NCBI GenBank assembly: GCA_016933045.1
Contig: JAFGBR010000058.1
Span: 1 to 64,000 of the forward strand
Length of the DNA: 64,000 nt
Source of the DNA: Marinilabiliaceae bacterium
GTDB lineage: Bacteria > Bacteroidota > Bacteroidia > Bacteroidales > Marinilabiliaceae
Direction of reading: 5' to 3'
Positions 1-64,000 of this stretch are shown here, one piece after another. Positions within the stretch are counted from its first letter, which is position 1, and the number at the start of each line of letters is the position of its first letter. The notes beneath the pieces were generated by a model. That model did no database searches and was not told the origin of the DNA. It was given only the letters and a program-made list of their open reading frames with translations. A program made the translations under genes and the position numbers.

Positions 1-84
1 ATTAACATTTGTTGCGCTAGCTCCTTGAATTCACCGGGAGTGTTTATATATGTAACACTCTCTCTTATTTAAAAAGATATTTTA

Positions 85-426
85 TTAAATGAACTGAACA
101 CATTCACGAGCAATTTTTTGGTTGTATTCCAATGCAAGTGATTTGTAATTAACAAGGTCAACAATTGTTCCAATAAAGCATAAGCCACCGGTAAAAATGT
201 AAAGTATTCCCATTCCAATCTGGTTTATCATAAAACGTTGTATTCCTGCAATTATAAAAAATCCAAGTAATGTTGTGAGAAGAATAGTTTGAGGGTCTTT
301 TCTTCGCGAACGATACATCATTGTGAAATTTCGAATTTGCTCATCAGATTTTTCTTTCATCAGCATATCTAAATAAATAGCTTCGTCCATTTCAATTTCA
401 GGTAGAAACTGTAGAATTCTGTTCAT
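85..426 (-). CDS. TM2-domain membrane protein
   Basis: Small inner-membrane protein of about 113 residues. The N-terminal part (MNRILQFLPEIEMDEA) is acidic and soluble. It is followed by a basic stretch (YRSRRKDP) and two hydrophobic segments (LLTTLLGFFIIAGIQRF and GILYIFTGGLCFIGTIVDLV), which is the TM2 layout. The reading frame is open to 534, but I place the start at the ATG at 426 because the upstream extension is a leucine-rich read-through of the neighbouring gene's coding sequence. With this start the gene overlaps the end of the DUF2752 gene by 29 bases. TM2 and DUF2752 genes are often neighbours in Bacteroidota. The function is unknown; the family is only loosely linked to membrane stress or signalling. 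Confidence 0.8.
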   Translation of the reverse strand: MNRILQFLPEIEMDEAIYLDMLMKEKSDEQIRNFTMMYRSRRKDPQTILLTTLLGFFIIAGIQRFMINQIGMGILYIFTGGLCFIGTIVDLVNYKSLALEYNQKIARECVQFI

Positions 427-745
427 AATTAATAGTGTTAGGTATTTTATTTGATTTAAAAAGTATGGTATAGCTTCTTTTAATAAGAATAATAACAGCA
501 AAAGCACCAAGTGGATGAGTCTGAAATGACTCAATAAATTTTAAGCGAAATAATAAAGCTATTGAATGTCCCAATCCACAGCCGGGACAAAAATCAAACC
601 CCAGATAATGAAACAGGCATAGCGAATAATGCTTTTCACCGTAAGGATTAGATAATGCCAAAGCAAGTATTGATGAGATCCAGAACCATGCTTCGAGATG
701 TGACCATCTGAAGCTGTATTGTCTTATTTTGTTTTTTATATTCAA
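398..745 (-). CDS. DUF2752 family membrane protein
   Basis: A 115-residue protein with three hydrophobic segments. It carries the family hallmark FDFCPGCGLGHSIALLFR: a CPxCG pair at the start of a membrane helix, followed by a conserved histidine. The N-terminus is short and basic (MNIKNKIRQYSFRW). The cysteine pair could bind metal or be redox active, but no function is established for the family. Its 3' end overlaps the start of the TM2-domain gene, so the two are probably translationally coupled. The 123 bases upstream, to the stop of the nucleoside kinase gene, hold no other gene. Confidence 0.8.
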   Translation of the reverse strand: MNIKNKIRQYSFRWSHLEAWFWISSILALALSNPYGEKHYSLCLFHYLGFDFCPGCGLGHSIALLFRLKFIESFQTHPLGAFAVIILIKRSYTILFKSNKIPNTINYEQNSTVST

Positions 746-868
746 TTTTTTTATGTAAAAATGAAGTTAGTGTTTTTTTGTAGGTGTAATTATAATTATT
801 GATAATTATTTTTGTCATTGCTTATAGTTCGTACAAGCAATGAAGAAACCTATTTATAAATTTTTACT

Positions 869-2536
869 TTAGTAACTAAAGCTACTTCCTCCTAAAAATT
901 CTCTAACAATAGAAGTAGGTGGTATTTCGCGAGGTGATATGGGTTTGAAATATCGGAAGAATTTCAATAATCGTGTCGATTCGGCATATTCAGGTTGGTT
1001 TGGTTGAACTTGTAATAGAATAGGTTCAACAAAAGGTTTTAGTACCGGTAGTTCGTAAATTAGTGCTGAATTAAACATTACATCAGCCTCTTCCTGGTAT
1101 GGAAAAATATGTTTCTTTTCGCCACGGCGAACGCTTGGCCAGCGCGAAATGGTTTCTTTAGCCGAATAATTACGGTATTTGTAGTCACGTACAATTCTTC
1201 GAATAAGTCGGTTGTCTGTTGTGGGTATTCGATTGTGATCATCAACATTAATTGATGTTAATGCCGAAACATAAACTTTAAATTTCGATTCGGCAGGTAT
1301 GGAATGAGTTAGTTTAGGATTTAATCCATGTATTCCTTCAATAATAAGAATATTATCGGGTTTCATTTGTATCATTTCGCCATCGTACACGCGCTGTCCT
1401 TTTTCAAACGAAAATTTTGGTATTTCAACCTCTTTACCTTTAAGTAAATCAATTAATTGCTGATTAAAAAGTTCAATATCCAATGCTTCAAGAGATTCAA
1501 AATCGTATTCTCCATGTTCATCTTTAGGCGTGTGTTCGCGATCAACAAAATAGTTGTCTAGCGATAAATTGAGTGGCTTTAAGCCTGATACTTTAAGTTG
1601 AATTGCTAATCGTTTACTAAATGTAGTTTTGCCACTCGATGAAGGACCACTTATTAAAACAATTTTTATTTTTCCATTTTGTGATGATATCTGGTCGGCA
1701 ATTTGGGCTATTTTTTTTTCGTGTAGTGCCTCAGCAATTTTAATTATGTCTTCGGTGTTTTTGGCATCGCATTTTTTATTGAGTTCGCCAATATTACTAA
1801 CATTTAAAATGCGATTCCAGTTGGTGTGTTCTCTAAATATTTCGAACATTTTGTTTTGAATAATGAGGTCTTCAACCATATCGGGTTGATCTTGCCGTGG
1901 TAGTTGAAGCAGCATGCCATTGAAGTATTTATTCAAATCGAAAACCTGTAAATATCGGGTGCTTGGAACTAAGAAACCGTAATATGTATCGGCTAGCCCG
2001 TCTAATGTATAATACGAAGTATAAACGTTGCCCCGGTGTTTCATCACTTCGGCTTTATCGAGAAGGTTTTGCTTTTCGAATAATTCAACAACTTTATCTG
2101 TTTCGGCCTGGTGTTTAACAAACGGAATGTCCATTTTAACCAGTTCTCTCATGCGTTTACCAATATTTAAAACGTCTTGTATGCTAACGGGATTGTTTGT
2201 ATTGTGAATTTCGCAATATATTCCACGAGAAACAGAGTGTTCAATTGTTAGTTTGGCTTGAGGGAATAAATCGTTGACTGCTTTGTATAGTAAGAAATAC
2301 ATACTTCGCATGTACATTCTAATTCCTTCGTTGTGTGTAACATCAATAAACTGGACATTTTTTGGGTGGTAAACTTCAAAGTTAAGATCGGTTAATTTAT
2401 TGTTGACAAGAGCCCCTATAATAGGAGCTTTCATTTGTATATTAAGATCTTTTGATATTTCGAGTAGAGTTGTTTCTTTCGGATATTCTTTGATGACGTT
2501 ATTGTTTATGCACTTAATAGGAACTGTTTTTATCAT
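869..2536 (-). CDS. TGS-domain nucleoside (uridine-like) kinase
   Basis: A 555-residue cytoplasmic protein with a Bacteroidota-typical fusion. A TGS-like domain lies at about residues 1-65 (IKTVPIKCINNNVIKEYP). Next comes a region resembling the second additional domain of threonyl-tRNA synthetase (about 70-250, with HSVSRGIYCEIH). A C-terminal uridine kinase/phosphoribulokinase P-loop domain follows, with the Walker A motif GPSSSGKTT near residues 297-305. Further kinase motifs are LNLSLDNYFVDREHTP and LIIEGIHGLNP. Homologues are usually annotated as nucleoside kinase or uridine kinase; the role of the synthetase-like half is unknown, and nucleotide salvage is the likely pathway. A TAGTTTTG -7 element lies on the minus strand at 2565-2558, about 20 bases upstream of the start. 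Confidence 0.88.
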   Translation of the reverse strand: MIKTVPIKCINNNVIKEYPKETTLLEISKDLNIQMKAPIIGALVNNKLTDLNFEVYHPKNVQFIDVTHNEGIRMYMRSMYFLLYKAVNDLFPQAKLTIEHSVSRGIYCEIHNTNNPVSIQDVLNIGKRMRELVKMDIPFVKHQAETDKVVELFEKQNLLDKAEVMKHRGNVYTSYYTLDGLADTYYGFLVPSTRYLQVFDLNKYFNGMLLQLPRQDQPDMVEDLIIQNKMFEIFREHTNWNRILNVSNIGELNKKCDAKNTEDIIKIAEALHEKKIAQIADQISSQNGKIKIVLISGPSSSGKTTFSKRLAIQLKVSGLKPLNLSLDNYFVDREHTPKDEHGEYDFESLEALDIELFNQQLIDLLKGKEVEIPKFSFEKGQRVYDGEMIQMKPDNILIIEGIHGLNPKLTHSIPAESKFKVYVSALTSINVDDHNRIPTTDNRLIRRIVRDYKYRNYSAKETISRWPSVRRGEKKHIFPYQEEADVMFNSALIYELPVLKPFVEPILLQVQPNQPEYAESTRLLKFFRYFKPISPREIPPTSIVREFLGGSSFSY

Positions 2537-2598
2537 GGATAATTCTCTTTTAGTTTACAAAACTAAAGTAGCTATTTTAGTGCATATTATAAAATTAA

Positions 2599-5457
2599 TT
2601 ACTTTAACTCATCTCGAAGAAACTGTGCTGTGTAGCTCGATGGATGTTTTGCAACTTCTTCGGGTGTTCCTGAGCAAACTATTTCACCGCCATTTCTACC
2701 TCCATCGGGGCCAATATCGATTATATGATCGGCTACTTTTATTACATCTAAATTGTGCTCAATTACAATAACGGTGTTTCCTTTTTCAAGTAAACGGTTT
2801 AATACACCTAATAAAATTCTGATATCTTCGAAGTGCAAGCCGGTTGTAGGTTCGTCTAAAATATATATTGTTTTTCCGGTGTCTTTTTTTGCAAGTTCGG
2901 TTGATAGTTTGATGCGTTGCGACTCTCCACCCGAAAGGGTTGTAGATGGTTGTCCGAGGGTTATATAGCCCAGTCCAACATCTTGAATGACCTTAATTTT
3001 ATGAAGAATTGAGGGTATGTTTTCGAAAAATTCAACAGCCTGGTTTATAGTCATGTTAAGAACATCGCTGATGGTTTTTCCTTTGTAACGTACTTCAAGT
3101 GTTTCACGATTGTAGCGTTTGCCATCGCAGTCGGGGCAATGAACCATTACATCAGGAAGGAAATTCATTTCAATAACCTGAACACCTCCTCCTTTACAGG
3201 TTTCGCATCGCCCTCCTGACACATTGAATGAAAAACGTCCGGGTTTGTATGCTCTGATTTTTGATTCGGGGAGCTCGGCATACAGTTTTCTTATTTCGTC
3301 GAATACCTTTGTGTATGTAGCAGGGTTCGATCGTGGGGTGCGGCCAATTGGGGCCTGATCTACGTCAACTACCTTATCGATGTATTCAAGACCTTCGATA
3401 GAGTCGTATTCTAAAGGATCTTTAACCGATTTGTAGATGTATTGATTTAATATTGGGTATAATGTTTCATTTATTAATGTTGATTTTCCGCTTCCCGATA
3501 CTCCTGTAATACAAATAAATTTGCCTAATGGGAATTGGGCGGTAATATTTTTTAGGTTGTTGCCCTTTGCTCCTTTAATAATGATTTTTTGATCATTGCC
3601 ATCACGTCTTACTTTTGGTACAGGTATAGTTAATCGTTTTGCTAAAAAATCGGCAGTTAGAGATTTGCTTGCCAGCATTTCGGCAGGGGTGCCCTGTGCT
3701 ACAATTTCGCCTCCATGAATTCCGGCACGTGGTCCCATATCAATGATGTGATCAGCAGCCAGCATCATGTCACGATCGTGCTCAACAACTAGAACAGAGT
3801 TTCCCGAGTCACGTAATTGCGAAAGTGAGTTGATGAGTCGATGATTGTCTTTCTGATGTAGTCCTATGCTTGGTTCATCTAAAATATAAAGCACATTCAC
3901 TAACTGAGATCCAATTTGAGTAGCCAGTCTTATACGTTGACTTTCACCCCCAGAGAGTGTTACTGCACTTCGGTTGAGCGATAGGTAATCCAATCCAACA
4001 TCAATCAAAAAACTTAGCCGGCTACGAATTTCTTTTAAAATTTCGGTGGCAATACTTTTTTGTTTGTCTGAAAGATGTTTCTCTACATTTTTAAACCAAT
4101 TAGCAAGAATAGATAAGTCCATTTCGGCCAATTCGGAAATGTTTTTATCGGCTATTTTAAAATGTCGGGCTTCTTTGTTAAGTCTTAAGCCATTACATTC
4201 GGGGCATTTTATGGTTTGAATGAATTGATTGGCCCATTTGCGAGCTTTTTCAGAGGTGTCGTTATCTTGTTGGTCAATTATGTATTTAACAACTCCCTGG
4301 AAACTTAAAAAGTAATTTGTTTGAGTGCCAAGAGGTGTGTTTTTAAGTTTTATAGGTTCGCTTGATCCATGCAAAATAATATCAAGTGCCTCTTCTGGAA
4401 TATCTTTAATAGGTGTTTTAAGTTTAAAGCCGTGTTCTTCGGCAATGGCTTCAATTTGCCAAAAAATAAGAGAATTTTTGTGTTTTCCCAGTGGTGCAAT
4501 TCCTCCCTGGAAAATCGATTGCGTTGGGTCGGGAATAATTTTGTTAATATCCACTTCGTCAATTTGCCCAAGTCCTTTACACTTGCTGCAAGCCCCTTGT
4601 GGTGAGTTAAATGAAAAAGAGTGTGGGGCAGGTTCGTTATATGAAATTCCGGTTGTAGGGCACATTAACAAGCGGCTGTAATAGCGCGATTCGTTGGTTT
4701 CTTTTTCGATTACCATCATAATGCCTTTGCCTTGTTTCAAGGCAAGTTTAATCGATTCGGAAAGTCGTTTAGTGTCATCTGGTGAAACGTGAATCCGATC
4801 GATAACCAATTCGATAAAGTGGTTTTTGTAACGATCTACTTTCATTCCATAAACCAATTCTTTTATCTCACCATCAACGCGAACGTGTATAAACCCTTTT
4901 TTGCGTATTTGTTCAAACAGTTCTTTATAATGCCCTTTACGGCCTTTGACTAAGGGGGCAACTATGTATACTTTTTTGTTGTTGAAGTTTTCAAGAATAA
5001 GATCCTGAATTTGTTGGTCGGTGTATTTTACCATTTTTTCACCTGTTTCATACGAATAAGCCTCTCCGGCTCTGGCGTAAAGTAAACGCAGAAAGTCGTA
5101 TATTTCGGTAATGGTTCCGACTGTTGATCGAGGGTTTTTATTGGTTGTTTTTTGTTCGATTGATATCACAGGACTTAAGCCTGTTATCTGATCTACATCT
5201 GGCCGTTCCATGCCGCCTAAAAACTGGCGGGCATAAGCCGAGAATGTTTCGATGTATCGGCGCTGGCCTTCGGCATAAATAGTGTCGAAGGCCAATGATG
5301 ATTTACCACTTCCGCTTAATCCGGTAATAACAACCAATTGATTGCGTGGAATTGTGATGTCAATATTTTGAAGATTGTGAACTCTTGCTCCAAAAACCTG
5401 TATAGCATCTTCTTCAACCTCAATTTGCTCGTCTCTTATGTCGTCCTTCTGATTCAA
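2599..5457 (-). CDS. uvrA: Excinuclease ABC subunit A
   Basis: A 952-residue DNA damage-recognition ATPase of nucleotide excision repair; it loads UvrB on lesions. There are two ABC modules. The first Walker A is GLSGSGKSS at residues 46-54 and the second, GVSGSGKST, is near residue 655. Both signature motifs are present (LSGGESQRIRLATQIG and LSGGESQRIKLSTEL). The C-terminal zinc finger is intact (CETCKGGG...CPDCDGKRY). The first zinc module reads CPTTG...CSKC, so one of its usual four cysteines is replaced by threonine. A TATTTTTG -7 element lies at 5491-5484 on the minus strand, with no convincing -33. The product is near-certain from length and motifs. Confidence 0.98.
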   Translation of the reverse strand: MNQKDDIRDEQIEVEEDAIQVFGARVHNLQNIDITIPRNQLVVITGLSGSGKSSLAFDTIYAEGQRRYIETFSAYARQFLGGMERPDVDQITGLSPVISIEQKTTNKNPRSTVGTITEIYDFLRLLYARAGEAYSYETGEKMVKYTDQQIQDLILENFNNKKVYIVAPLVKGRKGHYKELFEQIRKKGFIHVRVDGEIKELVYGMKVDRYKNHFIELVIDRIHVSPDDTKRLSESIKLALKQGKGIMMVIEKETNESRYYSRLLMCPTTGISYNEPAPHSFSFNSPQGACSKCKGLGQIDEVDINKIIPDPTQSIFQGGIAPLGKHKNSLIFWQIEAIAEEHGFKLKTPIKDIPEEALDIILHGSSEPIKLKNTPLGTQTNYFLSFQGVVKYIIDQQDNDTSEKARKWANQFIQTIKCPECNGLRLNKEARHFKIADKNISELAEMDLSILANWFKNVEKHLSDKQKSIATEILKEIRSRLSFLIDVGLDYLSLNRSAVTLSGGESQRIRLATQIGSQLVNVLYILDEPSIGLHQKDNHRLINSLSQLRDSGNSVLVVEHDRDMMLAADHIIDMGPRAGIHGGEIVAQGTPAEMLASKSLTADFLAKRLTIPVPKVRRDGNDQKIIIKGAKGNNLKNITAQFPLGKFICITGVSGSGKSTLINETLYPILNQYIYKSVKDPLEYDSIEGLEYIDKVVDVDQAPIGRTPRSNPATYTKVFDEIRKLYAELPESKIRAYKPGRFSFNVSGGRCETCKGGGVQVIEMNFLPDVMVHCPDCDGKRYNRETLEVRYKGKTISDVLNMTINQAVEFFENIPSILHKIKVIQDVGLGYITLGQPSTTLSGGESQRIKLSTELAKKDTGKTIYILDEPTTGLHFEDIRILLGVLNRLLEKGNTVIVIEHNLDVIKVADHIIDIGPDGGRNGGEIVCSGTPEEVAKHPSSYTAQFLRDELK

Positions 5458-5624
5458 ATTTGTTGTTGTTCAATAGTGAATTGCAAAAATAGTAAAAGAT
5501 TTTGGGGATAAGTTTTATGTATACACAAAGTATCAAATACCTCAAATTTTTTATTAGTTATGTTTAGTTGTTTTTCTGATTGATGGAGTTATTCGAATAT
5601 TTTACATTAACAATTGACGTTAAT

Positions 5625-6611
5625 TCATGGATTTATTGATAATTCTGAAGTGTCATTTTTAAGGTTTGATATCGGGAGTTTAATAAAATAGCTTTTCTCT
5701 TTTGAAATTGTAAGTTGGGTTTCTCTTAACCATGGGTTTAGATTTTTTAGTTCTTTATAAGTAACTCCGTTAGATTTTGCAAACTCAGCAATGTCAGTTA
5801 TAGATTCAGTTATTTCTAAGTTGTAAGTCTTTAATTGTAGATATAGTTCGTCCTGAGTAACCACAAAGCCATATTTTTGTGGATCTGATAAAATAGTTTT
5901 TGCAGCTAAAATACGATATATATATCTTCCTGTCTCTTCGCCAAAAAGCAAATCATAATAATTTGTTTCTTTTTGACGATTTATTTGTTTTTGAATGCCA
6001 TTTACTCCTGCGTTATATGAAGCAGCTGCAAGGGTCCAGCTGCCTAAAGTTTTTTTAGCTTTTTTAAGGTATTTGCATGCAGCAATAGTTGCTTTTTCTA
6101 TGTGGTATCGTTCATCAACCTCGTTGTTTATTTCCAAGCCGTACGATTTGCCTGTTTCTTTCATAAATTGCCATATCCCAACAGCACCGGCAGGCGACTC
6201 TGCCCGCTCTAAAAAGCTACTTTCGATAAGAGCCAGATATTTAAAATCATCGGGTACAGTATCGGCCTTTAAAATAGGTTCAATAATTGGAAAATATCTG
6301 TTGGAACGTTTTATGAATAACAGGGTTTGCGATTGCCAATAAGAGTTCACCAATAACTCTCGTTCGAAAGCTTCTTTCACTTCGTATTGTTCAATTGGAA
6401 CCAGTTCGTTTGCAAAGTTTAATCCTAAAGGAATTTCGTGTGAAACGATGGCATACGTTTCGGGTGAATTGTTCGGTTCGTTATCTCCGTCGGGTAAAGA
6501 ACTCGAAATAAAAAGCTGCATCGAAAGCAACGAAATAGCTGTTAATGTAACTATTGAAAGGATTTTTATGTGGTTGTTTGAATTATTTGCTCCTATATAC
6601 ATCTCACTCAC
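5625..6611 (-). CDS. Lytic transglycosylase, MltD/SLT family
   Basis: A 328-residue exported muramidase-like enzyme that would cleave the MurNAc-GlcNAc bond of peptidoglycan to give 1,6-anhydro products. A hydrophobic N-terminal signal/anchor lies at about residues 17-38. The SLT domain (about 105-235) has the catalytic-Glu motif ALIESSF (Glu130), the motif GAVGIWQFM, and the helix motif AAASYNAGVNGI. The C-terminus (about 260-320, ITDIAEFAKSNGVTYKELKNLNPWL) resembles one LysM peptidoglycan-binding repeat. The start could be the ATG at 6611 or at 6602. It is a single-gene unit with its own promoter just upstream. Confidence 0.92.
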   Translation of the reverse strand: MSEMYIGANNSNNHIKILSIVTLTAISLLSMQLFISSSLPDGDNEPNNSPETYAIVSHEIPLGLNFANELVPIEQYEVKEAFERELLVNSYWQSQTLLFIKRSNRYFPIIEPILKADTVPDDFKYLALIESSFLERAESPAGAVGIWQFMKETGKSYGLEINNEVDERYHIEKATIAACKYLKKAKKTLGSWTLAAASYNAGVNGIQKQINRQKETNYYDLLFGEETGRYIYRILAAKTILSDPQKYGFVVTQDELYLQLKTYNLEITESITDIAEFAKSNGVTYKELKNLNPWLRETQLTISKEKSYFIKLPISNLKNDTSELSINP

Positions 6612-6624
6612 TTTAACTGTTCCT

Positions 6625-6655
6625 CAAAAATATATTTTTATTATCGATAGGCAAT
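6625..6655 (-). promoter_or_regulatory. Bacteroidota sigma promoter for the lytic transglycosylase
   Basis: On the minus strand, ATTG at 6655-6652 (-33-like) is followed by a 19-base spacer and a perfect TATTTTTG (-7, TAnnTTTG) at 6632-6625. Transcription would start close to 6618, only a few bases before the start codon at 6611 or 6602. Confidence 0.6.
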
Positions 6656-6735
6656 AAACGAAACGCTTTATTTTTAGCGGTATTTATTAATTTATAACGA
6701 TCTTTTTGTATTAATGTTATATTTTTTTGGTTAAT

Positions 6736-6766
6736 AAAAAAGTGGGCTTAATGAGTCCACTTTTTT
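6736..6766 (-). terminator. Terminator of the BlaI-M56/M23 operon
   Basis: A 13-bp stem (arms 6736-6748 and 6754-6766, one G-U pair, 5-base loop) with A- and T-rich flanks works as an intrinsic terminator in either direction. The only transcript expected to reach it is the minus-strand M56/M23 message, 140 bases past its stop. The rest of the 6612-6907 intergenic stretch holds the transglycosylase promoter and nothing else I recognise. Confidence 0.75.
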
Positions 6767-6907
6767 ATTTGATTAGTGTTGTGTTTCAAAACGATTAACT
6801 ATATGAGGCTAATGAATATGTATTAATCGAAGATCGACACAGTTATTATCCATCTTGATAGTTACATTTACCTGATAACAAACAGATATGTCAGTAATGA
6901 AAAATTT

Positions 6908-8665
6908 TCAGTTTTGAATAACCGATGATGGATTAATGTTTTCGCCATTCTTCATTATTTCAAGATGAAGGTGTGGCGCTGTTGACATTCCTGTATTACC
7001 AACGAATGCAATAATATCGCCTTGCTTTACATGATGACCTGCTTCGACTTTAAAATTATTTACGTGAGCATACAGAGAAGAGAAGCCATTGTCGTGATCA
7101 ATAATGAGATAGTTGCCATAACCGGTGGTGTCACTTTGTACTTCACGTACTATTCCGTTGCCAATAGCAATTATTTTGGTGTTGAGTTCGGCTTTATAAT
7201 CAATCGCATTGTGGAATTTCTTAATTTTATAAACAGGATGAATCCTCCATCCCCAACTTGCTGGAATAGAGGCAATTTCGTTTTCTTTAATTGGTAGAAT
7301 AAATGGCTTGCTATTCAAGTTTGCTGAATTACTGGTTGGCCCGATGTTTTTATGTTCAAAATGAATCATGATTGGATACTGGTTTTCAATAGCTTTTTTG
7401 CTGTCAGGATTGCAGTCTTCGTATGGTTTAGAAAATTTTTCGAGTGCCAGTTTGTTTCGCACATCTTTGTATGCTTCCAATACTTCCTGCAACACTTTGT
7501 TTGAAAAATCGTTGTAGCACTTGATATCTTTAGCCAGTAATATTTCTTTAATGTTTGTATTCTGAGTTAGAAATGTTGTTACAAAAGGTTTGATGTCTTG
7601 TATTTCGCCTTTCTTAATGCCCACAAGAATTTCATTTTTCCAGTTGATCAGGATCTGAGTGAAATTCTCTCCAAACTTTTTTTTCTGTAAGGGAGTGCCC
7701 TCAAACCAGAAATAAGTTGAGTCTGGTTTGTCTTTATCAGTTTTTGGCCAATTTTTATTATCAATGTATGAAGTGTTTTCCTCTCCTGAATTGATATCGA
7801 TACAAGCGATGCCAAAAATAAGTGTAGCAATAAGAATTGGAAAAATGATAAGTCCTTTCTTATAAGGATTTGAATGATGTGTTGCCATTTTAATACGTTT
7901 TTTAAGTTGTTGATAACTAAAATGATTAATAAATGGAGAATGGCGTCTGCAGTAAGCCAAATCCAGTACCAAATTGTAATATGATTGAATCGACTCAATT
8001 TCCGAAGTTGTTTTTCGATCGGCCTGAAGCTCATGAACTTCAATTAACGATCGTTTATAAAACATAAGCAGTGGATTGCACCACGAAAGCATCATAAGTA
8101 GTTCAAGAAACATTCTGTCGAACGAATGTTTTTGTTGTACATGAACCGACTCATGTTTTATGATTGTTTTACCGTTGCTGGTGTTTAAGAAATCTTTTGA
8201 TAGAAAAATGAATCTGAAAAACGAGAACGACGGTTGTTTACTTGTAATCACTATCGTATGTTCATCAGATTTCACTTTTTGATGCGTTCTGATATCATGG
8301 GCGATCTTCAACAGATGAGCTATAATGCGAATTGCAAAAACTACTGAAATTGCCAAATAGAGATAGAATAAAATAGTGTTCCAATCTATCATTGTCTGAT
8401 GATTGGTTTGCATTTCGTATGGTTCAAACTGGAACTGGTTCAGAGCGTATTGCCATTGAGGCGCGAAGTTCTGAATCGTATCTACAGGCTTTTCAACGCG
8501 GATATTGATCAACGGTACCGAATACGAGAACACGAGCGATAACAATAAGTACCATCTGTTAAGCGAGAAGAACGATTCGCGCCTTAACCACAACCAGTAA
8601 AACAGATAATGAATTGCAGAGATGCTGGTTGCTTTAATCAGGTAGAGCCAGAAATCACTTATCAT
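6908..8665 (-). CDS. BlaR1-like M56 membrane peptidase fused to M23 endopeptidase
   Basis: A 585-residue membrane protein. The first 290 residues follow the BlaR1/MecR1 plan: membrane helices near 5-27, 34-52 and 96-120, a cytoplasmic gluzincin site HESVH (His171, Glu172, His175) with the downstream motif EVHELQADRK, and a fourth helix near 270-287. In place of the penicillin-sensing domain, about 150 unrecognised residues follow. After these comes a complete M23 (LytM) domain at about 465-585. It has the zinc ligands His485 and Asp489 (FHNAIDYK) and the HLH motif His565/His567 (APHLHLEI). The inferred topology puts M56 inside and M23 in the periplasm. Its first 11 bases overlap the BlaI-type repressor gene, as in bla/mec operons. 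It may therefore sense cell-wall state and cut peptidoglycan; both roles are inference. Confidence 0.9.
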   Translation of the reverse strand: MISDFWLYLIKATSISAIHYLFYWLWLRRESFFSLNRWYLLLSLVFSYSVPLINIRVEKPVDTIQNFAPQWQYALNQFQFEPYEMQTNHQTMIDWNTILFYLYLAISVVFAIRIIAHLLKIAHDIRTHQKVKSDEHTIVITSKQPSFSFFRFIFLSKDFLNTSNGKTIIKHESVHVQQKHSFDRMFLELLMMLSWCNPLLMFYKRSLIEVHELQADRKTTSEIESIQSYYNLVLDLAYCRRHSPFINHFSYQQLKKRIKMATHHSNPYKKGLIIFPILIATLIFGIACIDINSGEENTSYIDNKNWPKTDKDKPDSTYFWFEGTPLQKKKFGENFTQILINWKNEILVGIKKGEIQDIKPFVTTFLTQNTNIKEILLAKDIKCYNDFSNKVLQEVLEAYKDVRNKLALEKFSKPYEDCNPDSKKAIENQYPIMIHFEHKNIGPTSNSANLNSKPFILPIKENEIASIPASWGWRIHPVYKIKKFHNAIDYKAELNTKIIAIGNGIVREVQSDTTGYGNYLIIDHDNGFSSLYAHVNNFKVEAGHHVKQGDIIAFVGNTGMSTAPHLHLEIMKNGENINPSSVIQN

Positions 8666-9035
8666 CTTTTTTTTGTTTAATGGTTTGGTCGATCATGTTT
8701 TTTAATTCTTCAAGTTCTGCTACCGACAAATTGCTTTCGCGTGTGAAGAACGAAGCAAATTGTTTTGGCGAGTTGTTGAAGAAGTTGTTAACCATTTTTG
8801 AGAAGAATGATTTTGTATAGTTTTCTTTTGAAATGGTTGGATAATATTCGTTAATCTTCCCGTAGGTGTTGTGTGCAATAAACCCTTTTTTTACCAAAAC
8901 TCTTATTACAGTCGAAATTGTTGTATAGGCAGGCTTTGGATCGGGGTATTGATCTACGATATCTTTTAAAAAGCCTTTTCCAATGTTCCACAAGTATTGC
9001 ATTACTTGCTCTTCTGCTTTGGTTAATTCTTTCAT
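8655..9035 (-). CDS. BlaI/MecI/CopY-family transcriptional repressor
   Basis: A 126-residue winged-helix repressor. It opens with the family signature (MKELTKAEEQVMQYLW) and the recognition-helix/wing motif AYTTISTVIRVLVKKGFI. A C-terminal helical dimerisation region contains LSVAELEELKNMIDQTI. In BlaI and MecI the partner M56 protease triggers cleavage of the repressor in this C-terminal part. The gene overlaps the M56/M23 gene by 11 bases, so the two are co-translated. Two identical dyads in the promoter are the likely operators, implying autoregulation. Confidence 0.95.
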   Translation of the reverse strand: MKELTKAEEQVMQYLWNIGKGFLKDIVDQYPDPKPAYTTISTVIRVLVKKGFIAHNTYGKINEYYPTISKENYTKSFFSKMVNNFFNNSPKQFASFFTRESNLSVAELEELKNMIDQTIKQKKDDK

Positions 9036-9055
9036 TTTTTAATGATTTGATAAAT

Positions 9056-9086
9056 CAAATATACGACTATAAAAATAGTTATCAAA
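9056..9086 (-). promoter_or_regulatory. Promoter of the BlaI-M56/M23 operon with embedded operator
   Basis: On the minus strand, TTTG at 9086-9083 and TATATTTG at 9063-9056 are separated by exactly 19 bases, a full match to the Bacteroidota consensus. The dyad ACTAT-AAAA-ATAGT (9066-9079) fills the space between the two elements, so a bound repressor would block RNA polymerase. The inferred start is near 9050, about 15 bases before the repressor gene. Confidence 0.8.
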
Positions 9087-9105
9087 TTATTTTTATAAAT
9101 AAATG

Positions 9106-9119
9106 ACTATAAAAATAGT
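9106..9119. promoter_or_regulatory. Second BlaI-type operator dyad
   Basis: An exact second copy of the dyad ACTAT-AAAA-ATAGT. With one flanking base on the left it is identical to the 9065-9079 copy over 15 bases. The two copies lie 40 bp apart, nearly four helical turns, which would put two repressor dimers on the same face of the DNA. It lies about 20 bp upstream of the -33 element. Confidence 0.7.
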
Positions 9120-9233
9120 AATAAGCGATGATTATTGTTAAATATATTGATTGTTAGGTTGTTGATAAATATTTTACATTGATATTTTTTTAATAAATAG
9201 CACCTTATTGGTTAATTGAACTACCTTATTTTT

Positions 9234-9243
9234 AAAACGTTTT
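9234..9243. promoter_or_regulatory. AAAACGTTTT palindrome upstream of the GH105 gene
   Basis: A 10-bp perfect palindrome with the ACGT centre seen in many LacI-family operators. It sits just before a near-consensus -7 element (TAATTTCG, 9247-9254) and about 40 bp upstream of the start codon, so it could be an operator. It is short, and the same decamer also occurs inside coding sequence near 59300, so support is weak. Confidence 0.35.
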
Positions 9244-9285
9244 GATTAATTTCGCATTTCTACTAACTAATAATTCAATATAATT

Positions 9286-10917
9286 ATGAAAATATTTAAA
9301 AGAGTATTTGTGTTATTATTAATGTTATTTACTTTAACAAATAATTATACCCAAGCTTCGGACTGGGCTGTTAAGTTTGCTGATGCGATCATTGCAAGGT
9401 GGCCAAACAGTATTAATGATATGACCGGTAAATCGTGGGAATATTCAAATAGTATTGTCCTACATGGAATAGAGAAGGCTTACGAAGAAACTGGTGATGT
9501 TAAATATTTGAATTACATTAAAAATTTTGTAGATGATTATGTAGATGAAAGTGGGAATATTAAATATAAAACCACAGCTAATAATTTAGATTTACTTCAT
9601 CCAAGCTTATTGTGTATCTTTTTATATGAGCAAACCGGACTTGAAAAATATAAGATAGCAGCTCAAAATACCCGAAACAAATTTAATTCTCATCCCAGAA
9701 ACGCATCAAATGGTTATTGGCATAAGGACAATTATCCAAATCAGATGTGGTTGGATGGAATATATATGGCCGAACCATTTTTGGTTAAATATGGAAATTT
9801 GTTTAACGATACAGCTTATTGTAGTGCAGAAGCAACATTTCAGGTTTTGTTATTGGCCGATCATGCTTATGATCAAACAAAAAAGTTGCTTTATCATGGA
9901 TGGGACGAAACAAAAACTGCATCGTGGGCTAATTCAACAACAGGTGTGTCGCCCGAAATTTGGTCGAGAGCAATGGGGTGGTACGCTATGGCAATGGTTG
10001 ATATATTGAAGTATTTGCCTAAAACTGATGCAAACTACAGTAAGATGATTACTTTAATGCAGAATATAGCAGAAGGTTTGAAAAACACACAAGATGCTAC
10101 AACTGGACTTTGGTATCAGGTAGTCGATAAAGGAACTTCGACAGGCAACTGGATTGAGACGAGCGGTAGCGGTATGTTTATTTATAGTTTGAAACATGCA
10201 ATTGATCAGGGATATATTGATGATAGTTATATGGATGTTGTAAATAAAGCTTGGGTCGGATTGCAGAATTATATTACAATAGATTCTTATAGCAGACCAG
10301 TAATAAGTAGTTATGTTGGTAGTATGGGTATTTTAGACAGTTATAGCTCGTATGTGGGAAAAAGCAAGGAAACTTGCCCAGCATCGAAACATCCTCATGG
10401 GTATTGTGGTTTTTTAATGGCTGCTACGGCTATGGAAAATACACCTCGTAAAATATTCCAAACACATATTAATGTGGTTGGAAATGGTAGTTATGAGTTT
10501 TTAAGTGGAGGCTTTTTGTGCGATTCTGGCAGGGTTGTTAAAATTAAGGCTATAGCAAATGGTAATGATCCATTTACCAGTTGGACTGGCGATGTGAATG
10601 GGACAAACGAAACTTTGTCGTACACTATAACTGACGATACCTACATTGATTTGAATTTTGGAGTTGTTGATGGTATTATAAATAACAGAACACCTGATCT
10701 GGTTTTTTTTCAAAATCCGGTAAAAGAATCATTGTCAATAATTACAGATAAAAACGTTGAGTTAGTTGAGATTTATAATATAAACGGAAGCTTGTTAAAG
10801 CAGGTTGAAAATATGGTTGATCAGTCAATCGATATGACAGATTTGCATAGTGGTATTTATTTTATAAATGCTATTATTGATGGTAATTTTGTGTGTAGTA
10901 AAGTTTTAAAGAATTAG
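9286..10917 (+). CDS. Secreted GH105 family glycoside hydrolase with C-terminal sorting domain
   Basis: A 543-residue exported enzyme with a signal peptide at residues 1-24 (cleavage probably near QAS). The (alpha/alpha)6 barrel of unsaturated rhamnogalacturonyl/glucuronyl hydrolases spans about 25-385. It includes MWLDGIYMAEPF, where Asp157 fits the catalytic aspartate of the family, and WSRAMGWYAMAMVDIL. GH105 enzymes remove the unsaturated uronic acid that polysaccharide lyases leave on oligosaccharides. A short beta-rich module follows (about 390-455). The last 75 residues (LVFFQNPVKESLSIIT...GIYFINAIIDG) look like a type IX secretion sorting domain. Most characterised GH105 enzymes lack such a tail. 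No SusC/D pair or lyase is nearby. Confidence 0.85.
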   Translation: MKIFKRVFVLLLMLFTLTNNYTQASDWAVKFADAIIARWPNSINDMTGKSWEYSNSIVLHGIEKAYEETGDVKYLNYIKNFVDDYVDESGNIKYKTTANNLDLLHPSLLCIFLYEQTGLEKYKIAAQNTRNKFNSHPRNASNGYWHKDNYPNQMWLDGIYMAEPFLVKYGNLFNDTAYCSAEATFQVLLLADHAYDQTKKLLYHGWDETKTASWANSTTGVSPEIWSRAMGWYAMAMVDILKYLPKTDANYSKMITLMQNIAEGLKNTQDATTGLWYQVVDKGTSTGNWIETSGSGMFIYSLKHAIDQGYIDDSYMDVVNKAWVGLQNYITIDSYSRPVISSYVGSMGILDSYSSYVGKSKETCPASKHPHGYCGFLMAATAMENTPRKIFQTHINVVGNGSYEFLSGGFLCDSGRVVKIKAIANGNDPFTSWTGDVNGTNETLSYTITDDTYIDLNFGVVDGIINNRTPDLVFFQNPVKESLSIITDKNVELVEIYNINGSLLKQVENMVDQSIDMTDLHSGIYFINAIIDGNFVCSKVLKN

Positions 10918-11033
10918 AGTAGGTTTACAGTTTATTATTTTGTGTTTCTTTAAATTGAGATTTCTTTCAATATTCTCACTTGGTAAAATGAAAGAATTTC
11001 ATATGCATCGTAAAAATGTTTTACAAAAGAATT

Positions 11034-11077
11034 AATCACCATTTATATTGATAAATCATCATAAATGGTGATTTTTT
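11034..11077 (+). terminator. Terminator of the GH105 gene
   Basis: A perfect 13-bp stem (11034-11046 with 11061-11073) and a 14-base loop, followed directly by a T run. It lies 117 bases after the GH105 stop codon. Confidence 0.85.
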
Positions 11078-11102
11078 AGCTTTAGATCAAGTATTATTTT
11101 TG
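11072..11102 (+). promoter_or_regulatory. Promoter of the hemerythrin gene
   Basis: A perfect -7 element TATTTTTG at 11095-11102, with a T-rich but imperfect -33 (TTTT, 11072-11075) 19 bases upstream that overlaps the preceding terminator's T run. Transcription would begin near 11109, 25-50 bases before the start codon. Confidence 0.5.
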
Positions 11103-11135
11103 TAAAACAGTTTTTAGTATTATGATTTTAGGTTA

Positions 11136-11906
11136 ATGAAATATAAAAGAAACAATATGAACATAAATTTACCATTTACAACGAAAACAAAAATGGCAGA
11201 TGTCATTCATCTCGATTACAGACTTATTCCCATAATTGGACGTTTTGGTATTAATTATGGATTTGGAAATAAAACTGTTTTGGAGGTTTGTCATAACCAT
11301 AGTATAAATGTTTGGTTTTTTTTGGAAATTATTAACTCATACCATAATAGCGATTATTTTCCTCAAGAACAATTGCAAAATTTTAAAGCACAATTAATTA
11401 TTGATTATTTAAAACGGACTCATAAGTATTATTTAGAATCGAAAGTTCCCGAAATAGAAGGATATATAAGTGAGATGGAAAAGCGGGTAGCTCCCGAAAA
11501 TATTAAAAATATTAAGTTGTTGAGTGACTTTTTTAAAGAGTATAAAAATGAGTTAGTTAAACATTTTTCAAGAGAAGATGATATTATTTTTCCATATATA
11601 ATAGAGTTAGAAAAATCGTTAGAAGTGGATAAATGCTCTGTTGATTTATTGACCAAAATACGTAAGGAACCCATATCTAAATACGAGCGAACACATGACG
11701 ATGTGGAGATTAAATTGAGTGACTTAAAAAATCTTATTATGCGTCATTTGCCTCCGGTTTTGTGTAAGGAGTTATGTCAGAAATTACTTATGGAGTTGTT
11801 TCGTTTGGAAGCTGATCTTGAGAATCATTCAAGAATAGAGGATAAGGTTTTAGTCCCAAAAGTGAAGCATCTTGAGCAAATATTAGTTGAATTGAGTGAA
11901 AAATAA
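11136..11906 (+). CDS. Hemerythrin HHE-domain protein, ScdA/RIC-like
   Basis: A 256-residue cytoplasmic protein. The N-terminal 80 residues resemble the ScdA N-terminal domain (KMADVIHLDYRLIPIIGRFG, then LEVCHNHSINVWFFLE with its conserved cysteine). The C-terminal four-helix region carries spaced HxxxE/D pairs typical of a di-iron hemerythrin site: HFSREDDIIFP, RTHDDVEIKL and NHSRIEDKVLVP. ScdA/YtfE proteins are di-iron repair factors that restore iron-sulfur clusters after nitrosative or oxidative damage. That would suit a neighbour of the cluster-rich Rnf complex, but the link is only proximity. The start may instead be the ATG at 11157 (MNINLPF). Confidence 0.85.
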   Translation: MKYKRNNMNINLPFTTKTKMADVIHLDYRLIPIIGRFGINYGFGNKTVLEVCHNHSINVWFFLEIINSYHNSDYFPQEQLQNFKAQLIIDYLKRTHKYYLESKVPEIEGYISEMEKRVAPENIKNIKLLSDFFKEYKNELVKHFSREDDIIFPYIIELEKSLEVDKCSVDLLTKIRKEPISKYERTHDDVEIKLSDLKNLIMRHLPPVLCKELCQKLLMELFRLEADLENHSRIEDKVLVPKVKHLEQILVELSEK

Positions 11907-12110
11907 GTAGTTTAAAAAAGAGTTCTGAATAAATTGATGTGTTATGAAAAAAAAGAGATTATTTTATAGTAAGTGTGAATACTGTTTACCCAACTATTAA
12001 TGTGGGTTTCTGTTAGGTTGCCTTTGCTATTTATATTTATTGGCAATGCTATAAATTTATCTTTGATTTATATTATTTACAATCCCTGTTTTTCATGGTT
12101 TATTATAATA

Positions 12111-12164
12111 AAAAAAAAGATGTCCCTTAAAAATAGAGACATCTTTTTTAAGGGACATCTTTTT
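12111..12164. terminator. Bidirectional three-arm terminator between hemerythrin and Rnf genes
   Basis: Arm A (12111-12128, containing gatgtccctt) pairs perfectly with arm C (12150-12164, aagggacatc). A third arm B (12138-12149, gacatctttttt) lies between them and can also pair with A. Poly-A and poly-T flanks give a U tract on both strands. It sits just past rnfA (stop at 12175) and 200 bases after the hemerythrin gene. I see no other feature between 11907 and 12110. Confidence 0.85.
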
Positions 12165-12174
12165 GTTATATATT

Positions 12175-12747
12175 TTAAGCGAGTCCTGCAAAACCCATAA
12201 AAGCCAAGGCAAGTAATCCAGCTACAATTAGTGCAATTGGTGTTCCTTTCATGCCTTTAGGTAAATCAACTAAATCGAGTTGTTCTCTTATTCCTGCAAA
12301 TAATACTAATGCAAGTCCAAATCCAACAGCTGTTGATGCTGAAAAAACTACAGCTTTAATTAGGTTGTAATCTTTAAGAATGGTCATTATAGCAACACCT
12401 AAAATGGCACAGTTTGTTGTTATCAGTGGCAGGAATACTCCCAAAGCCTGATAAAGTGGTGGACTTACTTTTTTTAGGATTATCTCGACCAATTGTACTA
12501 AGGCAGCAATGATTAATATGAATGAAATAGTTTGCAAATATCCGATACTATATGGATCTAGTATCAGTTTTTGAACTAAGTACGTTACAATGGTTGCAAT
12601 AACCATAACAAAGGTTACTGCTCCAGTCATTCCTATTGCAGTAGAGATTCTTTTCGATACTCCCAGGAATGGACAAATTCCGAGAAATTGGCTCAGTACA
12701 ATGTTATTAACAAATATAGCCGATATGATGATAAGTACGTATGTCAT
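12175..12747 (-). CDS. rnfA: Rnf electron transport complex subunit A
   Basis: A 190-residue integral membrane protein with six predicted helices, a member of the RnfA/NqrE family. It opens MTYVLIIISAIFVNNIVLSQFLGICPFLG; the cysteine in SQFLGICPFLG is the conserved half-membrane iron-sulfur ligand shared with RnfE. It is the last gene of the operon, 16 bases after rnfE, and is followed by the three-arm terminator. Together with RnfE it forms the membrane core through which electrons and the pumped cation cross. Confidence 0.97.
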   Translation of the reverse strand: MTYVLIIISAIFVNNIVLSQFLGICPFLGVSKRISTAIGMTGAVTFVMVIATIVTYLVQKLILDPYSIGYLQTISFILIIAALVQLVEIILKKVSPPLYQALGVFLPLITTNCAILGVAIMTILKDYNLIKAVVFSASTAVGFGLALVLFAGIREQLDLVDLPKGMKGTPIALIVAGLLALAFMGFAGLA

Positions 12748-12763
12748 TTTTTAACCCTCCTTT

Positions 12764-13351
12764 TTATGCTGTTTGTTTCATCTTGTTAATAATTGCAATT
12801 AGGAATCCAAGAGCGATGAAAGCTCCCGGAGCTAATACAAATACAAGCATTCCGAAATCTTCGGGGTATATGTTAGCATTAAATATTTTACCACTACCTA
12901 AAAATTCGCGGGTTGCTCCAAGTATTACTAACCCAAGAGTAAAACCAATACCCATACCTGCGCCATCTAAAATTGATGATATTGGATTGTTTTTAGATGC
13001 AAAAGCTTCTGCTCGTCCAAGTACAATGCAGTTTACTACAATTAAAGGGATGAATAAGCCCAGTGACTCAAATAAAGACGGAACATATGCCTGCATTGTC
13101 ATTTCAACAATAGTAACAAATGTTGCAATAACTACTATAAATGATGGAATTCGTACTTTATCGGGAATTAGATTTTTAATTAATGCAACAACTAAATTTG
13201 ACATTATTAATACGAATGCAGTGGCCAATCCCATTCCTAGCCCATTAGTTGCCGATGATGTGACTCCTAAAGTAGGACACATGCCTAGTAAAAGAGTAAA
13301 AATAGGATTCTCTTTTATTAAACCATTCGTGAATGTTTTTAAGTTATTCAT
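12764..13351 (-). CDS. rnfE: Rnf electron transport complex subunit E
   Basis: A 195-residue polytopic membrane protein paralogous to RnfA, with the matching motif FTLLLGMCPTLGVTSSA in its first helix pair, which supplies the partner cysteine of the intramembrane cluster. The core FIPLIVVNCIVLGRAEAFAS is typical of RnfE/NqrD. Its start overlaps the end of rnfG by 8 bases, indicating coupled translation. Confidence 0.97.
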   Translation of the reverse strand: MNNLKTFTNGLIKENPIFTLLLGMCPTLGVTSSATNGLGMGLATAFVLIMSNLVVALIKNLIPDKVRIPSFIVVIATFVTIVEMTMQAYVPSLFESLGLFIPLIVVNCIVLGRAEAFASKNNPISSILDGAGMGIGFTLGLVILGATREFLGSGKIFNANIYPEDFGMLVFVLAPGAFIALGFLIAIINKMKQTA

Positions 13352-14060
13352 TGTTACCTCCTTCTTTTATTTGTTTGGAAGCTCCTGTTTTTGCGTTGGT
13401 TTTATTTTTTTCATTTGTGTAGGTTACATAGGCAATACTAATGGCATCTAAAAAAGCTCTTGAACTAATTGTAGCCGCAGTAATTGCATCAATATCACCC
13501 CCGTCTTTCGAAACTTTCATGTTTGATTTACCAGGGTTTTTGCCAATAATACTACGATTACCGCCACCACCATCTTTTATGCCATAAAGCCATTTAAAAA
13601 ATGAGTTTTTTTCATTATTGTTTTTCTCAGCAGAATTGTCTGCGGGGCGAAACCAAAATGCCATTTTACTACCTAATCCGGGAGTTTCCTTGTGTTCTAA
13701 TACATCGTAATTTATTATGGTTCCGTCGGGTTGTAATCCAACCATAATTTTAATTTCTCCCGAAAAGCCTTTTTTTGTTATTGTTTCAATAGCTACCCCT
13801 ACTAGTTCTCCATTTCTTTTTGCAGGGAAGGCTTTTAAAACATACCCTTCTTGCGATTTTAGTTCATAAATTTCAGATGCCGGGTCATTATCATATTCCG
13901 GTAATACTTTTTTTATAGCCATTTGTTGTTTGGCTAATTTCGATGCTTCTATTGGTTCTTTGGTAAATTTATAAACAAAACCTAAAGAAGTTCCTGCTAT
14001 TAGTGCGATGACCAATAGCGTAAGAAACATGTTTTTTAATGATGATTCTGTTTTTGCCAT
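13344..14060 (-). CDS. rnfG: Rnf electron transport complex subunit G
   Basis: A 238-residue protein anchored by one N-terminal helix (about residues 10-28), with a periplasmic FMN-binding domain. The flavinylation region reads DAITAATISSRAF, with the acceptor threonine expected at Thr197. The usual Gly of the S/T-G-A-T motif is Ala here. The basic, Lys- and Asn-rich C-terminus (NEKNKTNAKTGASKQI) is an extension of unclear role. It is the fifth gene of the operon, six bases downstream of rnfD. RnfG passes electrons between RnfD and the RnfA/E core. Confidence 0.95.
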   Translation of the reverse strand: MAKTESSLKNMFLTLLVIALIAGTSLGFVYKFTKEPIEASKLAKQQMAIKKVLPEYDNDPASEIYELKSQEGYVLKAFPAKRNGELVGVAIETITKKGFSGEIKIMVGLQPDGTIINYDVLEHKETPGLGSKMAFWFRPADNSAEKNNNEKNSFFKWLYGIKDGGGGNRSIIGKNPGKSNMKVSKDGGDIDAITAATISSRAFLDAISIAYVTYTNEKNKTNAKTGASKQIKEGGNNE

Positions 14061-14066
14061 GGTAAA

Positions 14067-15071
14067 TTATGCTTTAGCAGGTTTTATTAGTTCTCCAAAA
14101 CGTTTTGGTTTTATGTATTTATCAATCAAAGGCACAAATCCGTTCATAATTAAAATTGCAAACGATAAGCCTTCGGGATAAGCCCCGAATACACGAATTG
14201 CTACCGTAATTACTCCAATGCCAACACCAAATACAATCATTCCCTTTCTCGACATAGGTGAGGTGACATAATCTGTAGCCATAAATATTGCACCTAACAT
14301 TACACCGCCTGTTAATATGTGAAATACGGGTGATATATATATGTTAGGATTTGCCAAATGCAGAATACCTGTAAAAATAAATATCGTACCTATTACACTT
14401 ACCGGAATATGCCAGGTTATTATTCTCTTCATTAGCAGATAAATGAATCCAATCAAAAGTGCAATAGCTGCAATTTCTCCTGCACTTCCACCCATATTGC
14501 CATAAAACATATCGCTGAATGAAGGTATTTTTGTCAATAAATCGCTCATAATATCACCTTTAGCCAGCCCTTCTTTAATAACTCCAAGTGGTGTGGCGCC
14601 TGTTACTGCATCAGTATAAGCTAAGCGTGATGCAATTGGGGTTGGCCATGATGTCATTTGAACCGGAAATGAGATTAATAGGAAAACCCTTCCTACTAAA
14701 GCCGGATTGAAAGGATTGTTGCCCAAACCGCCAAATGCCATTTTTCCTATTCCCATGGCAACTAAAGCACCAATAATTATTATAGCAATTGGGGCGTTTG
14801 ATGGGAGATTAAAGGCTAATAATAAGCCTGTTAATATTGCCGATCCATCGGTAACGGATGGATCTTTTTTTAATAAGTATTTTTGAATTAGATACTCAAA
14901 TAATACACATGAAACAATTGAGGTTATTGTTACTATTAGTGCTCCAATGCCAAAATAATAGAGCGAAGTAAACAACGCCGGGAGCAATGCAATAAGTACC
15001 CCATACATATTTTTCTTCACAGAATCGCCACTATGAACATGCGGTGATGGTGAAACTGTTAATTTATTCAT
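14067..15071 (-). CDS. rnfD: Rnf electron transport complex subunit D
   Basis: A 334-residue membrane protein of the RnfD/NqrB family with about nine or ten helices. It carries the covalent flavin motif DAVTGATPLG, in which Thr160 would bind FMN by a phosphoester bond. Other family landmarks are SPHVHSGDSVKKNMYGV at the N-terminus and ATDYVTSPMSRKGMIVFG near the end. It lies 24 bases downstream of rnfC. It connects the peripheral RnfB/RnfC module to RnfG and the membrane core. Confidence 0.97.
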   Translation of the reverse strand: MNKLTVSPSPHVHSGDSVKKNMYGVLIALLPALFTSLYYFGIGALIVTITSIVSCVLFEYLIQKYLLKKDPSVTDGSAILTGLLLAFNLPSNAPIAIIIIGALVAMGIGKMAFGGLGNNPFNPALVGRVFLLISFPVQMTSWPTPIASRLAYTDAVTGATPLGVIKEGLAKGDIMSDLLTKIPSFSDMFYGNMGGSAGEIAAIALLIGFIYLLMKRIITWHIPVSVIGTIFIFTGILHLANPNIYISPVFHILTGGVMLGAIFMATDYVTSPMSRKGMIVFGVGIGVITVAIRVFGAYPEGLSFAILIMNGFVPLIDKYIKPKRFGELIKPAKA

Positions 15072-15095
15072 ATCTGACTTTTTTATCGATCTATA

Positions 15096-16427
15096 TTATT
15101 TTGTTCTTGAGCGCATTATTTGTCCTACTTTACTTTTGCCAAGCCTTATGTAATCAAGTAATGGACGTGATGAAGGACAGGTATAACTACATGAACCACA
15201 TTCTATACAATCCATTATTGCTTCATCTTCTGCGCGATCCCATATTGCTTTTTCGGCTAGTGTCATTAATAGATAAGGCGAAAGTCCCATTGGGCATACC
15301 GAAACACATTTTGAACAACGAATGCAGTTTTGAACTGGTTTTCGAGTAGCAATCTTTTTTGGCATTAACAATATTCCAGAGCTGCCTTTTGTGATAGGTA
15401 TGTCAGGCGTTGAAAGTGCTTTTCCCATCATAGGGCCACCTCCGATTATCTTTTCTGTATCTTCCGGAATTCCGCCGGCAGCCTCAATCAGTGCAGAAAC
15501 CGGGGTGCCTAAACGAACCATAAGGTTGCATGGCTTTTTAACCGATTTGCCGGTAACAGTTACAACGCGCTCAATGAGTGGTTTTTTCTTTTGTACTGCT
15601 TCGTAAACTGCGAGTGCTGTTCCAACATTTTGAACAACAGCTCCAACCTCTATTGGTAGTTTTCCTGATGGAACCTGGCGTTTTATACAAGCATCGATTA
15701 GTTGTTTTTCTCCCCCCTGGGGATATTGTACTTTTAATGGTTCAATAACAATACCAGAATATTTCGATGCAAGCGTAATCATGTGTTTTATAGCATCGGG
15801 CTTATTATTCTCAATACCTATTATCGCGTTGTTAACTTTAAGTGCTTTCATTAAAATTTGCACACCCACCATAATTTCATTGCCTTTTTCAAGCATTACT
15901 CGATGATCGCTTGTGAGATATGGCTCGCACTCAACTCCATTAATTATAAGGATGTCACAGTTTTTGCCGGGAGGGGGAGATAACTTAATGTGTGCAGGGA
16001 ATGTTGCACCTCCTAATCCTACAATTCCTGCTTCCTGAATCATTTTTATTATTTCTTCGGGAGTTGCTGGTATTTCTGTTATTAAATCAGGGCTTCGATC
16101 AATAGTTTCTTCCCATTCATCATCTTCGGTTTTAATAATTATAGCTTTTCTTTTATAACCCGATACATCAATTAGTTCGTCAATTTTATCAACAGTACCC
16201 GATACCGATGAATGAATATAAGATGAAACAAATCCTGATGGTTTTGCTATTAGTTGGCCAACTTTAACCCGGTCGCCTTTTTTTACTATTGGTTCGGCTG
16301 GTGCCCCAATATGTTGTGATATTGGAATTGCTACTGTTTCCGGAACCGGTAAAACTTCTATAGGTGCATCGGCCGATAGTTTGTTTTCGTCAGGATGTAT
16401 ACCTCCAAGCGAGAATGTTTTAAGCAC
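15096..16427 (-). CDS. rnfC: Rnf electron transport complex subunit C
   Basis: A 443-residue peripheral subunit that binds NADH and FMN. It has the family opening (GGIHPDENKLSADAPI), the Rossmann-like motif GLGGATFPAHIKL, and the binding-region motif GVECEPYLTSDHR. Two C-terminal 4Fe-4S motifs follow: CIRCSKCVSVCP, and CIECGSCSYTCP. The length is that of compact RnfC proteins without the long repetitive tail of E. coli RsxC. It is the third gene of the operon. Confidence 0.97.
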   Translation of the reverse strand: MLKTFSLGGIHPDENKLSADAPIEVLPVPETVAIPISQHIGAPAEPIVKKGDRVKVGQLIAKPSGFVSSYIHSSVSGTVDKIDELIDVSGYKRKAIIIKTEDDEWEETIDRSPDLITEIPATPEEIIKMIQEAGIVGLGGATFPAHIKLSPPPGKNCDILIINGVECEPYLTSDHRVMLEKGNEIMVGVQILMKALKVNNAIIGIENNKPDAIKHMITLASKYSGIVIEPLKVQYPQGGEKQLIDACIKRQVPSGKLPIEVGAVVQNVGTALAVYEAVQKKKPLIERVVTVTGKSVKKPCNLMVRLGTPVSALIEAAGGIPEDTEKIIGGGPMMGKALSTPDIPITKGSSGILLMPKKIATRKPVQNCIRCSKCVSVCPMGLSPYLLMTLAEKAIWDRAEDEAIMDCIECGSCSYTCPSSRPLLDYIRLGKSKVGQIMRSRTK

Positions 16428-16462
16428 GATAAGTCCTCCTTGTATTATTTATTTTACTATTG

Positions 16463-17320
16463 TTAATTTTCTTCAGCAGTTTCAATTGCTGTTTTTTCCT
16501 TTTTGGGAGGAAAATTTAGTTCGTGAATAGCGTTTGTTGGACATTCGGTTACGCACTTCCTGCATAATTTACATTTATTGAAATCTATATATGCTAAATT
16601 ATTTTCTAACGTAATGGCTTCGAACGGACACACTTTTACACATTTTCCGCAACCAATACAAGCTACACTGCAAGCTTTTTTTGCAGGTGCTCCTTTGTCC
16701 TTATTTACGCACGATACAAATATCCTTCGACTTTTTGGTCCTTTGTTTCTTAACTCAATAATGTTTTTGGGACAAGCGGTTACGCAGGCTCCACAGGCAA
16801 CACAGTTATCCTCAATAATAACAGGTAATCCGGTTTTTTCGTCCATGTACATGGCATTAAACTGACAGGCTTCAACACAATCACCTAAACCTAAACATCC
16901 AAAGGTACAGCCGGTTTCTCCTCCATATAGTGCAGATGCTATTGAGCATGATTTTGCTCCGTCGTAGTTATTTTGTTTTGGACGATTTTCGCAGGTTCCG
17001 TTGCAACGCACAACAGCAACCATTGGTGCGGCTGGAGTAACTTCTTTACCTAATATTTTACCAGCTTTCGACATAACGTCGGCTCCTCCAACCGGACAAT
17101 TATAGCCCGATAAATCATCGGCTTTAACTAAAGCTTCGGCAAAAGCTCTACACCCCGGGAATCCACATCCACCACAGTTTGCAGCAGGCAATATTTCCTC
17201 AACCTGATCGATTCGCGGATCTTCATATACTTTGAATTTTTGAGCCACAAAATAAAGTATCACGGCTGCGGTTGCTCCAAGAGCAGACAAAGTAATAATG
17301 GTTATCAATACAACATTCAT
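16463..17320 (-). CDS. rnfB: Rnf electron transport complex subunit B
   Basis: A 285-residue ferredoxin-like subunit anchored by an N-terminal helix (residues 3-26). It has an N-terminal cluster motif (NCGGCGFPGCRAFAE...CPVGG). Four further CxxCxxC...CP-type motifs follow: CLGLGDCVEACQF, CVACGACVTACP, CIGCGKCVKVCP and CKLCRKCVTECP. RnfB takes electrons from reduced ferredoxin and hands them to the complex. It lies nine bases after the rseC-like gene. Confidence 0.97.
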   Translation of the reverse strand: MNVVLITIITLSALGATAAVILYFVAQKFKVYEDPRIDQVEEILPAANCGGCGFPGCRAFAEALVKADDLSGYNCPVGGADVMSKAGKILGKEVTPAAPMVAVVRCNGTCENRPKQNNYDGAKSCSIASALYGGETGCTFGCLGLGDCVEACQFNAMYMDEKTGLPVIIEDNCVACGACVTACPKNIIELRNKGPKSRRIFVSCVNKDKGAPAKKACSVACIGCGKCVKVCPFEAITLENNLAYIDFNKCKLCRKCVTECPTNAIHELNFPPKKEKTAIETAEEN

Positions 17321-17329
17321 AGCAATTCG

Positions 17330-17752
17330 TTAGAGTGGTTTTAACGTGAATGAAAATGATTTCTGAAATTTTTTCCGGGCTAGATAAATTAATGTAAAAT
17401 AAGGAATTAATGAACCTAATGCAATGCCTCCCGATAATAAGTCGTTGGATGTTATTATATATGTTGTCATCATAACAAAAATAACTAAAATAGTTGGCAA
17501 TATATATGCGTATAATGTTGCTTTTAGTCCCTGATTCGATTGTCCAATGATTATTACTTTTTGTCCTGTTTTGTAATTATCTGAATTGGGATTGACTACT
17601 TCAATCAATTTATCCTTTAAATCGGCTGCACTACATGCTCCTTTTGCATGACATGAACTACATGCCGATGCACTTATAATTCTTATTCTTACAGTTGAAG
17701 AAACTATCGATTCGACAATTCCTTCATGTTCTATGTTTTCAATCGATTTCAT
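17330..17752 (-). CDS. RseC/SoxR-reducing system family membrane protein
   Basis: A 140-residue protein with a cysteine cluster SACSSCHAKGACSA (about residues 30-44), then two hydrophobic hairpin segments (ATLYAYILPTILVIFVM and GGIALGSLIPYFTLIYLA). This is the RseC family, regularly the first gene of Rnf operons in Bacteroidota. I choose the ATG at 17752 (MKSIENIEHEGIVESI) because homologous domains begin there. The frame is open to an ATG at 17791, which is closer to the predicted transcription start and cannot be excluded. It probably helps maturation or redox coupling of Rnf; its molecular role is not settled. Confidence 0.88.
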   Translation of the reverse strand: MKSIENIEHEGIVESIVSSTVRIRIISASACSSCHAKGACSAADLKDKLIEVVNPNSDNYKTGQKVIIIGQSNQGLKATLYAYILPTILVIFVMMTTYIITSNDLLSGGIALGSLIPYFTLIYLARKKFQKSFSFTLKPL

Positions 17753-17857
17753 CCGTAAAAAAATGTTTTTAATTGTCGGATGGAACTCCATGTTTGCTAT
17801 TTTTATTAGTGTTTAGATTGTTGCTAACATGTTAGTTTCATAAGTCTAAAAACCGTT

Positions 17858-17887
17858 CAAAAATAACCAATATGGAGAAAATACAAA
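17858..17887 (-). promoter_or_regulatory. Promoter of the Rnf operon
   Basis: On the minus strand, TTTG at 17887-17884 and TATTTTTG at 17865-17858 are separated by 18 bases, close to the consensus 19. The inferred start is near 17851, leaving a 60-100-base leader. The -33 element lies inside a 20-bp palindrome. Confidence 0.7.
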
Positions 17888-17898
17888 CGTTTGTATTT
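17879..17898. promoter_or_regulatory. 20-bp perfect palindrome over the Rnf -33 element
   Basis: The core is ATACAAACGTTTGTAT, and perfect symmetry extends two more bases each side. A dimeric regulator bound here would cover the -33 box. The regulator is not in the window. The remainder of 17792-18017 has no gene. Confidence 0.7.
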
Positions 17899-18017
17899 AA
17901 TTTAGAATTGTTTTTAATAATAAAAAAATGTTAAAAGATTAATAGGTAGAGTGGTATATAGTATTTAATAGTTATAAACTGTATCTGATTATTTTTTTGT
18001 CAGAGCTAAAGAACTAT

Positions 18018-20117
18018 TTAGCTTATCATGCTCCAGTCAAGTTTCTTTTTCGACAGTTTCGAAAGCTGCCTGTTTAGTAATTGATTGTCGGTCAATTCGA
18101 GTAAAGGATCGGTAGCCAGTATATTTTCGGCCACATTGCGGGCGTATTGCAAAATTTTTTGATCCTTTGCAAGGTTTGATATTTTTAAGTCAAATGGTAA
18201 TCCAGACTGTTGTGTTCCCTCCATGTCGCCCGGACCTCTGAATTTTAAGTCGGCCTCTGATATTTCAAAACCATCATTAGTTTGAACCATAATATCTATT
18301 CTTTTTCGGGTATCTTCTGCTAATTTATGCGAGGTCATAAGAATGCAATAACTTTGTTCGGCACCTCGTCCAACTCGTCCTCTAAGCTGATGCAACTGCG
18401 ATAAGCCAAATCGTTCGGCACTTTCAATTATCATAACTGAAGCATTAGGTACATTTACACCAACTTCAATAACGGTTGTGGCAACCATAATTTGTGCTTC
18501 TTTTGCAGCAAACAATTTCATTGCTTCTTCTTTTTCTGATGGTTTTAGTTTGCCATGAACCATGCATATTTTAAAATCAGGAAAAACTCGTTGCATATAT
18601 TCATATCCTTCCATAAGGTTCTTAAAATCTGACTTCTCCGATTCTTCAATTAATGGATATACTACATATATTTGCCTACCTTTATTTAATTCATCTCTAA
18701 TGAAACGGTTTAAGTTATTTCGGCGATTGTGGTAATAATGGACTGTTTGTATTGGTTTACGTCCGGGAGGGAGTTCGTCTATTATTGAAACATCCAGATC
18801 TCCATAAATTGTCATGGCTAAGGTTCTTGGTATTGGAGTTGCAGTCATAACTAAAACATGAGGAGGTGTGGAATTTTTCTTCCATAGTTTTGCCCGTTGT
18901 TCTACGCCAAAACGATGTTGCTCGTCAATAACAACCAAACCAAGATTTTTGAATTGAACAATATCTTCAATAAGCGCATGTGTCCCTATTAAAATATTTA
19001 TTTCTCCTGATAAAAGTGCTGAATGGATATAATCTCGCTCTTTCTTTTTTGTTGATCCGGTTAAAAGTGCTACTTTTAAGTTTAATCCTTCTGCCATTTT
19101 TATTATTGACTTGTAATGCTGAATAGCTAATATCTCGGTTGGAGCCATTAAGCACGACTGATAATAATTATCGGACGCAATTAACATAACCATAAAAGCA
19201 ACTAGTGTTTTTCCACTTCCAACATCACCTTGTAAAAGACGATTCATTTGTTTTCCCGATCCTAAATCTCTTCTAATTTCTTTGATAACCCTTTTTTGTG
19301 CGTGAGTAAGATCAAAAGGAAGGTTATTATTGTAAAAGTTATTGGTAAATTCACCTACTATCGGGAATTGATGACCTTTAATTGTTACTGAACGTTGATT
19401 TCTTAGTTTTAAAATATTTAATTGTATGTAAAATAACTCTTCAAACTTTAATCGGTATTGTGCAGCTTGTAGTAGCTGATCGTTTTCGGGGAAATGGATG
19501 TTTTTTAAAGAGTCATGTAAAAGTAGAAGTTTCTGACTGTTAATGATATATGAAGGTAGTGATTCTGTTATTTTGCCTATATATGTATCGAAAATGGCCT
19601 TTTGATATTTTTGTATTGCTTTAGAATTGATGAAGCCCGATTTCATTTTTTCAGTTGTGTTGTAAAAGGGTTTCAATCCTAAATGTATTGGTGGTATGTC
19701 GCTTTTTATCATATCCATTTCAGGGTGTATAATATTTATTTGTCCATTATAAAGCGATGGTTTACCAAAAATTAAATATTCCCGATCGGGATTTATTTGT
19801 TCTTTAATGTATTTATGACCTTTAAACCATATCAAATCCAAATAGCCTGTGTTGTCTGTTACTTTTGCAGTTAGTCTTTGTTGTCTTCCAGTTCCAATGG
19901 TTTGTAATTGAATTATTTTACCTTTTATTTGTATGTAAGGCATGTTGCCATTTAATTCACTAATTTTGTAAACTTGGCTTCTGTCAACATATTTGTATGG
20001 GAAATAGTATAATAAATCTTCGAAAGAAACTATTTTAAGTTCTTTTTTTAGTATGTCGGCTTTTTTAGGACCAACACCGGGTAGGTACATGATATTTTGT
20101 GAAGAAAGATCAGACAT
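18018..20117 (-). CDS. recG: ATP-dependent DNA helicase RecG
   Basis: A 699-residue branch-migration helicase that remodels stalled replication forks and Holliday junctions. The start is the ATG at 20117 (MSDLSSQNIMYLPGVGPKKA), where RecG homologues begin. The longer frame to 20165 adds an unrelated hydrophobic stretch. The wedge/OB domain lies at about residues 60-200. The helicase core has Walker A LLQGDVGSGKT, the motif DEQHRFGVEQR (DEQH rather than DEAD), motif III MTATPIPRTLAM, and motif VI QLRGRVGRG. It is preceded by the lipoprotein terminator and so needs its own promoter, which I could not place with confidence. Confidence 0.97.
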   Translation of the reverse strand: MSDLSSQNIMYLPGVGPKKADILKKELKIVSFEDLLYYFPYKYVDRSQVYKISELNGNMPYIQIKGKIIQLQTIGTGRQQRLTAKVTDNTGYLDLIWFKGHKYIKEQINPDREYLIFGKPSLYNGQINIIHPEMDMIKSDIPPIHLGLKPFYNTTEKMKSGFINSKAIQKYQKAIFDTYIGKITESLPSYIINSQKLLLLHDSLKNIHFPENDQLLQAAQYRLKFEELFYIQLNILKLRNQRSVTIKGHQFPIVGEFTNNFYNNNLPFDLTHAQKRVIKEIRRDLGSGKQMNRLLQGDVGSGKTLVAFMVMLIASDNYYQSCLMAPTEILAIQHYKSIIKMAEGLNLKVALLTGSTKKKERDYIHSALLSGEINILIGTHALIEDIVQFKNLGLVVIDEQHRFGVEQRAKLWKKNSTPPHVLVMTATPIPRTLAMTIYGDLDVSIIDELPPGRKPIQTVHYYHNRRNNLNRFIRDELNKGRQIYVVYPLIEESEKSDFKNLMEGYEYMQRVFPDFKICMVHGKLKPSEKEEAMKLFAAKEAQIMVATTVIEVGVNVPNASVMIIESAERFGLSQLHQLRGRVGRGAEQSYCILMTSHKLAEDTRKRIDIMVQTNDGFEISEADLKFRGPGDMEGTQQSGLPFDLKISNLAKDQKILQYARNVAENILATDPLLELTDNQLLNRQLSKLSKKKLDWSMIS

Positions 20118-20166
20118 TATATCTGTTAAAAATAGAAGAACAAAATGAATGAAAAAAAATGACAAA

Positions 20167-20195
20167 AAAAAACCGTCTTATATTAAGACGGTTTT
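20167..20195 (-). terminator. Terminator of the small lipoprotein gene
   Basis: A 12-bp perfect stem (20169-20180 with 20184-20195) and a 3-base loop, followed on the minus strand by a run of T. It begins about 18 bases after the lipoprotein stop codon at 20213. Confidence 0.9.
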
Positions 20196-20212
20196 CACTT
20201 TTGTTTTTTCAC

Positions 20213-20413
20213 TTATTCAGCAGCAACTTCTTCAGTAGCTTCAGCAACAGTAGAATCAGCTTCGGCAACAGTAGAATCAGCTTCAGCAACAGTAGCCTCT
20301 TCAGCAACGGTTTCTACAGCAGATTCAGTAGCTTCAGTAGCTTTTGATTCTTGTTTACCAGCGCAAGCAACAGCAAAAAGCGCAACGAATAAAATAGCAA
20401 TGTACTTTTTCAT
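20213..20413 (-). CDS. Small acidic lipoprotein with internal repeats
   Basis: A 66-residue lipoprotein. Residues 1-16 form a signal peptide ending in the lipobox AVAC, with Cys17 as the lipid-bearing residue. The mature part has almost no hydrophobic core and is rich in Ala, Glu, Thr and Val, with the near-repeat VAEADST. It is therefore probably unstructured and strongly negative. The gene has its own terminator and is probably transcribed alone. A TAAATTTG -7 element on the minus strand at 20492-20485 is a weak promoter candidate. The function is unknown; such short lipoproteins often coat the envelope, but that is only inference. Confidence 0.85.
   Translation of the reverse strand: MKKYIAILFVALFAVACAGKQESKATEATESAVETVAEEATVAEADSTVAEADSTVAEATEEVAAE
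20236..20298. repeat. 21-bp in-frame tandem repeat in the lipoprotein gene
   Basis: Three consecutive 21-base units (20236-20256, 20257-20277, 20278-20298). The first two differ at one base and the third diverges in its last bases. Each unit encodes seven residues (ADSTVAE-type), so slippage would change protein length without a frameshift. Confidence 0.8.
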
Positions 20414-20622
20414 GAAAAAATAGGTTTTGGGTTTATAAAATGTTTTTTTATTACATAACTATGTAATATAACAAATTTTTACTACAAATTTAATGTAAAG
20501 TTACATATTTGCATATAAAAAATGATATAATTATTAAAAACTTTTTATATCATGTTTTCAATTAGTTAGTATGTGTTGGTGTGTTAATTAAGTGTTTTTT
20601 TTATGATTTTTGATTTTAATTT

Positions 20623-21414
20623 ATGATTAATAGTTATCGTATTAAGTCTTTTTTTAAATATTTATTTTTTTTTCGTCATGTAAAGGGGTATGGAATACAT
20701 AGTCCTTTTGTATTTAATTTGGTACGTAATTTATTTTATGATAAATCAATGTATTATCAAATGACTACAATTGATTCTATACGAAAAAAATATATAACTA
20801 ATAAGTGTGTTATTGAAATAAATGATTTAGGTGTTGGAGGTGATATTGAGCCATATAAATATAAATCGATATCGTATTTGTGTAAAAATGCGTCAATGCC
20901 AGTAAAGTATGGTGAACTTATTTTTAAAATGGTTGCAAGGTTTAAGCCAAAAGAAATTCTTGAACTTGGTACATCAATAGGTATTAGTACTTTGTATTTA
21001 GCTTTGCCAGATAAACGTGCAAGGGTAAATACAATAGAAGGTTGTGCTAATACTTTGAAAGTTGCAAAAACAACATTTGATGAGCTGGGTTTGAAGAATG
21101 TTATAGCGCATTTAGGAAATTTTGACGATAAGTTGCCATTGGTTCTTAACTCATTAAATAGCCTTGACTTTGTTTTTTTTGATGGCAATCATCGTAAGGA
21201 AGCAACATTGAATTATTTTAATCAATGTTTGAAAAAGATTAATAATGAAACAATATTTATATTTGACGATATTCATTGGTCGAAGGAAATGAGTGAAGCA
21301 TGGCGTCTTATATGCGAAGATCCGCGAGTTGTGGTTTCGATCGATATTTATCGTTTGGGGATTGTTTTTTTTAGAAAAGAGTGTCAGAAACAACATTATG
21401 TTGTTAGGTTCTGA
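20623..21414 (+). CDS. Class I SAM-dependent methyltransferase
   Basis: A 263-residue cytoplasmic protein of the O-methyltransferase type. Motif I is EILELGTSIGISTLYLA (about residues 109-125). The acidic loop NTIEGCANTLKVA follows. The later motifs FVFFDGNHRKEATLNYF and IFIFDDIHWSKEM hold the acidic residues that bind metal or substrate in O-methyltransferases. The basic N-terminus (YRIKSFFKYLFFFRHVKGYGIHSPFVF) is typical of a Bacteroidota subgroup. The substrate is unknown. It lies 24 bases upstream of the ABC ATPase gene, so the two may be co-transcribed. Confidence 0.85.
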   Translation: MINSYRIKSFFKYLFFFRHVKGYGIHSPFVFNLVRNLFYDKSMYYQMTTIDSIRKKYITNKCVIEINDLGVGGDIEPYKYKSISYLCKNASMPVKYGELIFKMVARFKPKEILELGTSIGISTLYLALPDKRARVNTIEGCANTLKVAKTTFDELGLKNVIAHLGNFDDKLPLVLNSLNSLDFVFFDGNHRKEATLNYFNQCLKKINNETIFIFDDIHWSKEMSEAWRLICEDPRVVVSIDIYRLGIVFFRKECQKQHYVVRF

Positions 21415-21438
21415 AATGAATTTGTTAAAAATGAAGAT

Positions 21439-22143
21439 ATGAATTCGGAAGTAATTATTTTGAGAGATATTGTAAAGAATTATGAGATTGGTACGCAGGT
21501 TGTTCGTGCCTTACAAGGCGTTTCGTTAACAATACGAAAAGGAGAGTATGTTGCAATTATGGGGCCTTCGGGATCGGGTAAATCTACATTAATGAATGTT
21601 ATTGGAGCACTTGATTCTCCATCTGGAGGTGATTATATATTAAACGGGACTAATGTGAGCCATATGACTGATGAAAATTTGGCTCATATACGTAACAAAG
21701 AAATTGGTTTTGTTTTTCAGACATTTAACTTATTGCCTCGATATAATGCATTAGATAATGTTGTACTACCACTAATTTATGCAGGCATACCAAAAACAGA
21801 ACGTAATACGAAAGGTGAACAGGCATTAATTAAGGTTGGGTTAGAAAACAGAATGACTCACAAGCCAAATGAGTTATCAGGAGGGCAACGGCAACGTGTA
21901 GCAGTTGCTAGAGCCTTGATTAATGATCCATCAATAATATTGGCAGATGAGCCAACCGGGAATTTGGATTCTAAAACATCGATTGATATTATGAGACTTT
22001 TTGATAATATACATTCTTTGGGCAATACAATTATTTTGGTTACTCACGAAGAAGATATTGCATTACATGCACATCGGATTATTAGGTTACGCGATGGTTT
22101 GGTTGAGTCGGATTATGTGAATGAAAATAAAGTAATGGCATAG
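21439..22143 (+). CDS. ABC transporter ATP-binding protein, LolD/MacB type
   Basis: A 234-residue ATPase with Walker [10 protein letters not shown] (residues 42-50), the Q-loop [14 protein letters not shown], the signature [15 protein letters not shown], and Walker [14 protein letters not shown]. The sequence class is that of mechanotransmission exporters (LolD, MacB, FtsE-like). No permease gene is next to it, so its partner must be encoded elsewhere. It follows the methyltransferase gene closely and is separated from the adenosyltransferase gene by about 100 bases containing a promoter. Confidence 0.93.
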
Positions 22144-22186
22144 TATATTGTTGTGATTTTATATCTCAATTAACAAAAATGTATTT

Positions 22187-22217
22187 TTTTTAAACCATTA
22201 GTGATTTGTTATGTTTG
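22187..22217 (+). promoter_or_regulatory. Promoter of the cobalamin adenosyltransferase gene
   Basis: A perfect -7 TATGTTTG at 22210-22217 with a T-rich -33 (TTTT at 22187-22190), 19 bases apart. The intergenic stretch is too short for a cobalamin riboswitch. Confidence 0.5.
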
Positions 22218-22246
22218 AGTTATAAAAAAATATAGTTTATTAAAAA

Positions 22247-22810
22247 ATGAAAAAGAGTCAGGTTTATACAAAAGGTGGTGATAGTGGTAAAACAAGTTTA
22301 ATTGGAGGTACCCGTGTAAGTAAAAATAATGACAGACTTGAAGCTTATGGAACCATTGATGAGTTAAATAGTTTTATAGGTACAATTTGGGCTTTCGATA
22401 TTGAGCCATCGGTAAAGGAGTTTATTTGGAAAATTCAGAACCAGTTATTTGTTATTGGGGCATATTTGGCAACTGACGATTCGGTTAGTGATTTAAAACA
22501 ACATTTAAAGGCCGATAACAATGAAATAGAGTTGTTAGAATTAGAGATGGATAGAATGGAGTCTGATTTGCAGGTTCTGACTAATTTTGTATTGCCTGGC
22601 GGACATCAAGCTGTATCTGCTTGTCATATTTGTCGAACCGTTTGTCGAAGAGCAGAAAGACGGATTATTAGTTTATCCGATGTTTATAATGTTGACCCAT
22701 GGGTTATAAAATATGTGAATCGACTATCAGATTATTTGTTTGTACTTTCGCGATATTTATCAAACTATTTCGAAGTTGATGAAATAAGATGGAAACCAAA
22801 CTTGTTTTAA
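22247..22810 (+). CDS. PduO-type cob(I)alamin adenosyltransferase
   Basis: A 187-residue cytoplasmic enzyme that transfers the adenosyl group from ATP to cob(I)alamin to make coenzyme B12. The N-terminal ATP-binding motif YTKGGDSGKTSLIGG, then RLEAYGTIDELNSFIG, and the C-terminal helix motif CRTVCRRAERR are those of the PduO/MMAB family. The length is typical. It is followed by a DUF2795 gene 75 bases away, a pairing common in the phylum. Confidence 0.95.
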   Translation: MKKSQVYTKGGDSGKTSLIGGTRVSKNNDRLEAYGTIDELNSFIGTIWAFDIEPSVKEFIWKIQNQLFVIGAYLATDDSVSDLKQHLKADNNEIELLELEMDRMESDLQVLTNFVLPGGHQAVSACHICRTVCRRAERRIISLSDVYNVDPWVIKYVNRLSDYLFVLSRYLSNYFEVDEIRWKPNLF

Positions 22811-22885
22811 TCAACTTTTTTTATATCTTCGCCTTAATAGAAAAGTTTGTATAATATAATAATTTAATAGTTAAACAGGAGTGTT

Positions 22886-23107
22886 ATGTATTGGACACTT
22901 GAATTAGCATCGAAATTGGAGGATGCTCCATGGCCGGCATCGAAAGATGAATTAATCGATTTTGCCATACGTAGTGGAGCCCCATTAGAAGTCATTGAAA
23001 ACCTTCAAGAAATTGAGGATGAGGGCGAAATATATGAAAGTATTGAAGATATTTGGCCCGATTATCCAAGTAAAGATGATTTCTTTTTTAACGAAGATGA
23101 ATATTAA
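22886..23107 (+). CDS. DUF2795 domain protein
   Basis: A 73-residue acidic cytoplasmic protein. It starts MYWTLELASKLEDAPWPASKDELIDFAIRSG, the DUF2795 helical motif with conserved W-P-A-K-EL. The highly acidic tail (FFFNEDEY) is typical. The function is unknown. It ends just before a shared terminator. Confidence 0.88.
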   Translation: MYWTLELASKLEDAPWPASKDELIDFAIRSGAPLEVIENLQEIEDEGEIYESIEDIWPDYPSKDDFFFNEDEY

Positions 23108-23112
23108 CAAAT

Positions 23113-23142
23113 AAAAAGAGGAATGTTTTTATTCCTCTTTTT
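23113..23142. terminator. Bidirectional terminator between DUF2795 and OstA-like genes
   Basis: A perfect 12-bp stem (23113-23124 with 23131-23142) and 6-base loop, with A- and T-rich arms that act on both strands. It serves the two convergent genes, which stop at 23107 and 23146. Confidence 0.9.
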
Positions 23143-23145
23143 ATT

Positions 23146-24879
23146 TTAATTTTTCAGATTTCCTACGCCTTCGTCGTAGTATTCATTGTAAGTTTTTCTT
23201 GCTTCAGATTTTGGAATAACAGATTCTTTAAAAATATCGAATTTGTTTTTTGGACGAAAGTATTCTAGCCATATAAATCCTTGTAGTTTTAACTCTTCGG
23301 CAGGTAACAGATAAGGCGGATTCATTATTCCTGATGGTTGATTTCGAAGTATTATGCGATTAGGCTTACGTTCTTTAAAAAAGATAGTCATATTAGTGCT
23401 TTCAGCTTTGTTTACACCAATAATTACATCTCCATCTTTTGGGTAGTAAATTGTTTGGGCATTGCCATCAACGTCAATTTTATATATTTCGTTGTTGACT
23501 AAATATCCCATCATGTCACGACCTTTAATTTGGTTATACATTGATGAATCTTCGAGCGAAATAATGAATGCTGATTTATCTAAAGCAACCCTGTCTAATA
23601 CATTATTTTTATTAAACATGGTAATTTGTTGCGCTGTCATTTGTGATCCTTCCGACCAAATAACCGGTTCTTTATACATGGTATTGGTTGAGTCGAGTTG
23701 GTTATAAACCATTGAGTCGCACATTCCTTGCATATCACGTCTATAAAATTTCACCTTGTGGTATGCTCGTATTATATTAGATGTTGTATCGGGAATTGGG
23801 TCGGAGCGTAAGGTATCGGCATGTAAAAAAAGTGTATCGCCATTTTGATATTGTAACAATTGTGCATTTTTTGTGCTTAATGCTTCTTTTGTTAGTTCGT
23901 TATAAAAACCATAATCACCTTTAATAATTATTGAGTTGATTGTGTCAATAATCTCCATATTACTAAACACTTCACCAATACCGGTTATTCGGTTGTAGTT
24001 TATAGTATCTCCTTTAAGTAATTGTTCTTTGCCCTGAACGTAACTGTTTTTCAGAAGCTGTGCATAGTCGTTTTTTGTATCGTAATATCCATCTTCTGAG
24101 TATATTGTACTGGAATTATTAACAATGAATGTAGGACCTAATATACTGGCAATTTCGGTTTGTGTATGGTATTTTAATGTGTCGGAGAATATCGTGTAAT
24201 CTGGATTATAAAGTGTTACGCTATCTTTAAAAAACAGTTCGTTTGTGTTAGGGTGATAAAAACCCCAGTTACTATTAAGAGTATTTTCGGCATTTTTTAC
24301 TGAACCCCTGTTGAAATAGTATGCAACAGCATTTTTTCGGTCGTAGTCGAGAAAGTCGGTTAAAAGGGTTACATTTCCATTAATCATTTTAACATTTTTT
24401 CTTACATTGGCAATGCTTGTATTTCCAAAATAAGTTAATTCATCTCCGTATAAATGAATAGAATCATCTTGTATAATGTGAACACGACCATAAGCACTAA
24501 TGTAATTTGAATCGTTGTACTGAAAAGCACTATCGCAAAAAAGATCTGTTGTTTCATGTCGAAATTTAACGTTCCCAAAAATGGCATTATTTCCTTTACC
24601 ATATTTTTTTTCGTCAACATTTAGGGAATCTGCATTGACCAAATCAATTCGCATCTTTTTTTTTGATTGTCCATAAGAATTAAATTCTATTGCGAAAAAA
24701 AAGTAACTAAATGCGAATAAGTAAGTAAATAACTGAATAATTGAAACTTTAAATAGCTGTTTAATTCGAACAAAACTAATTTTGAAAGGTAGAATATATT
24801 GCTCCGACATTTCAGAAGGACACTCATATAAAGAATTATAATTATGAGTGTTTGTGTTTTCAAAATATGGGTGTTTCAT
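23146..24879 (-). CDS. OstA-like (LptA/LptD N-terminal domain) envelope protein
   Basis: A 577-residue exported protein. A hydrophobic signal/anchor at about residues 43-67 (FKVSIIQLFTYLFAFSYFFF) precedes several OstA-like beta-jellyroll repeats from residue 74 on. Their form is INGNVTLLTDFLDYDRKNAVAYY- and FCDSAFQYNDSNYISAYGRV-like. The domain is that of LptA and the periplasmic half of LptD, which carry lipopolysaccharide across the periplasm; no beta-barrel follows. It sits 14 bases after the SurA-like gene in one transcription unit, as imp/surA do in Proteobacteria. The start is uncertain; a later ATG may be used. Confidence 0.85.
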   Translation of the reverse strand: MKHPYFENTNTHNYNSLYECPSEMSEQYILPFKISFVRIKQLFKVSIIQLFTYLFAFSYFFFAIEFNSYGQSKKKMRIDLVNADSLNVDEKKYGKGNNAIFGNVKFRHETTDLFCDSAFQYNDSNYISAYGRVHIIQDDSIHLYGDELTYFGNTSIANVRKNVKMINGNVTLLTDFLDYDRKNAVAYYFNRGSVKNAENTLNSNWGFYHPNTNELFFKDSVTLYNPDYTIFSDTLKYHTQTEIASILGPTFIVNNSSTIYSEDGYYDTKNDYAQLLKNSYVQGKEQLLKGDTINYNRITGIGEVFSNMEIIDTINSIIIKGDYGFYNELTKEALSTKNAQLLQYQNGDTLFLHADTLRSDPIPDTTSNIIRAYHKVKFYRRDMQGMCDSMVYNQLDSTNTMYKEPVIWSEGSQMTAQQITMFNKNNVLDRVALDKSAFIISLEDSSMYNQIKGRDMMGYLVNNEIYKIDVDGNAQTIYYPKDGDVIIGVNKAESTNMTIFFKERKPNRIILRNQPSGIMNPPYLLPAEELKLQGFIWLEYFRPKNKFDIFKESVIPKSEARKTYNEYYDEGVGNLKN

Positions 24880-24893
24880 ACAATATTACAGGT

Positions 24894-26243
24894 TTATTTA
24901 ACCCAGCCCGAATATTTAAAGTCGCAGTTTATCCAATCATTTTTAATTGAGATGTATGTTGCAGTCTGTTTTTCAATAATCCAGTCGTTAATGATTTTTT
25001 CCCTTTTTTTTGCCAACATTATATTTTTTAGTAATTGGTAGTCATCTGTTAAATTAGCTCTATGTGTATCGGTTTTCTTTTTTAATTTAAAAATTCGGTA
25101 TACATCGTAACCTTTGGTGTCTTTCATTAATACAGGAGCTGATATTTGGTTTTCATTTAAATTTTGAACTGCTCTGATTATTTCGGGTTCCATATCGTTT
25201 AGTTCAAATTTTGATGAACTGTTATTGGGATTTACCATTAAGCCACCATTTGCACGTGAATCTTTATCCATTGAATATTTTAGTGCTGCTTCGTCGAAAG
25301 TAATCGTATTGTTTTGGATAATTTGCGATATTGAGTCGATGAAATTTTTTGCTTTTTCTCTATCTTCATTATTAATTTTGGGTTTTAAAAGAATATGGCG
25401 TACGTTAATACGGTCGCCTTTTCGATCGATGAGTTGAATAATGTGAAAGCCATATTCTGTTTCAACAATTTTCGATACTTTATTTTTTTCTTGTAGGTTG
25501 AAGGCAACGTTTGCAAATTCGGGTACAAAAGTAGATCGGGTAGCAAATCCTAAGTCTCCACCCCGGGTAGCACTTCCTTTGTCTTCGGAATAGAGAACTG
25601 CTAACGTTGCGAAATCTCGTCCCTCATTTACTTGTTTTTGAAAATTTCTCAATCGGTTTTTAACATTGTCAATTTCCTCTTGTTTGATAGGAGGGTATAT
25701 TGCAACTTGTTGTAATTCATATTGAACCGGTACCATAGGGAGACTGTCAACAGGAGTTTGTTTAAAAAAGATTCTTACTTCGGCGGGAGTAATTTTAAGA
25801 TCACTTGTGATGTTTTGCTGCATTCGCTGGGTAAGCATCATGTTACGTATCATATCCATTTGATCTCTCTTAATTTGAATAAGGGATTTATTATAGTATT
25901 CTTCAAGCTTTTCTTTACTTCCTATTTGATTAATGAAATAGTTCATGCGCCGATCAACTTCGTTTATTACTTCATTTTCGCTTACTTCAACACTGTCGAG
26001 AATAGCCTGGTTTAACATTAGTTTTTGGATTAGCTGATCTTCAAGGATCCTGCATTTTATGTCACCATCGTAAACAACGCCTTCCATAAGTGCTTGTTGG
26101 TATTGTTGTTCAATGTCTGATTTTAAAATGGGTTCATCTCCAACAATGGCAACAACTTCATCGATAACGTTCGATTGAGATATTGAGTGAATTGTTATGA
26201 GGTTTAGTGTTATTATGAAAATAAGAAGTTTTAGTATATTCAT
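24894..26243 (-). CDS. SurA-like periplasmic peptidyl-prolyl isomerase/chaperone
   Basis: A 449-residue exported chaperone with a signal peptide at residues 1-22. An N-terminal SurA-type helical domain follows (VDEVVAIVGDEPILKSDIEQQ). Two parvulin domains come next, the first with SEDKGSATRGGDLGFATRSTFVPEF and the catalytic-end motif TEYGFHIIQLIDR. The second contains RHILLKPK and SMDKDSRANGGLM. The C-terminal helix returns to the chaperone core. It helps fold outer-membrane beta-barrels. It is the middle of a foldase run and directly precedes the OstA-like gene. Confidence 0.92.
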   Translation of the reverse strand: MNILKLLIFIITLNLITIHSISQSNVIDEVVAIVGDEPILKSDIEQQYQQALMEGVVYDGDIKCRILEDQLIQKLMLNQAILDSVEVSENEVINEVDRRMNYFINQIGSKEKLEEYYNKSLIQIKRDQMDMIRNMMLTQRMQQNITSDLKITPAEVRIFFKQTPVDSLPMVPVQYELQQVAIYPPIKQEEIDNVKNRLRNFQKQVNEGRDFATLAVLYSEDKGSATRGGDLGFATRSTFVPEFANVAFNLQEKNKVSKIVETEYGFHIIQLIDRKGDRINVRHILLKPKINNEDREKAKNFIDSISQIIQNNTITFDEAALKYSMDKDSRANGGLMVNPNNSSSKFELNDMEPEIIRAVQNLNENQISAPVLMKDTKGYDVYRIFKLKKKTDTHRANLTDDYQLLKNIMLAKKREKIINDWIIEKQTATYISIKNDWINCDFKYSGWVK

Positions 26244-26348
26244 ATTAGTCTATTCTTGATTGAATTTTTTTGCAATTTAAGTTGCAAATATATTAAAAAT
26301 GACGGATCAATTTTTTATACTTTATAACTTAGTGGTTAAGTATGGGGT

Positions 26349-27203
26349 TTAATGAAATTTTATTATTTTTTGTTTTTCACCTTCAATAACAAGATCTTTT
26401 TCGAGTTGGTTGATAAAGTCGATGCGTTTTTTGTTTAGTAATATTGATTTTATGCGATCGTTAACATATTCTATTGGTGCTGTTTCACCAATGAAAAGAA
26501 TCTCTTTTATCGATAAATAATAGTTGTATTGGTCATCTTTATTGGCGAAAGATTTTTTCCATTTTAGAACATTTTCGCTGTTTGTAATTTTTTCGGGTAG
26601 TTCGGAATTTATTTTTTCAAATGGTACCCAATGGTCAAAAAATGGGTCGTATTTTTTAGCATTTTGGAAGCAATAGGCTTCAAGGCTGATCAGGTCATTT
26701 TTATTATCTGAGGTGTACCATTTTTCAATTTGACTTATGTTTGGAGCCGTTTTTTCAATTTTAATAAATACGCCCTTAATTATTATTTCGTTTAATTTAA
26801 AGTTATCTATCATAGTATTGTAATACTCTCTAATTTCGCCACTTGTAATAAGGGGAGAGTATTTTTGTTCTAATAGTTTTTGCTGATAAAGGTGAGTTAA
26901 AAGAGAAGTTCGGTAGTCATTAATAAGTTTATCTAGGTTTTTTTCTTCTTGAGATAGGTTTAATTCAGCTTTTCGCAAAATCAATTGAGTTTTAATCCAT
27001 CTATCAATATAGTTTTGAGCAAATATTATGCTGTCTTCTTTAGCGGTTTTTGAAGGTATTGCATCATACAACTCTTTTTTTGTCAGAGTTGATGATTCAA
27101 TACTAACAATAGGTTCTAATAATGGATCAACTGGTTTGTTGTTACAAGCAGTCAATGTCAAAAAAATTAAGATGATTATGATCAATTGATTTTGCAAAGC
27201 CAT
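26349..27203 (-). CDS. Lipoprotein foldase-like protein with SurA/PpiC N-terminal fold
   Basis: A 284-residue lipoprotein. The signal peptide ends in the lipobox LTAC, with Cys20 lipid-modified. Helix-rich content follows (YIDRWIKTQLILRKAELNL, IREYYNTMIDNFKL), resembling the chaperone part of SurA/PrsA. I see no convincing parvulin motif, so enzymatic activity is doubtful. The gene lies 6 bases after the 647-residue PpiC protein and 105 bases before the SurA-like gene. The expected role is to hold unfolded outer-membrane proteins at the periplasmic membrane face. Confidence 0.75.
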   Translation of the reverse strand: MALQNQLIIIILIFLTLTACNNKPVDPLLEPIVSIESSTLTKKELYDAIPSKTAKEDSIIFAQNYIDRWIKTQLILRKAELNLSQEEKNLDKLINDYRTSLLTHLYQQKLLEQKYSPLITSGEIREYYNTMIDNFKLNEIIIKGVFIKIEKTAPNISQIEKWYTSDNKNDLISLEAYCFQNAKKYDPFFDHWVPFEKINSELPEKITNSENVLKWKKSFANKDDQYNYYLSIKEILFIGETAPIEYVNDRIKSILLNKKRIDFINQLEKDLVIEGEKQKIIKFH

Positions 27204-27209
27204 TGGTTG

Positions 27210-29153
27210 TTATTTTATTACTGGTTTTATTTTTTTTACAGTATTGTAATAAATTTTTGGTGCATATTTATTTCGTAATTCAGCAATCCAGTTTTTTTCA
27301 ATTTCATTTTGATAATCAGAAAGAACCTGACCTCTTATTTCGCTAAGGGTGTACATTCCTGCAGGCAAAATATTGCCTTCGGTTATAGCGCAATTATATC
27401 CGTTAGGATAAATAGTGTTTTTTGTTGTGTCGTTAAAGAAGGTTACATCGGTAAAGTCTTTTTTCCCTTTAACAAATTCGCCTTTTTCAATTTTTGTCAT
27501 GCCTTTTTTAATGTTGTTTGCTGAAAGTATCGAATCGTTTATTTCTGCAACATTAGATTTTAGTTTAGATATGATGTTTTTAACAGAATCATTTTTGCAG
27601 TAAATGATGGTTCCCTTCCAGGCTTCTGGTTTTGGATAGTTAGCTTTGTTTTTTTCAAAAAAGATTTCTAATCCTGTTGTGTCGGCAGAGGCTTTATTCC
27701 AAATCTCTTTCTGACTGATTTCAAATATTAAAAGTCCATCGTGATATTCTGATACAAGATATTTGTAATCAGGGTAATTTTTAATAAGGTTTTCTTTTTC
27801 GTAGTCAAGAATCATTTTTTTACCAAATTCATCAAGTTGTTTATCTAATTCCAAACTACCTCTTTTTACATTAAAATTTTTACCGGTATGTATAAAGTTG
27901 GCAAATTGCGCAACAGAATAGGTGTGATTGTTGAAGGTAATAACCGGATTGTTTATTATAGATGCACTTGTATAAAAAACAGAGTCATTAATATCTTTTT
28001 TTGTTAAAAGCGATTTAAGAGTGTCGAGGTTATCATTTAATTGTTTGTAATTGTAGTTTGTTTTTATTCGTTTAAGAACTGCTTCTTGTCCGGCATAAGC
28101 CCTTTGGTCAGAGGCTATTCGTTTGGTTATTGTTTCTTTCATTTCATCGAATGAGGCAAGGTTTTTATGACCAAGTCTTTTAATAATGTGCCAACCAAAA
28201 GGTGTTTTAATTGGTTTTGAAATATCATTATCGTTTTTAAGATTAAAAGCGGGTTCGGCAAATTCTGGTATCATGCGGCCAAAACTAAACCATCCAATTT
28301 CACCACCATTAGCAGCCGAGTTTCGGTCGTCGGAATATTTATTTGCAAGTTCTTCAAAATTACCACCTTGCTGAATTAATTGATAAATAGAATCAATAGT
28401 AATTTTTGCTTTGTTTTGAACATCATCGGTAGAATTTCGTGGAAAAGCTTTCATAATGTGAGCAGCGTTCATTTCGCCACTTGCAGGCCTTTTGTCGTGA
28501 ACTTTTATTATGTGATAACCAAAATTGGTTCGAACAATGTCCGATATTTTACCAACTGGAGTGTTAAATGCGGCTGTTTCAAAAGGGTAAACCATGTTAA
28601 AACCTGTAAAATATCCAAGTTTACCACTATTGCTTTTTGCCGATGGATCTTCGGAATAATTTAATGCAAGATCATCGAACGATTCACCTTTTTTAATTTT
28701 CTCCATTACCTCTAATGCTTTATTGTAAGCTTTTAAAGTATCTTCGGGTGTTGGGATAGACGGGAAGCGAATTAAAATATGGCTGGCGCTAACTTCTTGG
28801 GTTAATCGATCGTAAGCTTCTTTAATAACATCTTCTTCTGCTTTTTTGTCGGTTAAATAAGGTTTAGCTAATTCATCTTTATAATAATTAAATTCTTTTA
28901 AGAATGATTTGGTCGTATCTATTCCTTGCGCTTCAGCTTCTTTAACTTTCAGTTTGTAATTAACAAACAAGTCGAGATACTCTTGTGGAGATAGTGGCGA
29001 CTGGCTCAATTGATTGTTTTTGTTATAAACAAATTTGAATTCGTCAACAGTAAAAAACTGGTCGTTAATTTTCATTACAGGTTTTGATTTTTTTTCGGCA
29101 AATGAGGTTGAGATTACAACCAAGATTAAGGCAAAAAGAATTAACTTTTTCAT
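27210..29153 (-). CDS. Double-parvulin peptidyl-prolyl isomerase (PpiC family)
   Basis: A 647-residue periplasmic protein with a signal peptide (residues 1-19, ending SFA). Two complete PpiC domains lie at about 120-225 and 230-330. Each has the pattern ASHILIRFP / AAHIMKAFP, then EDPSAKSNSGKLGYF / DDRNSAANGGEIGWF, then TNFGYHIIKVHDKRP / TPFGWHIIKRLGH. The long C-terminal half is helical and beta-mixed without a known domain. It is the first gene of the foldase operon and is preceded by a structured leader. Confidence 0.92.
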   Translation of the reverse strand: MKKLILFALILVVISTSFAEKKSKPVMKINDQFFTVDEFKFVYNKNNQLSQSPLSPQEYLDLFVNYKLKVKEAEAQGIDTTKSFLKEFNYYKDELAKPYLTDKKAEEDVIKEAYDRLTQEVSASHILIRFPSIPTPEDTLKAYNKALEVMEKIKKGESFDDLALNYSEDPSAKSNSGKLGYFTGFNMVYPFETAAFNTPVGKISDIVRTNFGYHIIKVHDKRPASGEMNAAHIMKAFPRNSTDDVQNKAKITIDSIYQLIQQGGNFEELANKYSDDRNSAANGGEIGWFSFGRMIPEFAEPAFNLKNDNDISKPIKTPFGWHIIKRLGHKNLASFDEMKETITKRIASDQRAYAGQEAVLKRIKTNYNYKQLNDNLDTLKSLLTKKDINDSVFYTSASIINNPVITFNNHTYSVAQFANFIHTGKNFNVKRGSLELDKQLDEFGKKMILDYEKENLIKNYPDYKYLVSEYHDGLLIFEISQKEIWNKASADTTGLEIFFEKNKANYPKPEAWKGTIIYCKNDSVKNIISKLKSNVAEINDSILSANNIKKGMTKIEKGEFVKGKKDFTDVTFFNDTTKNTIYPNGYNCAITEGNILPAGMYTLSEIRGQVLSDYQNEIEKNWIAELRNKYAPKIYYNTVKKIKPVIK

Positions 29154-29433
29154 ACGTTTAAAATTTATTTTTCATTAGCCACATGAAACTCGCCAATAAT
29201 CATCAATAATCGTGATTAAGGTTTGCTCATGGCTCGTTACATGTTTAAAAATTAAAATTTAATTAATGAGTTTTATTTAGTTATTAGTAAATGAATACTC
29301 TTTTCATTTTGAATTAAATAATTTCTTGATTAGATGTTTAATGATATTGCTAAAACGATAAAAAAATAAATAAATTTTAACAGATTACTGTTTTTATTTT
29401 TTTACCATAAAAGCGGCTCTAAAGAAAATAAAA
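29154..29433. other. Intergenic region with a structured leader candidate
   Basis: This stretch is AT-rich and holds no credible gene. Near the start codon of the double-parvulin gene, the segments 29177-29189 and 29221-29234 can pair imperfectly (agcc/ggct, atga/tcat, aac/gtt). A nested perfect 6-bp stem, taatca/tgatta (29197-29202 with 29213-29218), lies inside them. It may be a 5' leader structure. I found no clear promoter. Confidence 0.4.
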
Positions 29434-29465
29434 AATGCCTGAAAAACAAAAGTTTTTCAGGCATT
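29434..29465 (-). terminator. Terminator of guaB
   Basis: A perfect 14-bp stem (29434-29447 with 29452-29465) and a 4-base loop, followed on the minus strand by a T run. It starts 20 bases after the guaB stop. Confidence 0.95.
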
Positions 29466-29485
29466 GATATTTGTTTTGAGTTTTT

Positions 29486-31018
<1,533 letters not shown>

Positions 31019-31064
31019 TTAAAATTTATTAAGAAAGTATTACTTTTTTAAACATTACCTTTAA

Positions 31065-31095
31065 TGTGAAGTGTAAATTTAAGATTGTACTTTTG
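31065..31095 (+). promoter_or_regulatory. Promoter of recQ
   Basis: TGTG at 31065-31068 (one mismatch to TTTG), a 19-base spacer, and TACTTTTG at 31088-31095, a perfect -7. The inferred start is near 31102, about 65 bases before the TTG start codon. Confidence 0.6.
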
Positions 31096-31167
31096 AGGGT
31101 GGTTTATTTATTAATAATAAGTTGTAATTGAAAAAACACTTTTTTGTAAATTAGAAAAAGCAGTAAA

Positions 31168-33072
31168 TTGGAGAAATATCTTGGTATATTAAAAAAGTAT
31201 TGGGGTTATGATAGCTTTCGTGATTTACAGGGCGATATTATAAAATCTATAATTGGTGGATATGACACGCTTGGTTTGATGCCTACCGGGGGTGGCAAGT
31301 CGATTACTTTCCAGGTTCCTGCACTATGTTTTGATGGTATTTGTATTGTTATTACACCACTTATTGCATTAATGAAAGATCAGGTTGCAAACCTGTTAAG
31401 TAAGGGGATTAAGGCAATTGCCATTCATTCGGGGTTATCGCGCGAAGAGATTTCGATAGCACTGGATAATGCAACTTTTGGAGGAGTTAAATTCATGTAT
31501 GTTTCGCCCGAACGTTTAGGAACTGTGTTGTTTAGGGAGCGATTGCCTCAAATGAATATTTCGTTTATTGCAGTTGATGAAGCTCATTGTATTTCACAAT
31601 GGGGTTACGATTTTCGTCCTTCGTACCTAAAAGTGGCAGAGATAAGAGATTTGATGCCACAAGTGCCCTTATTGGCCTTAACTGCTACTGCTACTCCTGA
31701 AGTTGTTGATGATATTCAAAACAAGTTGAGATTTAGTAACGGTCGTGTTTTTAAAATGAGTTATCGACGTTCAAATTTAGCTTACGTGGTAAGGTATTCA
31801 GAACAAAAGGAGGATGAACTGTTAAAGATATTGAGAGCAGTGAATGGCAGCGCGGTTGTTTATGTGCGAAATAGAAAAAAAACAAAAGAGTTGGCTCATC
31901 TGCTTGTGTCAGCACAAATATCGGCCGATTATTATCATGCAGGGTTAAGTCATGATAAACGCGATTTGATTCAGCAGCGATGGATGAATGGAGCAATACG
32001 TGTTATGGTTGCAACAAATGCTTTTGGAATGGGTATTGATAAATCAGATGTTCGGCTTGTGGTTCATATGGACTCTCCCGATTCGTTGGAAGCATATTTT
32101 CAGGAGGCAGGCCGTGCAGGCCGTGATCGAAAAAAGGCATTTGCTGTATTGCTTTGGTCAAATAATGACAAGGTTCAGTTGAAGAGGAAAATTTCAACTA
32201 ATTTTCCCGATCGTGATGTGGTAAAAAGAGTTTATGTAGCATTGGGTAATTTTTTTCAATTGCCGGTTGGAGCTGGTTATTTAATGACCTACGATTTTAA
32301 TATGGGGAGGTTTTGTGAATCATTTGGTTTTAATATGAATACAGTATTGAGTAGTTTGAAAATATTAGAACGGGCTGAATACCTTGAGTTTTATGAAGAT
32401 TTGCAAATGGCATCGAGGATTCATTTTATTATGCAGCGAGATGATTTGTATAAATTTCAGGTTGCTAATGAGGCATTTGATGGTTTTATTAAATTGCTAT
32501 TGCGTTCGTATACCGGATTATTTATCGATTATGTTGTTATTAACGAGGAACAATTGGCATCTCGTGCATCAACAACAGTTGATGTGGTATATACATATTT
32601 ACAGAGGTTGAATCATTTAAAAGTGATAAAATATATTCCACAGCGAAAAGGTCCTCATATATTATATACCCGTTCGCGCGAAGATTTACCCGATATAGTA
32701 ATTAACAGCAGGGTTTACGATGAACGAAAAGAAAATTTTGAAAAACGGGTTTTTGCTGTTATTGATTATGCAACAACCTCTTATATTTGTCGGAGTAAAA
32801 TGTTGTTGAATTATTTTGGAGAGACCAAAAGTGATAATTGTGGTAAATGTGATGTATGTCAAAATAAAAAAAAGACAGATATTAACGAGAATGAGTTTGA
32901 TTCTATTGTAGCCGAAATAAAAAATGAATTGTTAATGGGGAGTTTGTCGGTTGATATGGTAATAAATAAATTGAGTTTTGATAAGAATGATGTGGTAAAA
33001 GTATTACGTTGGCTTGAGGATAATGCTATGATTATAGAAGATGATGGTTTGTTTGAATGGACAGAAAAGTGA
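31168..33072 (+). CDS. recQ: ATP-dependent DNA helicase RecQ
   Basis: A 634-residue 3'-5' helicase of the RecF-type and fork-repair pathways. The initiation codon is TTG: a stop codon (TAA) at 31147 precedes it and no ATG lies between, while the protein aligns from MEKYLGILKKYWGYDSFRDLQ. The core has Walker A LMPTGGGKSITFQVPAL, DEAHCISQWGYDFRPSYL (DEAH and aromatic loop), and motif VI QEAGRAGRDR. The zinc-binding cysteines appear later (CRSKMLLNYFGE...CGKCDVC). The RQC wing follows; the HRDC domain is absent or very short, unlike in E. coli RecQ. Confidence 0.95.
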   Translation: MEKYLGILKKYWGYDSFRDLQGDIIKSIIGGYDTLGLMPTGGGKSITFQVPALCFDGICIVITPLIALMKDQVANLLSKGIKAIAIHSGLSREEISIALDNATFGGVKFMYVSPERLGTVLFRERLPQMNISFIAVDEAHCISQWGYDFRPSYLKVAEIRDLMPQVPLLALTATATPEVVDDIQNKLRFSNGRVFKMSYRRSNLAYVVRYSEQKEDELLKILRAVNGSAVVYVRNRKKTKELAHLLVSAQISADYYHAGLSHDKRDLIQQRWMNGAIRVMVATNAFGMGIDKSDVRLVVHMDSPDSLEAYFQEAGRAGRDRKKAFAVLLWSNNDKVQLKRKISTNFPDRDVVKRVYVALGNFFQLPVGAGYLMTYDFNMGRFCESFGFNMNTVLSSLKILERAEYLEFYEDLQMASRIHFIMQRDDLYKFQVANEAFDGFIKLLLRSYTGLFIDYVVINEEQLASRASTTVDVVYTYLQRLNHLKVIKYIPQRKGPHILYTRSREDLPDIVINSRVYDERKENFEKRVFAVIDYATTSYICRSKMLLNYFGETKSDNCGKCDVCQNKKKTDINENEFDSIVAEIKNELLMGSLSVDMVINKLSFDKNDVVKVLRWLEDNAMIIEDDGLFEWTEK

Positions 33073-33145
33073 ACGTTTTATGATTAATATTATTTACAGA
33101 TTATAAATATATTAAGCGAAGATGTGGTGAAAGAGTAATGAATAA

Positions 33146-33176
33146 TAGTGAGTATGCGATAAATTACTTATTTTTG
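33146..33176 (+). promoter_or_regulatory. Promoter candidate for the DUF5063 gene
   Basis: A perfect -7 TATTTTTG at 33169-33176, with a weak -33 (TAGT/AGTG near 33146-33150). The predicted start lies about 60 bases before the DUF5063 start codon. Confidence 0.45.
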
Positions 33177-33246
33177 TAAGTCAGATTTATGTTAATAGAA
33201 TCTGATAATTGATAATAATTTGTTTAATTGATCTGCTAAATCCTAA

Positions 33247-33882
33247 ATGGAAGAAACATTCGATCACCTGGTATATTCCAAAAATGTCATTGAATTTGTT
33301 ACGGTTGCAAAAGAGTATTGTCATTTTGTTGAAACAAATAATGATTTTGATAGAAAACAATTTGTTGAGGTTGCCCTAAAATTATTGCCTCTTTTATATT
33401 TGAAAATAATAGTTTTGGAAAAACCCGAGCCAATGTTGAATGAGGCGTTGGAGAAATTGGTTCAGGAAGAGGATTATCAGTATTTACTTGATTCGGTAAA
33501 AGTAAAACTTGGTAAATTTAACGATTATCTGGAAGTTTTTACCCCCGATATTGATCGTAGTGAAGGAGCCATTAGTGAGAGCATAGCCGAAGATTTGGCC
33601 GATATTTACCAAGATTTGAAGGACTTTATTGAAAATTACAAGAGTGCTATTACCGAAATTATGAATGATGCACTTTTAGAGTGTGTGAATAATTTTCAAC
33701 AATATTGGGGGCAAAAAGCAGTTAATTGCCAGAGAGCATTGCATAATATTTACTTTGGAGATGATAATTTGTTAGAAGAAGAGAGTGAAGATAAAAAGGA
33801 GCAAAATAGAAATACTGAAGATTGGATTTTTACCCGTCGACAAAAGGAATGGGAAATTGACGAAGATAATTTTCAAAAATAA
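33247..33882 (+). CDS. DUF5063 family protein
   Basis: A 211-residue, very acidic, all-helical cytoplasmic protein. The body (VIEFVTVAKEYCHFVE, LLPLLYLKIIVLEKPEPML, and the conserved QYWGQKAVNCQRALHNIYF near 155-173) matches the DUF5063 family known from Bacteroidota. The function is unknown. It is 11 bases upstream of the exonuclease gene, a pairing that recurs in the phylum and suggests a shared RNA or DNA metabolism role. Confidence 0.8.
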   Translation: MEETFDHLVYSKNVIEFVTVAKEYCHFVETNNDFDRKQFVEVALKLLPLLYLKIIVLEKPEPMLNEALEKLVQEEDYQYLLDSVKVKLGKFNDYLEVFTPDIDRSEGAISESIAEDLADIYQDLKDFIENYKSAITEIMNDALLECVNNFQQYWGQKAVNCQRALHNIYFGDDNLLEEESEDKKEQNRNTEDWIFTRRQKEWEIDEDNFQK

Positions 33883-33893
33883 GGTAAATTATT

Positions 33894-34496
33894 ATGACCA
33901 AAACCATTTCAAATGAACAAATGAATCAATTACCCCTTCGGCATTTCGAAGGTAATGTTGTAGTAATTGAAAATACAGAGGCTGTTGATGAAATGGTGTA
34001 TAAACTGAGTTTGTGTGATGTTATAGGCTTTGATACAGAAACAAAGCCATCTTTTAAAAAAGGATCAGTTAATCAAGTTGCATTGTTGCAACTATCAACC
34101 CCTGATACTGCTTATTTATTTCGTTTGAATATTATTGGATTGCATTATCGAATAATTGAACTATTAGAGGATGAAACAATTATTAAAGTTGGTGTTGGCA
34201 TTCGCGATGATCTTCGTTTTTTGCGTCGTTTGAAATGTTTTCAGCCGAAAGGTTTTGTTGAATTACAAACTATTGCTACCGATTTAGGATTTAAAGATAC
34301 CAGTTTGAAAAAACTAGCAGCAATGTTAATGAAAGTGAGAATCTCAAAACGTCAGCGTTTGTCAAACTGGGAGACAAATGAATTGTCGCAGGCTCAAATT
34401 ATTTATGCAGCTACTGATGCCTGGGCTTCATTAGAAATTTATAATAAATTGTTTTTGTATGAGCCTTCGCTTATATTGGAAACACTTGAGTTTTAG
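33894..34496 (+). CDS. RNase D-like 3'-5' exonuclease (DnaQ/DEDD superfamily)
   Basis: A 200-residue single-domain nuclease. The Exo I motif FDTET has Asp47 and Glu49. Exo II lies in KVGVGIRDDLRFLRRL (about 98-113), and Exo III is YAATDAW near 174-180, with the tyrosine that defines the DEDDy class. There is no HRDC domain, so it is shorter than RNase D and close to the Werner-type exonuclease domain. Substrate (RNA or DNA) is not clear from sequence. It sits in a tight run between DUF5063 and the rlmI-like gene. Confidence 0.9.
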   Translation: MTKTISNEQMNQLPLRHFEGNVVVIENTEAVDEMVYKLSLCDVIGFDTETKPSFKKGSVNQVALLQLSTPDTAYLFRLNIIGLHYRIIELLEDETIIKVGVGIRDDLRFLRRLKCFQPKGFVELQTIATDLGFKDTSLKKLAAMLMKVRISKRQRLSNWETNELSQAQIIYAATDAWASLEIYNKLFLYEPSLILETLEF

Positions 34497-34507
34497 AATT
34501 ACATTTC

Positions 34508-35695
34508 ATGAATAAATATTCACAAGTTGTATTAAAGCCTGGAAAAGATCAGAGTTTATTAAGATATCATCCCTGGGTATTTTCGGGAGCAATAAAAAAA
34601 ACTGACAAACATATAGTAGAGGGTGATACTGTTGAGGTATTTAATAATGATGGTTTTTTTTTAGGAATAGGTCATTATCAGATTGGTTCAATTGCTGTGC
34701 GAATCCTATCATTTAAAAAGGTTGATTTGGATATTGATTTTTGGGTTGAGAAGATTCAAAATGCTTATCAGCTTAGGAGGTCATTAGGACTTGCAGAAAG
34801 TGATAAAACTAATGCTTTTCGGTTAGTTCACGGTGAAGGTGATGAATTACCCGGGTTAATAATTGATTATTATAATGGCACGTGTGTAGCGCAGATGCAT
34901 TCTGTTGGGATGTACCTTAACAGGGAAATGATTTACGAATCGTTAAAACTGGTGTTGGGGGTGAGATTGACTGCTATATATGAAAAATCAGAGGGTACAT
35001 TACCTTTTAAAGCCGATATTAACCCGAAAAATGGTTATGTTTGTGGGCATTCTGCTGAGTCGTTTGCACTAGAATATGGTTTAAAGTTTGGTGTAGATTG
35101 GGAAAAAGGTCAAAAAACCGGTTTTTTTGTCGATCAGCGCGAAAATCGATTCTTGCTTGAGTCGTATTCGAAAGGTAGGTCGGTGTTAAATATGTTTTGC
35201 TATACTGGTGGTTTTTCGTTTTATGCCATGAGGGGAGGGGCTAAAATAGTTCACTCGGTAGATAGTAGCGAGCGGGCAATTGAATTAACCAGGGCTAATG
35301 TTGATATGAATTTCCCTGACGACAACAGGCATGAAGCTTATGCTGTTGATGCGTTCAAATATCTTTCAGAAATAAAAGACAAGTACGATTTAATAATACT
35401 CGATCCTCCTGCATTTGCAAAGCATCAAAATGTGTTGTCAAATGCTTTGCAAGGATATAGGAAACTTAATGCAAAAGCTTTTGAGCAGATAAAAAAAGGA
35501 GGAATAATATTTACTTTTTCGTGTTCCCAGGTAGTTACAAAAGATATGTTTCGAAAAACTGTTTTTTCGGCGGCTGCAAAATCGGGGCGTCATGTTCGTA
35601 TTTTAAATCAGCTTACTCAGCCGGCCGATCATCCGGTTAATATTTATCATCCCGAAGGAGAGTATTTAAAAGGTTTGGTTTTATATGTCGATTAA
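34508..35695 (+). CDS. rlmI: RlmI-like 23S rRNA (cytosine-5) methyltransferase
   Basis: A 395-residue enzyme with an N-terminal PUA domain (about 1-75, including HPWVFSGAI and GDTVEVFNNDG). A central EEHEA-like RNA-binding part follows, then a Rossmann methyltransferase domain. In that domain, NMFCYTGGFSFYAMRGGAK is motif I, VDSSERAIEL is the ribose-binding strand, and IILDPPAFAKHQ is motif IV with the DPPAF signature. FSCSQVVTKDMF carries the catalytic cysteine expected for m5C transfer. In E. coli RlmI modifies C1962 of 23S rRNA. Confidence 0.88.
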   Translation: MNKYSQVVLKPGKDQSLLRYHPWVFSGAIKKTDKHIVEGDTVEVFNNDGFFLGIGHYQIGSIAVRILSFKKVDLDIDFWVEKIQNAYQLRRSLGLAESDKTNAFRLVHGEGDELPGLIIDYYNGTCVAQMHSVGMYLNREMIYESLKLVLGVRLTAIYEKSEGTLPFKADINPKNGYVCGHSAESFALEYGLKFGVDWEKGQKTGFFVDQRENRFLLESYSKGRSVLNMFCYTGGFSFYAMRGGAKIVHSVDSSERAIELTRANVDMNFPDDNRHEAYAVDAFKYLSEIKDKYDLIILDPPAFAKHQNVLSNALQGYRKLNAKAFEQIKKGGIIFTFSCSQVVTKDMFRKTVFSAAAKSGRHVRILNQLTQPADHPVNIYHPEGEYLKGLVLYVD

Positions 35696-35724
35696 TTATC
35701 GATATTAATTTAATATATAAATAA

Positions 35725-36954
35725 GTGAATTTTAACGATTTTGGTTTTTCGGATGAGGTTATTGAAGGATTGCAATCTATGCGATTCGAAAAAGCAACTC
35801 CCATCCAGGAAATGGCAATTCCCATTATAAAACAGGGTAAAGACCTGATAGCCTGTGCGCAAACAGGAACCGGTAAAACAGCAGCATATTTACTGCCGGT
35901 ACTTAACAAACTTGTGGTTGAAGGTCATAATCATATTAATACAATTATTTTGGTTCCAACCCGTGAGCTTGCTATACAAATTGATCAGCAGTTGCAGGGG
36001 TTTGCATATTTTTTACCGGTAACATCAACAGCTATATACGGAGGTAATGATAGTGCAGAGTGGGACAGACAAAAAAAATCGCTTACTAGCGGAGCTGATA
36101 TTGTTGTAACAACGCCCGGTAGAATGTTACAGCACATGTCAATGGGATATGTGTCATTCGATACAGTTAAGCATCTTATTTTAGATGAGGCCGATCGAAT
36201 GCTTGATATGGGTTTTTTTGATGATATTATGCAAGTAGTAAAGATGTTACCGGAGCAGCGTCAAACACTCATGTTTTCGGCAACTATGCCCCCGAAAATT
36301 AGGGATATGGCTAAAAAGATTTTAGTTTTACCCGAAGAGATTTCGCTATCAATTTCAAAACCTGCCGAAGGTATATTACAGGCAGCTTATCTTGTTTACG
36401 ATACTCAAAAAATTGATCTTGTTAATCATTTGCTAAAAGGAAAAAATTTAGTTTCTATTATAATTTTTTCATCAACAAAAATTAATGTTAAAGAGATAAC
36501 ACGTTCACTTATAAAAAACGGATTTAATGCAAAAGCTATTCATTCTGACCTAGAACAGGCTGAGCGTGAGGATGTATTACTTGATTTTAAAAACAGGAAA
36601 GTGCAGATTTTGGTTGCAACCGATATTATTGCACGGGGTATTGATATTGAAAAGATTGATTTGGTTATTAATTTTGATGTTCCTAGAGATGCAGAAGATT
36701 ATGTGCATAGAGTTGGTCGTACAGCCCGGGCTAAATCGCAAGGTGTTGCATTAACTTTTGTAAACGATAAAGAGCAGCGTGAATTTAAAAAAATTGAGCA
36801 ATTAATAGAAAAAGAGGTTTATAAAATTGCTTTGCCCGAAGAGTTAGGGGAGGGGCCTGCATATAATCCAACTGAAGAACGCCATTTTAAAAAACGATTT
36901 AATAAGGTTGGTACATTTAAAAATAAGCATAAAAGGAGTGATAAATCGAATTAG
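35725..36954 (+). CDS. DEAD-box RNA helicase
   Basis: A 409-residue RNA helicase beginning with GTG at 35725; the N-terminus MNFNDFGFSDEVIEGLQSMRFEKATPIQ is the standard Q motif region. Motifs present: AQTGTGKT, PTRELA, TPGRM, DEADRMLDMGF, SAT, ARGIDIEKIDLVINFD and HRVGRTAR. It ends with a short basic tail (KKRFNKVGTFKNKHKRSDKSN) for RNA contact. It is of the RhlE/CshA type, probably acting in ribosome assembly or RNA decay. It is 8 bases upstream of tex. Confidence 0.95.
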   Translation: MNFNDFGFSDEVIEGLQSMRFEKATPIQEMAIPIIKQGKDLIACAQTGTGKTAAYLLPVLNKLVVEGHNHINTIILVPTRELAIQIDQQLQGFAYFLPVTSTAIYGGNDSAEWDRQKKSLTSGADIVVTTPGRMLQHMSMGYVSFDTVKHLILDEADRMLDMGFFDDIMQVVKMLPEQRQTLMFSATMPPKIRDMAKKILVLPEEISLSISKPAEGILQAAYLVYDTQKIDLVNHLLKGKNLVSIIIFSSTKINVKEITRSLIKNGFNAKAIHSDLEQAEREDVLLDFKNRKVQILVATDIIARGIDIEKIDLVINFDVPRDAEDYVHRVGRTARAKSQGVALTFVNDKEQREFKKIEQLIEKEVYKIALPEELGEGPAYNPTEERHFKKRFNKVGTFKNKHKRSDKSN

Positions 36955-36962
36955 AAAATATC

Positions 36963-39092
36963 ATGATTGAAACTTTTTCGAAAATTATATCAACAGAATT
37001 AAACCTGACTGTTCAGCAGGTGAAAAATACAATTACATTACTTCAGGATGGTGCTACTATTCCGTTTATTAGTCGTTATAGAAAAGAGATGACCGGTAGT
37101 TTAGATGAGGTTGTAATTGGCCAGATAAAGGAACGGTTAGATAAGCTGTCTGCTATTGAAAAGAGAAAGGAAACCATAATAAAATCGATTGAAGAGCAGG
37201 GTTTTTTGACCGATGAGTTGAGATTAAAAATCGAAGATTGTTATGATAATAATACGTTAGAAGATATTTATTTGCCTTATAAACCTAAACGAAAAACCCG
37301 AGCTTCAAAAGCTAAAGAAAAAGGTTTGGAGCCGTTGGCAAAGATTATTATGGCTCAACAGGAACGAAATATTGAATCGAGAGCTAATTCATTTGTAAAT
37401 GATCAGGTTGGTTCGGTCGATGAAGCTTTGTCAGGAGCTAGAGATATTATAGCAGAGTGGATAAGCGAGAGTCAGAGGTCGCGTGATGTGGTTCGAAATG
37501 CTTTTCAGCGTTCAGCAGTTATTACATCGAGACTTGTAAAAGGTAAAGAAGAAGAGGGAATAAAGTATCGTGATTATTTTGAGTTTGAAGAGCCATTAAA
37601 AAAATGCCCTTCGCATCGCGTTATGGCGATGTTGAGAGGTGAAAAGGAGGGGTTTTTAAAAATAAGTATATCGCCTGATAATGATCATGTGCTTGAAAAT
37701 CTGAACCGTATTTTTGTTAAAGGTAATATGCCGGTTTCTATTTTGGTAGAGGAGGCTGTTGCTGATTCATATAAACGATTAATCGAACCTTCTATAGAAA
37801 CCGAGTTTATAAACTTGGCAAAGGAGCGTTCTGATACAGAAGCAATAAGAGTTTTTGTTGAAAATCTGCGTCAGTTATTATTAGCACCACCATTGGGTCA
37901 ACGACGTGTTTTAGCACTCGATCCTGGTTTTAGGACGGGGTGTAAAGTAGTTTGTTTGGATGCCCAGGGACAGTTGTTGCATAACGAAACGATTTATCCA
38001 CATCCACCTCAAAATCAGTGGGGTTTATCAGCCAAAAAAATTGATAGTTTAGTTGATGCCTATAAAATAGATGCTATAGCTATTGGAAATGGAACTGCGT
38101 CGCGCGAAACTGAGTCGTTTATTAAAAGTATTCGGTTTGGTAAGGATTTACAGGTGTTTGTTGTAAGTGAAGATGGAGCTTCGGTATACAGTGCCAGTAA
38201 AGTAGCGAGAGATGAATTTCCTAATTATGATGTTACGGTTAGGGGAGCTGTTTCTATTGGCCGAAGGTTAATGGATCCTTTAGCTGAATTAGTAAAGATT
38301 GATCCTAAAAGTATAGGAGTAGGGCAGTATCAGCACGATGTTGATCAGTCGCGTTTAAAAAGTGCTTTAGATCAAACTATTGAGTCGTGTGTTAACCAGG
38401 TGGGGGTTAATTTAAATACAGCAAGTAAACATTTGTTGACTTATATTTCGGGATTAGGACCGGTATTGGCACAAAATATTGTTGATTACCGCTCTGAAAA
38501 TGGGGCATTCAACTCGCGACAGGAATTGAAAAAAGTTGCTCGTTTGGGCGATAAGGCATTTGAACAAGCAGCAGGCTTTTTACGGGTTGATGTTTCTGAT
38601 AATCCGTTAGATAATTCTGCTGTTCATCCCGAGTCGTATATGGTAGTAAAAAATATAGCTTCTGATTTAGGGGTGTCGGTTAAAGAATTAATAGGTAATC
38701 ATCAGTTAACATCGCAAATAAAACTTGAAAAGTATGTAACTGATAAAGTTGGATTACCAACATTAACCGATATTGTTAAGGAACTTGATAAGCCTGGACG
38801 TGATCCGCGAAAGGGGATAAAGGTGTTTGAATTTGACCCAAATGTACGAACATTAGATGATTTGAAAGAGGGTATGATTTTACCTGGTATTGTATCTAAT
38901 ATTACCAATTTTGGAGCCTTTGTTGATATAGGAGTTAAACAGGACGGATTAATTCATATTTCGCAAATGGCCGATAAATATATATCGGACCCTAACGAAA
39001 TTGTACGTTTGCAACAGCATGTTCAAGTGCGTGTTTTAGAGGTTGATAAGTCGCGAAAACGCATACAGCTTTCGATGAAAGGACTTAATTAA
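36963..39092 (+). CDS. tex: Tex-family RNA-binding protein
   Basis: A 709-residue protein matching Tex. An N-terminal helical region precedes a YqgF/RNase H-like domain (about residues 315-450, LALDPGFRTGCKVVCLDAQG). A helix-hairpin-helix pair follows (GLGPVLAQNIVDYRSENGAFN), then a C-terminal S1 domain (about 640-707, GMILPGIVSNITNFGAFVDIGVKQDGLIHISQ region). Tex binds nucleic acid and affects transcription in several bacteria. Its last 8 bases overlap the converging histidine kinase gene. Confidence 0.95.
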   Translation: MIETFSKIISTELNLTVQQVKNTITLLQDGATIPFISRYRKEMTGSLDEVVIGQIKERLDKLSAIEKRKETIIKSIEEQGFLTDELRLKIEDCYDNNTLEDIYLPYKPKRKTRASKAKEKGLEPLAKIIMAQQERNIESRANSFVNDQVGSVDEALSGARDIIAEWISESQRSRDVVRNAFQRSAVITSRLVKGKEEEGIKYRDYFEFEEPLKKCPSHRVMAMLRGEKEGFLKISISPDNDHVLENLNRIFVKGNMPVSILVEEAVADSYKRLIEPSIETEFINLAKERSDTEAIRVFVENLRQLLLAPPLGQRRVLALDPGFRTGCKVVCLDAQGQLLHNETIYPHPPQNQWGLSAKKIDSLVDAYKIDAIAIGNGTASRETESFIKSIRFGKDLQVFVVSEDGASVYSASKVARDEFPNYDVTVRGAVSIGRRLMDPLAELVKIDPKSIGVGQYQHDVDQSRLKSALDQTIESCVNQVGVNLNTASKHLLTYISGLGPVLAQNIVDYRSENGAFNSRQELKKVARLGDKAFEQAAGFLRVDVSDNPLDNSAVHPESYMVVKNIASDLGVSVKELIGNHQLTSQIKLEKYVTDKVGLPTLTDIVKELDKPGRDPRKGIKVFEFDPNVRTLDDLKEGMILPGIVSNITNFGAFVDIGVKQDGLIHISQMADKYISDPNEIVRLQQHVQVRVLEVDKSRKRIQLSMKGLN

Positions 39093-40533
39093 GAGATTGT
39101 TGTTCGACAGGCAGTAATAGAATGAATTTACTGCCTTTACCAATTTCACTTTCAGCACTTATTTTTCCCATGTTTTTTTCGGCAAGTTCTTTACACAATA
39201 TTAAACCAAGTCCGGTTCCCGGTTCGTTATCAGTGCCAAGTGTAGAAGTTGATTTTTGAAGTGAAAAAAGGGTTCTTAGTTGTTCAGCCTCAATACCTAT
39301 GCCATAATCTACAATTTCTAGTCGTGCAAATCCATTTTCATTAAAGCAGTTAATATCAATTTGGCTTTTCTGATGACTGTATTTTATAGCATTTGAAAGT
39401 AGATTTCGAATAATAGTCCTGATCATATTTTCGTCAGCATTGACTAAAATATCAGGATCGATGTTTTTATTTACCGAAATGCGTTTGTTTCGTAAGTTAT
39501 TAGAAAGAAGATTGAGAGCATCGTTAACAAGTGGTTCTATGGTTAAAGCATCTTGTTTTAGTTCGGTTAAATTGTGTTGGGTTTTGGCCCAGTCGAGCAG
39601 GTTTGATAACAATTCAAGTCCATTTTTTGCTGAATTATTAATGGCTTTTAACGATTCAAGAATTTCTTTTTTCGAAAAGTTATCAAAGTCTTGTATAAGT
39701 AATTCAGAAAGAGAGCTTTGGGCCGAAAAAGGGGATCTTAAATCGTGGCCTATGATTGAAAATAATTTATCTTTTGTGGAGTTTAAATCCTGAAGTGTGT
39801 TTTTCTGATCTTCAATAAGTATTTTTTGTTCGCTCAATTGTTTGTTGAGGTTTTTTTCCATTTGAAGTTTTTGAATGGCTAAATCTCTTTTTTGTTGCTC
39901 CAGAGCTAGTTTAAGCTCCATATTTTTTCGTTCATCAATAATGAGGCTTTGTTTTTTTACAAGACGGTCAATCATTTTGGGAATACTAAATAAAAAATAA
40001 CCCATTAAAAGAAAATATACACTTTTATATAACTGTCCGGCCCAATCGGTTGAGGCTACTTGTTCAATGAGTTCCGGGTCAATATAGGGGCGGCGGATAA
40101 GATAAATAAGATTGTAGCAAAATACAACGTATATTGAGGTGAATATAACTAAACGGCCGTCGTATCTTAATACGCTTAATAAAATAAGTATGCTGTATAA
40201 AAAAGTAGATGCGGCAGTAGCAACAGCAATGGGGCTAAATAAGGCGGAATAGTTATATATATGAATTGTTAAAACGGTAACATCTATGGTTGATGACAGG
40301 AACTTTATCCATGAAGCATTACCTACCTTTTTTAAAAGTATGTTAATTATGGCGTTATAGAAGATGTAAAATGTTGCTAATGCTAACGATATTAATCCTC
40401 GTTCGGTATGACCTGAGCTAAAGATATATGCTATTAAAAGTAATATTGCACCAATTAAAACCCATCTGAATCGAACAACTTCTTGTTCTCCCCAAACAGC
40501 ATCATCTTTAAATAAATAATTGAAGTCTTTCAT
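39085..40533 (-). CDS. Membrane sensor histidine kinase (multi-helix sensor)
   Basis: A 482-residue kinase. Six hydrophobic segments occupy about residues 24-190 and form a membrane-embedded sensor with little periplasmic sequence. A coiled coil (about 195-250) precedes the HisKA box SIIGHDLRSPFSAQSSL with phosphoacceptor His263. The HATPase_c domain follows (about 350-478, with DENMIRTIIRNLLSNAIKYS, VDYGIGIEAEQL and GTGLGLILCKELAEKN). It carries no receiver domain and has no adjacent response regulator, so its partner is encoded elsewhere. The signal it senses is unknown. Confidence 0.9.
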   Translation of the reverse strand: MKDFNYLFKDDAVWGEQEVVRFRWVLIGAILLLIAYIFSSGHTERGLISLALATFYIFYNAIINILLKKVGNASWIKFLSSTIDVTVLTIHIYNYSALFSPIAVATAASTFLYSILILLSVLRYDGRLVIFTSIYVVFCYNLIYLIRRPYIDPELIEQVASTDWAGQLYKSVYFLLMGYFLFSIPKMIDRLVKKQSLIIDERKNMELKLALEQQKRDLAIQKLQMEKNLNKQLSEQKILIEDQKNTLQDLNSTKDKLFSIIGHDLRSPFSAQSSLSELLIQDFDNFSKKEILESLKAINNSAKNGLELLSNLLDWAKTQHNLTELKQDALTIEPLVNDALNLLSNNLRNKRISVNKNIDPDILVNADENMIRTIIRNLLSNAIKYSHQKSQIDINCFNENGFARLEIVDYGIGIEAEQLRTLFSLQKSTSTLGTDNEPGTGLGLILCKELAEKNMGKISAESEIGKGSKFILLLPVEQQSLN

Positions 40534-40651
40534 TTAATATTAAATAAGGTTATAAAATTAGTATTATTTTCTTTTGCTGAAATATATGAAGTGTGAAGTT
40601 GTTACCTTCATTTATTAATATTTTATAGTTAAATATGTGGATAATTAAAAT

Positions 40652-41266
40652 TTAATGTTGAGTTATTTGAGCCACTACTCTTAATGGAGAACTATCAGTT
40701 TCAATTTTTAGGGGTAAAGCAATAATATTGAAATGATTTATGTATTTTAATGGTTCTAAGTTGGTTATGTTTTCAACTAAGCATATGCCAGCGTTGAAAA
40801 TTTTTTTGTGAGTATGGAATGGATAATAATCGGGTGACGGAGTATCAATTGCAATTATTTTAACTTTAGAGTCTATAAGGAAGTCGATTAGTTTAGGAGT
40901 TATTATGGGGTATTTGGTGAAATATGTTTGTGTGTGGAAGTGCTTATAATGTCTTGTGTATATTATAGCAATTTTATTATGAAAATTAGTACTGCTTAAT
41001 TGGTCGATATTTAATTCTTTTGTATGATCGATGAGTATTCCCTTGCCAATAAAATTTGAAATATCAATATCGCCAATGTATTTTTTGTGGGTAAGCATGT
41101 GAAGTGGGCCATCGATGTGAGTGCCAATGTGCATGCCTGTTGTTAACTGGTAGTTTGAGAATCCGTCGTTATCGATGGTATTTAGTTGAATTATTTTGTT
41201 TTTTTTATCACCCGGAAATACCGGCATGTTTGAGGTTATTTTGTGAGTAAGGTCGATATATTGCAT
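40652..41266 (-). CDS. Cyclase/kynurenine formamidase-like metal hydrolase
   Basis: A 204-residue cytoplasmic protein of the cyclase family. The metal-binding signature HIGTHIDGPLHM is complete (His46, His50, Asp52, His56). The opening YIDLTHKITSNMPVFPGD is also typical. Family members include KynB formamidases and other amide or lactone hydrolases. No kynurenine pathway genes are nearby, so the substrate is open. It is 17 bases downstream of the LytS-like sensor gene and may be in its transcript. Confidence 0.85.
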   Translation of the reverse strand: MQYIDLTHKITSNMPVFPGDKKNKIIQLNTIDNDGFSNYQLTTGMHIGTHIDGPLHMLTHKKYIGDIDISNFIGKGILIDHTKELNIDQLSSTNFHNKIAIIYTRHYKHFHTQTYFTKYPIITPKLIDFLIDSKVKIIAIDTPSPDYYPFHTHKKIFNAGICLVENITNLEPLKYINHFNIIALPLKIETDSSPLRVVAQITQH

Positions 41267-41283
41267 TTATAGTTGGTTAGGTG

Positions 41284-44103
41284 TTATAAATTATCATAAA
41301 TAATGACAGGAAAAAAAACAGTTACTCTTGTTCCTGTTGGATTTTGAGTTTCATCAAATAAATCTTCAATTTCAAATCGGTAGTCATTGTGTTTTTTATA
41401 GTAAAAGTTAAGTAAGTTTAGTCGTTCTTTTGTGATATTTTGACCGCGGCTTTGATGTTTCTTCTTTAGTAGCGATGATTGAGATCGTCCAATGCCATTG
41501 TCTTCAATCATACAGGTTATGCAATCATTAAGTTTGGCAATTGAAATAATTATGTAACTGATATTTTCGGTTATTGAGTATTTTATGGCATTTTCAACAT
41601 GGGGCTGAATTAGCATTGGGGGTATTTTTAAACGAGCGAGATCAATATCGTCGGTGTAACTTATTGAATATTCTATGTGTTTTGAATATCTCAGTTTTTC
41701 AACTCTTAAATAATTTTCAATATAGCTGATTTCTTCTTTTAATGATATTAGTTGTTTTGAAGCATTATCAAGAGTAGATCGGATTAATTGCGAAAATTCA
41801 CCTACAAATTCGAGCGATTCTTCTGTGTTGTTTTCTAAAATAAGATATTGTAATGAGTTTAAGGCATTAAAAATAAAATGAGGGTTCATTTGCATTTGTA
41901 ATGCTTCCATTTTTAGTAATGCCATTCGTTCTCGTATGAGTAAATTTGCTTCTTCTTTTTTTTGGTTTTTTTTTATATTGTTAAAAAAGATGTAAACAGT
42001 GATAGTAATAAACAGTGATGAATATATTACGTAAGCAATAATATGGCGGTACCATGGCAGTTTGATTGTGAAATTATATTCAATGGTTTGTACATTTGAT
42101 GGTGTTTTTTCAAAATAGGCCTGAATTTTTAAGGTGTAGTTGCCTGGTCGTAATTTGGGAATATAAACGCTGTTGTTTTTTGAAAAGCGACTCCAACTTG
42201 TTTTGTCAGGTATTAGTTTATGCCGGTACATAATTTGATTTTTCCCAATTGTGTTGGTCGATTCAAAATTAAATGCAATTGAATTTTTTGAATAATTAAT
42301 GTCAATTTTATTGCTTTCATCCGATTGAATTCCTTTTATTAGCATTTCACGATCTTCGTATTTCCAGTTTATTGCATCTCCTTTAAAACTTATTTGTGAT
42401 AGTTTAATGGATGGTATTCGTTGAATGAGAAATAAATCCTTTGGCTGAAAATGAGCTATTTTTTGTGGAGTGAAAATGAATATTTTTTTATTTAGTTCTA
42501 TTGCCTTATATGCATTTGGAAAATTGTACCCCTCGGTTTTTCCCCAGCATTGTAAAATGGGCTCTGACAGATCGGATCCTGAATTAAAATGATGGAGTGA
42601 TGTTTGGGTGCCAATCCATATATTATCATCGCTATCGCATAAAAACCATTTTAAGGTTTCTTCGGTTAGTGTGTTGGGTGGATTTATGGTGGCGTTGAGG
42701 ATTGCATGGTTTTCATAAATGGTGATAATATGAATACCTCCATCTGAATCGAATAATATGGGGCGTTCATAATTATCAAAACCAGCATCAATAATATTCT
42801 CGGGGAGTGATTTGATAAAATCTGACAGTATGTGAAGTTTTTTAGTTGTTTTGTTTAGTACATATACTCCGTATTCATGCGAAATTAATATTATATATTG
42901 TTTTCCTGTAATACATTTTCGTATGCCTGTAGGTGTATTTATTTTAATTATCTGTTGCATATCACCTTTGTTAAATACCGAAAATGTATTGGTGAAACAA
43001 CAGCTTATTTCATCGTTATAACTTGCAAAATAGAGGCAAGAGTCGGGGAATATTAGTTTGGTTTTTATATTGCGTGTGTGTATGTTTTGGCTGTAAAATG
43101 ATTTATTGTTGGTGTAATACACAATGTTATCGTTAAATGTTAGTTGGTTAACAGGATTGATAAAGCCGGTTTCTTTTGCAGCTGATACAATTATATTATT
43201 ATTTAATGTGTTTATTGAAAAATGTTTGTTGCCATAAATATTTATTGTTTGTTCATTTTTTTCAATTGAAAGTGTTGTAGATAGTGAATCGGGATAAGAA
43301 ATGCATTGAAAAATATTTTGAGGCAGAATGTATAATCCCGTTTTTTTTGTGCCTATTATTAAAGTGTGGTCATGTTGGTTATAATCTATGAAATTGATTT
43401 CATTTGCAGGAACAGGCAAATCTTTAATGTTATAATTAGCCATTTCAAGTTCCGGTTTGTAATTGTATTGTGTGTTGTTTTGGTTACTAATTAATTTATA
43501 ATTAAATATTTTTGACCGGATGTTATAGGTAATTAAGTTATTGTTTTCGGATGTAAATATGATAGAGGAATCAGTTTCGGAAATCATTTTTAATAAATGA
43601 CAATTGCATTGTGTTGTTTGTATAATTGTTTTGTTTTTTAAAATCGAAATATTAAAAAGAGATTCAATAAATATAAGTTGATGTTTGGGGGAGTAATTTA
43701 ACGATTTGATTTTATCGTTTTGTAACCCCTCTTTTTTATTAAGATGTGTAAATTTTTCACCTTCAAATAGTGCAATTCCTTTTCCGGAGGTGCCAATAAA
43801 TAAGTTGCCGTTGTTGTCAAATTTTATTGCACTAATATGATTACTTGGTAATCCGTTTTTTATGGTAAATACTTCAAAGCTATTTCCCCATCTTACTAGC
43901 CCGGCCTTAGTTCCGAACCAATATACTCCATTTTTATCAATGGCATAGTCGTTTATTTCGTTTGATGGCAGGCCGTTATCGATTGTGTGATGGATATAAT
44001 AGCATGGCTGTGCTGATATATTTTTCGTTAAGATAAATACGAATGCCAATATAAAAACAAATAATTTATAACTCAACATCAAGTATCTCTTGTAGTTTTT
44101 CAA
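41284..44103 (-). CDS. LytS-type sensor kinase with reg_prop propeller
   Basis: A roughly 930-residue sensor. A signal peptide (about 1-31) leads to a periplasmic beta-propeller built of two-component regulator propeller repeats (GVYWFGTKAGLVRWG, GNLFIGTSGKGIALFEG, and DDNIWIGTQTSLHHFNSG later). A Y_Y_Y domain follows (YTLKIQAYF...), then one membrane helix (about 690-710) and a short linker. The His_kinase/HATPase pair has MQMNPHFIFNALNSLQYL, with phosphoacceptor His742 counting from the first ATG. The start could be the ATG at 44103 or, with a smaller overlap, at 44079. It overlaps the LytTR regulator gene. Confidence 0.92.
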   Translation of the reverse strand: MKNYKRYLMLSYKLFVFILAFVFILTKNISAQPCYYIHHTIDNGLPSNEINDYAIDKNGVYWFGTKAGLVRWGNSFEVFTIKNGLPSNHISAIKFDNNGNLFIGTSGKGIALFEGEKFTHLNKKEGLQNDKIKSLNYSPKHQLIFIESLFNISILKNKTIIQTTQCNCHLLKMISETDSSIIFTSENNNLITYNIRSKIFNYKLISNQNNTQYNYKPELEMANYNIKDLPVPANEINFIDYNQHDHTLIIGTKKTGLYILPQNIFQCISYPDSLSTTLSIEKNEQTINIYGNKHFSINTLNNNIIVSAAKETGFINPVNQLTFNDNIVYYTNNKSFYSQNIHTRNIKTKLIFPDSCLYFASYNDEISCCFTNTFSVFNKGDMQQIIKINTPTGIRKCITGKQYIILISHEYGVYVLNKTTKKLHILSDFIKSLPENIIDAGFDNYERPILFDSDGGIHIITIYENHAILNATINPPNTLTEETLKWFLCDSDDNIWIGTQTSLHHFNSGSDLSEPILQCWGKTEGYNFPNAYKAIELNKKIFIFTPQKIAHFQPKDLFLIQRIPSIKLSQISFKGDAINWKYEDREMLIKGIQSDESNKIDINYSKNSIAFNFESTNTIGKNQIMYRHKLIPDKTSWSRFSKNNSVYIPKLRPGNYTLKIQAYFEKTPSNVQTIEYNFTIKLPWYRHIIAYVIYSSLFITITVYIFFNNIKKNQKKEEANLLIRERMALLKMEALQMQMNPHFIFNALNSLQYLILENNTEESLEFVGEFSQLIRSTLDNASKQLISLKEEISYIENYLRVEKLRYSKHIEYSISYTDDIDLARLKIPPMLIQPHVENAIKYSITENISYIIISIAKLNDCITCMIEDNGIGRSQSSLLKKKHQSRGQNITKERLNLLNFYYKKHNDYRFEIEDLFDETQNPTGTRVTVFFPVIIYDNL

Positions 44104-44800
44104 GTAATGGTTTTATATTTTTATCTGAAATAGGTTGTTGTATGTTTTTGAGTTTTATTTGTCCTCCTTCGCGATTAACCTCTGAAACAAAATTTAAATT
44201 AATTATTGACGAACGGTGTGTTCTGAAAAAGTAGGGGAGTGGCAATTGGGTTTCAATTGCTCCCAGTGTTCGGCTTATGTGTAGTTTTTCCCCTGTCGAT
44301 TTGAATATCCAGGCATAGTTTCCATTGGCTTCAATTGCTTCTATATCGGAGTAGGCAACTATATAAAAGCCTTTTTGGTGAGGAACCATTAGTTTGCCCC
44401 ATTGGTATTTCGAACTGTCAAGAATCAGGCTTTTTTCTTCTCTGAAATTATCACTTATTTTTTCTATACATGCTTTTAAATCTTTAATATTAATGGGTTT
44501 TAATAAATAATCGGTAGCTCCGCATCGTAATGAATCAATGGCATATTCTTTATAGGCGGTAATAACTACTACTTTAAAGTCGATTTCGACATAATCGAAT
44601 AGTTCTAGTCCGCTTTGTTCGGGCATTTCAATATCTAAAAAAACCACATCGGGTTTTAACTTTTTTATTAATGCAATGCCTTCTCTTAAATTTCCCGCAA
44701 CTCCCTCATTAATAATTTTATCGGGAAGATATATTTCTAATATTTTCGATAGACTTCTTTGTGCGGCAACTTCATCGTCGATAATAATACTTTTTAGCAT
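44066..44800 (-). CDS. LytTR-family response regulator
   Basis: A 244-residue regulator. The receiver domain (1-120) has the acidic pair Asp8/Asp9, phosphoacceptor Asp56 (VVFLDIEMPEQSG), and the KPI motif (LLKPINIKDL). The LytTR DNA-binding domain (about 140-240) contains IEANGNYAWIF, LHISRTLGAIE and FFRTHRSSIINLNFV. It is transcribed upstream of, and overlapping with, its cognate LytS-like sensor, so the pair forms a two-component system. A dyad upstream is a candidate target site. Its regulon is unknown. Confidence 0.95.
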   Translation of the reverse strand: MLKSIIIDDEVAAQRSLSKILEIYLPDKIINEGVAGNLREGIALIKKLKPDVVFLDIEMPEQSGLELFDYVEIDFKVVVITAYKEYAIDSLRCGATDYLLKPINIKDLKACIEKISDNFREEKSLILDSSKYQWGKLMVPHQKGFYIVAYSDIEAIEANGNYAWIFKSTGEKLHISRTLGAIETQLPLPYFFRTHRSSIINLNFVSEVNREGGQIKLKNIQQPISDKNIKPLLEKLQEILDVEL

Positions 44801-45073
44801 CTATTTATTTTATTCGATTTATTAACACTTGTGAATTTAAAAAAAAATGAAGACTTTTTGTTGTCTTATTCCTTATTAATCCTGCATTAATTACTTTTTT
44901 ATAGTATTGTATAATTTTACTTTATACAATAAGTAGGTAGTTTCATCATTATTTCGAGGGGTTTCACACATTGGCGATTTTTATTTTAAAATTCTTTCCT
45001 ATACTTGAACTGTTATTCAATTTTTATTGATGCCCAAAGGTGTCAATGAAACAATTAAGTAGATTCCCTTTTT
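44801..45073. other. Intergenic region upstream of the LytTR regulator
   Basis: No gene. It holds the 27-base dyad listed separately and runs of A and T near the regulator start. I could not place a full promoter. Confidence 0.5.
44905..44931. promoter_or_regulatory. Inverted repeat upstream of the LytTR regulator
   Basis: Perfect 9-base arms TATTGTATA (44905-44913) and TATACAATA (44923-44931) are separated by 9 bases. It lies about 105 bases upstream of the regulator start, so it could be an operator for autoregulation. It is not followed by a T run and is therefore unlikely to be a terminator. Confidence 0.5.
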
Positions 45074-45107
45074 AAAAAAGACCTGCCTCCCAAGCAGGTC
45101 TTTTTTT
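45074..45107 (-). terminator. Terminator of the umuDC operon
   Basis: A 13-base stem (45074-45086 with 45094-45106) and 7-base loop, GC-rich in the middle, flanked by A and T runs. It lies about 80 bases after the umuC stop. Confidence 0.9.
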
Positions 45108-45184
45108 AGTATGCTGTATTAGTTACTATTGTTTGGAAAAAAAAGTAGTTTTTTTGTGTTTTTTATAAGGGAAGCGAAAAAATA

Positions 45185-46444
45185 CTATGTATTAATTGTA
45201 ATTATATCATCTAAATTTGTTGTGTATCGTGGTGATAATTTTTCTTGTTTCATTTTCCAATTTTTTTTTAAATCCTGTGATGCTAATTTTACTTTATTAT
45301 TGCCATAAGTTGAGTTAATCTTATCTACGACTTTCATAAGTGGAACATGTTTGGGATTACTATTTTGGAATATGTTGAGCTGTTTGTTTGTTTCCTGTGA
45401 AAGATTCATTACAACTACTCCAGCTTTTTTATAACTAAACCCAGGTATGAAAATTTGTTCAAGTGCATGATTGGCAAATTTTGATAATTCAATATTTGAA
45501 TTTGTAGGGAAAGGTAGTTTTAAAACAATGCTACGATTGTATTGAGGTAGATTTTTCCTGAAAAAATTAGTGTGAATGAATACCATCAATTCGTTGCAGC
45601 ACGAATTTTGTTTTCTTAGTTTTTCGGCACACGAAACAGCAAAAGATGATACTCGTTCTTTTATTTCATTTATTTCTGTATAGTTTTTTTCAAATGATCG
45701 TGTTGTTGCAATGCTTTTTTTTATTGTGTACGATTCAATATCAAGGGTTTCTTTGCCTTCAAGCTCGTGTTTTAATCGTAAGCCAATTATCGATAATTGT
45801 TTTCTTACATAATGATCTGATAATTGGGTAAAATCAAAAGCTGACACTATGCCCATCTTTTTTAATCTTTTTGTGTACTGACGTCCAATTCCCCAAACAT
45901 CTTCAATAGGTAACCATTTTAAAGCTTTTGTCCTTTTTTCATCATTATTAATAATATAAACCCCGTTAGTTTTTTCACTGAATTTTTTTGCAATTTTATT
46001 TGCAGCTTTTGCTAATGCTTTAGTGGGCGCAATACCTATGCAGGTAGGTATACCGGTCCATTTTTTTACTTTAAGCCTCATTTCTTCACCGTAGGTCTGC
46101 AAATCAAATAGCTCAAAGCCCTTTAGTTTTAAAAATATTTCATCAATACTGTAAATTTCAACATCGGGTGAAAATTCCGATAGTATATTCATAACCCTAT
46201 GGCTCATATCGCTATATAATGGATAGTTGGATGAAAACACATGAACATGGTTATTTTTAAATATCGATTCGCATTCAAAAGCAGGAGCTCCCATGGGAAT
46301 GCCAATTGCTTTAGCCTCGTTTGACCTGGCTACAACACAGCCATCATTGTTTGAAAGGACAACAATAGGTTTACCTTCAAGTGCCGGATTAAACACTCTT
46401 TCGCACGAAGCATAAAAGTTATTGCAATCTATAAGGGCATACAT
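45185..46444 (-). CDS. umuC: Y-family DNA polymerase (UmuC)
   Basis: A 419-residue translesion polymerase. Family motifs: [19 protein letters not shown] at the N-terminus with the metal-binding Asp, the motif [14 protein letters not shown], and the catalytic pair YSIDEIF. The little-finger region follows. UmuC rather than DinB is favoured by the CVVARS motif and by the adjacent umuD. It lies one base after the umuD stop, and a terminator follows it. Confidence 0.95.
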
Positions 46445-46445
46445 T

Positions 46446-46949
46446 TTAAACCGTTTTTATTACATGTGTTACAATACCCCAAATTACAAAGTTGTTATTT
46501 TCTGTTATTTTTATAGGTTCAAATTTATCATTTGCAGGGTCTAAATAGCAAGTATTTTTTTCGATCCTGATTTTTTTCACGGTAAATTCCCCATCAACAA
46601 AGCAAACCGCAATTTTGCCGTTTGCTGGTTCCAGACTTTTATCAATAATAAGAAGATCATCTTCAGCAATACCTTCATCTTTCATTGAAAATCCTTTTAC
46701 CCGTCCATAAAAAGTTGCTGCCGGGTGTTTAATTAAATATCGGTTCAGATCTATTGTTTGGTCTTCAAAGTCCATTGCAGGTGATGGGAAGCCTGCTCTT
46801 ACTTCTTCAATTAACGGCAGTTCAAGTGACGATTCACTTTCGGACGAAAAGATATCTAATTGTGCCGAGCTATATAATTTTATTGCTTTCAATGTGTCTT
46901 TTTTTCGATGTAAAATTAAGGAATTAATAATTAACGAAACGAGTTGCAT
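46446..46949 (-). CDS. umuD: UmuD-like S24 peptidase, translesion polymerase subunit
   Basis: A protein of up to 167 residues with the S24 (LexA/UmuD) self-cleavage layout. The putative cleavage site is the Ala-Gly in VRAGFPSPA. The catalytic Ser lies in [11 protein letters not shown] and the catalytic Lys in [11 protein letters not shown]. Length compared with other UmuD proteins suggests the true start may be the TTG at 46892 (LKAIKLYSS), which removes a hydrophobic 19-residue leader; the ATG at 46949 is also possible. Processed UmuD' joins UmuC to form the mutagenic polymerase. Confidence 0.93.
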
Positions 46950-46998
46950 TAGTCGGCATAAAATATCCTTGTTTTTTGCAAAATGTAAAGTATGTACA

Positions 46999-47012
46999 TG
47001 TAAACGTTTTCA
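46999..47012. promoter_or_regulatory. LacI/CRE-like site 1 (TGTAAACGTTTTCA)
   Basis: It matches the Gram-positive CRE pattern TGWNANCGNTNWCA at every fixed position, although that consensus belongs to CcpA and is used here only as a comparison. It lies between the divergent umuD gene and the large secreted-protein gene. Confidence 0.45.
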
Positions 47013-47177
47013 TTTGTATATTGTTTTTTGTTGTTTGGGCTTGATTGTATTCATTATATTTAGTATATGTTTAATGTGTTTTCTCTAATTTAAAATGCTC
47101 ATATTTTGGAATTGAAAAAAATGTATAAAATACTTTTGTGTTTTTGTATTTAATAAATTTTAACATAAATTGCACTT

Positions 47178-47191
47178 TGGAAACGTTTCCA
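47178..47191. promoter_or_regulatory. LacI-like site 2 (14-bp perfect palindrome)
   Basis: TGGAAACGTTTCCA is a perfect 14-base palindrome with the ACGT centre typical of LacI-family operators. It lies about 140 bases upstream of the start codon of the large secreted protein, and about 40 bases downstream of a TACTTTTG -7 candidate (47131-47138). Confidence 0.55.
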
Positions 47192-47250
47192 TTATAAACA
47201 GGGTTTTTATTTTGATTTTTTTATAATAATCAAAAAAAACTCTTAAAAAA

Positions 47251-47264
47251 TGTTTACGCTTTCA
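47251..47264. promoter_or_regulatory. LacI/CRE-like site 3 (TGTTTACGCTTTCA)
   Basis: An imperfect dyad; its reverse complement, TGAAAGCGTAAACA, has the TG...CA ends and central CG of LacI-family sites. It is the site closest to the secreted-protein gene, 66 bases upstream of its start codon, and 73 bases downstream of site 2 (centre to centre). Confidence 0.45.
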
Positions 47265-47329
47265 TTTCTTTTTCTAAATTTATAAACCCTTTTAAAAAAA
47301 GTAATTTTTAATAACTAAACAGATTTATT

Positions 47330-50300
47330 ATGAGAAGAACAATTTTTACTTGTTTACTTTCGGCAGTAGCTCTGTTAGCTGGTTCAAGTTTGAGTTTTGC
47401 TCAAACACTGAAGCATGCTTACACGTTCGATAGCGATACTGCGACAAAGGCCTATGACACGGTGTCGATTAATCCTGTACATGGCACACTAAACGGATCT
47501 AAGATTTCTATTGCAGATGGTAGTTGTACTGTTGCCGGTTCTACAGCGTCTACTGATGGTTATGTTGCATTTGACGGTGCAGATTTGGCATTGTATTCTT
47601 ATTCTGCTATTACTATGGAGTATTATGTAAAAAGTGGAAATACTTTAAATAGTAGCTATACCATGATGGGTTATTTTGGTAATAACTTAGGTGGCGATAA
47701 ATGTTTGTGGTTTCAGCCAACTCGTAATGGAACTGAGTCTAGGGTTGAAGCCGATAATGGGTCATCAACTATTACAGCTGCTTTAAGTGGAGTTGAGGTT
47801 GATGATGGGGCATTACATCATGTTGTAGTTACGTTATCTTCATCTGCATTGCAATACTATTTAGATGGAATTCTTGTTGCAGAAAGTTTAACTAATGGAG
47901 CTGATTACATCAGTACACTTGATACCGTAGTTGCTCAACTTTTTAAAGGTCCTAGTGCATGGGGTGATAGGAATTATAATGGATCTATTGATGAGTTTAA
48001 TATTTATGAAGGGGTTATGGACATTACTACTGTTGAGAATAAAGCAATAGCTTATGGTGTTCTTGATCCAAACAAAACAGCTATTTTAACAGATCTTTCA
48101 GTTGCCGGTGCTGCTTTAACACCAGCTTTTAACCCTGCAACAAAAGAGTATGTAGTGGTTATTCCTGTTGATTCTACTCAATTAACAGTAGCTGCAACTC
48201 CTAAATGGACTGGTATTGTAACAGGTGATGGAGCTATTGATGTATCATCGGGTTCTGCAACTGCAACTGTTACTGTAACTTCTCAAGACAATAGCGCTTC
48301 AGATGTTTATACTGTTTATTTTGTATCATCGGTTAATGAGTTTATTCCATTGTACGATAATTTGGATAATCTTGTTCCTGACCCTGAAATTACAGACTTA
48401 ACTAAGTTTGCAGGATGGGGATCTAAGAGCATTAATGTGAACCCTGCTTTTGTTAAAACTGGTTTAACTAGTGGAAAAATAACCGGACAAAACGGTGGCT
48501 CTATTGATATTTTTGAATTTGAAAAACTTCTTAAACAAGGTAACTCTTATGAAGTACGTGCTATTGTTTATGTAGAAGGAACAGGAAAGTGCCAGATTGG
48601 TTTCGAAAACACAGGTAGTGGAGTTGTTTTAACTGAGTCTACTAAAACAAATGAGTGGGATACAATATCAGTTAAATTCACTGTTACTAACTTAGGTGAT
48701 GCTAATATGTGGTTCAATAATTGGGGCATTAGTGATGCCGATGATAATAATTACATTGACAGTTGGGAGATTTACCGTTTGCCTAAGAAAGTTGCTTATG
48801 TGACAGAGGCTAAAGTAATGGCGTCTAAAAATCAACCAGCAAATGATCCTATTGTTCAGATGTTAAATATGGATCCAAATATTGATGTAGAAGTAATGCT
48901 TGTTTCTAAAGACTCTCTTCAGGCCGATTTAAGTGCTTATGATGCAGTTGTTTTTCAGGAGCCTTTCTCGTCAAGTGGAAAAATTTGGACACCTGCTGGT
49001 TTAGCTGGTCTTGAATATATGACTGTACCATTTATTTATAATAAAGCTTATGCATTTAAAAATGGTAAAGCGGTTACTGATGCTGATTGTGGTGCTGTTG
49101 ACCCAGGTGCATTTTTATATTTGCAAGTCGATACATTGAAACAGGCTAATCCATTGTTTAAAGGAATTGCATTTGCAGGCGATTCAGTTAAATTATTTAA
49201 TGCTGGTGCTACTGATTTAGGTGCTGATGGTGCAAAAACTATGCAGTATGTAACTAAATTGGATATGTCGAATAACGCTACTTTATTAGGTATGATTAAG
49301 GGTGCTGTTTCGGCTGCCGATACTTCTATTTGTCTTAACGATATTCCTGCCGGTACTGTTTTAGGAACTGCAGATACTTTGAAAGCCCGAATGATTGCAA
49401 TTTCTCAAAATTATGGTGCTATCTGTAACGATGGTAACATGACAGAAGCAAACTTAACTCTTTGGAGAAATGCAATATATAGTGCAGCCGGTTTGGAAGA
49501 TGAGATTCCTGCTACTCCGGTTTATAATTCAATATCTGTTAGTTTAAGTGCAAGTGCTGGTACATTTAATTACGATAATGCTACTAACTACGCGTTAACA
49601 CTTCCTGTTAATTCAACAGGTGCTGAGTTAGTTGCAAGACCAAAGAGCAGTGGTGGTGTTGTGATTCCTGAAATTTCAGGTTTAACAAACGGAAGTTATG
49701 CTATGTACGATGTTATAGCCTACTCACCTATTGGATACGACTCTGTTGTTTACAATGTTGCTGTTCACGTTCAGGATGCTGAAGAGGTAATGTACTTAAG
49801 TGCAAATTCTAATGGAGTTGTGGCTAGTGCAAAACAACTTGATATAAGACCTTATGAAGCATTGGTAGATGCTGGTTATTCTGTAACATTTGCTAAAAAA
49901 GGTTTGTTAGGTTTAGAAGCTCAACCACGAGATACTTTTGATTATTCTCCTTATTCAGCATTGATTATTGCTGCAGGTGAATCGTCAAGTAATATTTTAG
50001 TATATGCTCAGGATGGTTATCAAATTCCTTGTGTTAATATGCAAGCTGATGGACCTAGAAAAACTAAGTGGGGTTGGATTACTACAGATAAAGATGATAA
50101 CATTGAAATGAATGTTACTAAAGTTTATTCTGTTATTGATTCTATTAAGATGATGGTAACTAACACAAATCATTATATTACTAATGATTTCCAGGTTAAA
50201 GAGATGATTCAATGGAATAATGGTACTCCTGATTCAGCTGATTGGTCTGGTAGAGAAATTAAGTCATATAACTTGTCGACTGCTGTTCCTACTGCTGTTG

Positions 50301-50764
50301 CACTTGGTCGTATTGCAGCTGATGGAACTTCATTGAATAGCTGGTATGCTATTCCAGAAGGATCAGTATTAAATACTCGTTATAAAGATGCTAGTAATGC
50401 TTCTTTATACAAGTTGTTGACTACAACTAACAGAATTGTTCATTTAGGTATATATTCTGATGGTTTATTGTATGCAACACCAGAAGGAGCTACTATGTTA
50501 GTGAAATCGGTAGAATGGATATTAGGTGCTAACTTAGAGGCTATTGACACTCCAAGTGAAGTAGGTGGTGTTCAGGTTGCTGCTCAGGCTGGTGCAATTT
50601 TAGTACAAGTTGCTGCTAAATCAACTGTTGCTGTTTATACAATTGATGGTAAGGTAGTTTCTCAGCAAGTTGTTGAACCAGGCGTTACTACTATCCCTGC
50701 TCAGGCTGGTGCTTATGTGGTAAATGTTGATGGTGAAGCCGTTAAAGTTATGGTTACTGAATAA
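47330..50764 (+). CDS. Large secreted LamG/ThuA-like multidomain protein
   Basis: A 1144-residue exported protein with a signal peptide at residues 1-24 (SSLSFAQ). Modules in order: a LamG-type lectin domain (about 27-245, DGALHHVVVTLSSSALQYYLDG); a cadherin-like beta-sandwich (about 250-330); a CBM-like jelly roll (about 345-480, GNSYEVRAIVYVEGTGKCQI). A Rossmann-like module with ThuA flavour comes next (about 487-730, KVAYVTEAKVMASK). A second linker strand precedes another such module (about 825-1070, VMYLSANSNGVV). The last 70 residues are a type IX-like sorting domain (AVYTIDGKVVSQQVV). No catalytic site is clear. It may bind polysaccharide at the cell surface. Codon choice (GCT, ACT, GTT) is more biased than in neighbours. 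Confidence 0.8.
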   Translation: MRRTIFTCLLSAVALLAGSSLSFAQTLKHAYTFDSDTATKAYDTVSINPVHGTLNGSKISIADGSCTVAGSTASTDGYVAFDGADLALYSYSAITMEYYVKSGNTLNSSYTMMGYFGNNLGGDKCLWFQPTRNGTESRVEADNGSSTITAALSGVEVDDGALHHVVVTLSSSALQYYLDGILVAESLTNGADYISTLDTVVAQLFKGPSAWGDRNYNGSIDEFNIYEGVMDITTVENKAIAYGVLDPNKTAILTDLSVAGAALTPAFNPATKEYVVVIPVDSTQLTVAATPKWTGIVTGDGAIDVSSGSATATVTVTSQDNSASDVYTVYFVSSVNEFIPLYDNLDNLVPDPEITDLTKFAGWGSKSINVNPAFVKTGLTSGKITGQNGGSIDIFEFEKLLKQGNSYEVRAIVYVEGTGKCQIGFENTGSGVVLTESTKTNEWDTISVKFTVTNLGDANMWFNNWGISDADDNNYIDSWEIYRLPKKVAYVTEAKVMASKNQPANDPIVQMLNMDPNIDVEVMLVSKDSLQADLSAYDAVVFQEPFSSSGKIWTPAGLAGLEYMTVPFIYNKAYAFKNGKAVTDADCGAVDPGAFLYLQVDTLKQANPLFKGIAFAGDSVKLFNAGATDLGADGAKTMQYVTKLDMSNNATLLGMIKGAVSAADTSICLNDIPAGTVLGTADTLKARMIAISQNYGAICNDGNMTEANLTLWRNAIYSAAGLEDEIPATPVYNSISVSLSASAGTFNYDNATNYALTLPVNSTGAELVARPKSSGGVVIPEISGLTNGSYAMYDVIAYSPIGYDSVVYNVAVHVQDAEEVMYLSANSNGVVASAKQLDIRPYEALVDAGYSVTFAKKGLLGLEAQPRDTFDYSPYSALIIAAGESSSNILVYAQDGYQIPCVNMQADGPRKTKWGWITTDKDDNIEMNVTKVYSVIDSIKMMVTNTNHYITNDFQVKEMIQWNNGTPDSADWSGREIKSYNLSTAVPTAVALGRIAADGTSLNSWYAIPEGSVLNTRYKDASNASLYKLLTTTNRIVHLGIYSDGLLYATPEGATMLVKSVEWILGANLEAIDTPSEVGGVQVAAQAGAILVQVAAKSTVAVYTIDGKVVSQQVVEPGVTTIPAQAGAYVVNVDGEAVKVMVTE

Positions 50765-50777
50765 TCATATTCTCTAT

Positions 50778-50815
50778 AAAAAAAAAGGCTGTCTTTTTAG
50801 ACAGCCTTTTTTTTG
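50778..50815 (+). terminator. Terminator of the large secreted protein gene
   Basis: A 17-base stem including A-T pairs (50778-50794 with 50799-50815) and a TTTT loop, GC core AGGCTGTC, followed by a T run. It starts 14 bases after the stop codon. Confidence 0.95.
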
Positions 50816-50884
50816 TTTTAATTTTTATTTAAATGCTATTTGATATGTACATATAATATGTTGGTTAATTTCGATGTAATACAG

Positions 50885-50915
50885 TCTGTTTGCAAAAAAG
50901 TAATTTTTATCTTTG
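50885..50915 (+). promoter_or_regulatory. Promoter of the cstA-like gene
   Basis: TCTG at 50885-50888, a 19-base spacer, and TATCTTTG at 50908-50915, a perfect -7. The inferred start is near 50922, about 23 bases before the ATG. Confidence 0.6.
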
Positions 50916-50944
50916 GAGTTTAATTAATATTCTTTTGCGTATCA

Positions 50945-52375
50945 ATGATTACTTTTATTTTATCGATAGTTGTTTTAATATTGGGTTATTCGATATATGG
51001 AAAATATGTCGAAAAATTAGCTGGTGCAAATAATGCGAATATTACTCCGGCAGTTAAAATAAACGATGGGGTTGATTTTTTAGTTTTACCTACATGGAAG
51101 GTATTTACTATTGAGTTTTTGAATATTGCCGGTTTAGGGCCTATTTTTGGAGCTGTTTTGGGTGCTATGTACGGCCCGTTAGCTTATGTTTGGATTGTGT
51201 TTGGTGCTATTTTTTTTGGAGCTGTTCACGATTATTTTTCGGGTATGTTATCCATTAAGCATAATGGAGCCAGTATTCCCGAAATTGTTGGCCATTATTT
51301 AGGAAAACCAGCATTGGTTATTTTAAGGATATTTACACTTATATTGCTTGTTTTTGTTGGTGTTGCTTTTGTGTCGGGGCCGGCAGAACTACTCGATAAA
51401 TTAACCGGAGGTGGAATGGTATATTGGATATATGGTATTTTTGCTTATTATTTAATTGCTACACTGCTGCCCATTAATAAAATAATTGGTAAGATTTACC
51501 CGATATTTGGAGGCTTTTTACTATTAATGGCTCTTGGTATTTTTATAGCCATTGTTTACCTGTGGTTTTCGGGTCAGTTAGATATTGTTGAGTTAACGGT
51601 TGTTTCGATGAAAAATTATCATCATAATCCCGATCAAAACATTCTTTTTCCAATGATGTTTGTTGTTATTTCGTGTGGGGCTATTTCGGGCTTTCATTCT
51701 ACCCAGGCGCCAATGATGGCTCGTTGTGTTAAGAAAGAAACAGATGGTCGGCGGGTTTTTTATGGAGCGATGATTGCAGAAGGAATTGTTGCTTTGATTT
51801 GGGCAACGGCTGCAATGAACTTTTTTGGAGGCCCCAACGGCTTAAATGATGCAAATTATAATGGAATGGGGCCTGCTGTTATTGTCGATTCGATTAGTAA
51901 AAGCTGGCTTGGTACATTTGGTGCTATTGTGGCAATAATTGGTGTGGTTGTTTGTCCTATTACTACAGGCGATACTGCATTTCGTAGTGCAAGGCTTATA
52001 GTAGCTGATGCTTTTAAAATTCCTCAGGCAAGTATAGTAAAACGACTGTTAATAAGTATTCCCCTTTTTGTAGTTGGTTTTACTCTTTCAAAGATAGAAT
52101 TTTCTGTTATATGGAAATATCTCGGATTATCGAACCAAATTCTTTCGGTAATTGTGTTGTGGACTATAGCTGTATATTTAAAGATTAACAAAAAGAACCA
52201 TTGGTTAGTATCTGTTCCGGCAGCTTTTATGACTTCGGTGTGTATAAGTTATTTTCTTGTTGCTCCTAATGTTGCAGGCGGTATTGAGATGAATGAAAAA
52301 TATGGCATTTTAGCTGGAATTGTGGTAAGTTTAATATTGCTTTTATATTTTGCTTTTTACCATAAAAATAAATAG
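50945..52375 (+). CDS. CstA-family carbon starvation transporter
   Basis: A 476-residue integral membrane protein with about 12-14 helices. Family features: ILGYSIYGKYVEKLAGA at the start, DFLVLPTWKVFTIEFLNIAGLGPIFGAVLGAM, HDYFSGMLSIKHNGASIPEIVG, and SGFHSTQAPMMARCV. The protein belongs to the short form; E. coli CstA has about 700 residues. CstA proteins import pyruvate or peptides under carbon limitation. It is probably transcribed with its own promoter, followed by a histidine kinase gene 70 bases downstream. Confidence 0.93.
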   Translation: MITFILSIVVLILGYSIYGKYVEKLAGANNANITPAVKINDGVDFLVLPTWKVFTIEFLNIAGLGPIFGAVLGAMYGPLAYVWIVFGAIFFGAVHDYFSGMLSIKHNGASIPEIVGHYLGKPALVILRIFTLILLVFVGVAFVSGPAELLDKLTGGGMVYWIYGIFAYYLIATLLPINKIIGKIYPIFGGFLLLMALGIFIAIVYLWFSGQLDIVELTVVSMKNYHHNPDQNILFPMMFVVISCGAISGFHSTQAPMMARCVKKETDGRRVFYGAMIAEGIVALIWATAAMNFFGGPNGLNDANYNGMGPAVIVDSISKSWLGTFGAIVAIIGVVVCPITTGDTAFRSARLIVADAFKIPQASIVKRLLISIPLFVVGFTLSKIEFSVIWKYLGLSNQILSVIVLWTIAVYLKINKKNHWLVSVPAAFMTSVCISYFLVAPNVAGGIEMNEKYGILAGIVVSLILLLYFAFYHKNK

Positions 52376-52445
52376 CTATTAAAGTGTTGTGCTTGTGGTA
52401 TTTTTGATTTAGGCGTTTTGAAAAATGCTTGTTTAAATGTAAAAA

Positions 52446-54038
52446 ATGAAATCCGTCAGTCGTAGCGTTCAATTTTTATTTGTGTTATATTTTCTTGTAT
52501 TTGTTCCGATTGATGTGGTTGGTCAGGTGTTTAATGAAAAACATTTTAATGATTTAGATAGTTTTTTTTCAACTTCTTTTTTTAAAGATGATTATTTTAC
52601 TTATGAAGGTAAAAAAGGATGGATGGCATTTCAATATGATTCAATTATTAATAAGAAAAAGCAAAATGTACCTTTGTATTTTACAATGCTCGAAATTAAT
52701 GGTGAGAGAGTTGATGTTGGCAGTTGTAATGGACGAGAAATAAGTAATAATGCTCAAGTATTGAGTTATAAAAATCGATTGGATTTATCCAGTGATGAAC
52801 GAAATTTAAAAATTGGTTTCTCTGCACTTGATTTTTCATTAACCAATGCAATTCAGTACTTCTATAGACTTTTGCCCCATAGTGATAAATGGGTGTCGTT
52901 AGGGACTAATAACCTTGTTGTATTAAATAATTTACAACCAGGTGAATATGAATTGGAGGTTGGTGCTACGTATAGTGATTTTAATCATTTTATTAATAAG
53001 CAATCGTTAAAAATAAATATTAACACTCCTCATTGGCCAAAAATTTGGTTTGTTGGCTTCATTTTATTATTTGGCTTAATTATAATTTTCCTGATAGGAA
53101 GAGTTAGGTTTGTACGCCTTAGAGTAGAGAAAAAATCGTTAATTGAAAGACTTAGAGAGTCGAATAAGAAAGTCGATATTCAAAAACGTGAAATTGAAAT
53201 TCAGAGAAATATAGCTATACACCATAGGCAATTATTATCGGAGCAAAAAGTTATAATTGAGTCATTGACTAACGATATGAATTGTAAAATTAATGAACGA
53301 ACACGTCATCTCGAAATAGCAAAAAACAGAGCAGAAAACTCTGATCGTTTAAAATCGTCATTTCTTTCTAATATGTCACACGAAATCAGAACCCCAATGA
53401 ATGCTATCATTGGTTTTTCCGATTTACTTATAGACCATGCCTTTACTGAAGAAGAGAAATTGAATTTTGTACAAATGATTCGGATAAATGGCGATTATCT
53501 GCTTAGTTTGTTAAACGATATTATTGATATCTCAATGATTGAATCGGGGAATCTCAAATTAAATCTTTCCGAATTTGATTTAACAGCTTTTATTAACGAT
53601 ATTTATTTGTCGTGTCAGGGTAATAAATATTTTATTGATAAAAAAGATAGAATAGAAATTTTCTATTCTATACCTAATAGCGCAGTTATAATATATTCCG
53701 ACCATGTGCGATTAACACAGGTTCTATTAAATCTAGTTAATAATGCTATAAAATACACAAATGAAGGGATTATTAGATTTGGTTTTGAGGCGAATAGCGA
53801 TAATGTTTTGTTTTTTGTTCACGATACAGGAGTAGGTTTAACAAATGAAGAACAGAAGACTATTTTTGATCGATTTACAAGGTTTAATGCTGATGGTAGG
53901 CTAATTGACAGGGGAAATGGATTAGGTTTAACTATTTGTAAAAACCTTATCGAAAACATGCAGGGAAGAATATGGGTTGAATCGAAAAAAAATGAAGGAT
54001 CGTCATTTTTCTTTAGGCTGCCTTTTACTTATTGTTAA
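52446..54038 (+). CDS. Membrane sensor histidine kinase
   Basis: A 530-residue kinase with a signal peptide (about 1-26). A periplasmic domain ends in a Y_Y_Y-like strand set (LQPGEYELEVGATYSDF). A membrane helix (about 197-217) and a coiled coil (about 225-300) follow. The HisKA box FLSNMSHEIRTPMNAIIGF carries His312. The HATPase_c domain (about 410-528) contains QVLLNLVNNAIKYTNEG, VHDTGVGLTNEEQ and GNGLGLTICKNL. There is no receiver domain. It follows the CstA-like gene and may sense the same nutrient state, but this is only context. No beta-propeller is present, unlike in the LytS-type sensor. Confidence 0.9.
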   Translation: MKSVSRSVQFLFVLYFLVFVPIDVVGQVFNEKHFNDLDSFFSTSFFKDDYFTYEGKKGWMAFQYDSIINKKKQNVPLYFTMLEINGERVDVGSCNGREISNNAQVLSYKNRLDLSSDERNLKIGFSALDFSLTNAIQYFYRLLPHSDKWVSLGTNNLVVLNNLQPGEYELEVGATYSDFNHFINKQSLKININTPHWPKIWFVGFILLFGLIIIFLIGRVRFVRLRVEKKSLIERLRESNKKVDIQKREIEIQRNIAIHHRQLLSEQKVIIESLTNDMNCKINERTRHLEIAKNRAENSDRLKSSFLSNMSHEIRTPMNAIIGFSDLLIDHAFTEEEKLNFVQMIRINGDYLLSLLNDIIDISMIESGNLKLNLSEFDLTAFINDIYLSCQGNKYFIDKKDRIEIFYSIPNSAVIIYSDHVRLTQVLLNLVNNAIKYTNEGIIRFGFEANSDNVLFFVHDTGVGLTNEEQKTIFDRFTRFNADGRLIDRGNGLGLTICKNLIENMQGRIWVESKKNEGSSFFFRLPFTYC

Positions 54039-54162
54039 TGACAATTAACAATAAGTAATGTGATTGCATAAATAATTATTATCAGATTTATTGGTCGATT
54101 GTTCTTTATGTTTTATATTCACCTACTAAAAAAAATTAGTAATCCACTAAAGTTAAAATATT

Positions 54163-54774
54163 ATGCAAAGCAAGCTTCAGGATTTAACTGATAAGATTTA
54201 TAACGAGGGAGTTCAGAAAGGTAAAGAAGAGGCGAAGGTAATTATTGATAATGCAAATAGTGAGGCTGAAAAAATTATTGAAACAGCTAAATTAAAGGCA
54301 TCTGAAATTGAGGCTGAGGCAAAATCAAATGCATTAGAGATAAAGAGAAATATTGAGGCTGAAATGAAATTGGCAGCTAATCAGGCAACTAGTTCTATTC
54401 GTCAATCGGTTGCCGATATGATTACGATGAACATTCTTGCTCCATCGGTAAGTGAAGTTTTTGCCGATAAATCTTTTATGAAATCGTTAATTGAAAAAGT
54501 TGTAAAAGGATGGCTTGCATCTGGTCAAATGAATATGAAAATTATTTTAGCTGAATCAGATAGAGATGAGATGGAATTTTTTTTCAAAAATAGTTTGGCT
54601 GCCGAATTAAATAAAGGAGTGAGTGTAGAATTTGATAATCAAATTGATTCAGGATTTAAAATTGGACCTGATGATAATAGTTATCTAATAAGTTTTAGTG
54701 ATGACGATTTTATCAATTTTTTTAAGGCTTATCTCCGTCCTAAAACAATTCAGTTATTATTTGAGCAGAAATAA
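54163..54774 (+). CDS. V/A-type ATPase subunit E
   Basis: A 203-residue peripheral-stalk subunit. The N-terminal half is a long charged coiled coil (GKEEAKVIIDNANSEAEKIIETA, AEAKSNALEIKRNIEAEM), and the C-terminal half is the globular domain that contacts the catalytic head. It is the first gene of the operon; the next gene starts directly after its stop codon. A TATGTTTT element (54107-54114) is a weak promoter candidate. A stalk partner (G/H) is not encoded in the window. Confidence 0.9.
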   Translation: MQSKLQDLTDKIYNEGVQKGKEEAKVIIDNANSEAEKIIETAKLKASEIEAEAKSNALEIKRNIEAEMKLAANQATSSIRQSVADMITMNILAPSVSEVFADKSFMKSLIEKVVKGWLASGQMNMKIILAESDRDEMEFFFKNSLAAELNKGVSVEFDNQIDSGFKIGPDDNSYLISFSDDDFINFFKAYLRPKTIQLLFEQK

Positions 54775-55641
54775 ATGATTGAAAGAAATTATTATTGTTT
54801 GGTTGCCGGGTTACCCGATTGGGTTATTGACGATAAAAAGTTGCCGGTATCTGCTATTGTGTTTCGTAATTATTTGAGCGAAGAGTTACATCCTGCCGAT
54901 TATAAACTTGTTCAGTTATTGTTTTTGCCTTTTGATCATAAAAATATCATCAGCTTAATTTATAATAAAAATGATGAGTTTGATGAGAGAGGGCTTTATA
55001 CAAAAGAGGAGATATCATATTTGCTTGATAAGAAAGAACTTGAAATGGGGTTAAGTATAAATTTCCCCCGTTATATAGTAGATGTGGTAAGTGATATTTT
55101 GTTGTGTGACAAGGAAATAAATGAATATGAAGCCGGACATATATTTGTCGATAGCTATTATAGTTATGTGTTACAGGTAGGTAATTCTTTTATCCAAACA
55201 TTTGCTTCGTACGAAATAACAGTAAGAAACATTTTTGCTGCCTTAAATGGACGAAAGTTTGATGTTAATTTCGAAAATGATTTGATTGGCCATGATGTTG
55301 TTACAGAAGCACTTAAAAAAAGTCGTTCGCGCGATTTTGGATTAGCAACTGATGTTGATAATCTTGATTTGTATTTTCAAATTTTTGAAATGTCAAATAT
55401 TTTAGATCGAGAGATGAAGCTCGATACATTAAAATGGGCATTTATTGATGAGATAACCTTTTTTGATTATTTTAATATCAATAAGATATTAGGGAGTGTT
55501 GTAAAATTGTTGATTGCCGAGCGCTGGTTTAACCTTGATGCGGAAAAAGGCAAACAATTATTTGAACAATTATTGAAAGATTTGGAAACCAGTTATGAAT
55601 TTCCCGAAGAATTTAAATTAAGTCATGGAAAGAAGAGATAA
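54775..55641 (+). CDS. DUF2764 protein in V/A-ATPase operon (possible subunit C counterpart)
   Basis: A 288-residue, mainly helical protein with the DUF2764 opening YYCLVAGLPDWVIDDKKLPVS. The body contains paired helices (FIQTFASYEITVRNIFAALNGRKFD and WAFIDEITFFDYFNINKILGSVVKLLIAERW). The operon has no recognisable subunit C (the rotor-ring adaptor), and this gene occupies the place where C would be expected. The helical layout and NIFAALNGR motif also recall subunit C/d. That assignment is inference. It starts immediately after the subunit E stop, and its end overlaps the subunit A start by 17 bases. Confidence 0.85.
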   Translation: MIERNYYCLVAGLPDWVIDDKKLPVSAIVFRNYLSEELHPADYKLVQLLFLPFDHKNIISLIYNKNDEFDERGLYTKEEISYLLDKKELEMGLSINFPRYIVDVVSDILLCDKEINEYEAGHIFVDSYYSYVLQVGNSFIQTFASYEITVRNIFAALNGRKFDVNFENDLIGHDVVTEALKKSRSRDFGLATDVDNLDLYFQIFEMSNILDREMKLDTLKWAFIDEITFFDYFNINKILGSVVKLLIAERWFNLDAEKGKQLFEQLLKDLETSYEFPEEFKLSHGKKR

Positions 55642-57391
55642 AACCAAAGGTAAAATTGCCGGTATTATTGCAAACCTTGTTATTGTAGAAGTTGACGGGC
55701 CGGTGGCACAAAATGAAATATGTTTTATTCAGCACGATGAAACAGCTTTGATGGCCGAGGTTATTAAAATAATGGGTAGAAATGCTTATGTGCAGGTATT
55801 TGAAAGTACAAGGGGTTTGAAAGTAGGTATGCCTGTTGTTTTTGAAGGGCACATGCTTGAGGTTACTCTTGGTCCTGGCATTCTTTCGCGTAATTACGAT
55901 GGTTTACAAAATGACCTTGATAAAATGGATGGGGTTTTCCTTAAACGTGGAGATTATACCGATCCTTTAAATCGTGAAAAACTATGGGATTTTAAGCCGG
56001 ATGCAAATATTGGTGATACGGTTCAGGCAGGCGATTGGCTTGGTGAGGTATCGGAAAATGGTATGCCTCATAAAATAATGGTTCCATTTAAGTTTCAAGG
56101 TTCTTATAGCGTTAAGAGTGTTGTTAGTGCAGGATCGTATAAAGTTGATGATTTGGTGGCTGTTTTAACTGATGCTAAAGGGAATGATGTTTCGGTAACG
56201 ATGGTTCAGAAGTGGCCAGTTAAAGTTGCCATTCGTGCTTTTGCTCAAAAGCCACGGCCATTTAAACTGCTCGAAACAGGTATTCGTTGTATAGATACTC
56301 TTAATCCAATAACAGAAGGAGGTACCGGTTTTATTCCAGGTCCGTTTGGAACAGGGAAAACAGTGCTCCAACATGCTATTTCAAAACAAGCAGAAGCCGA
56401 TATTGTTATAATTGCAGCATGTGGTGAACGTGCTAATGAAGTGGTTGAAATATTTACAGAATTTCCTGAATTGGACGATCCCCGTACCGGTAAAAAACTA
56501 ATTGAACGAACTACTATTATTGCAAATACATCTAATATGCCTGTTGCAGCACGAGAGGCATCGGTATATACGGCAATGACTTTGGCAGAGTATTATCGAT
56601 CAATGGGTTTAAGGGTGTTACTCATGGCCGATTCTACATCGCGATGGGCACAGGCATTGCGTGAAATGTCAAATAGATTGGAAGAGCTTCCGGGACCTGA
56701 TGCATTTCCAATGGACTTGTCGGCCATTGTATCTAATTTTTATAGTAGGGCTGGTTATGTTAAGTTAAATAATGGTTTATCCGGTTCAATAACCTTTATT
56801 GGAACAGTATCACCAGCAGGTGGTAACCTAAAGGAACCGGTTACTGAATCGACACGAAAGGCAGCTCGTTGTTTTTATGGTTTAAGTCAGGCGCGTGCCG
56901 ATAGTAAAAGATATCCGGCTATCGATGCAATAGATAGTTATTCAAAATATCTGGAATATCCCGAAGTTCAGGAATACCTTGTTAAGCAAGTGGGCGACAA
57001 ATGGCTGGAACAGGTTATAGAAGCGAAAGATATGCTTTTAAGAGGGAAAGAGGCTCAGGAACAAATAAATATTTTAGGCGATGATGGTGTGCCTATTGAT
57101 TTTCATGAACGTTACTGGAAATCTGAATTAATTGATTTTGTGATTTTGCAACAAGATGCATTTGATAGTATTGATTGTTCAACACCACTCGATCGACAGC
57201 AGTATATGTTAAATAAGGTTTTGAGCGTTGCCAACTCTTCATTCAGGTTCAATGGATTTGAACAGGTTAGTGATTTCTTTAAACGGGTTATTAACCAATT
57301 AAAACAAATGAACTATTCGCAGTTTCAATCAGATACATTTGTTAAATATGAGGGAGATTTGGATGAAATGTTGAAAGCTCAGCTCAATTAA
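55625..57391 (+). CDS. ntpA: V/A-type ATPase subunit A (catalytic)
   Basis: A 588-residue catalytic head subunit. It has the N-terminal beta barrel and the A-type insertion domain (about 115-190). The P-loop GPFGTGKT (residues 239-246) is the A-subunit form. Other motifs are ERANEVVEIFTEFPEL, MADSTSRWAQALREMS and the C-terminal helical domain. It hydrolyses or makes ATP depending on ion gradient direction. It overlaps the DUF2764 gene by 17 bases and is 40 bases upstream of subunit B. Confidence 0.97.
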   Translation: MERRDKTKGKIAGIIANLVIVEVDGPVAQNEICFIQHDETALMAEVIKIMGRNAYVQVFESTRGLKVGMPVVFEGHMLEVTLGPGILSRNYDGLQNDLDKMDGVFLKRGDYTDPLNREKLWDFKPDANIGDTVQAGDWLGEVSENGMPHKIMVPFKFQGSYSVKSVVSAGSYKVDDLVAVLTDAKGNDVSVTMVQKWPVKVAIRAFAQKPRPFKLLETGIRCIDTLNPITEGGTGFIPGPFGTGKTVLQHAISKQAEADIVIIAACGERANEVVEIFTEFPELDDPRTGKKLIERTTIIANTSNMPVAAREASVYTAMTLAEYYRSMGLRVLLMADSTSRWAQALREMSNRLEELPGPDAFPMDLSAIVSNFYSRAGYVKLNNGLSGSITFIGTVSPAGGNLKEPVTESTRKAARCFYGLSQARADSKRYPAIDAIDSYSKYLEYPEVQEYLVKQVGDKWLEQVIEAKDMLLRGKEAQEQINILGDDGVPIDFHERYWKSELIDFVILQQDAFDSIDCSTPLDRQQYMLNKVLSVANSSFRFNGFEQVSDFFKRVINQLKQMNYSQFQSDTFVKYEGDLDEMLKAQLN

Positions 57392-57431
57392 ATGAAGGTC
57401 GAACGAAATATTAAATTATTAGATTAACAGC

Positions 57432-58754
57432 ATGGAAAGTCAGGCATTTCAAAAAGTATATAAGAAATTAACCAATATAACAAAAGCAACTGTTTCACTT
57501 AAAGCCAGTGATGTAGGATACGATGAAATGGCTATTGTTCATGGTCGTTTAGGACAAGTTGTGAAAATATTGGGCGATGAGGTTATTCTACAGATATTCT
57601 CAGGTACAGAAGGTATTCCTACAAATGCTGAAGTGGCATTTCTAGGTCGTCCTCCCCAGTTGAAAGTTAGTGAACAGTTAGCAGGGCGTTTTTTTAACGC
57701 TTATGGCGATCCTATTGATGGAGGGCCTTCTGTAGATGGTGAAACGCGCGATATAGGATCCCCATCGGTAAACCCAGTTCGTCGTATGCAGCCATCGCAT
57801 TTAATAGCTACAGGTATTGCCGGCATTGACCTTAATAATACATTGGTTACTGGTCAGAAAATTCCTTTTTTTGCCGATCCTGATCAGCCATATAATCAGG
57901 TAATGGCCAATGTAGCATTGCGTGCCCAGGCCGATAAGATTATTCTAGGTGGTATGGGACTTTCGAACGACGATTATCTTTACTTTAAAAATGTTTTCGA
58001 CAATGCCGGAGCACTCGATCGTATAGTTAGTTTTGTAAACACAACAGATGATCCACCGGTAGAGCGATTATTAGTACCTGATATGGCACTGACAGCTGCT
58101 GAGTATTTTGCGGTCGATAAAAATGAAAAGGTATTGGTGTTATTGACTGATATGACCCTGTTCGCCGATGCTTTGAGTATTGTATCGAACCGCATGGATC
58201 AAATTCCTTCTAAAGATAGTATGCCCGGATCGCTCTATTCCGATTTGGCTCGTATTTACGAAAAAGCAGTGCAGTTCCCATCTGGTGGATCAATAACAAT
58301 TATTGCAGTAACAACACTTTCGGGTGGTGACATTACCCATGCTATTCCCGATAATACTGGTTATATTACCGAAGGGCAGCTGTTTTTGAGGCGCGATACC
58401 GATATTGGGAAGGTAATTGTTGATCCGTTTAGAAGTTTATCGCGGTTAAAACAGTTAGTTATTGGCAAGCAAACACGTAATGATCATCCTCAGGTTATGA
58501 ATGCAGCTATTCGTTTATATGCTGATGCTGCTAATGCCAAAACAAAGTTGGAAAATGGTTTTGACCTGACCGATTACGATGAAAGAACACTTGATTTTGC
58601 TAAAGCTTATTCTGAACAGATTTTAGCTATTGATTTGAATATTGATACTCAAAAGATGCTTGATGTGAGTTGGAATCTTTTTCGAACTCATTTTCATCAG
58701 GCCGAAGTTGGATTGAAGAAAGAGTTTATGGATTTGTATTGGGAAGAAAAGTAA
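57432..58754 (+). CDS. ntpB: V/A-type ATPase subunit B (regulatory)
   Basis: A 440-residue non-catalytic head subunit paralogous to A. It has no P-loop, as expected for B, and shows family motifs ATGIAGIDLNNTLVTGQKIPFF, the VLLTDMTLFADALS region, MPGSLYSDLARIYEKA and LSRLKQLVIGKQTR. It forms the A3B3 hexamer with subunit A. It lies 34 bases upstream of subunit D. Confidence 0.97.
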   Translation: MESQAFQKVYKKLTNITKATVSLKASDVGYDEMAIVHGRLGQVVKILGDEVILQIFSGTEGIPTNAEVAFLGRPPQLKVSEQLAGRFFNAYGDPIDGGPSVDGETRDIGSPSVNPVRRMQPSHLIATGIAGIDLNNTLVTGQKIPFFADPDQPYNQVMANVALRAQADKIILGGMGLSNDDYLYFKNVFDNAGALDRIVSFVNTTDDPPVERLLVPDMALTAAEYFAVDKNEKVLVLLTDMTLFADALSIVSNRMDQIPSKDSMPGSLYSDLARIYEKAVQFPSGGSITIIAVTTLSGGDITHAIPDNTGYITEGQLFLRRDTDIGKVIVDPFRSLSRLKQLVIGKQTRNDHPQVMNAAIRLYADAANAKTKLENGFDLTDYDERTLDFAKAYSEQILAIDLNIDTQKMLDVSWNLFRTHFHQAEVGLKKEFMDLYWEEK

Positions 58755-58788
58755 ATTGTAAAGTGGAAAATTGAATAAACACAAATAG

Positions 58789-59391
58789 GTGGCCATAAAA
58801 TTTCAATATAATAAAACAGCTCAGCAATTACTCGAGAAGCAATTAAAGGTGCGTGAACGAGCTTTGCCAACATTAAAAAATAAAGAATCGGCTCTTCGGG
58901 TTGAAGTTAAGCGAGCCAAAGATAAAACCCAGGAATTGCAGGAGCAGATGAGTGTTAAGCTTAATCAGTATAACGATATGGCTAAGTTATGGGGTGAGTT
59001 TGATACATCATTGGTACGTATTAAAGATGTTAATCTTGATGTTAAAAAAATTGCTGGTGTGCGTACACCTGTTTTAGAAAGTGTTAGTTTCGATATGAAA
59101 CCATTTTCGCTTTTTAACAGTCCGGTTTGGACTTTAGATGGTGTTAATATTATTAAGGAATTGGCGCAATTAGCTATTGAAAGTGAAGTGTTTCATCAAA
59201 AAATGGTATTACTTGATTCGGCTCGAAAGAAAACAACCCAGAAGGTGAATTTATATGAGAAGGTTCAAATTCCCGGATATCAGGATGCTATATTGAAAAT
59301 AAAACGTTTTCTCGAAGATGAAGAGAATCTTTCAAAGTCAGCTCAGAAGATTGTAAAAACCCGTCAGCAAAAAATGGAGGTTGAGTCATGA
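58789..59391 (+). CDS. ntpD: V/A-type ATPase subunit D (central stalk)
   Basis: A 200-residue two-helix coiled-coil rotor shaft. Both ends are long helices (QYNKTAQQLLEKQLKVRERA, and DAILKIKRFLEDEENLSKSAQ near the C-terminus). Initiation is at GTG (58789); no suitable ATG is present. Its stop overlaps the subunit I start by 4 bases (ATGA), so translation is coupled. In most V/A-ATPases D pairs with F, which is not encoded here. Confidence 0.93.
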   Translation: MAIKFQYNKTAQQLLEKQLKVRERALPTLKNKESALRVEVKRAKDKTQELQEQMSVKLNQYNDMAKLWGEFDTSLVRIKDVNLDVKKIAGVRTPVLESVSFDMKPFSLFNSPVWTLDGVNIIKELAQLAIESEVFHQKMVLLDSARKKTTQKVNLYEKVQIPGYQDAILKIKRFLEDEENLSKSAQKIVKTRQQKMEVES

Positions 59392-61232
59392 TAGTTCCAA
59401 TGTATCGGTATTCGTTTTTAGTGCACCATGTTGATTATAATCAATTTGTTGATGATTTGAAGCAAATTGGGGTTCTTCATGTTATTGAGCGGGAACAGGA
59501 GATGACTGTTGAGATGCAGGAGTCATTGCGAATAATGTCGGAGGTTGATAAGGCTATAAAATATTTGAATTTAATTAAAGAGGTTTACACTCCTGTGAAG
59601 TTCGATTTACCTCAAACAGGTGAAGAGTGTATGTCTTTAATTAAAGAATACCAGGATAGTTTAGAACGACAAAAGCAGCAACTTGTTGTAAATGAAAAAG
59701 AGGCTAAACAATTGGCTCCTTGGGGTTTTTTTTCGTGGGAAAGTGTTGAACGGTTAAAGGAAGCTGGTTTAGATATTCATTTTTATTATTGTGCGAACCG
59801 GAATTTTAAAGAAGAGTGGGAAGAGGCTTATTGCATTGAAAGAATTGCCGAAGAAAAAGGTTTTACTTATTTTATTTTGGTAAAAAAAAATGAAGAAGAA
59901 CTGCCCGAATTTGGAGCTGATGAGATTTTGTTGCCCGCAAGAACAATAGAGACGATACATAAACAAATTCAAAATATTAAAGAAGAGTTAGATAATTTAA
60001 ATGGTAGGTTGGCTTCTATGGCACAATATTCATTGCCGGTTTTAGTCGAGTATCAGTTGGATTTGAAAGAGACATTTGTAGATAGTCGTGTTCAATTACA
60101 TACGGGAGATGAGGTTGCAGGAACTGTTAAGTTATTGGAGGGATGGGTTCCTGAGTTAAAGAAAGTATCAATAGATCAATATCTGGAACAGAATTCAATT
60201 TTGTATTTGCAGGAAAGAGGCAATATAACAGATAATCCACCTGTTTTGTTAAAGAATAACTCTTTTAATAAACTATTTGAACCAATTGGTAAGTTGTATT
60301 CATTACCTAATTATGGAGAGTTGGACTTAACTCCTTATTTAGCACCATTTTATTTGTTATTTTTTGGTTTTTGTTTTAGTGATGCTGGATATGGTTTACT
60401 GTTTGTTTTAGTTAGTACCTTTTTGAAGTTGAAACAGCAAAAGCCACAGCCAATTTTATCTTTAGTGCAGTTACTTGGAGCATCAACAATGTTATTTGGA
60501 ATGCTTGGAGGTACATTTTTTGGAATAGAATTGTATAACACAAATTTGCCTATATATAAAAATATTGCTCAGTTATACGGTACAGAGGAGCTGCCAATTG
60601 GAAAATTAATACAGGATATAATGCTTAAGGCATCATTGGCACTAGGATTGATACAGATTTTATTTGGAATGTTTTTGCGAGCAGTAAAAATTACAAATCA
60701 ATCAGGTTTTAAACATGCCATTTCAACTTTAAGTTGGGCTTTGTTAATTGTTTCTTCAATAATAAATTACTTTGTCACATCGGGTGATAACTTTTTTAAT
60801 TGGTATTTTGTGTTAATTAGTTTTGTTTTTGGAGTTGGAATATTTTTCATGAATTCTCCGGGTAAAAATTTATTTGTGAATTTTGGAATTGGATTGTGGG
60901 ATGCCTATAATACAATAGTTGGTGGCATAGGCGATTTATTATCGTATGTTAGGCTTTTTGCTTTAGGATTGGCTAGTGCTATTCTTGGATTTGTTTTTAA
61001 TGATTTGGGCACTAAATTGGTTGACCCCGATGCCGGATTGTTGATGCAAATTATAGGCTATTTTCTTATGTTAATAGTTTTATTAGTTGGTCATGCTATC
61101 AATATATTTATGTCGGGATTAGGATCAATGGTGCATCCGTTGCGATTAACATTTGTTGAATTTTTTAAAAATGCAGGATTTGAAGGTGGAGGAAAACCTT
61201 ATAGTCCCTATAAAGAACAAAGTTTGGAATAA
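59388..61232 (+). CDS. ntpI: V/A-type ATPase subunit I (stator, a-subunit)
   Basis: A 614-residue membrane subunit. The soluble N-terminal half (1-310) connects to the peripheral stalk. The C-terminal half has about seven membrane helices, beginning FYLLFFGFCFSDAGYGLL. The essential channel arginine lies in LLSYVRLFALGLASA (Arg522). Subunit I meets the rotor ring and forms the two ion half-channels. It starts within the end of subunit D. Confidence 0.95.
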   Translation: MIVPMYRYSFLVHHVDYNQFVDDLKQIGVLHVIEREQEMTVEMQESLRIMSEVDKAIKYLNLIKEVYTPVKFDLPQTGEECMSLIKEYQDSLERQKQQLVVNEKEAKQLAPWGFFSWESVERLKEAGLDIHFYYCANRNFKEEWEEAYCIERIAEEKGFTYFILVKKNEEELPEFGADEILLPARTIETIHKQIQNIKEELDNLNGRLASMAQYSLPVLVEYQLDLKETFVDSRVQLHTGDEVAGTVKLLEGWVPELKKVSIDQYLEQNSILYLQERGNITDNPPVLLKNNSFNKLFEPIGKLYSLPNYGELDLTPYLAPFYLLFFGFCFSDAGYGLLFVLVSTFLKLKQQKPQPILSLVQLLGASTMLFGMLGGTFFGIELYNTNLPIYKNIAQLYGTEELPIGKLIQDIMLKASLALGLIQILFGMFLRAVKITNQSGFKHAISTLSWALLIVSSIINYFVTSGDNFFNWYFVLISFVFGVGIFFMNSPGKNLFVNFGIGLWDAYNTIVGGIGDLLSYVRLFALGLASAILGFVFNDLGTKLVDPDAGLLMQIIGYFLMLIVLLVGHAINIFMSGLGSMVHPLRLTFVEFFKNAGFEGGGKPYSPYKEQSLE

Positions 61233-61252
61233 TATATAACTTAAATTAATAA

Positions 61253-61708
<456 letters not shown>

Positions 61709-61728
61709 TATTTATACATCAATATAGT

Positions 61729-61764
61729 AATGGGGGTGTTTCATAATAATGATACACCCCCATT
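61729..61764 (+). terminator. Terminator of the V/A-ATPase operon
   Basis: An 11-bp GC-rich stem (61729-61739 with 61754-61764) and 14-base loop, followed by a T run. It lies 20 bases after the subunit K stop. The remaining 61765-62007 has no gene or clear promoter. Confidence 0.95.
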
Positions 61765-62007
61765 ATTTTTTGTATTGAAAATGAGTTTCGAGCTACATCG
61801 TTGTTTTGATTAATTTATGTTTTTATTACTTTAATGTGGGGTTTTTGTTGATTAAAAAAATTACTTATTTATTTTCTTTACGTATAAACATTTAACGGTT
61901 AATCTGCGAGTTCAACAATGGTTGAGTGTGAGTCTTATAGACGGTCTGATGTTTGCGGCACCGTATTGTTTTGTGTGTTTAGTTTTTATCGAATAAAATA
62001 CTAGAAT

Positions 62008-62826
62008 ATGAAACGAATATTGTTGCTTAGTGATTTTTCCGATACTGCGAGGAATGCCGCAATGTATGCATTAAAGATGATGGAAAATGAAGCAAAGTTT
62101 TTTTTGCTAAATGCATACGATTTAGAGTTTAGCGGCAGCCCATATATAATGCAGGTAAAGGAAGAACTTGCTGCTGAAAGTTTAAAAGGGTTAAAAAACG
62201 AATTGGCACTAATTCGTCGACGGTATCCCGATGCAAAAGTTGAACTACTATCTCTCTTTGGATCTTTGCTTGAAGTGTTAAAGAACGAAGTTAATAAGAA
62301 TCATTACGATTTAATTGTTTTAGGTTGTCGTGGGGAATCGGCATTGGAAAACTTTTTGTTAGGAAGCAGAGCCTACGAAGTAATAAAGAATATAGAAGCT
62401 CCTATATTACTTATTCCTAAACATGCAAAATTTAAAAAACCTGAAAAAGTAATATTTGCAACCGATTTGAAAGATTTTGAGTCGGATGAAATGGTTGAGC
62501 CTGTACGTGATATAGTTGAAATGTTTCATGCTCCATTATTGTTTGTAAATGTACTTGAAGAAGAGTATGTAAACCGAATTGATGCAGAAGAGAAAATTGC
62601 ATCTCATTTTCCCGGAATTAATGTGAGTTTCAATTTTATTGAAGATGATGATGTGATAGAAGGTATTAATAAATTTATGGATGATAAACAAGCCGATATG
62701 ATAGCATTAGTGCGTCATAATGTAGGAATTATTGACAGGCTCTTTCATCCAAGTATTACTAAGCAAATGGTATTGCACCCCGAACATCCAATGTTGATTT
62801 TGCACGAACACGAACATGATCATTAG
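62008..62826 (+). CDS. Tandem universal stress protein
   Basis: A 272-residue cytoplasmic protein made of two UspA domains. The first (about 1-143) ends with the nucleotide-binding motif GCRGESALENFLLGSRAYEV and IEAPILLIP. The second (about 147-272) keeps the fold (VIFATDLKDFESDEMVEPV, ending HPMLILHEH) but lacks a clean glycine-rich motif, so only the first domain is likely to bind ATP. The tail is rich in His and acidic residues (HEHEHDH), perhaps able to bind metal. The gene is monocistronic. Confidence 0.93.
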   Translation: MKRILLLSDFSDTARNAAMYALKMMENEAKFFLLNAYDLEFSGSPYIMQVKEELAAESLKGLKNELALIRRRYPDAKVELLSLFGSLLEVLKNEVNKNHYDLIVLGCRGESALENFLLGSRAYEVIKNIEAPILLIPKHAKFKKPEKVIFATDLKDFESDEMVEPVRDIVEMFHAPLLFVNVLEEEYVNRIDAEEKIASHFPGINVSFNFIEDDDVIEGINKFMDDKQADMIALVRHNVGIIDRLFHPSITKQMVLHPEHPMLILHEHEHDH

Positions 62827-62852
62827 AATGGGTATTTAAAAATAGGTTTTAG

Positions 62853-62892
62853 ATAACAGGATGGCGAACTTAAAAGTCGGCTATCCTGTTAT
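62853..62892. terminator. Terminator between usp and POT transporter genes
   Basis: A 13-bp stem (62853-62865 with 62880-62892, one G-U pair) and an extended inner pairing, with a T run after a short gap on the plus strand. It lies between convergent genes. Confidence 0.7.
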
Positions 62893-62903
62893 ATTGAATT
62901 TTT

Positions 62904-64000
62904 TTATTTTACTTCTTGCATCAATTTTTTTACAACAGGCGATATGGCAATGAGAGCAATGCCTGTTATTAGAGCGTATATCGACAACTGTTTATAACCT
63001 TGTGTGTATGAGATTAATTTTTCAATGGCAGTTGCATCATCGCCGGGTACAGTCATTCCGGCACCTAAAATACCAGCAACATATTGTCCGTAAGCACTGG
63101 CTAAAAACCACATTCCCATCATTACACCTTGTAATCGTTTAGGGGCTAGTTTAGTCATTATACTTAACCCAATTGGCGATAAGCATAACTCGCCAAATGT
63201 AATAACCAGGTATGCAATTGTAAATATATCAAGTGAAGTAATTCCATGTTCGTTTGCAAAAAAACGAGTATAATAAAAAATGAAAAAGGCCAGGCTTAGA
63301 AACAGAAATCCTAACCCAAATTTCACAACGGTATTTGGTTCCATTTTTCGTTTTGCTAATCCAATCCAAATTAGCCCGAAGATGGCTGCAAACGCAATAA
63401 CGAAAAGTGAATTAGCAGCATTGTTAACTCCGTTAGGGTCAACGGTAAATCCAAGTAATGAAGAGTTTAGGTTGTTGGCTGCGAATAAACTGAGAGAACC
63501 ACCACTTTGTTCGAAAAATGCCCAAAAAAGAACTGAAAAAATAATAAAAACCATGGCAGCACCTAGTTTTTTTCGCTCAGGTACTGTTACTTTAGTCATC
63601 TCGTAGAATACATATAATAAGGTTGCCGGGCCAATAACGTACATAAACCAGTCGGTGTACTGTGTTTTAGCAACCATGATCATAATTACAGGAATAATGG
63701 CTAACGATCCTAAATAGGTGAGATATTCGTACCATTTTTTAGTGCCGGTTATTTTATTTCCATTTGTTGATTTTCCTTGCTTATCTTTTGCTGCAAAAGG
63801 AGATAGCCCTATTGGGCCTAAGCTTTTTTGGGTGAATACAAAAGTAAGTAAACTGATTGCCATTACAATTGCAGCAAGTCCAAATGCTAAATTCCACGAA
63901 TAACTTTTTCCAATTGCAACACAGGCATATCCGCCAAGTAATGCTCCAATGTTAATGCCCGAATAGAATAGTGAAAACCCGGCATCGCGCCTGTTGTCGT
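62904..64000 (-). CDS. POT-family peptide transporter (partial, 5' end outside window)
   Basis: The visible 366 codons are the C-terminal part of a proton-coupled oligopeptide transporter. The frame is open to the right window edge: it reads DNRRDAGFSLFYSGINIGAL upstream of the internal Met at 63863, so that Met is not the start. RDAGFSLFYSGINIGAL is the POT motif around helix 4-5. FGELCLSPIGLSIMTKLAP is the other family signature, and about nine membrane helices are visible. Such proteins import di- and tripeptides. Its 3' end faces the usp gene. Confidence 0.92.
   Translation of the reverse strand, partial: DNRRDAGFSLFYSGINIGALLGGYACVAIGKSYSWNLAFGLAAIVMAISLLTFVFTQKSLGPIGLSPFAAKDKQGKSTNGNKITGTKKWYEYLTYLGSLAIIPVIMIMVAKTQYTDWFMYVIGPATLLYVFYEMTKVTVPERKKLGAAMVFIIFSVLFWAFFEQSGGSLSLFAANNLNSSLLGFTVDPNGVNNAANSLFVIAFAAIFGLIWIGLAKRKMEPNTVVKFGLGFLFLSLAFFIFYYTRFFANEHGITSLDIFTIAYLVITFGELCLSPIGLSIMTKLAPKRLQGVMMGMWFLASAYGQYVAGILGAGMTVPGDDATAIEKLISYTQGYKQLSIYALITGIALIAISPVVKKLMQEVK

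Follow-up and report, generated by a model that had tools for sequence, protein, structure and literature searches.

Results

Organization of the locus

The window, the whole 64,000-nucleotide stretch of Marinilabiliaceae bacterium DNA analysed here, carries on its minus strand a BlaI-type repressor gene and, overlapping it, a gene for a BlaR1-like membrane protein. Throughout, the comparison set comprises 14 Marinilabiliaceae proteins with their loci, namely the window protein, its 12 best-ranked relatives and the protein of genome G068. The features, in window coordinates, are as follows.

5625..6611, minus strand: MltD-type lytic transglycosylase gene (Pfam SLT, E 2.3e-24), probably its own transcription unit
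6736..6766, minus strand: terminator-like hairpin between the receptor gene and the MltD-type gene (-14.1 kcal/mol, z -6.36 against shuffles)
6908..8665, minus strand: M56-ExbD-M23 receptor gene, 585 aa, ATG start (ORF, Pfam, model)
6911..7324, minus strand: M23 domain, residues 448-585, with H485, D489, H534, H565 and H567
7340..7666, minus strand: likely ExbD-type periplasmic domain, residues 334-442 (ExbD profile, fold match)
7796..8665, minus strand: M56 transmembrane protease part, residues 1-290, with HESVH at 171-175, Glu212 and Asp216; TM4 at about 269-289
8655..9035, minus strand: blaI repressor gene, 126 aa (Penicillinase_R), overlapping the receptor gene by 11 bases
9056..9063, minus strand: Bacteroidota-type -7 box TATATTTG, with TATRTTTG in 14 of 14 upstream regions
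9066..9079, minus strand: candidate operator 1 (proximal), ACTATTTTTATAGT, flanked by a TTTG and the -7 box
9086..9099, minus strand: candidate operator 2 (middle), degenerate in the window (three mismatches) and better kept in several relatives, in a 20-bp register
9106..9119, minus strand: putative operator 3 (distal), ACTATTTTTATAGT, by sequence

The repressor is placed in the BlaI/MecI family by its Penicillinase_R domain (Pfam, E 3.3e-30; MecI structures, E 6.5e-8) together with a likely operator on its own promoter, and blaI precedes the receptor gene in all 13 relatives.

The MltD-type gene was considered as a co-regulated member of the system. That idea is weakened by the hairpin, which was spotted by eye and was not listed by a consensus terminator scan, by the lack of an operator before the gene, and by its variable position: it lies downstream in 8 of the 14 loci and upstream of blaI in another 4, with no such gene seen in the remaining 2. 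The gene uvrA follows in the 12 loci that have the MltD-type neighbor. On the other side, a divergent GH88-type glycoside hydrolase gene with a T9SS sorting domain (9286-10917, plus strand) points away from the blaI promoter.

A BlaR1-like membrane protease with a periplasmic tail

The classic examples of membrane proteases that lift repression are BlaR1 and MecR1. The window protein matches the M56 family above the curated Pfam cut-off (E 5.8e-11, residues 43-260), and the residues of its zinc site, H171, E172, H175, E212 and D216, are invariant in all 41 aligned rows. The spacing of 37 between His175 and Glu212 equals that between His205 and Glu242 of BlaR1, as numbered in PMC9834060. It is the sole M56 match at E <= 0.001 in its own genome (3.9 Mb, 82 contigs, 95% complete).

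An AlphaFold2 model of the full receptor (pLDDT 81, pTM 0.55) overlays Staphylococcus aureus BlaR1 (8exs_A) across residues 5-252, with a VIA Z of 16.2 over 218 residues; the predicted model thus has the BlaR1 membrane-protease fold, and it matches M23 enzymes at a Z of about 15. Four long helices are modelled (2-27, 33-52, 95-127 and 267-287), three of which are also detected by a simple hydropathy cut-off. A sequence-only reading of this DNA had proposed the four-helix M56 plan with HESVH at 171-175 and had suggested modelling the protein; the plan is borne out by the reading frame, Pfam and the helices, and the model has an M56 part resembling BlaR1 and a C-terminal domain resembling M23 enzymes. 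No BlaR1 chain appeared among the PDB matches of an M56-ExbD profile, and the link of this part to BlaR1 is drawn from Pfam and the predicted model. Pfam found no penicillin-binding sensor domain in the window protein, the C-terminus of which consists of the ExbD-type and M23 domains.

Charges flanking the helices in nine aligned proteins fit an N-terminus outside, the M56 site inside and the tail outside. The stretch preceding TM4 holds five to eight K/R and no D/E in all nine, and the second loop zero to one K/R and three to seven D/E; the stretch past TM4 is less clear, with K/R exceeding or equalling D/E in two of the nine. Charges and model therefore agree in placing the M56 protease in the cytoplasm and the ExbD-M23 tail in the periplasm, as had been proposed, and nothing was found that puts M23 in the cytoplasm. 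The wider proposal of a BlaR1-type protease with a periplasmic wall-directed part and a BlaI repressor alongside is likewise supported by the overlapping genes and their shared operator-promoter.

The linker is likely an ExbD-type domain

About 150 residues between the two peptidase domains had been described as matching no known domain. That description fails: profile, Pfam hits in relatives' linkers and fold all identify the linker as ExbD-type. The idea arose by eye and was then tested. For the window linker by itself Pfam gives nothing, ExbD included. Aligned with the periplasmic part of a free ExbD from the same genome (on contig C46; Pfam ExbD, E 7.6e-21; an ExbB-like gene lies beside it, by eye), the linker reaches a Smith-Waterman score of 100, against a shuffle mean of 33 and none as high in 1000 shuffles; two other ExbD paralogues give no such signal with it. 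As a query against 71 genomes of the family, it has hits in 67; most of these are frames of about 160-220 aa, and nine further frames measure about 590-610 aa. Three of the short-frame ExbD-type proteins, from relatives, were read whole (L054, L060 and L064).

We built a profile from the periplasmic parts of 11 free ExbDs, the 11 of 24 loci that passed a filter for the ExbD-type N-terminal motif. With Z=1000, its match to the window linker reaches E 6.9e-12, split over two stretches (0.088 and 2.6e-9), and eight other linkers of ExbD type score E 3.7e-9 to 1.5e-26. Pfam ExbD was found in three of eight linkers (best E 1.8e-4), the window's own not among them. When the linker was modelled alone (pLDDT 79, pTM 0.76), the top five Foldseek matches were ExbD at E 4.4e-3 to 3.2e-2 and probability 1.00, with TolR at rank 7 and no match below 0.001. 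In VIA, the first six rows were all TolR/ExbD (Z 8.0 to 5.8; next row 4.7). A profile of the linkers did not find ExbD among PDB sequences. Each single fold score is modest; because rank, profile and Pfam agree, the window linker is likely the periplasmic domain of a Bacteroidota-type ExbD, the Ton motor stator.

A conserved Asp in the N-terminal channel helix defines ExbD, and TM4 of the window protein, taken as 271-289, has no Asp. The window protein contains an ExbD-type domain yet is no ExbD, and since the channel helix is absent, the Ton mechanism cannot be transferred whole. The finding also amends the view that M23 takes the place of the BlaR1 sensor: a periplasmic, wall-directed tail is supported, but the spot beside TM4 is held by the ExbD-type domain and M23 lies further out.

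A decayed M23 domain had also been considered for the linker and was dropped: in tandem proteins the proximal M23 clusters with free M23s and not with the distal domains, and the predicted fold of the linker is that of ExbD. Two genes of another genome of the family (G080) bear on this domain type. In L067 (2046-3752), a blaI gene is followed by an M56 protein that lacks M23 and carries two successive ExbD-like domains. Matches to these two halves are free frames with lengths of about 160 and 180 aa, like those of the two ExbD types in Bacteroidota; the first half matches Pfam ExbD at 1.8e-4, below the cut-off, and the second matches the 11-ExbD profile at E 0.0084. L066 (1938-3035) encodes a probable lipoprotein with an ExbD-like domain (Pfam E 7.9e-7, above the cut-off) and no membrane protease.

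Fusion of M56 to M23 in relatives

A scan of genome contigs with the single window protein as query returned no match. An M56-ExbD alignment was then scanned against named genomes, and the best 79 of 136 confirmed relatives were considered. M23 is present in 13 of the listed 79; the 12 best-ranked are all Marinilabiliaceae (Carboxylicivirga, Saccharicrinis, Labilibacter and others named to family level) and all carry it. The search for the domain order, which the sequence-only reading had recommended, thus finds M56 fused to M23 in 14 of 14 Marinilabiliaceae proteins, the window included. Nine have ExbD-M23 tails, three M23-M23, one a putative ExbD remnant before M23 (L082) and one M23 attached directly (L087). 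The single-protein fusion holds in the 13 closest relatives compared, with no separate-protein versions seen among them. As the ExbD-type domain is absent or a remnant in 5 of the 14, the design can do without it.

In a set of 393 genomes of the order, which includes few Marinilabiliaceae, the full-length matches among those listed were the window and G021 only. In 20 further hand-picked places in the order, M56-M23 fusions occur in family f97 (four genomes), f31 (two neighboring genes in one genome) and f82 (one). A Saprospiraceae protein of 841 aa (L152) also joins M56 to M23, with some 330 further residues beyond M23. In a tree of M56 domains, built from 25 of 83 earlier protein sequences and the M56 sequences of the 20 loci, the 14 Marinilabiliaceae proteins form one clade (100/97); the M23 label has to change three times, by gain or by loss, and the backbone has weak support. 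Identity between the window and its 13 relatives is 71-78% for BlaI and about 34-39% for the receptor in its longest aligned piece, so the repressor changes slowly and the receptor fast.

The tails interchange among ExbD-M23, M23-M23 and M23 alone, and elsewhere in Bacteroidota M56 proteins carry TonB-like tails (named by eye). Such variety would be expected if the tail were a mere anchor at the wall or at a Ton-type motor and the M56 protease were controlled by something else. We regard this as distinctly unlikely, given that M56 and M23 stay together in all 14 Marinilabiliaceae proteins and that no distal M23 domain among them has lost the metal site.

An M23 active site that is intact in the window and eroded in relatives

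The M23 match exceeds the curated Pfam cut-off (E 1.3e-30, residues 483-579). The site had been given as H485, D489, H565 and H567, all read as metal ligands. These positions stand, and we take H485, D489 and H567 to be the ligands; H565 is, by analogy with Pgp3, a catalytic His that is not a ligand, and H534, the second catalytic His (YAH motif), had been overlooked. Its alignment with Pgp3 H216 is inferred from the matching ranges and from the spacing, since in both proteins the following catalytic His stands 31 residues on (534/565 and 216/247). For Pgp3, H216 or H247 has been proposed as the general base, neither binding zinc (PMC6978369); PMC8269130, on EnpA, seems to treat the other catalytic His. 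Every one of the 14 distal M23 domains, that of the window among them, retains the HxxxD and HxH metal site (H485, D489 and H567 in the window). With both catalytic histidines also present, H534 in YAH and H565 as the first His of HxH, the window protein has a full set of five active-site residues.

The relatives differ at one position. That of H534 is His in the window and in Labilibacter marinus and Gln in the other 12 of the 14, that is, in 12 of 13 relatives. Among the fusions of other families, Gln stands there in three of four from f97, and one f31 gene reads S, V, N, H and Y at the five positions, most of its site being lost; His is kept in the neighboring f31 gene, the f82 fusion and L152. 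Free M23s keep the catalytic His and an intact site in 17 of 17 (the 17 of 26 loci left after filtering). At locus L205 (genome G213), two adjacent M56-M23 genes, 287-1873 with a mostly lost M23 site and 1877-3598 with an intact one, possibly form a pair of dead and live receptors.

How often the His was lost is uncertain, because the M56 and M23 trees disagree on L. marinus and the larger M23 tree is unresolved there. In the smaller M23 tree, the window and then L. marinus branch before a clade of the 12 Gln proteins (82/81), as if the His had been lost once. In the M56 tree, L. marinus is sister to the Gln-bearing L081 (100/99), a pairing that needs a second loss, a regain or a domain exchange. 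In the larger M23 tree the window and L. marinus are not resolved as first branches, and the well-supported branches force one Gln change only. Gln probably arose more than once, since the M56 tree separates f97 from Marinilabiliaceae.

The sequence-only reading had proposed that one protein both senses and cuts the wall. As a shared role this is unlikely, with a catalytic His replaced by Gln in 12 of 13 relatives and lost again in the fusions of other families; these patterns favor wall binding or sensing over cutting as what the M23 domains have in common. The window protein itself could still cut, because it keeps all five residues. By analogy, M23 in the fusions may be an enzyme turned binding domain, as in BlaR1, whose sensor domain has a beta-lactamase fold.

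The intact site of the window protein also suits a different explanation, in which a tethered wall endopeptidase governs its own supply: M23 would be the output, M56 and BlaI would match its amount to need, and sensing would be indirect, for instance through BlaI being bound by peptidoglycan fragments. This reading fits the window protein equally well and its relatives less well; where the His is Gln or lost, the fusion persists, as do the operators in the 13 relatives. We consider it rather unlikely.

A candidate operator array on the blaI promoter

The Bacteroidota -7 consensus is TAnnTTTG. In all 14 loci, a candidate operator, ACTAT-N4-ATAGT with at most one mismatch, overlaps the blaI promoter and ends two bases before TATRTTTG; by eye, it sits just past a TTG. 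Counted with no more than one mismatch, the 14 upstream regions contain 34 sites, located at about -81, -61 and -41; in 300 shuffles the mean was 0.29 and the maximum 3. This test is not independent, because the motif was read from the same sequences. A 20-bp register sets the sites on one helix face. The BlaI motif TACA-N-TGTA was also sought and is not the conserved element.

Single sites are not enriched: ACTAT-N4-ATAGT occurs 12 times in the window's own genome (control 14), and in the window, where 2.9 matches with no more than one mismatch are expected, there are four. Nor is ACTATWWWWATAGT, found four times in that genome, twice at the blaI promoter and twice inside open frames, against six for a reversed control pattern. 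Only array, position and recurrence therefore carry weight. Two sites spaced 40 bp apart, with no more than two mismatches, occur in 10 of 11 fusion-bearing genomes, and there only at the blaI-receptor promoter; in G021 the pair has three mismatches, a level at which the reversed control gives up to four matches in one genome (G061). Pairs at 20-bp spacing with at most two mismatches occur elsewhere once each in seven genomes (G061, G063, G070, G012, G068, G069 and G021), and all seven precede another blaI-M56 pair (M56 by profile, E 4e-60 or better). Two three-mismatch matches (G063:C159 and G070:C1:590253) also precede such pairs; of the remaining ones, only the two in the window's own genome were opened. 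One of these, L260:76-109 on contig C29, is a weak pair shortly before a probable lipoprotein gene and may be chance.

ACTAT-N4-ATAGT thus looks, from these arrays, like a general operator of blaI-M56 pairs. Paralogous blaI-M56 operons with the same operator type lie at L182, L184, L177, L183, L185, L186, L191 (near 1501) and L255 (2074-2107), so cross-talk between receptors is possible in those genomes. As close arrays in the 11 genomes stand only before blaI-M56 pairs, the circuit seems to be mainly self-regulating; weaker or single sites elsewhere in the genome could act too. That the close array of the window's own genome lies only on the operon's own promoter is also what an endopeptidase governing its own supply would show, and BlaI of Bacillus licheniformis is bound by a wall dipeptide (PMC3305447).

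The same search bears on a beta-lactam resistance switch of the BlaR1/MecR1 kind, in which BlaI would control a beta-lactamase or penicillin-binding protein gene elsewhere. BlaI and M56 do belong to the protein families of that switch. With no penicillin-binding sensor domain found by Pfam in the window protein, and with nine of the ten other exact operator sites of the genome lying within long open frames and the tenth (on contig C44) intergenic, 7 bases past one frame and over 200 bases upstream of a probable lipoprotein gene, we hold this to be very improbable.

Discussion

From the computed domain identities, the fusion in relatives, the orientation and the operator array with its locations, we propose, with a probability of roughly 60%, that the window protein is a BlaR1-like transmembrane receptor of peptidoglycan state in a self-amplifying circuit. 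As we infer it, the M23 domain would bind wall peptides, in the window protein perhaps also cutting them, and, lying beyond the ExbD-type domain, would confer stem-peptide specificity. The ExbD-type domain would relay the change through TM4 to the cytoplasmic M56 protease, which would inactivate BlaI and free the operator array on the blaI promoter. The main induced product would be the receptor and its repressor, hence a self-amplifying wall monitor. BlaR1 cleaves BlaI directly and forms a domain-swapped dimer (PMC9834060), and the periplasmic domain of ExbD, a dimer, undergoes changes of state and makes contact with peptidoglycan (PMC10771500); by analogy, an M56 protease that carries such a domain right on its TM4 could act as a wall-dependent switch. 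Against this reading, the M23 domain of the window keeps its whole active site and may simply be an enzyme.

In Ton motors, the ExbD dimer normally gates a proton channel. More tentatively, and as a possibility that we would not yet favor, a piece of the Ton motor may have been made into a signal switch: a peptidoglycan-responsive ExbD dimer would gate a membrane protease, and the reading head would be an M23 domain that is worn down in most relatives. On this view, M23 would have turned from enzyme into sensor on more than one occasion within M56 receptors, a parallel to the penicillin sensor of BlaR1.

The system shares with BlaR1/MecR1 and BlaI/MecI the M56 HExxH...E protease, an extracytoplasmic C-terminal part, a neighboring BlaI-family repressor and operators on its own promoter. 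It differs in its ExbD-M23 tail where they have a penicillin-binding domain, in the ACTAT-N4-ATAGT array, and in that no resistance gene was found at exact operator sites. Bacteroidota M56 proteins with TonB-like tails (by eye) use the same M56 chassis with another tail. With ExbD/TolR stators the window protein shares the fold and sequence of the periplasmic domain, whereas M56 TM4 replaces the channel helix. In NCBI annotation, M56-M23 combinations carry the product name 'M23/M56 family metallopeptidase'.

A review of M23 peptidases mentions proteins with both M23 and M56 domains, and M23 with any second catalytic domain makes up less than 1% of its matches (PMC9662197). The window protein is like these in having both peptidase domains in one chain and, as far as the review describes them, unlike them in the ExbD-type domain between, the repeated loss of the M23 catalytic His, and the operator and BlaI context. 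EnvC, NlpD and Csd2 also retain the M23 fold with catalytic parts lost (PMC9662197), as in the relatives here; they act on or with other wall enzymes, whereas the present domain is fused to a signalling protease, and most relatives have lost one catalytic residue and the window protein none. Our literature search returned no paper that describes a BlaR1-like protein with an ExbD domain and none listing M56-ExbD-M23 (one genome report names both words once), and no paper naming a signal for Bacteroidota relatives of BlaR1/MecR1. The M56 chassis and the M56-M23 combination are known; the proposed ExbD-containing sensor part seems to be new.

The natural series of intact, His-to-Gln and dead M23 domains, with and without ExbD, lets wall sensing be separated from wall cutting, and the defined candidate operator offers a readout of the circuit's output. 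The receptor would tie the stator fold of the Ton motor to transmembrane signalling.
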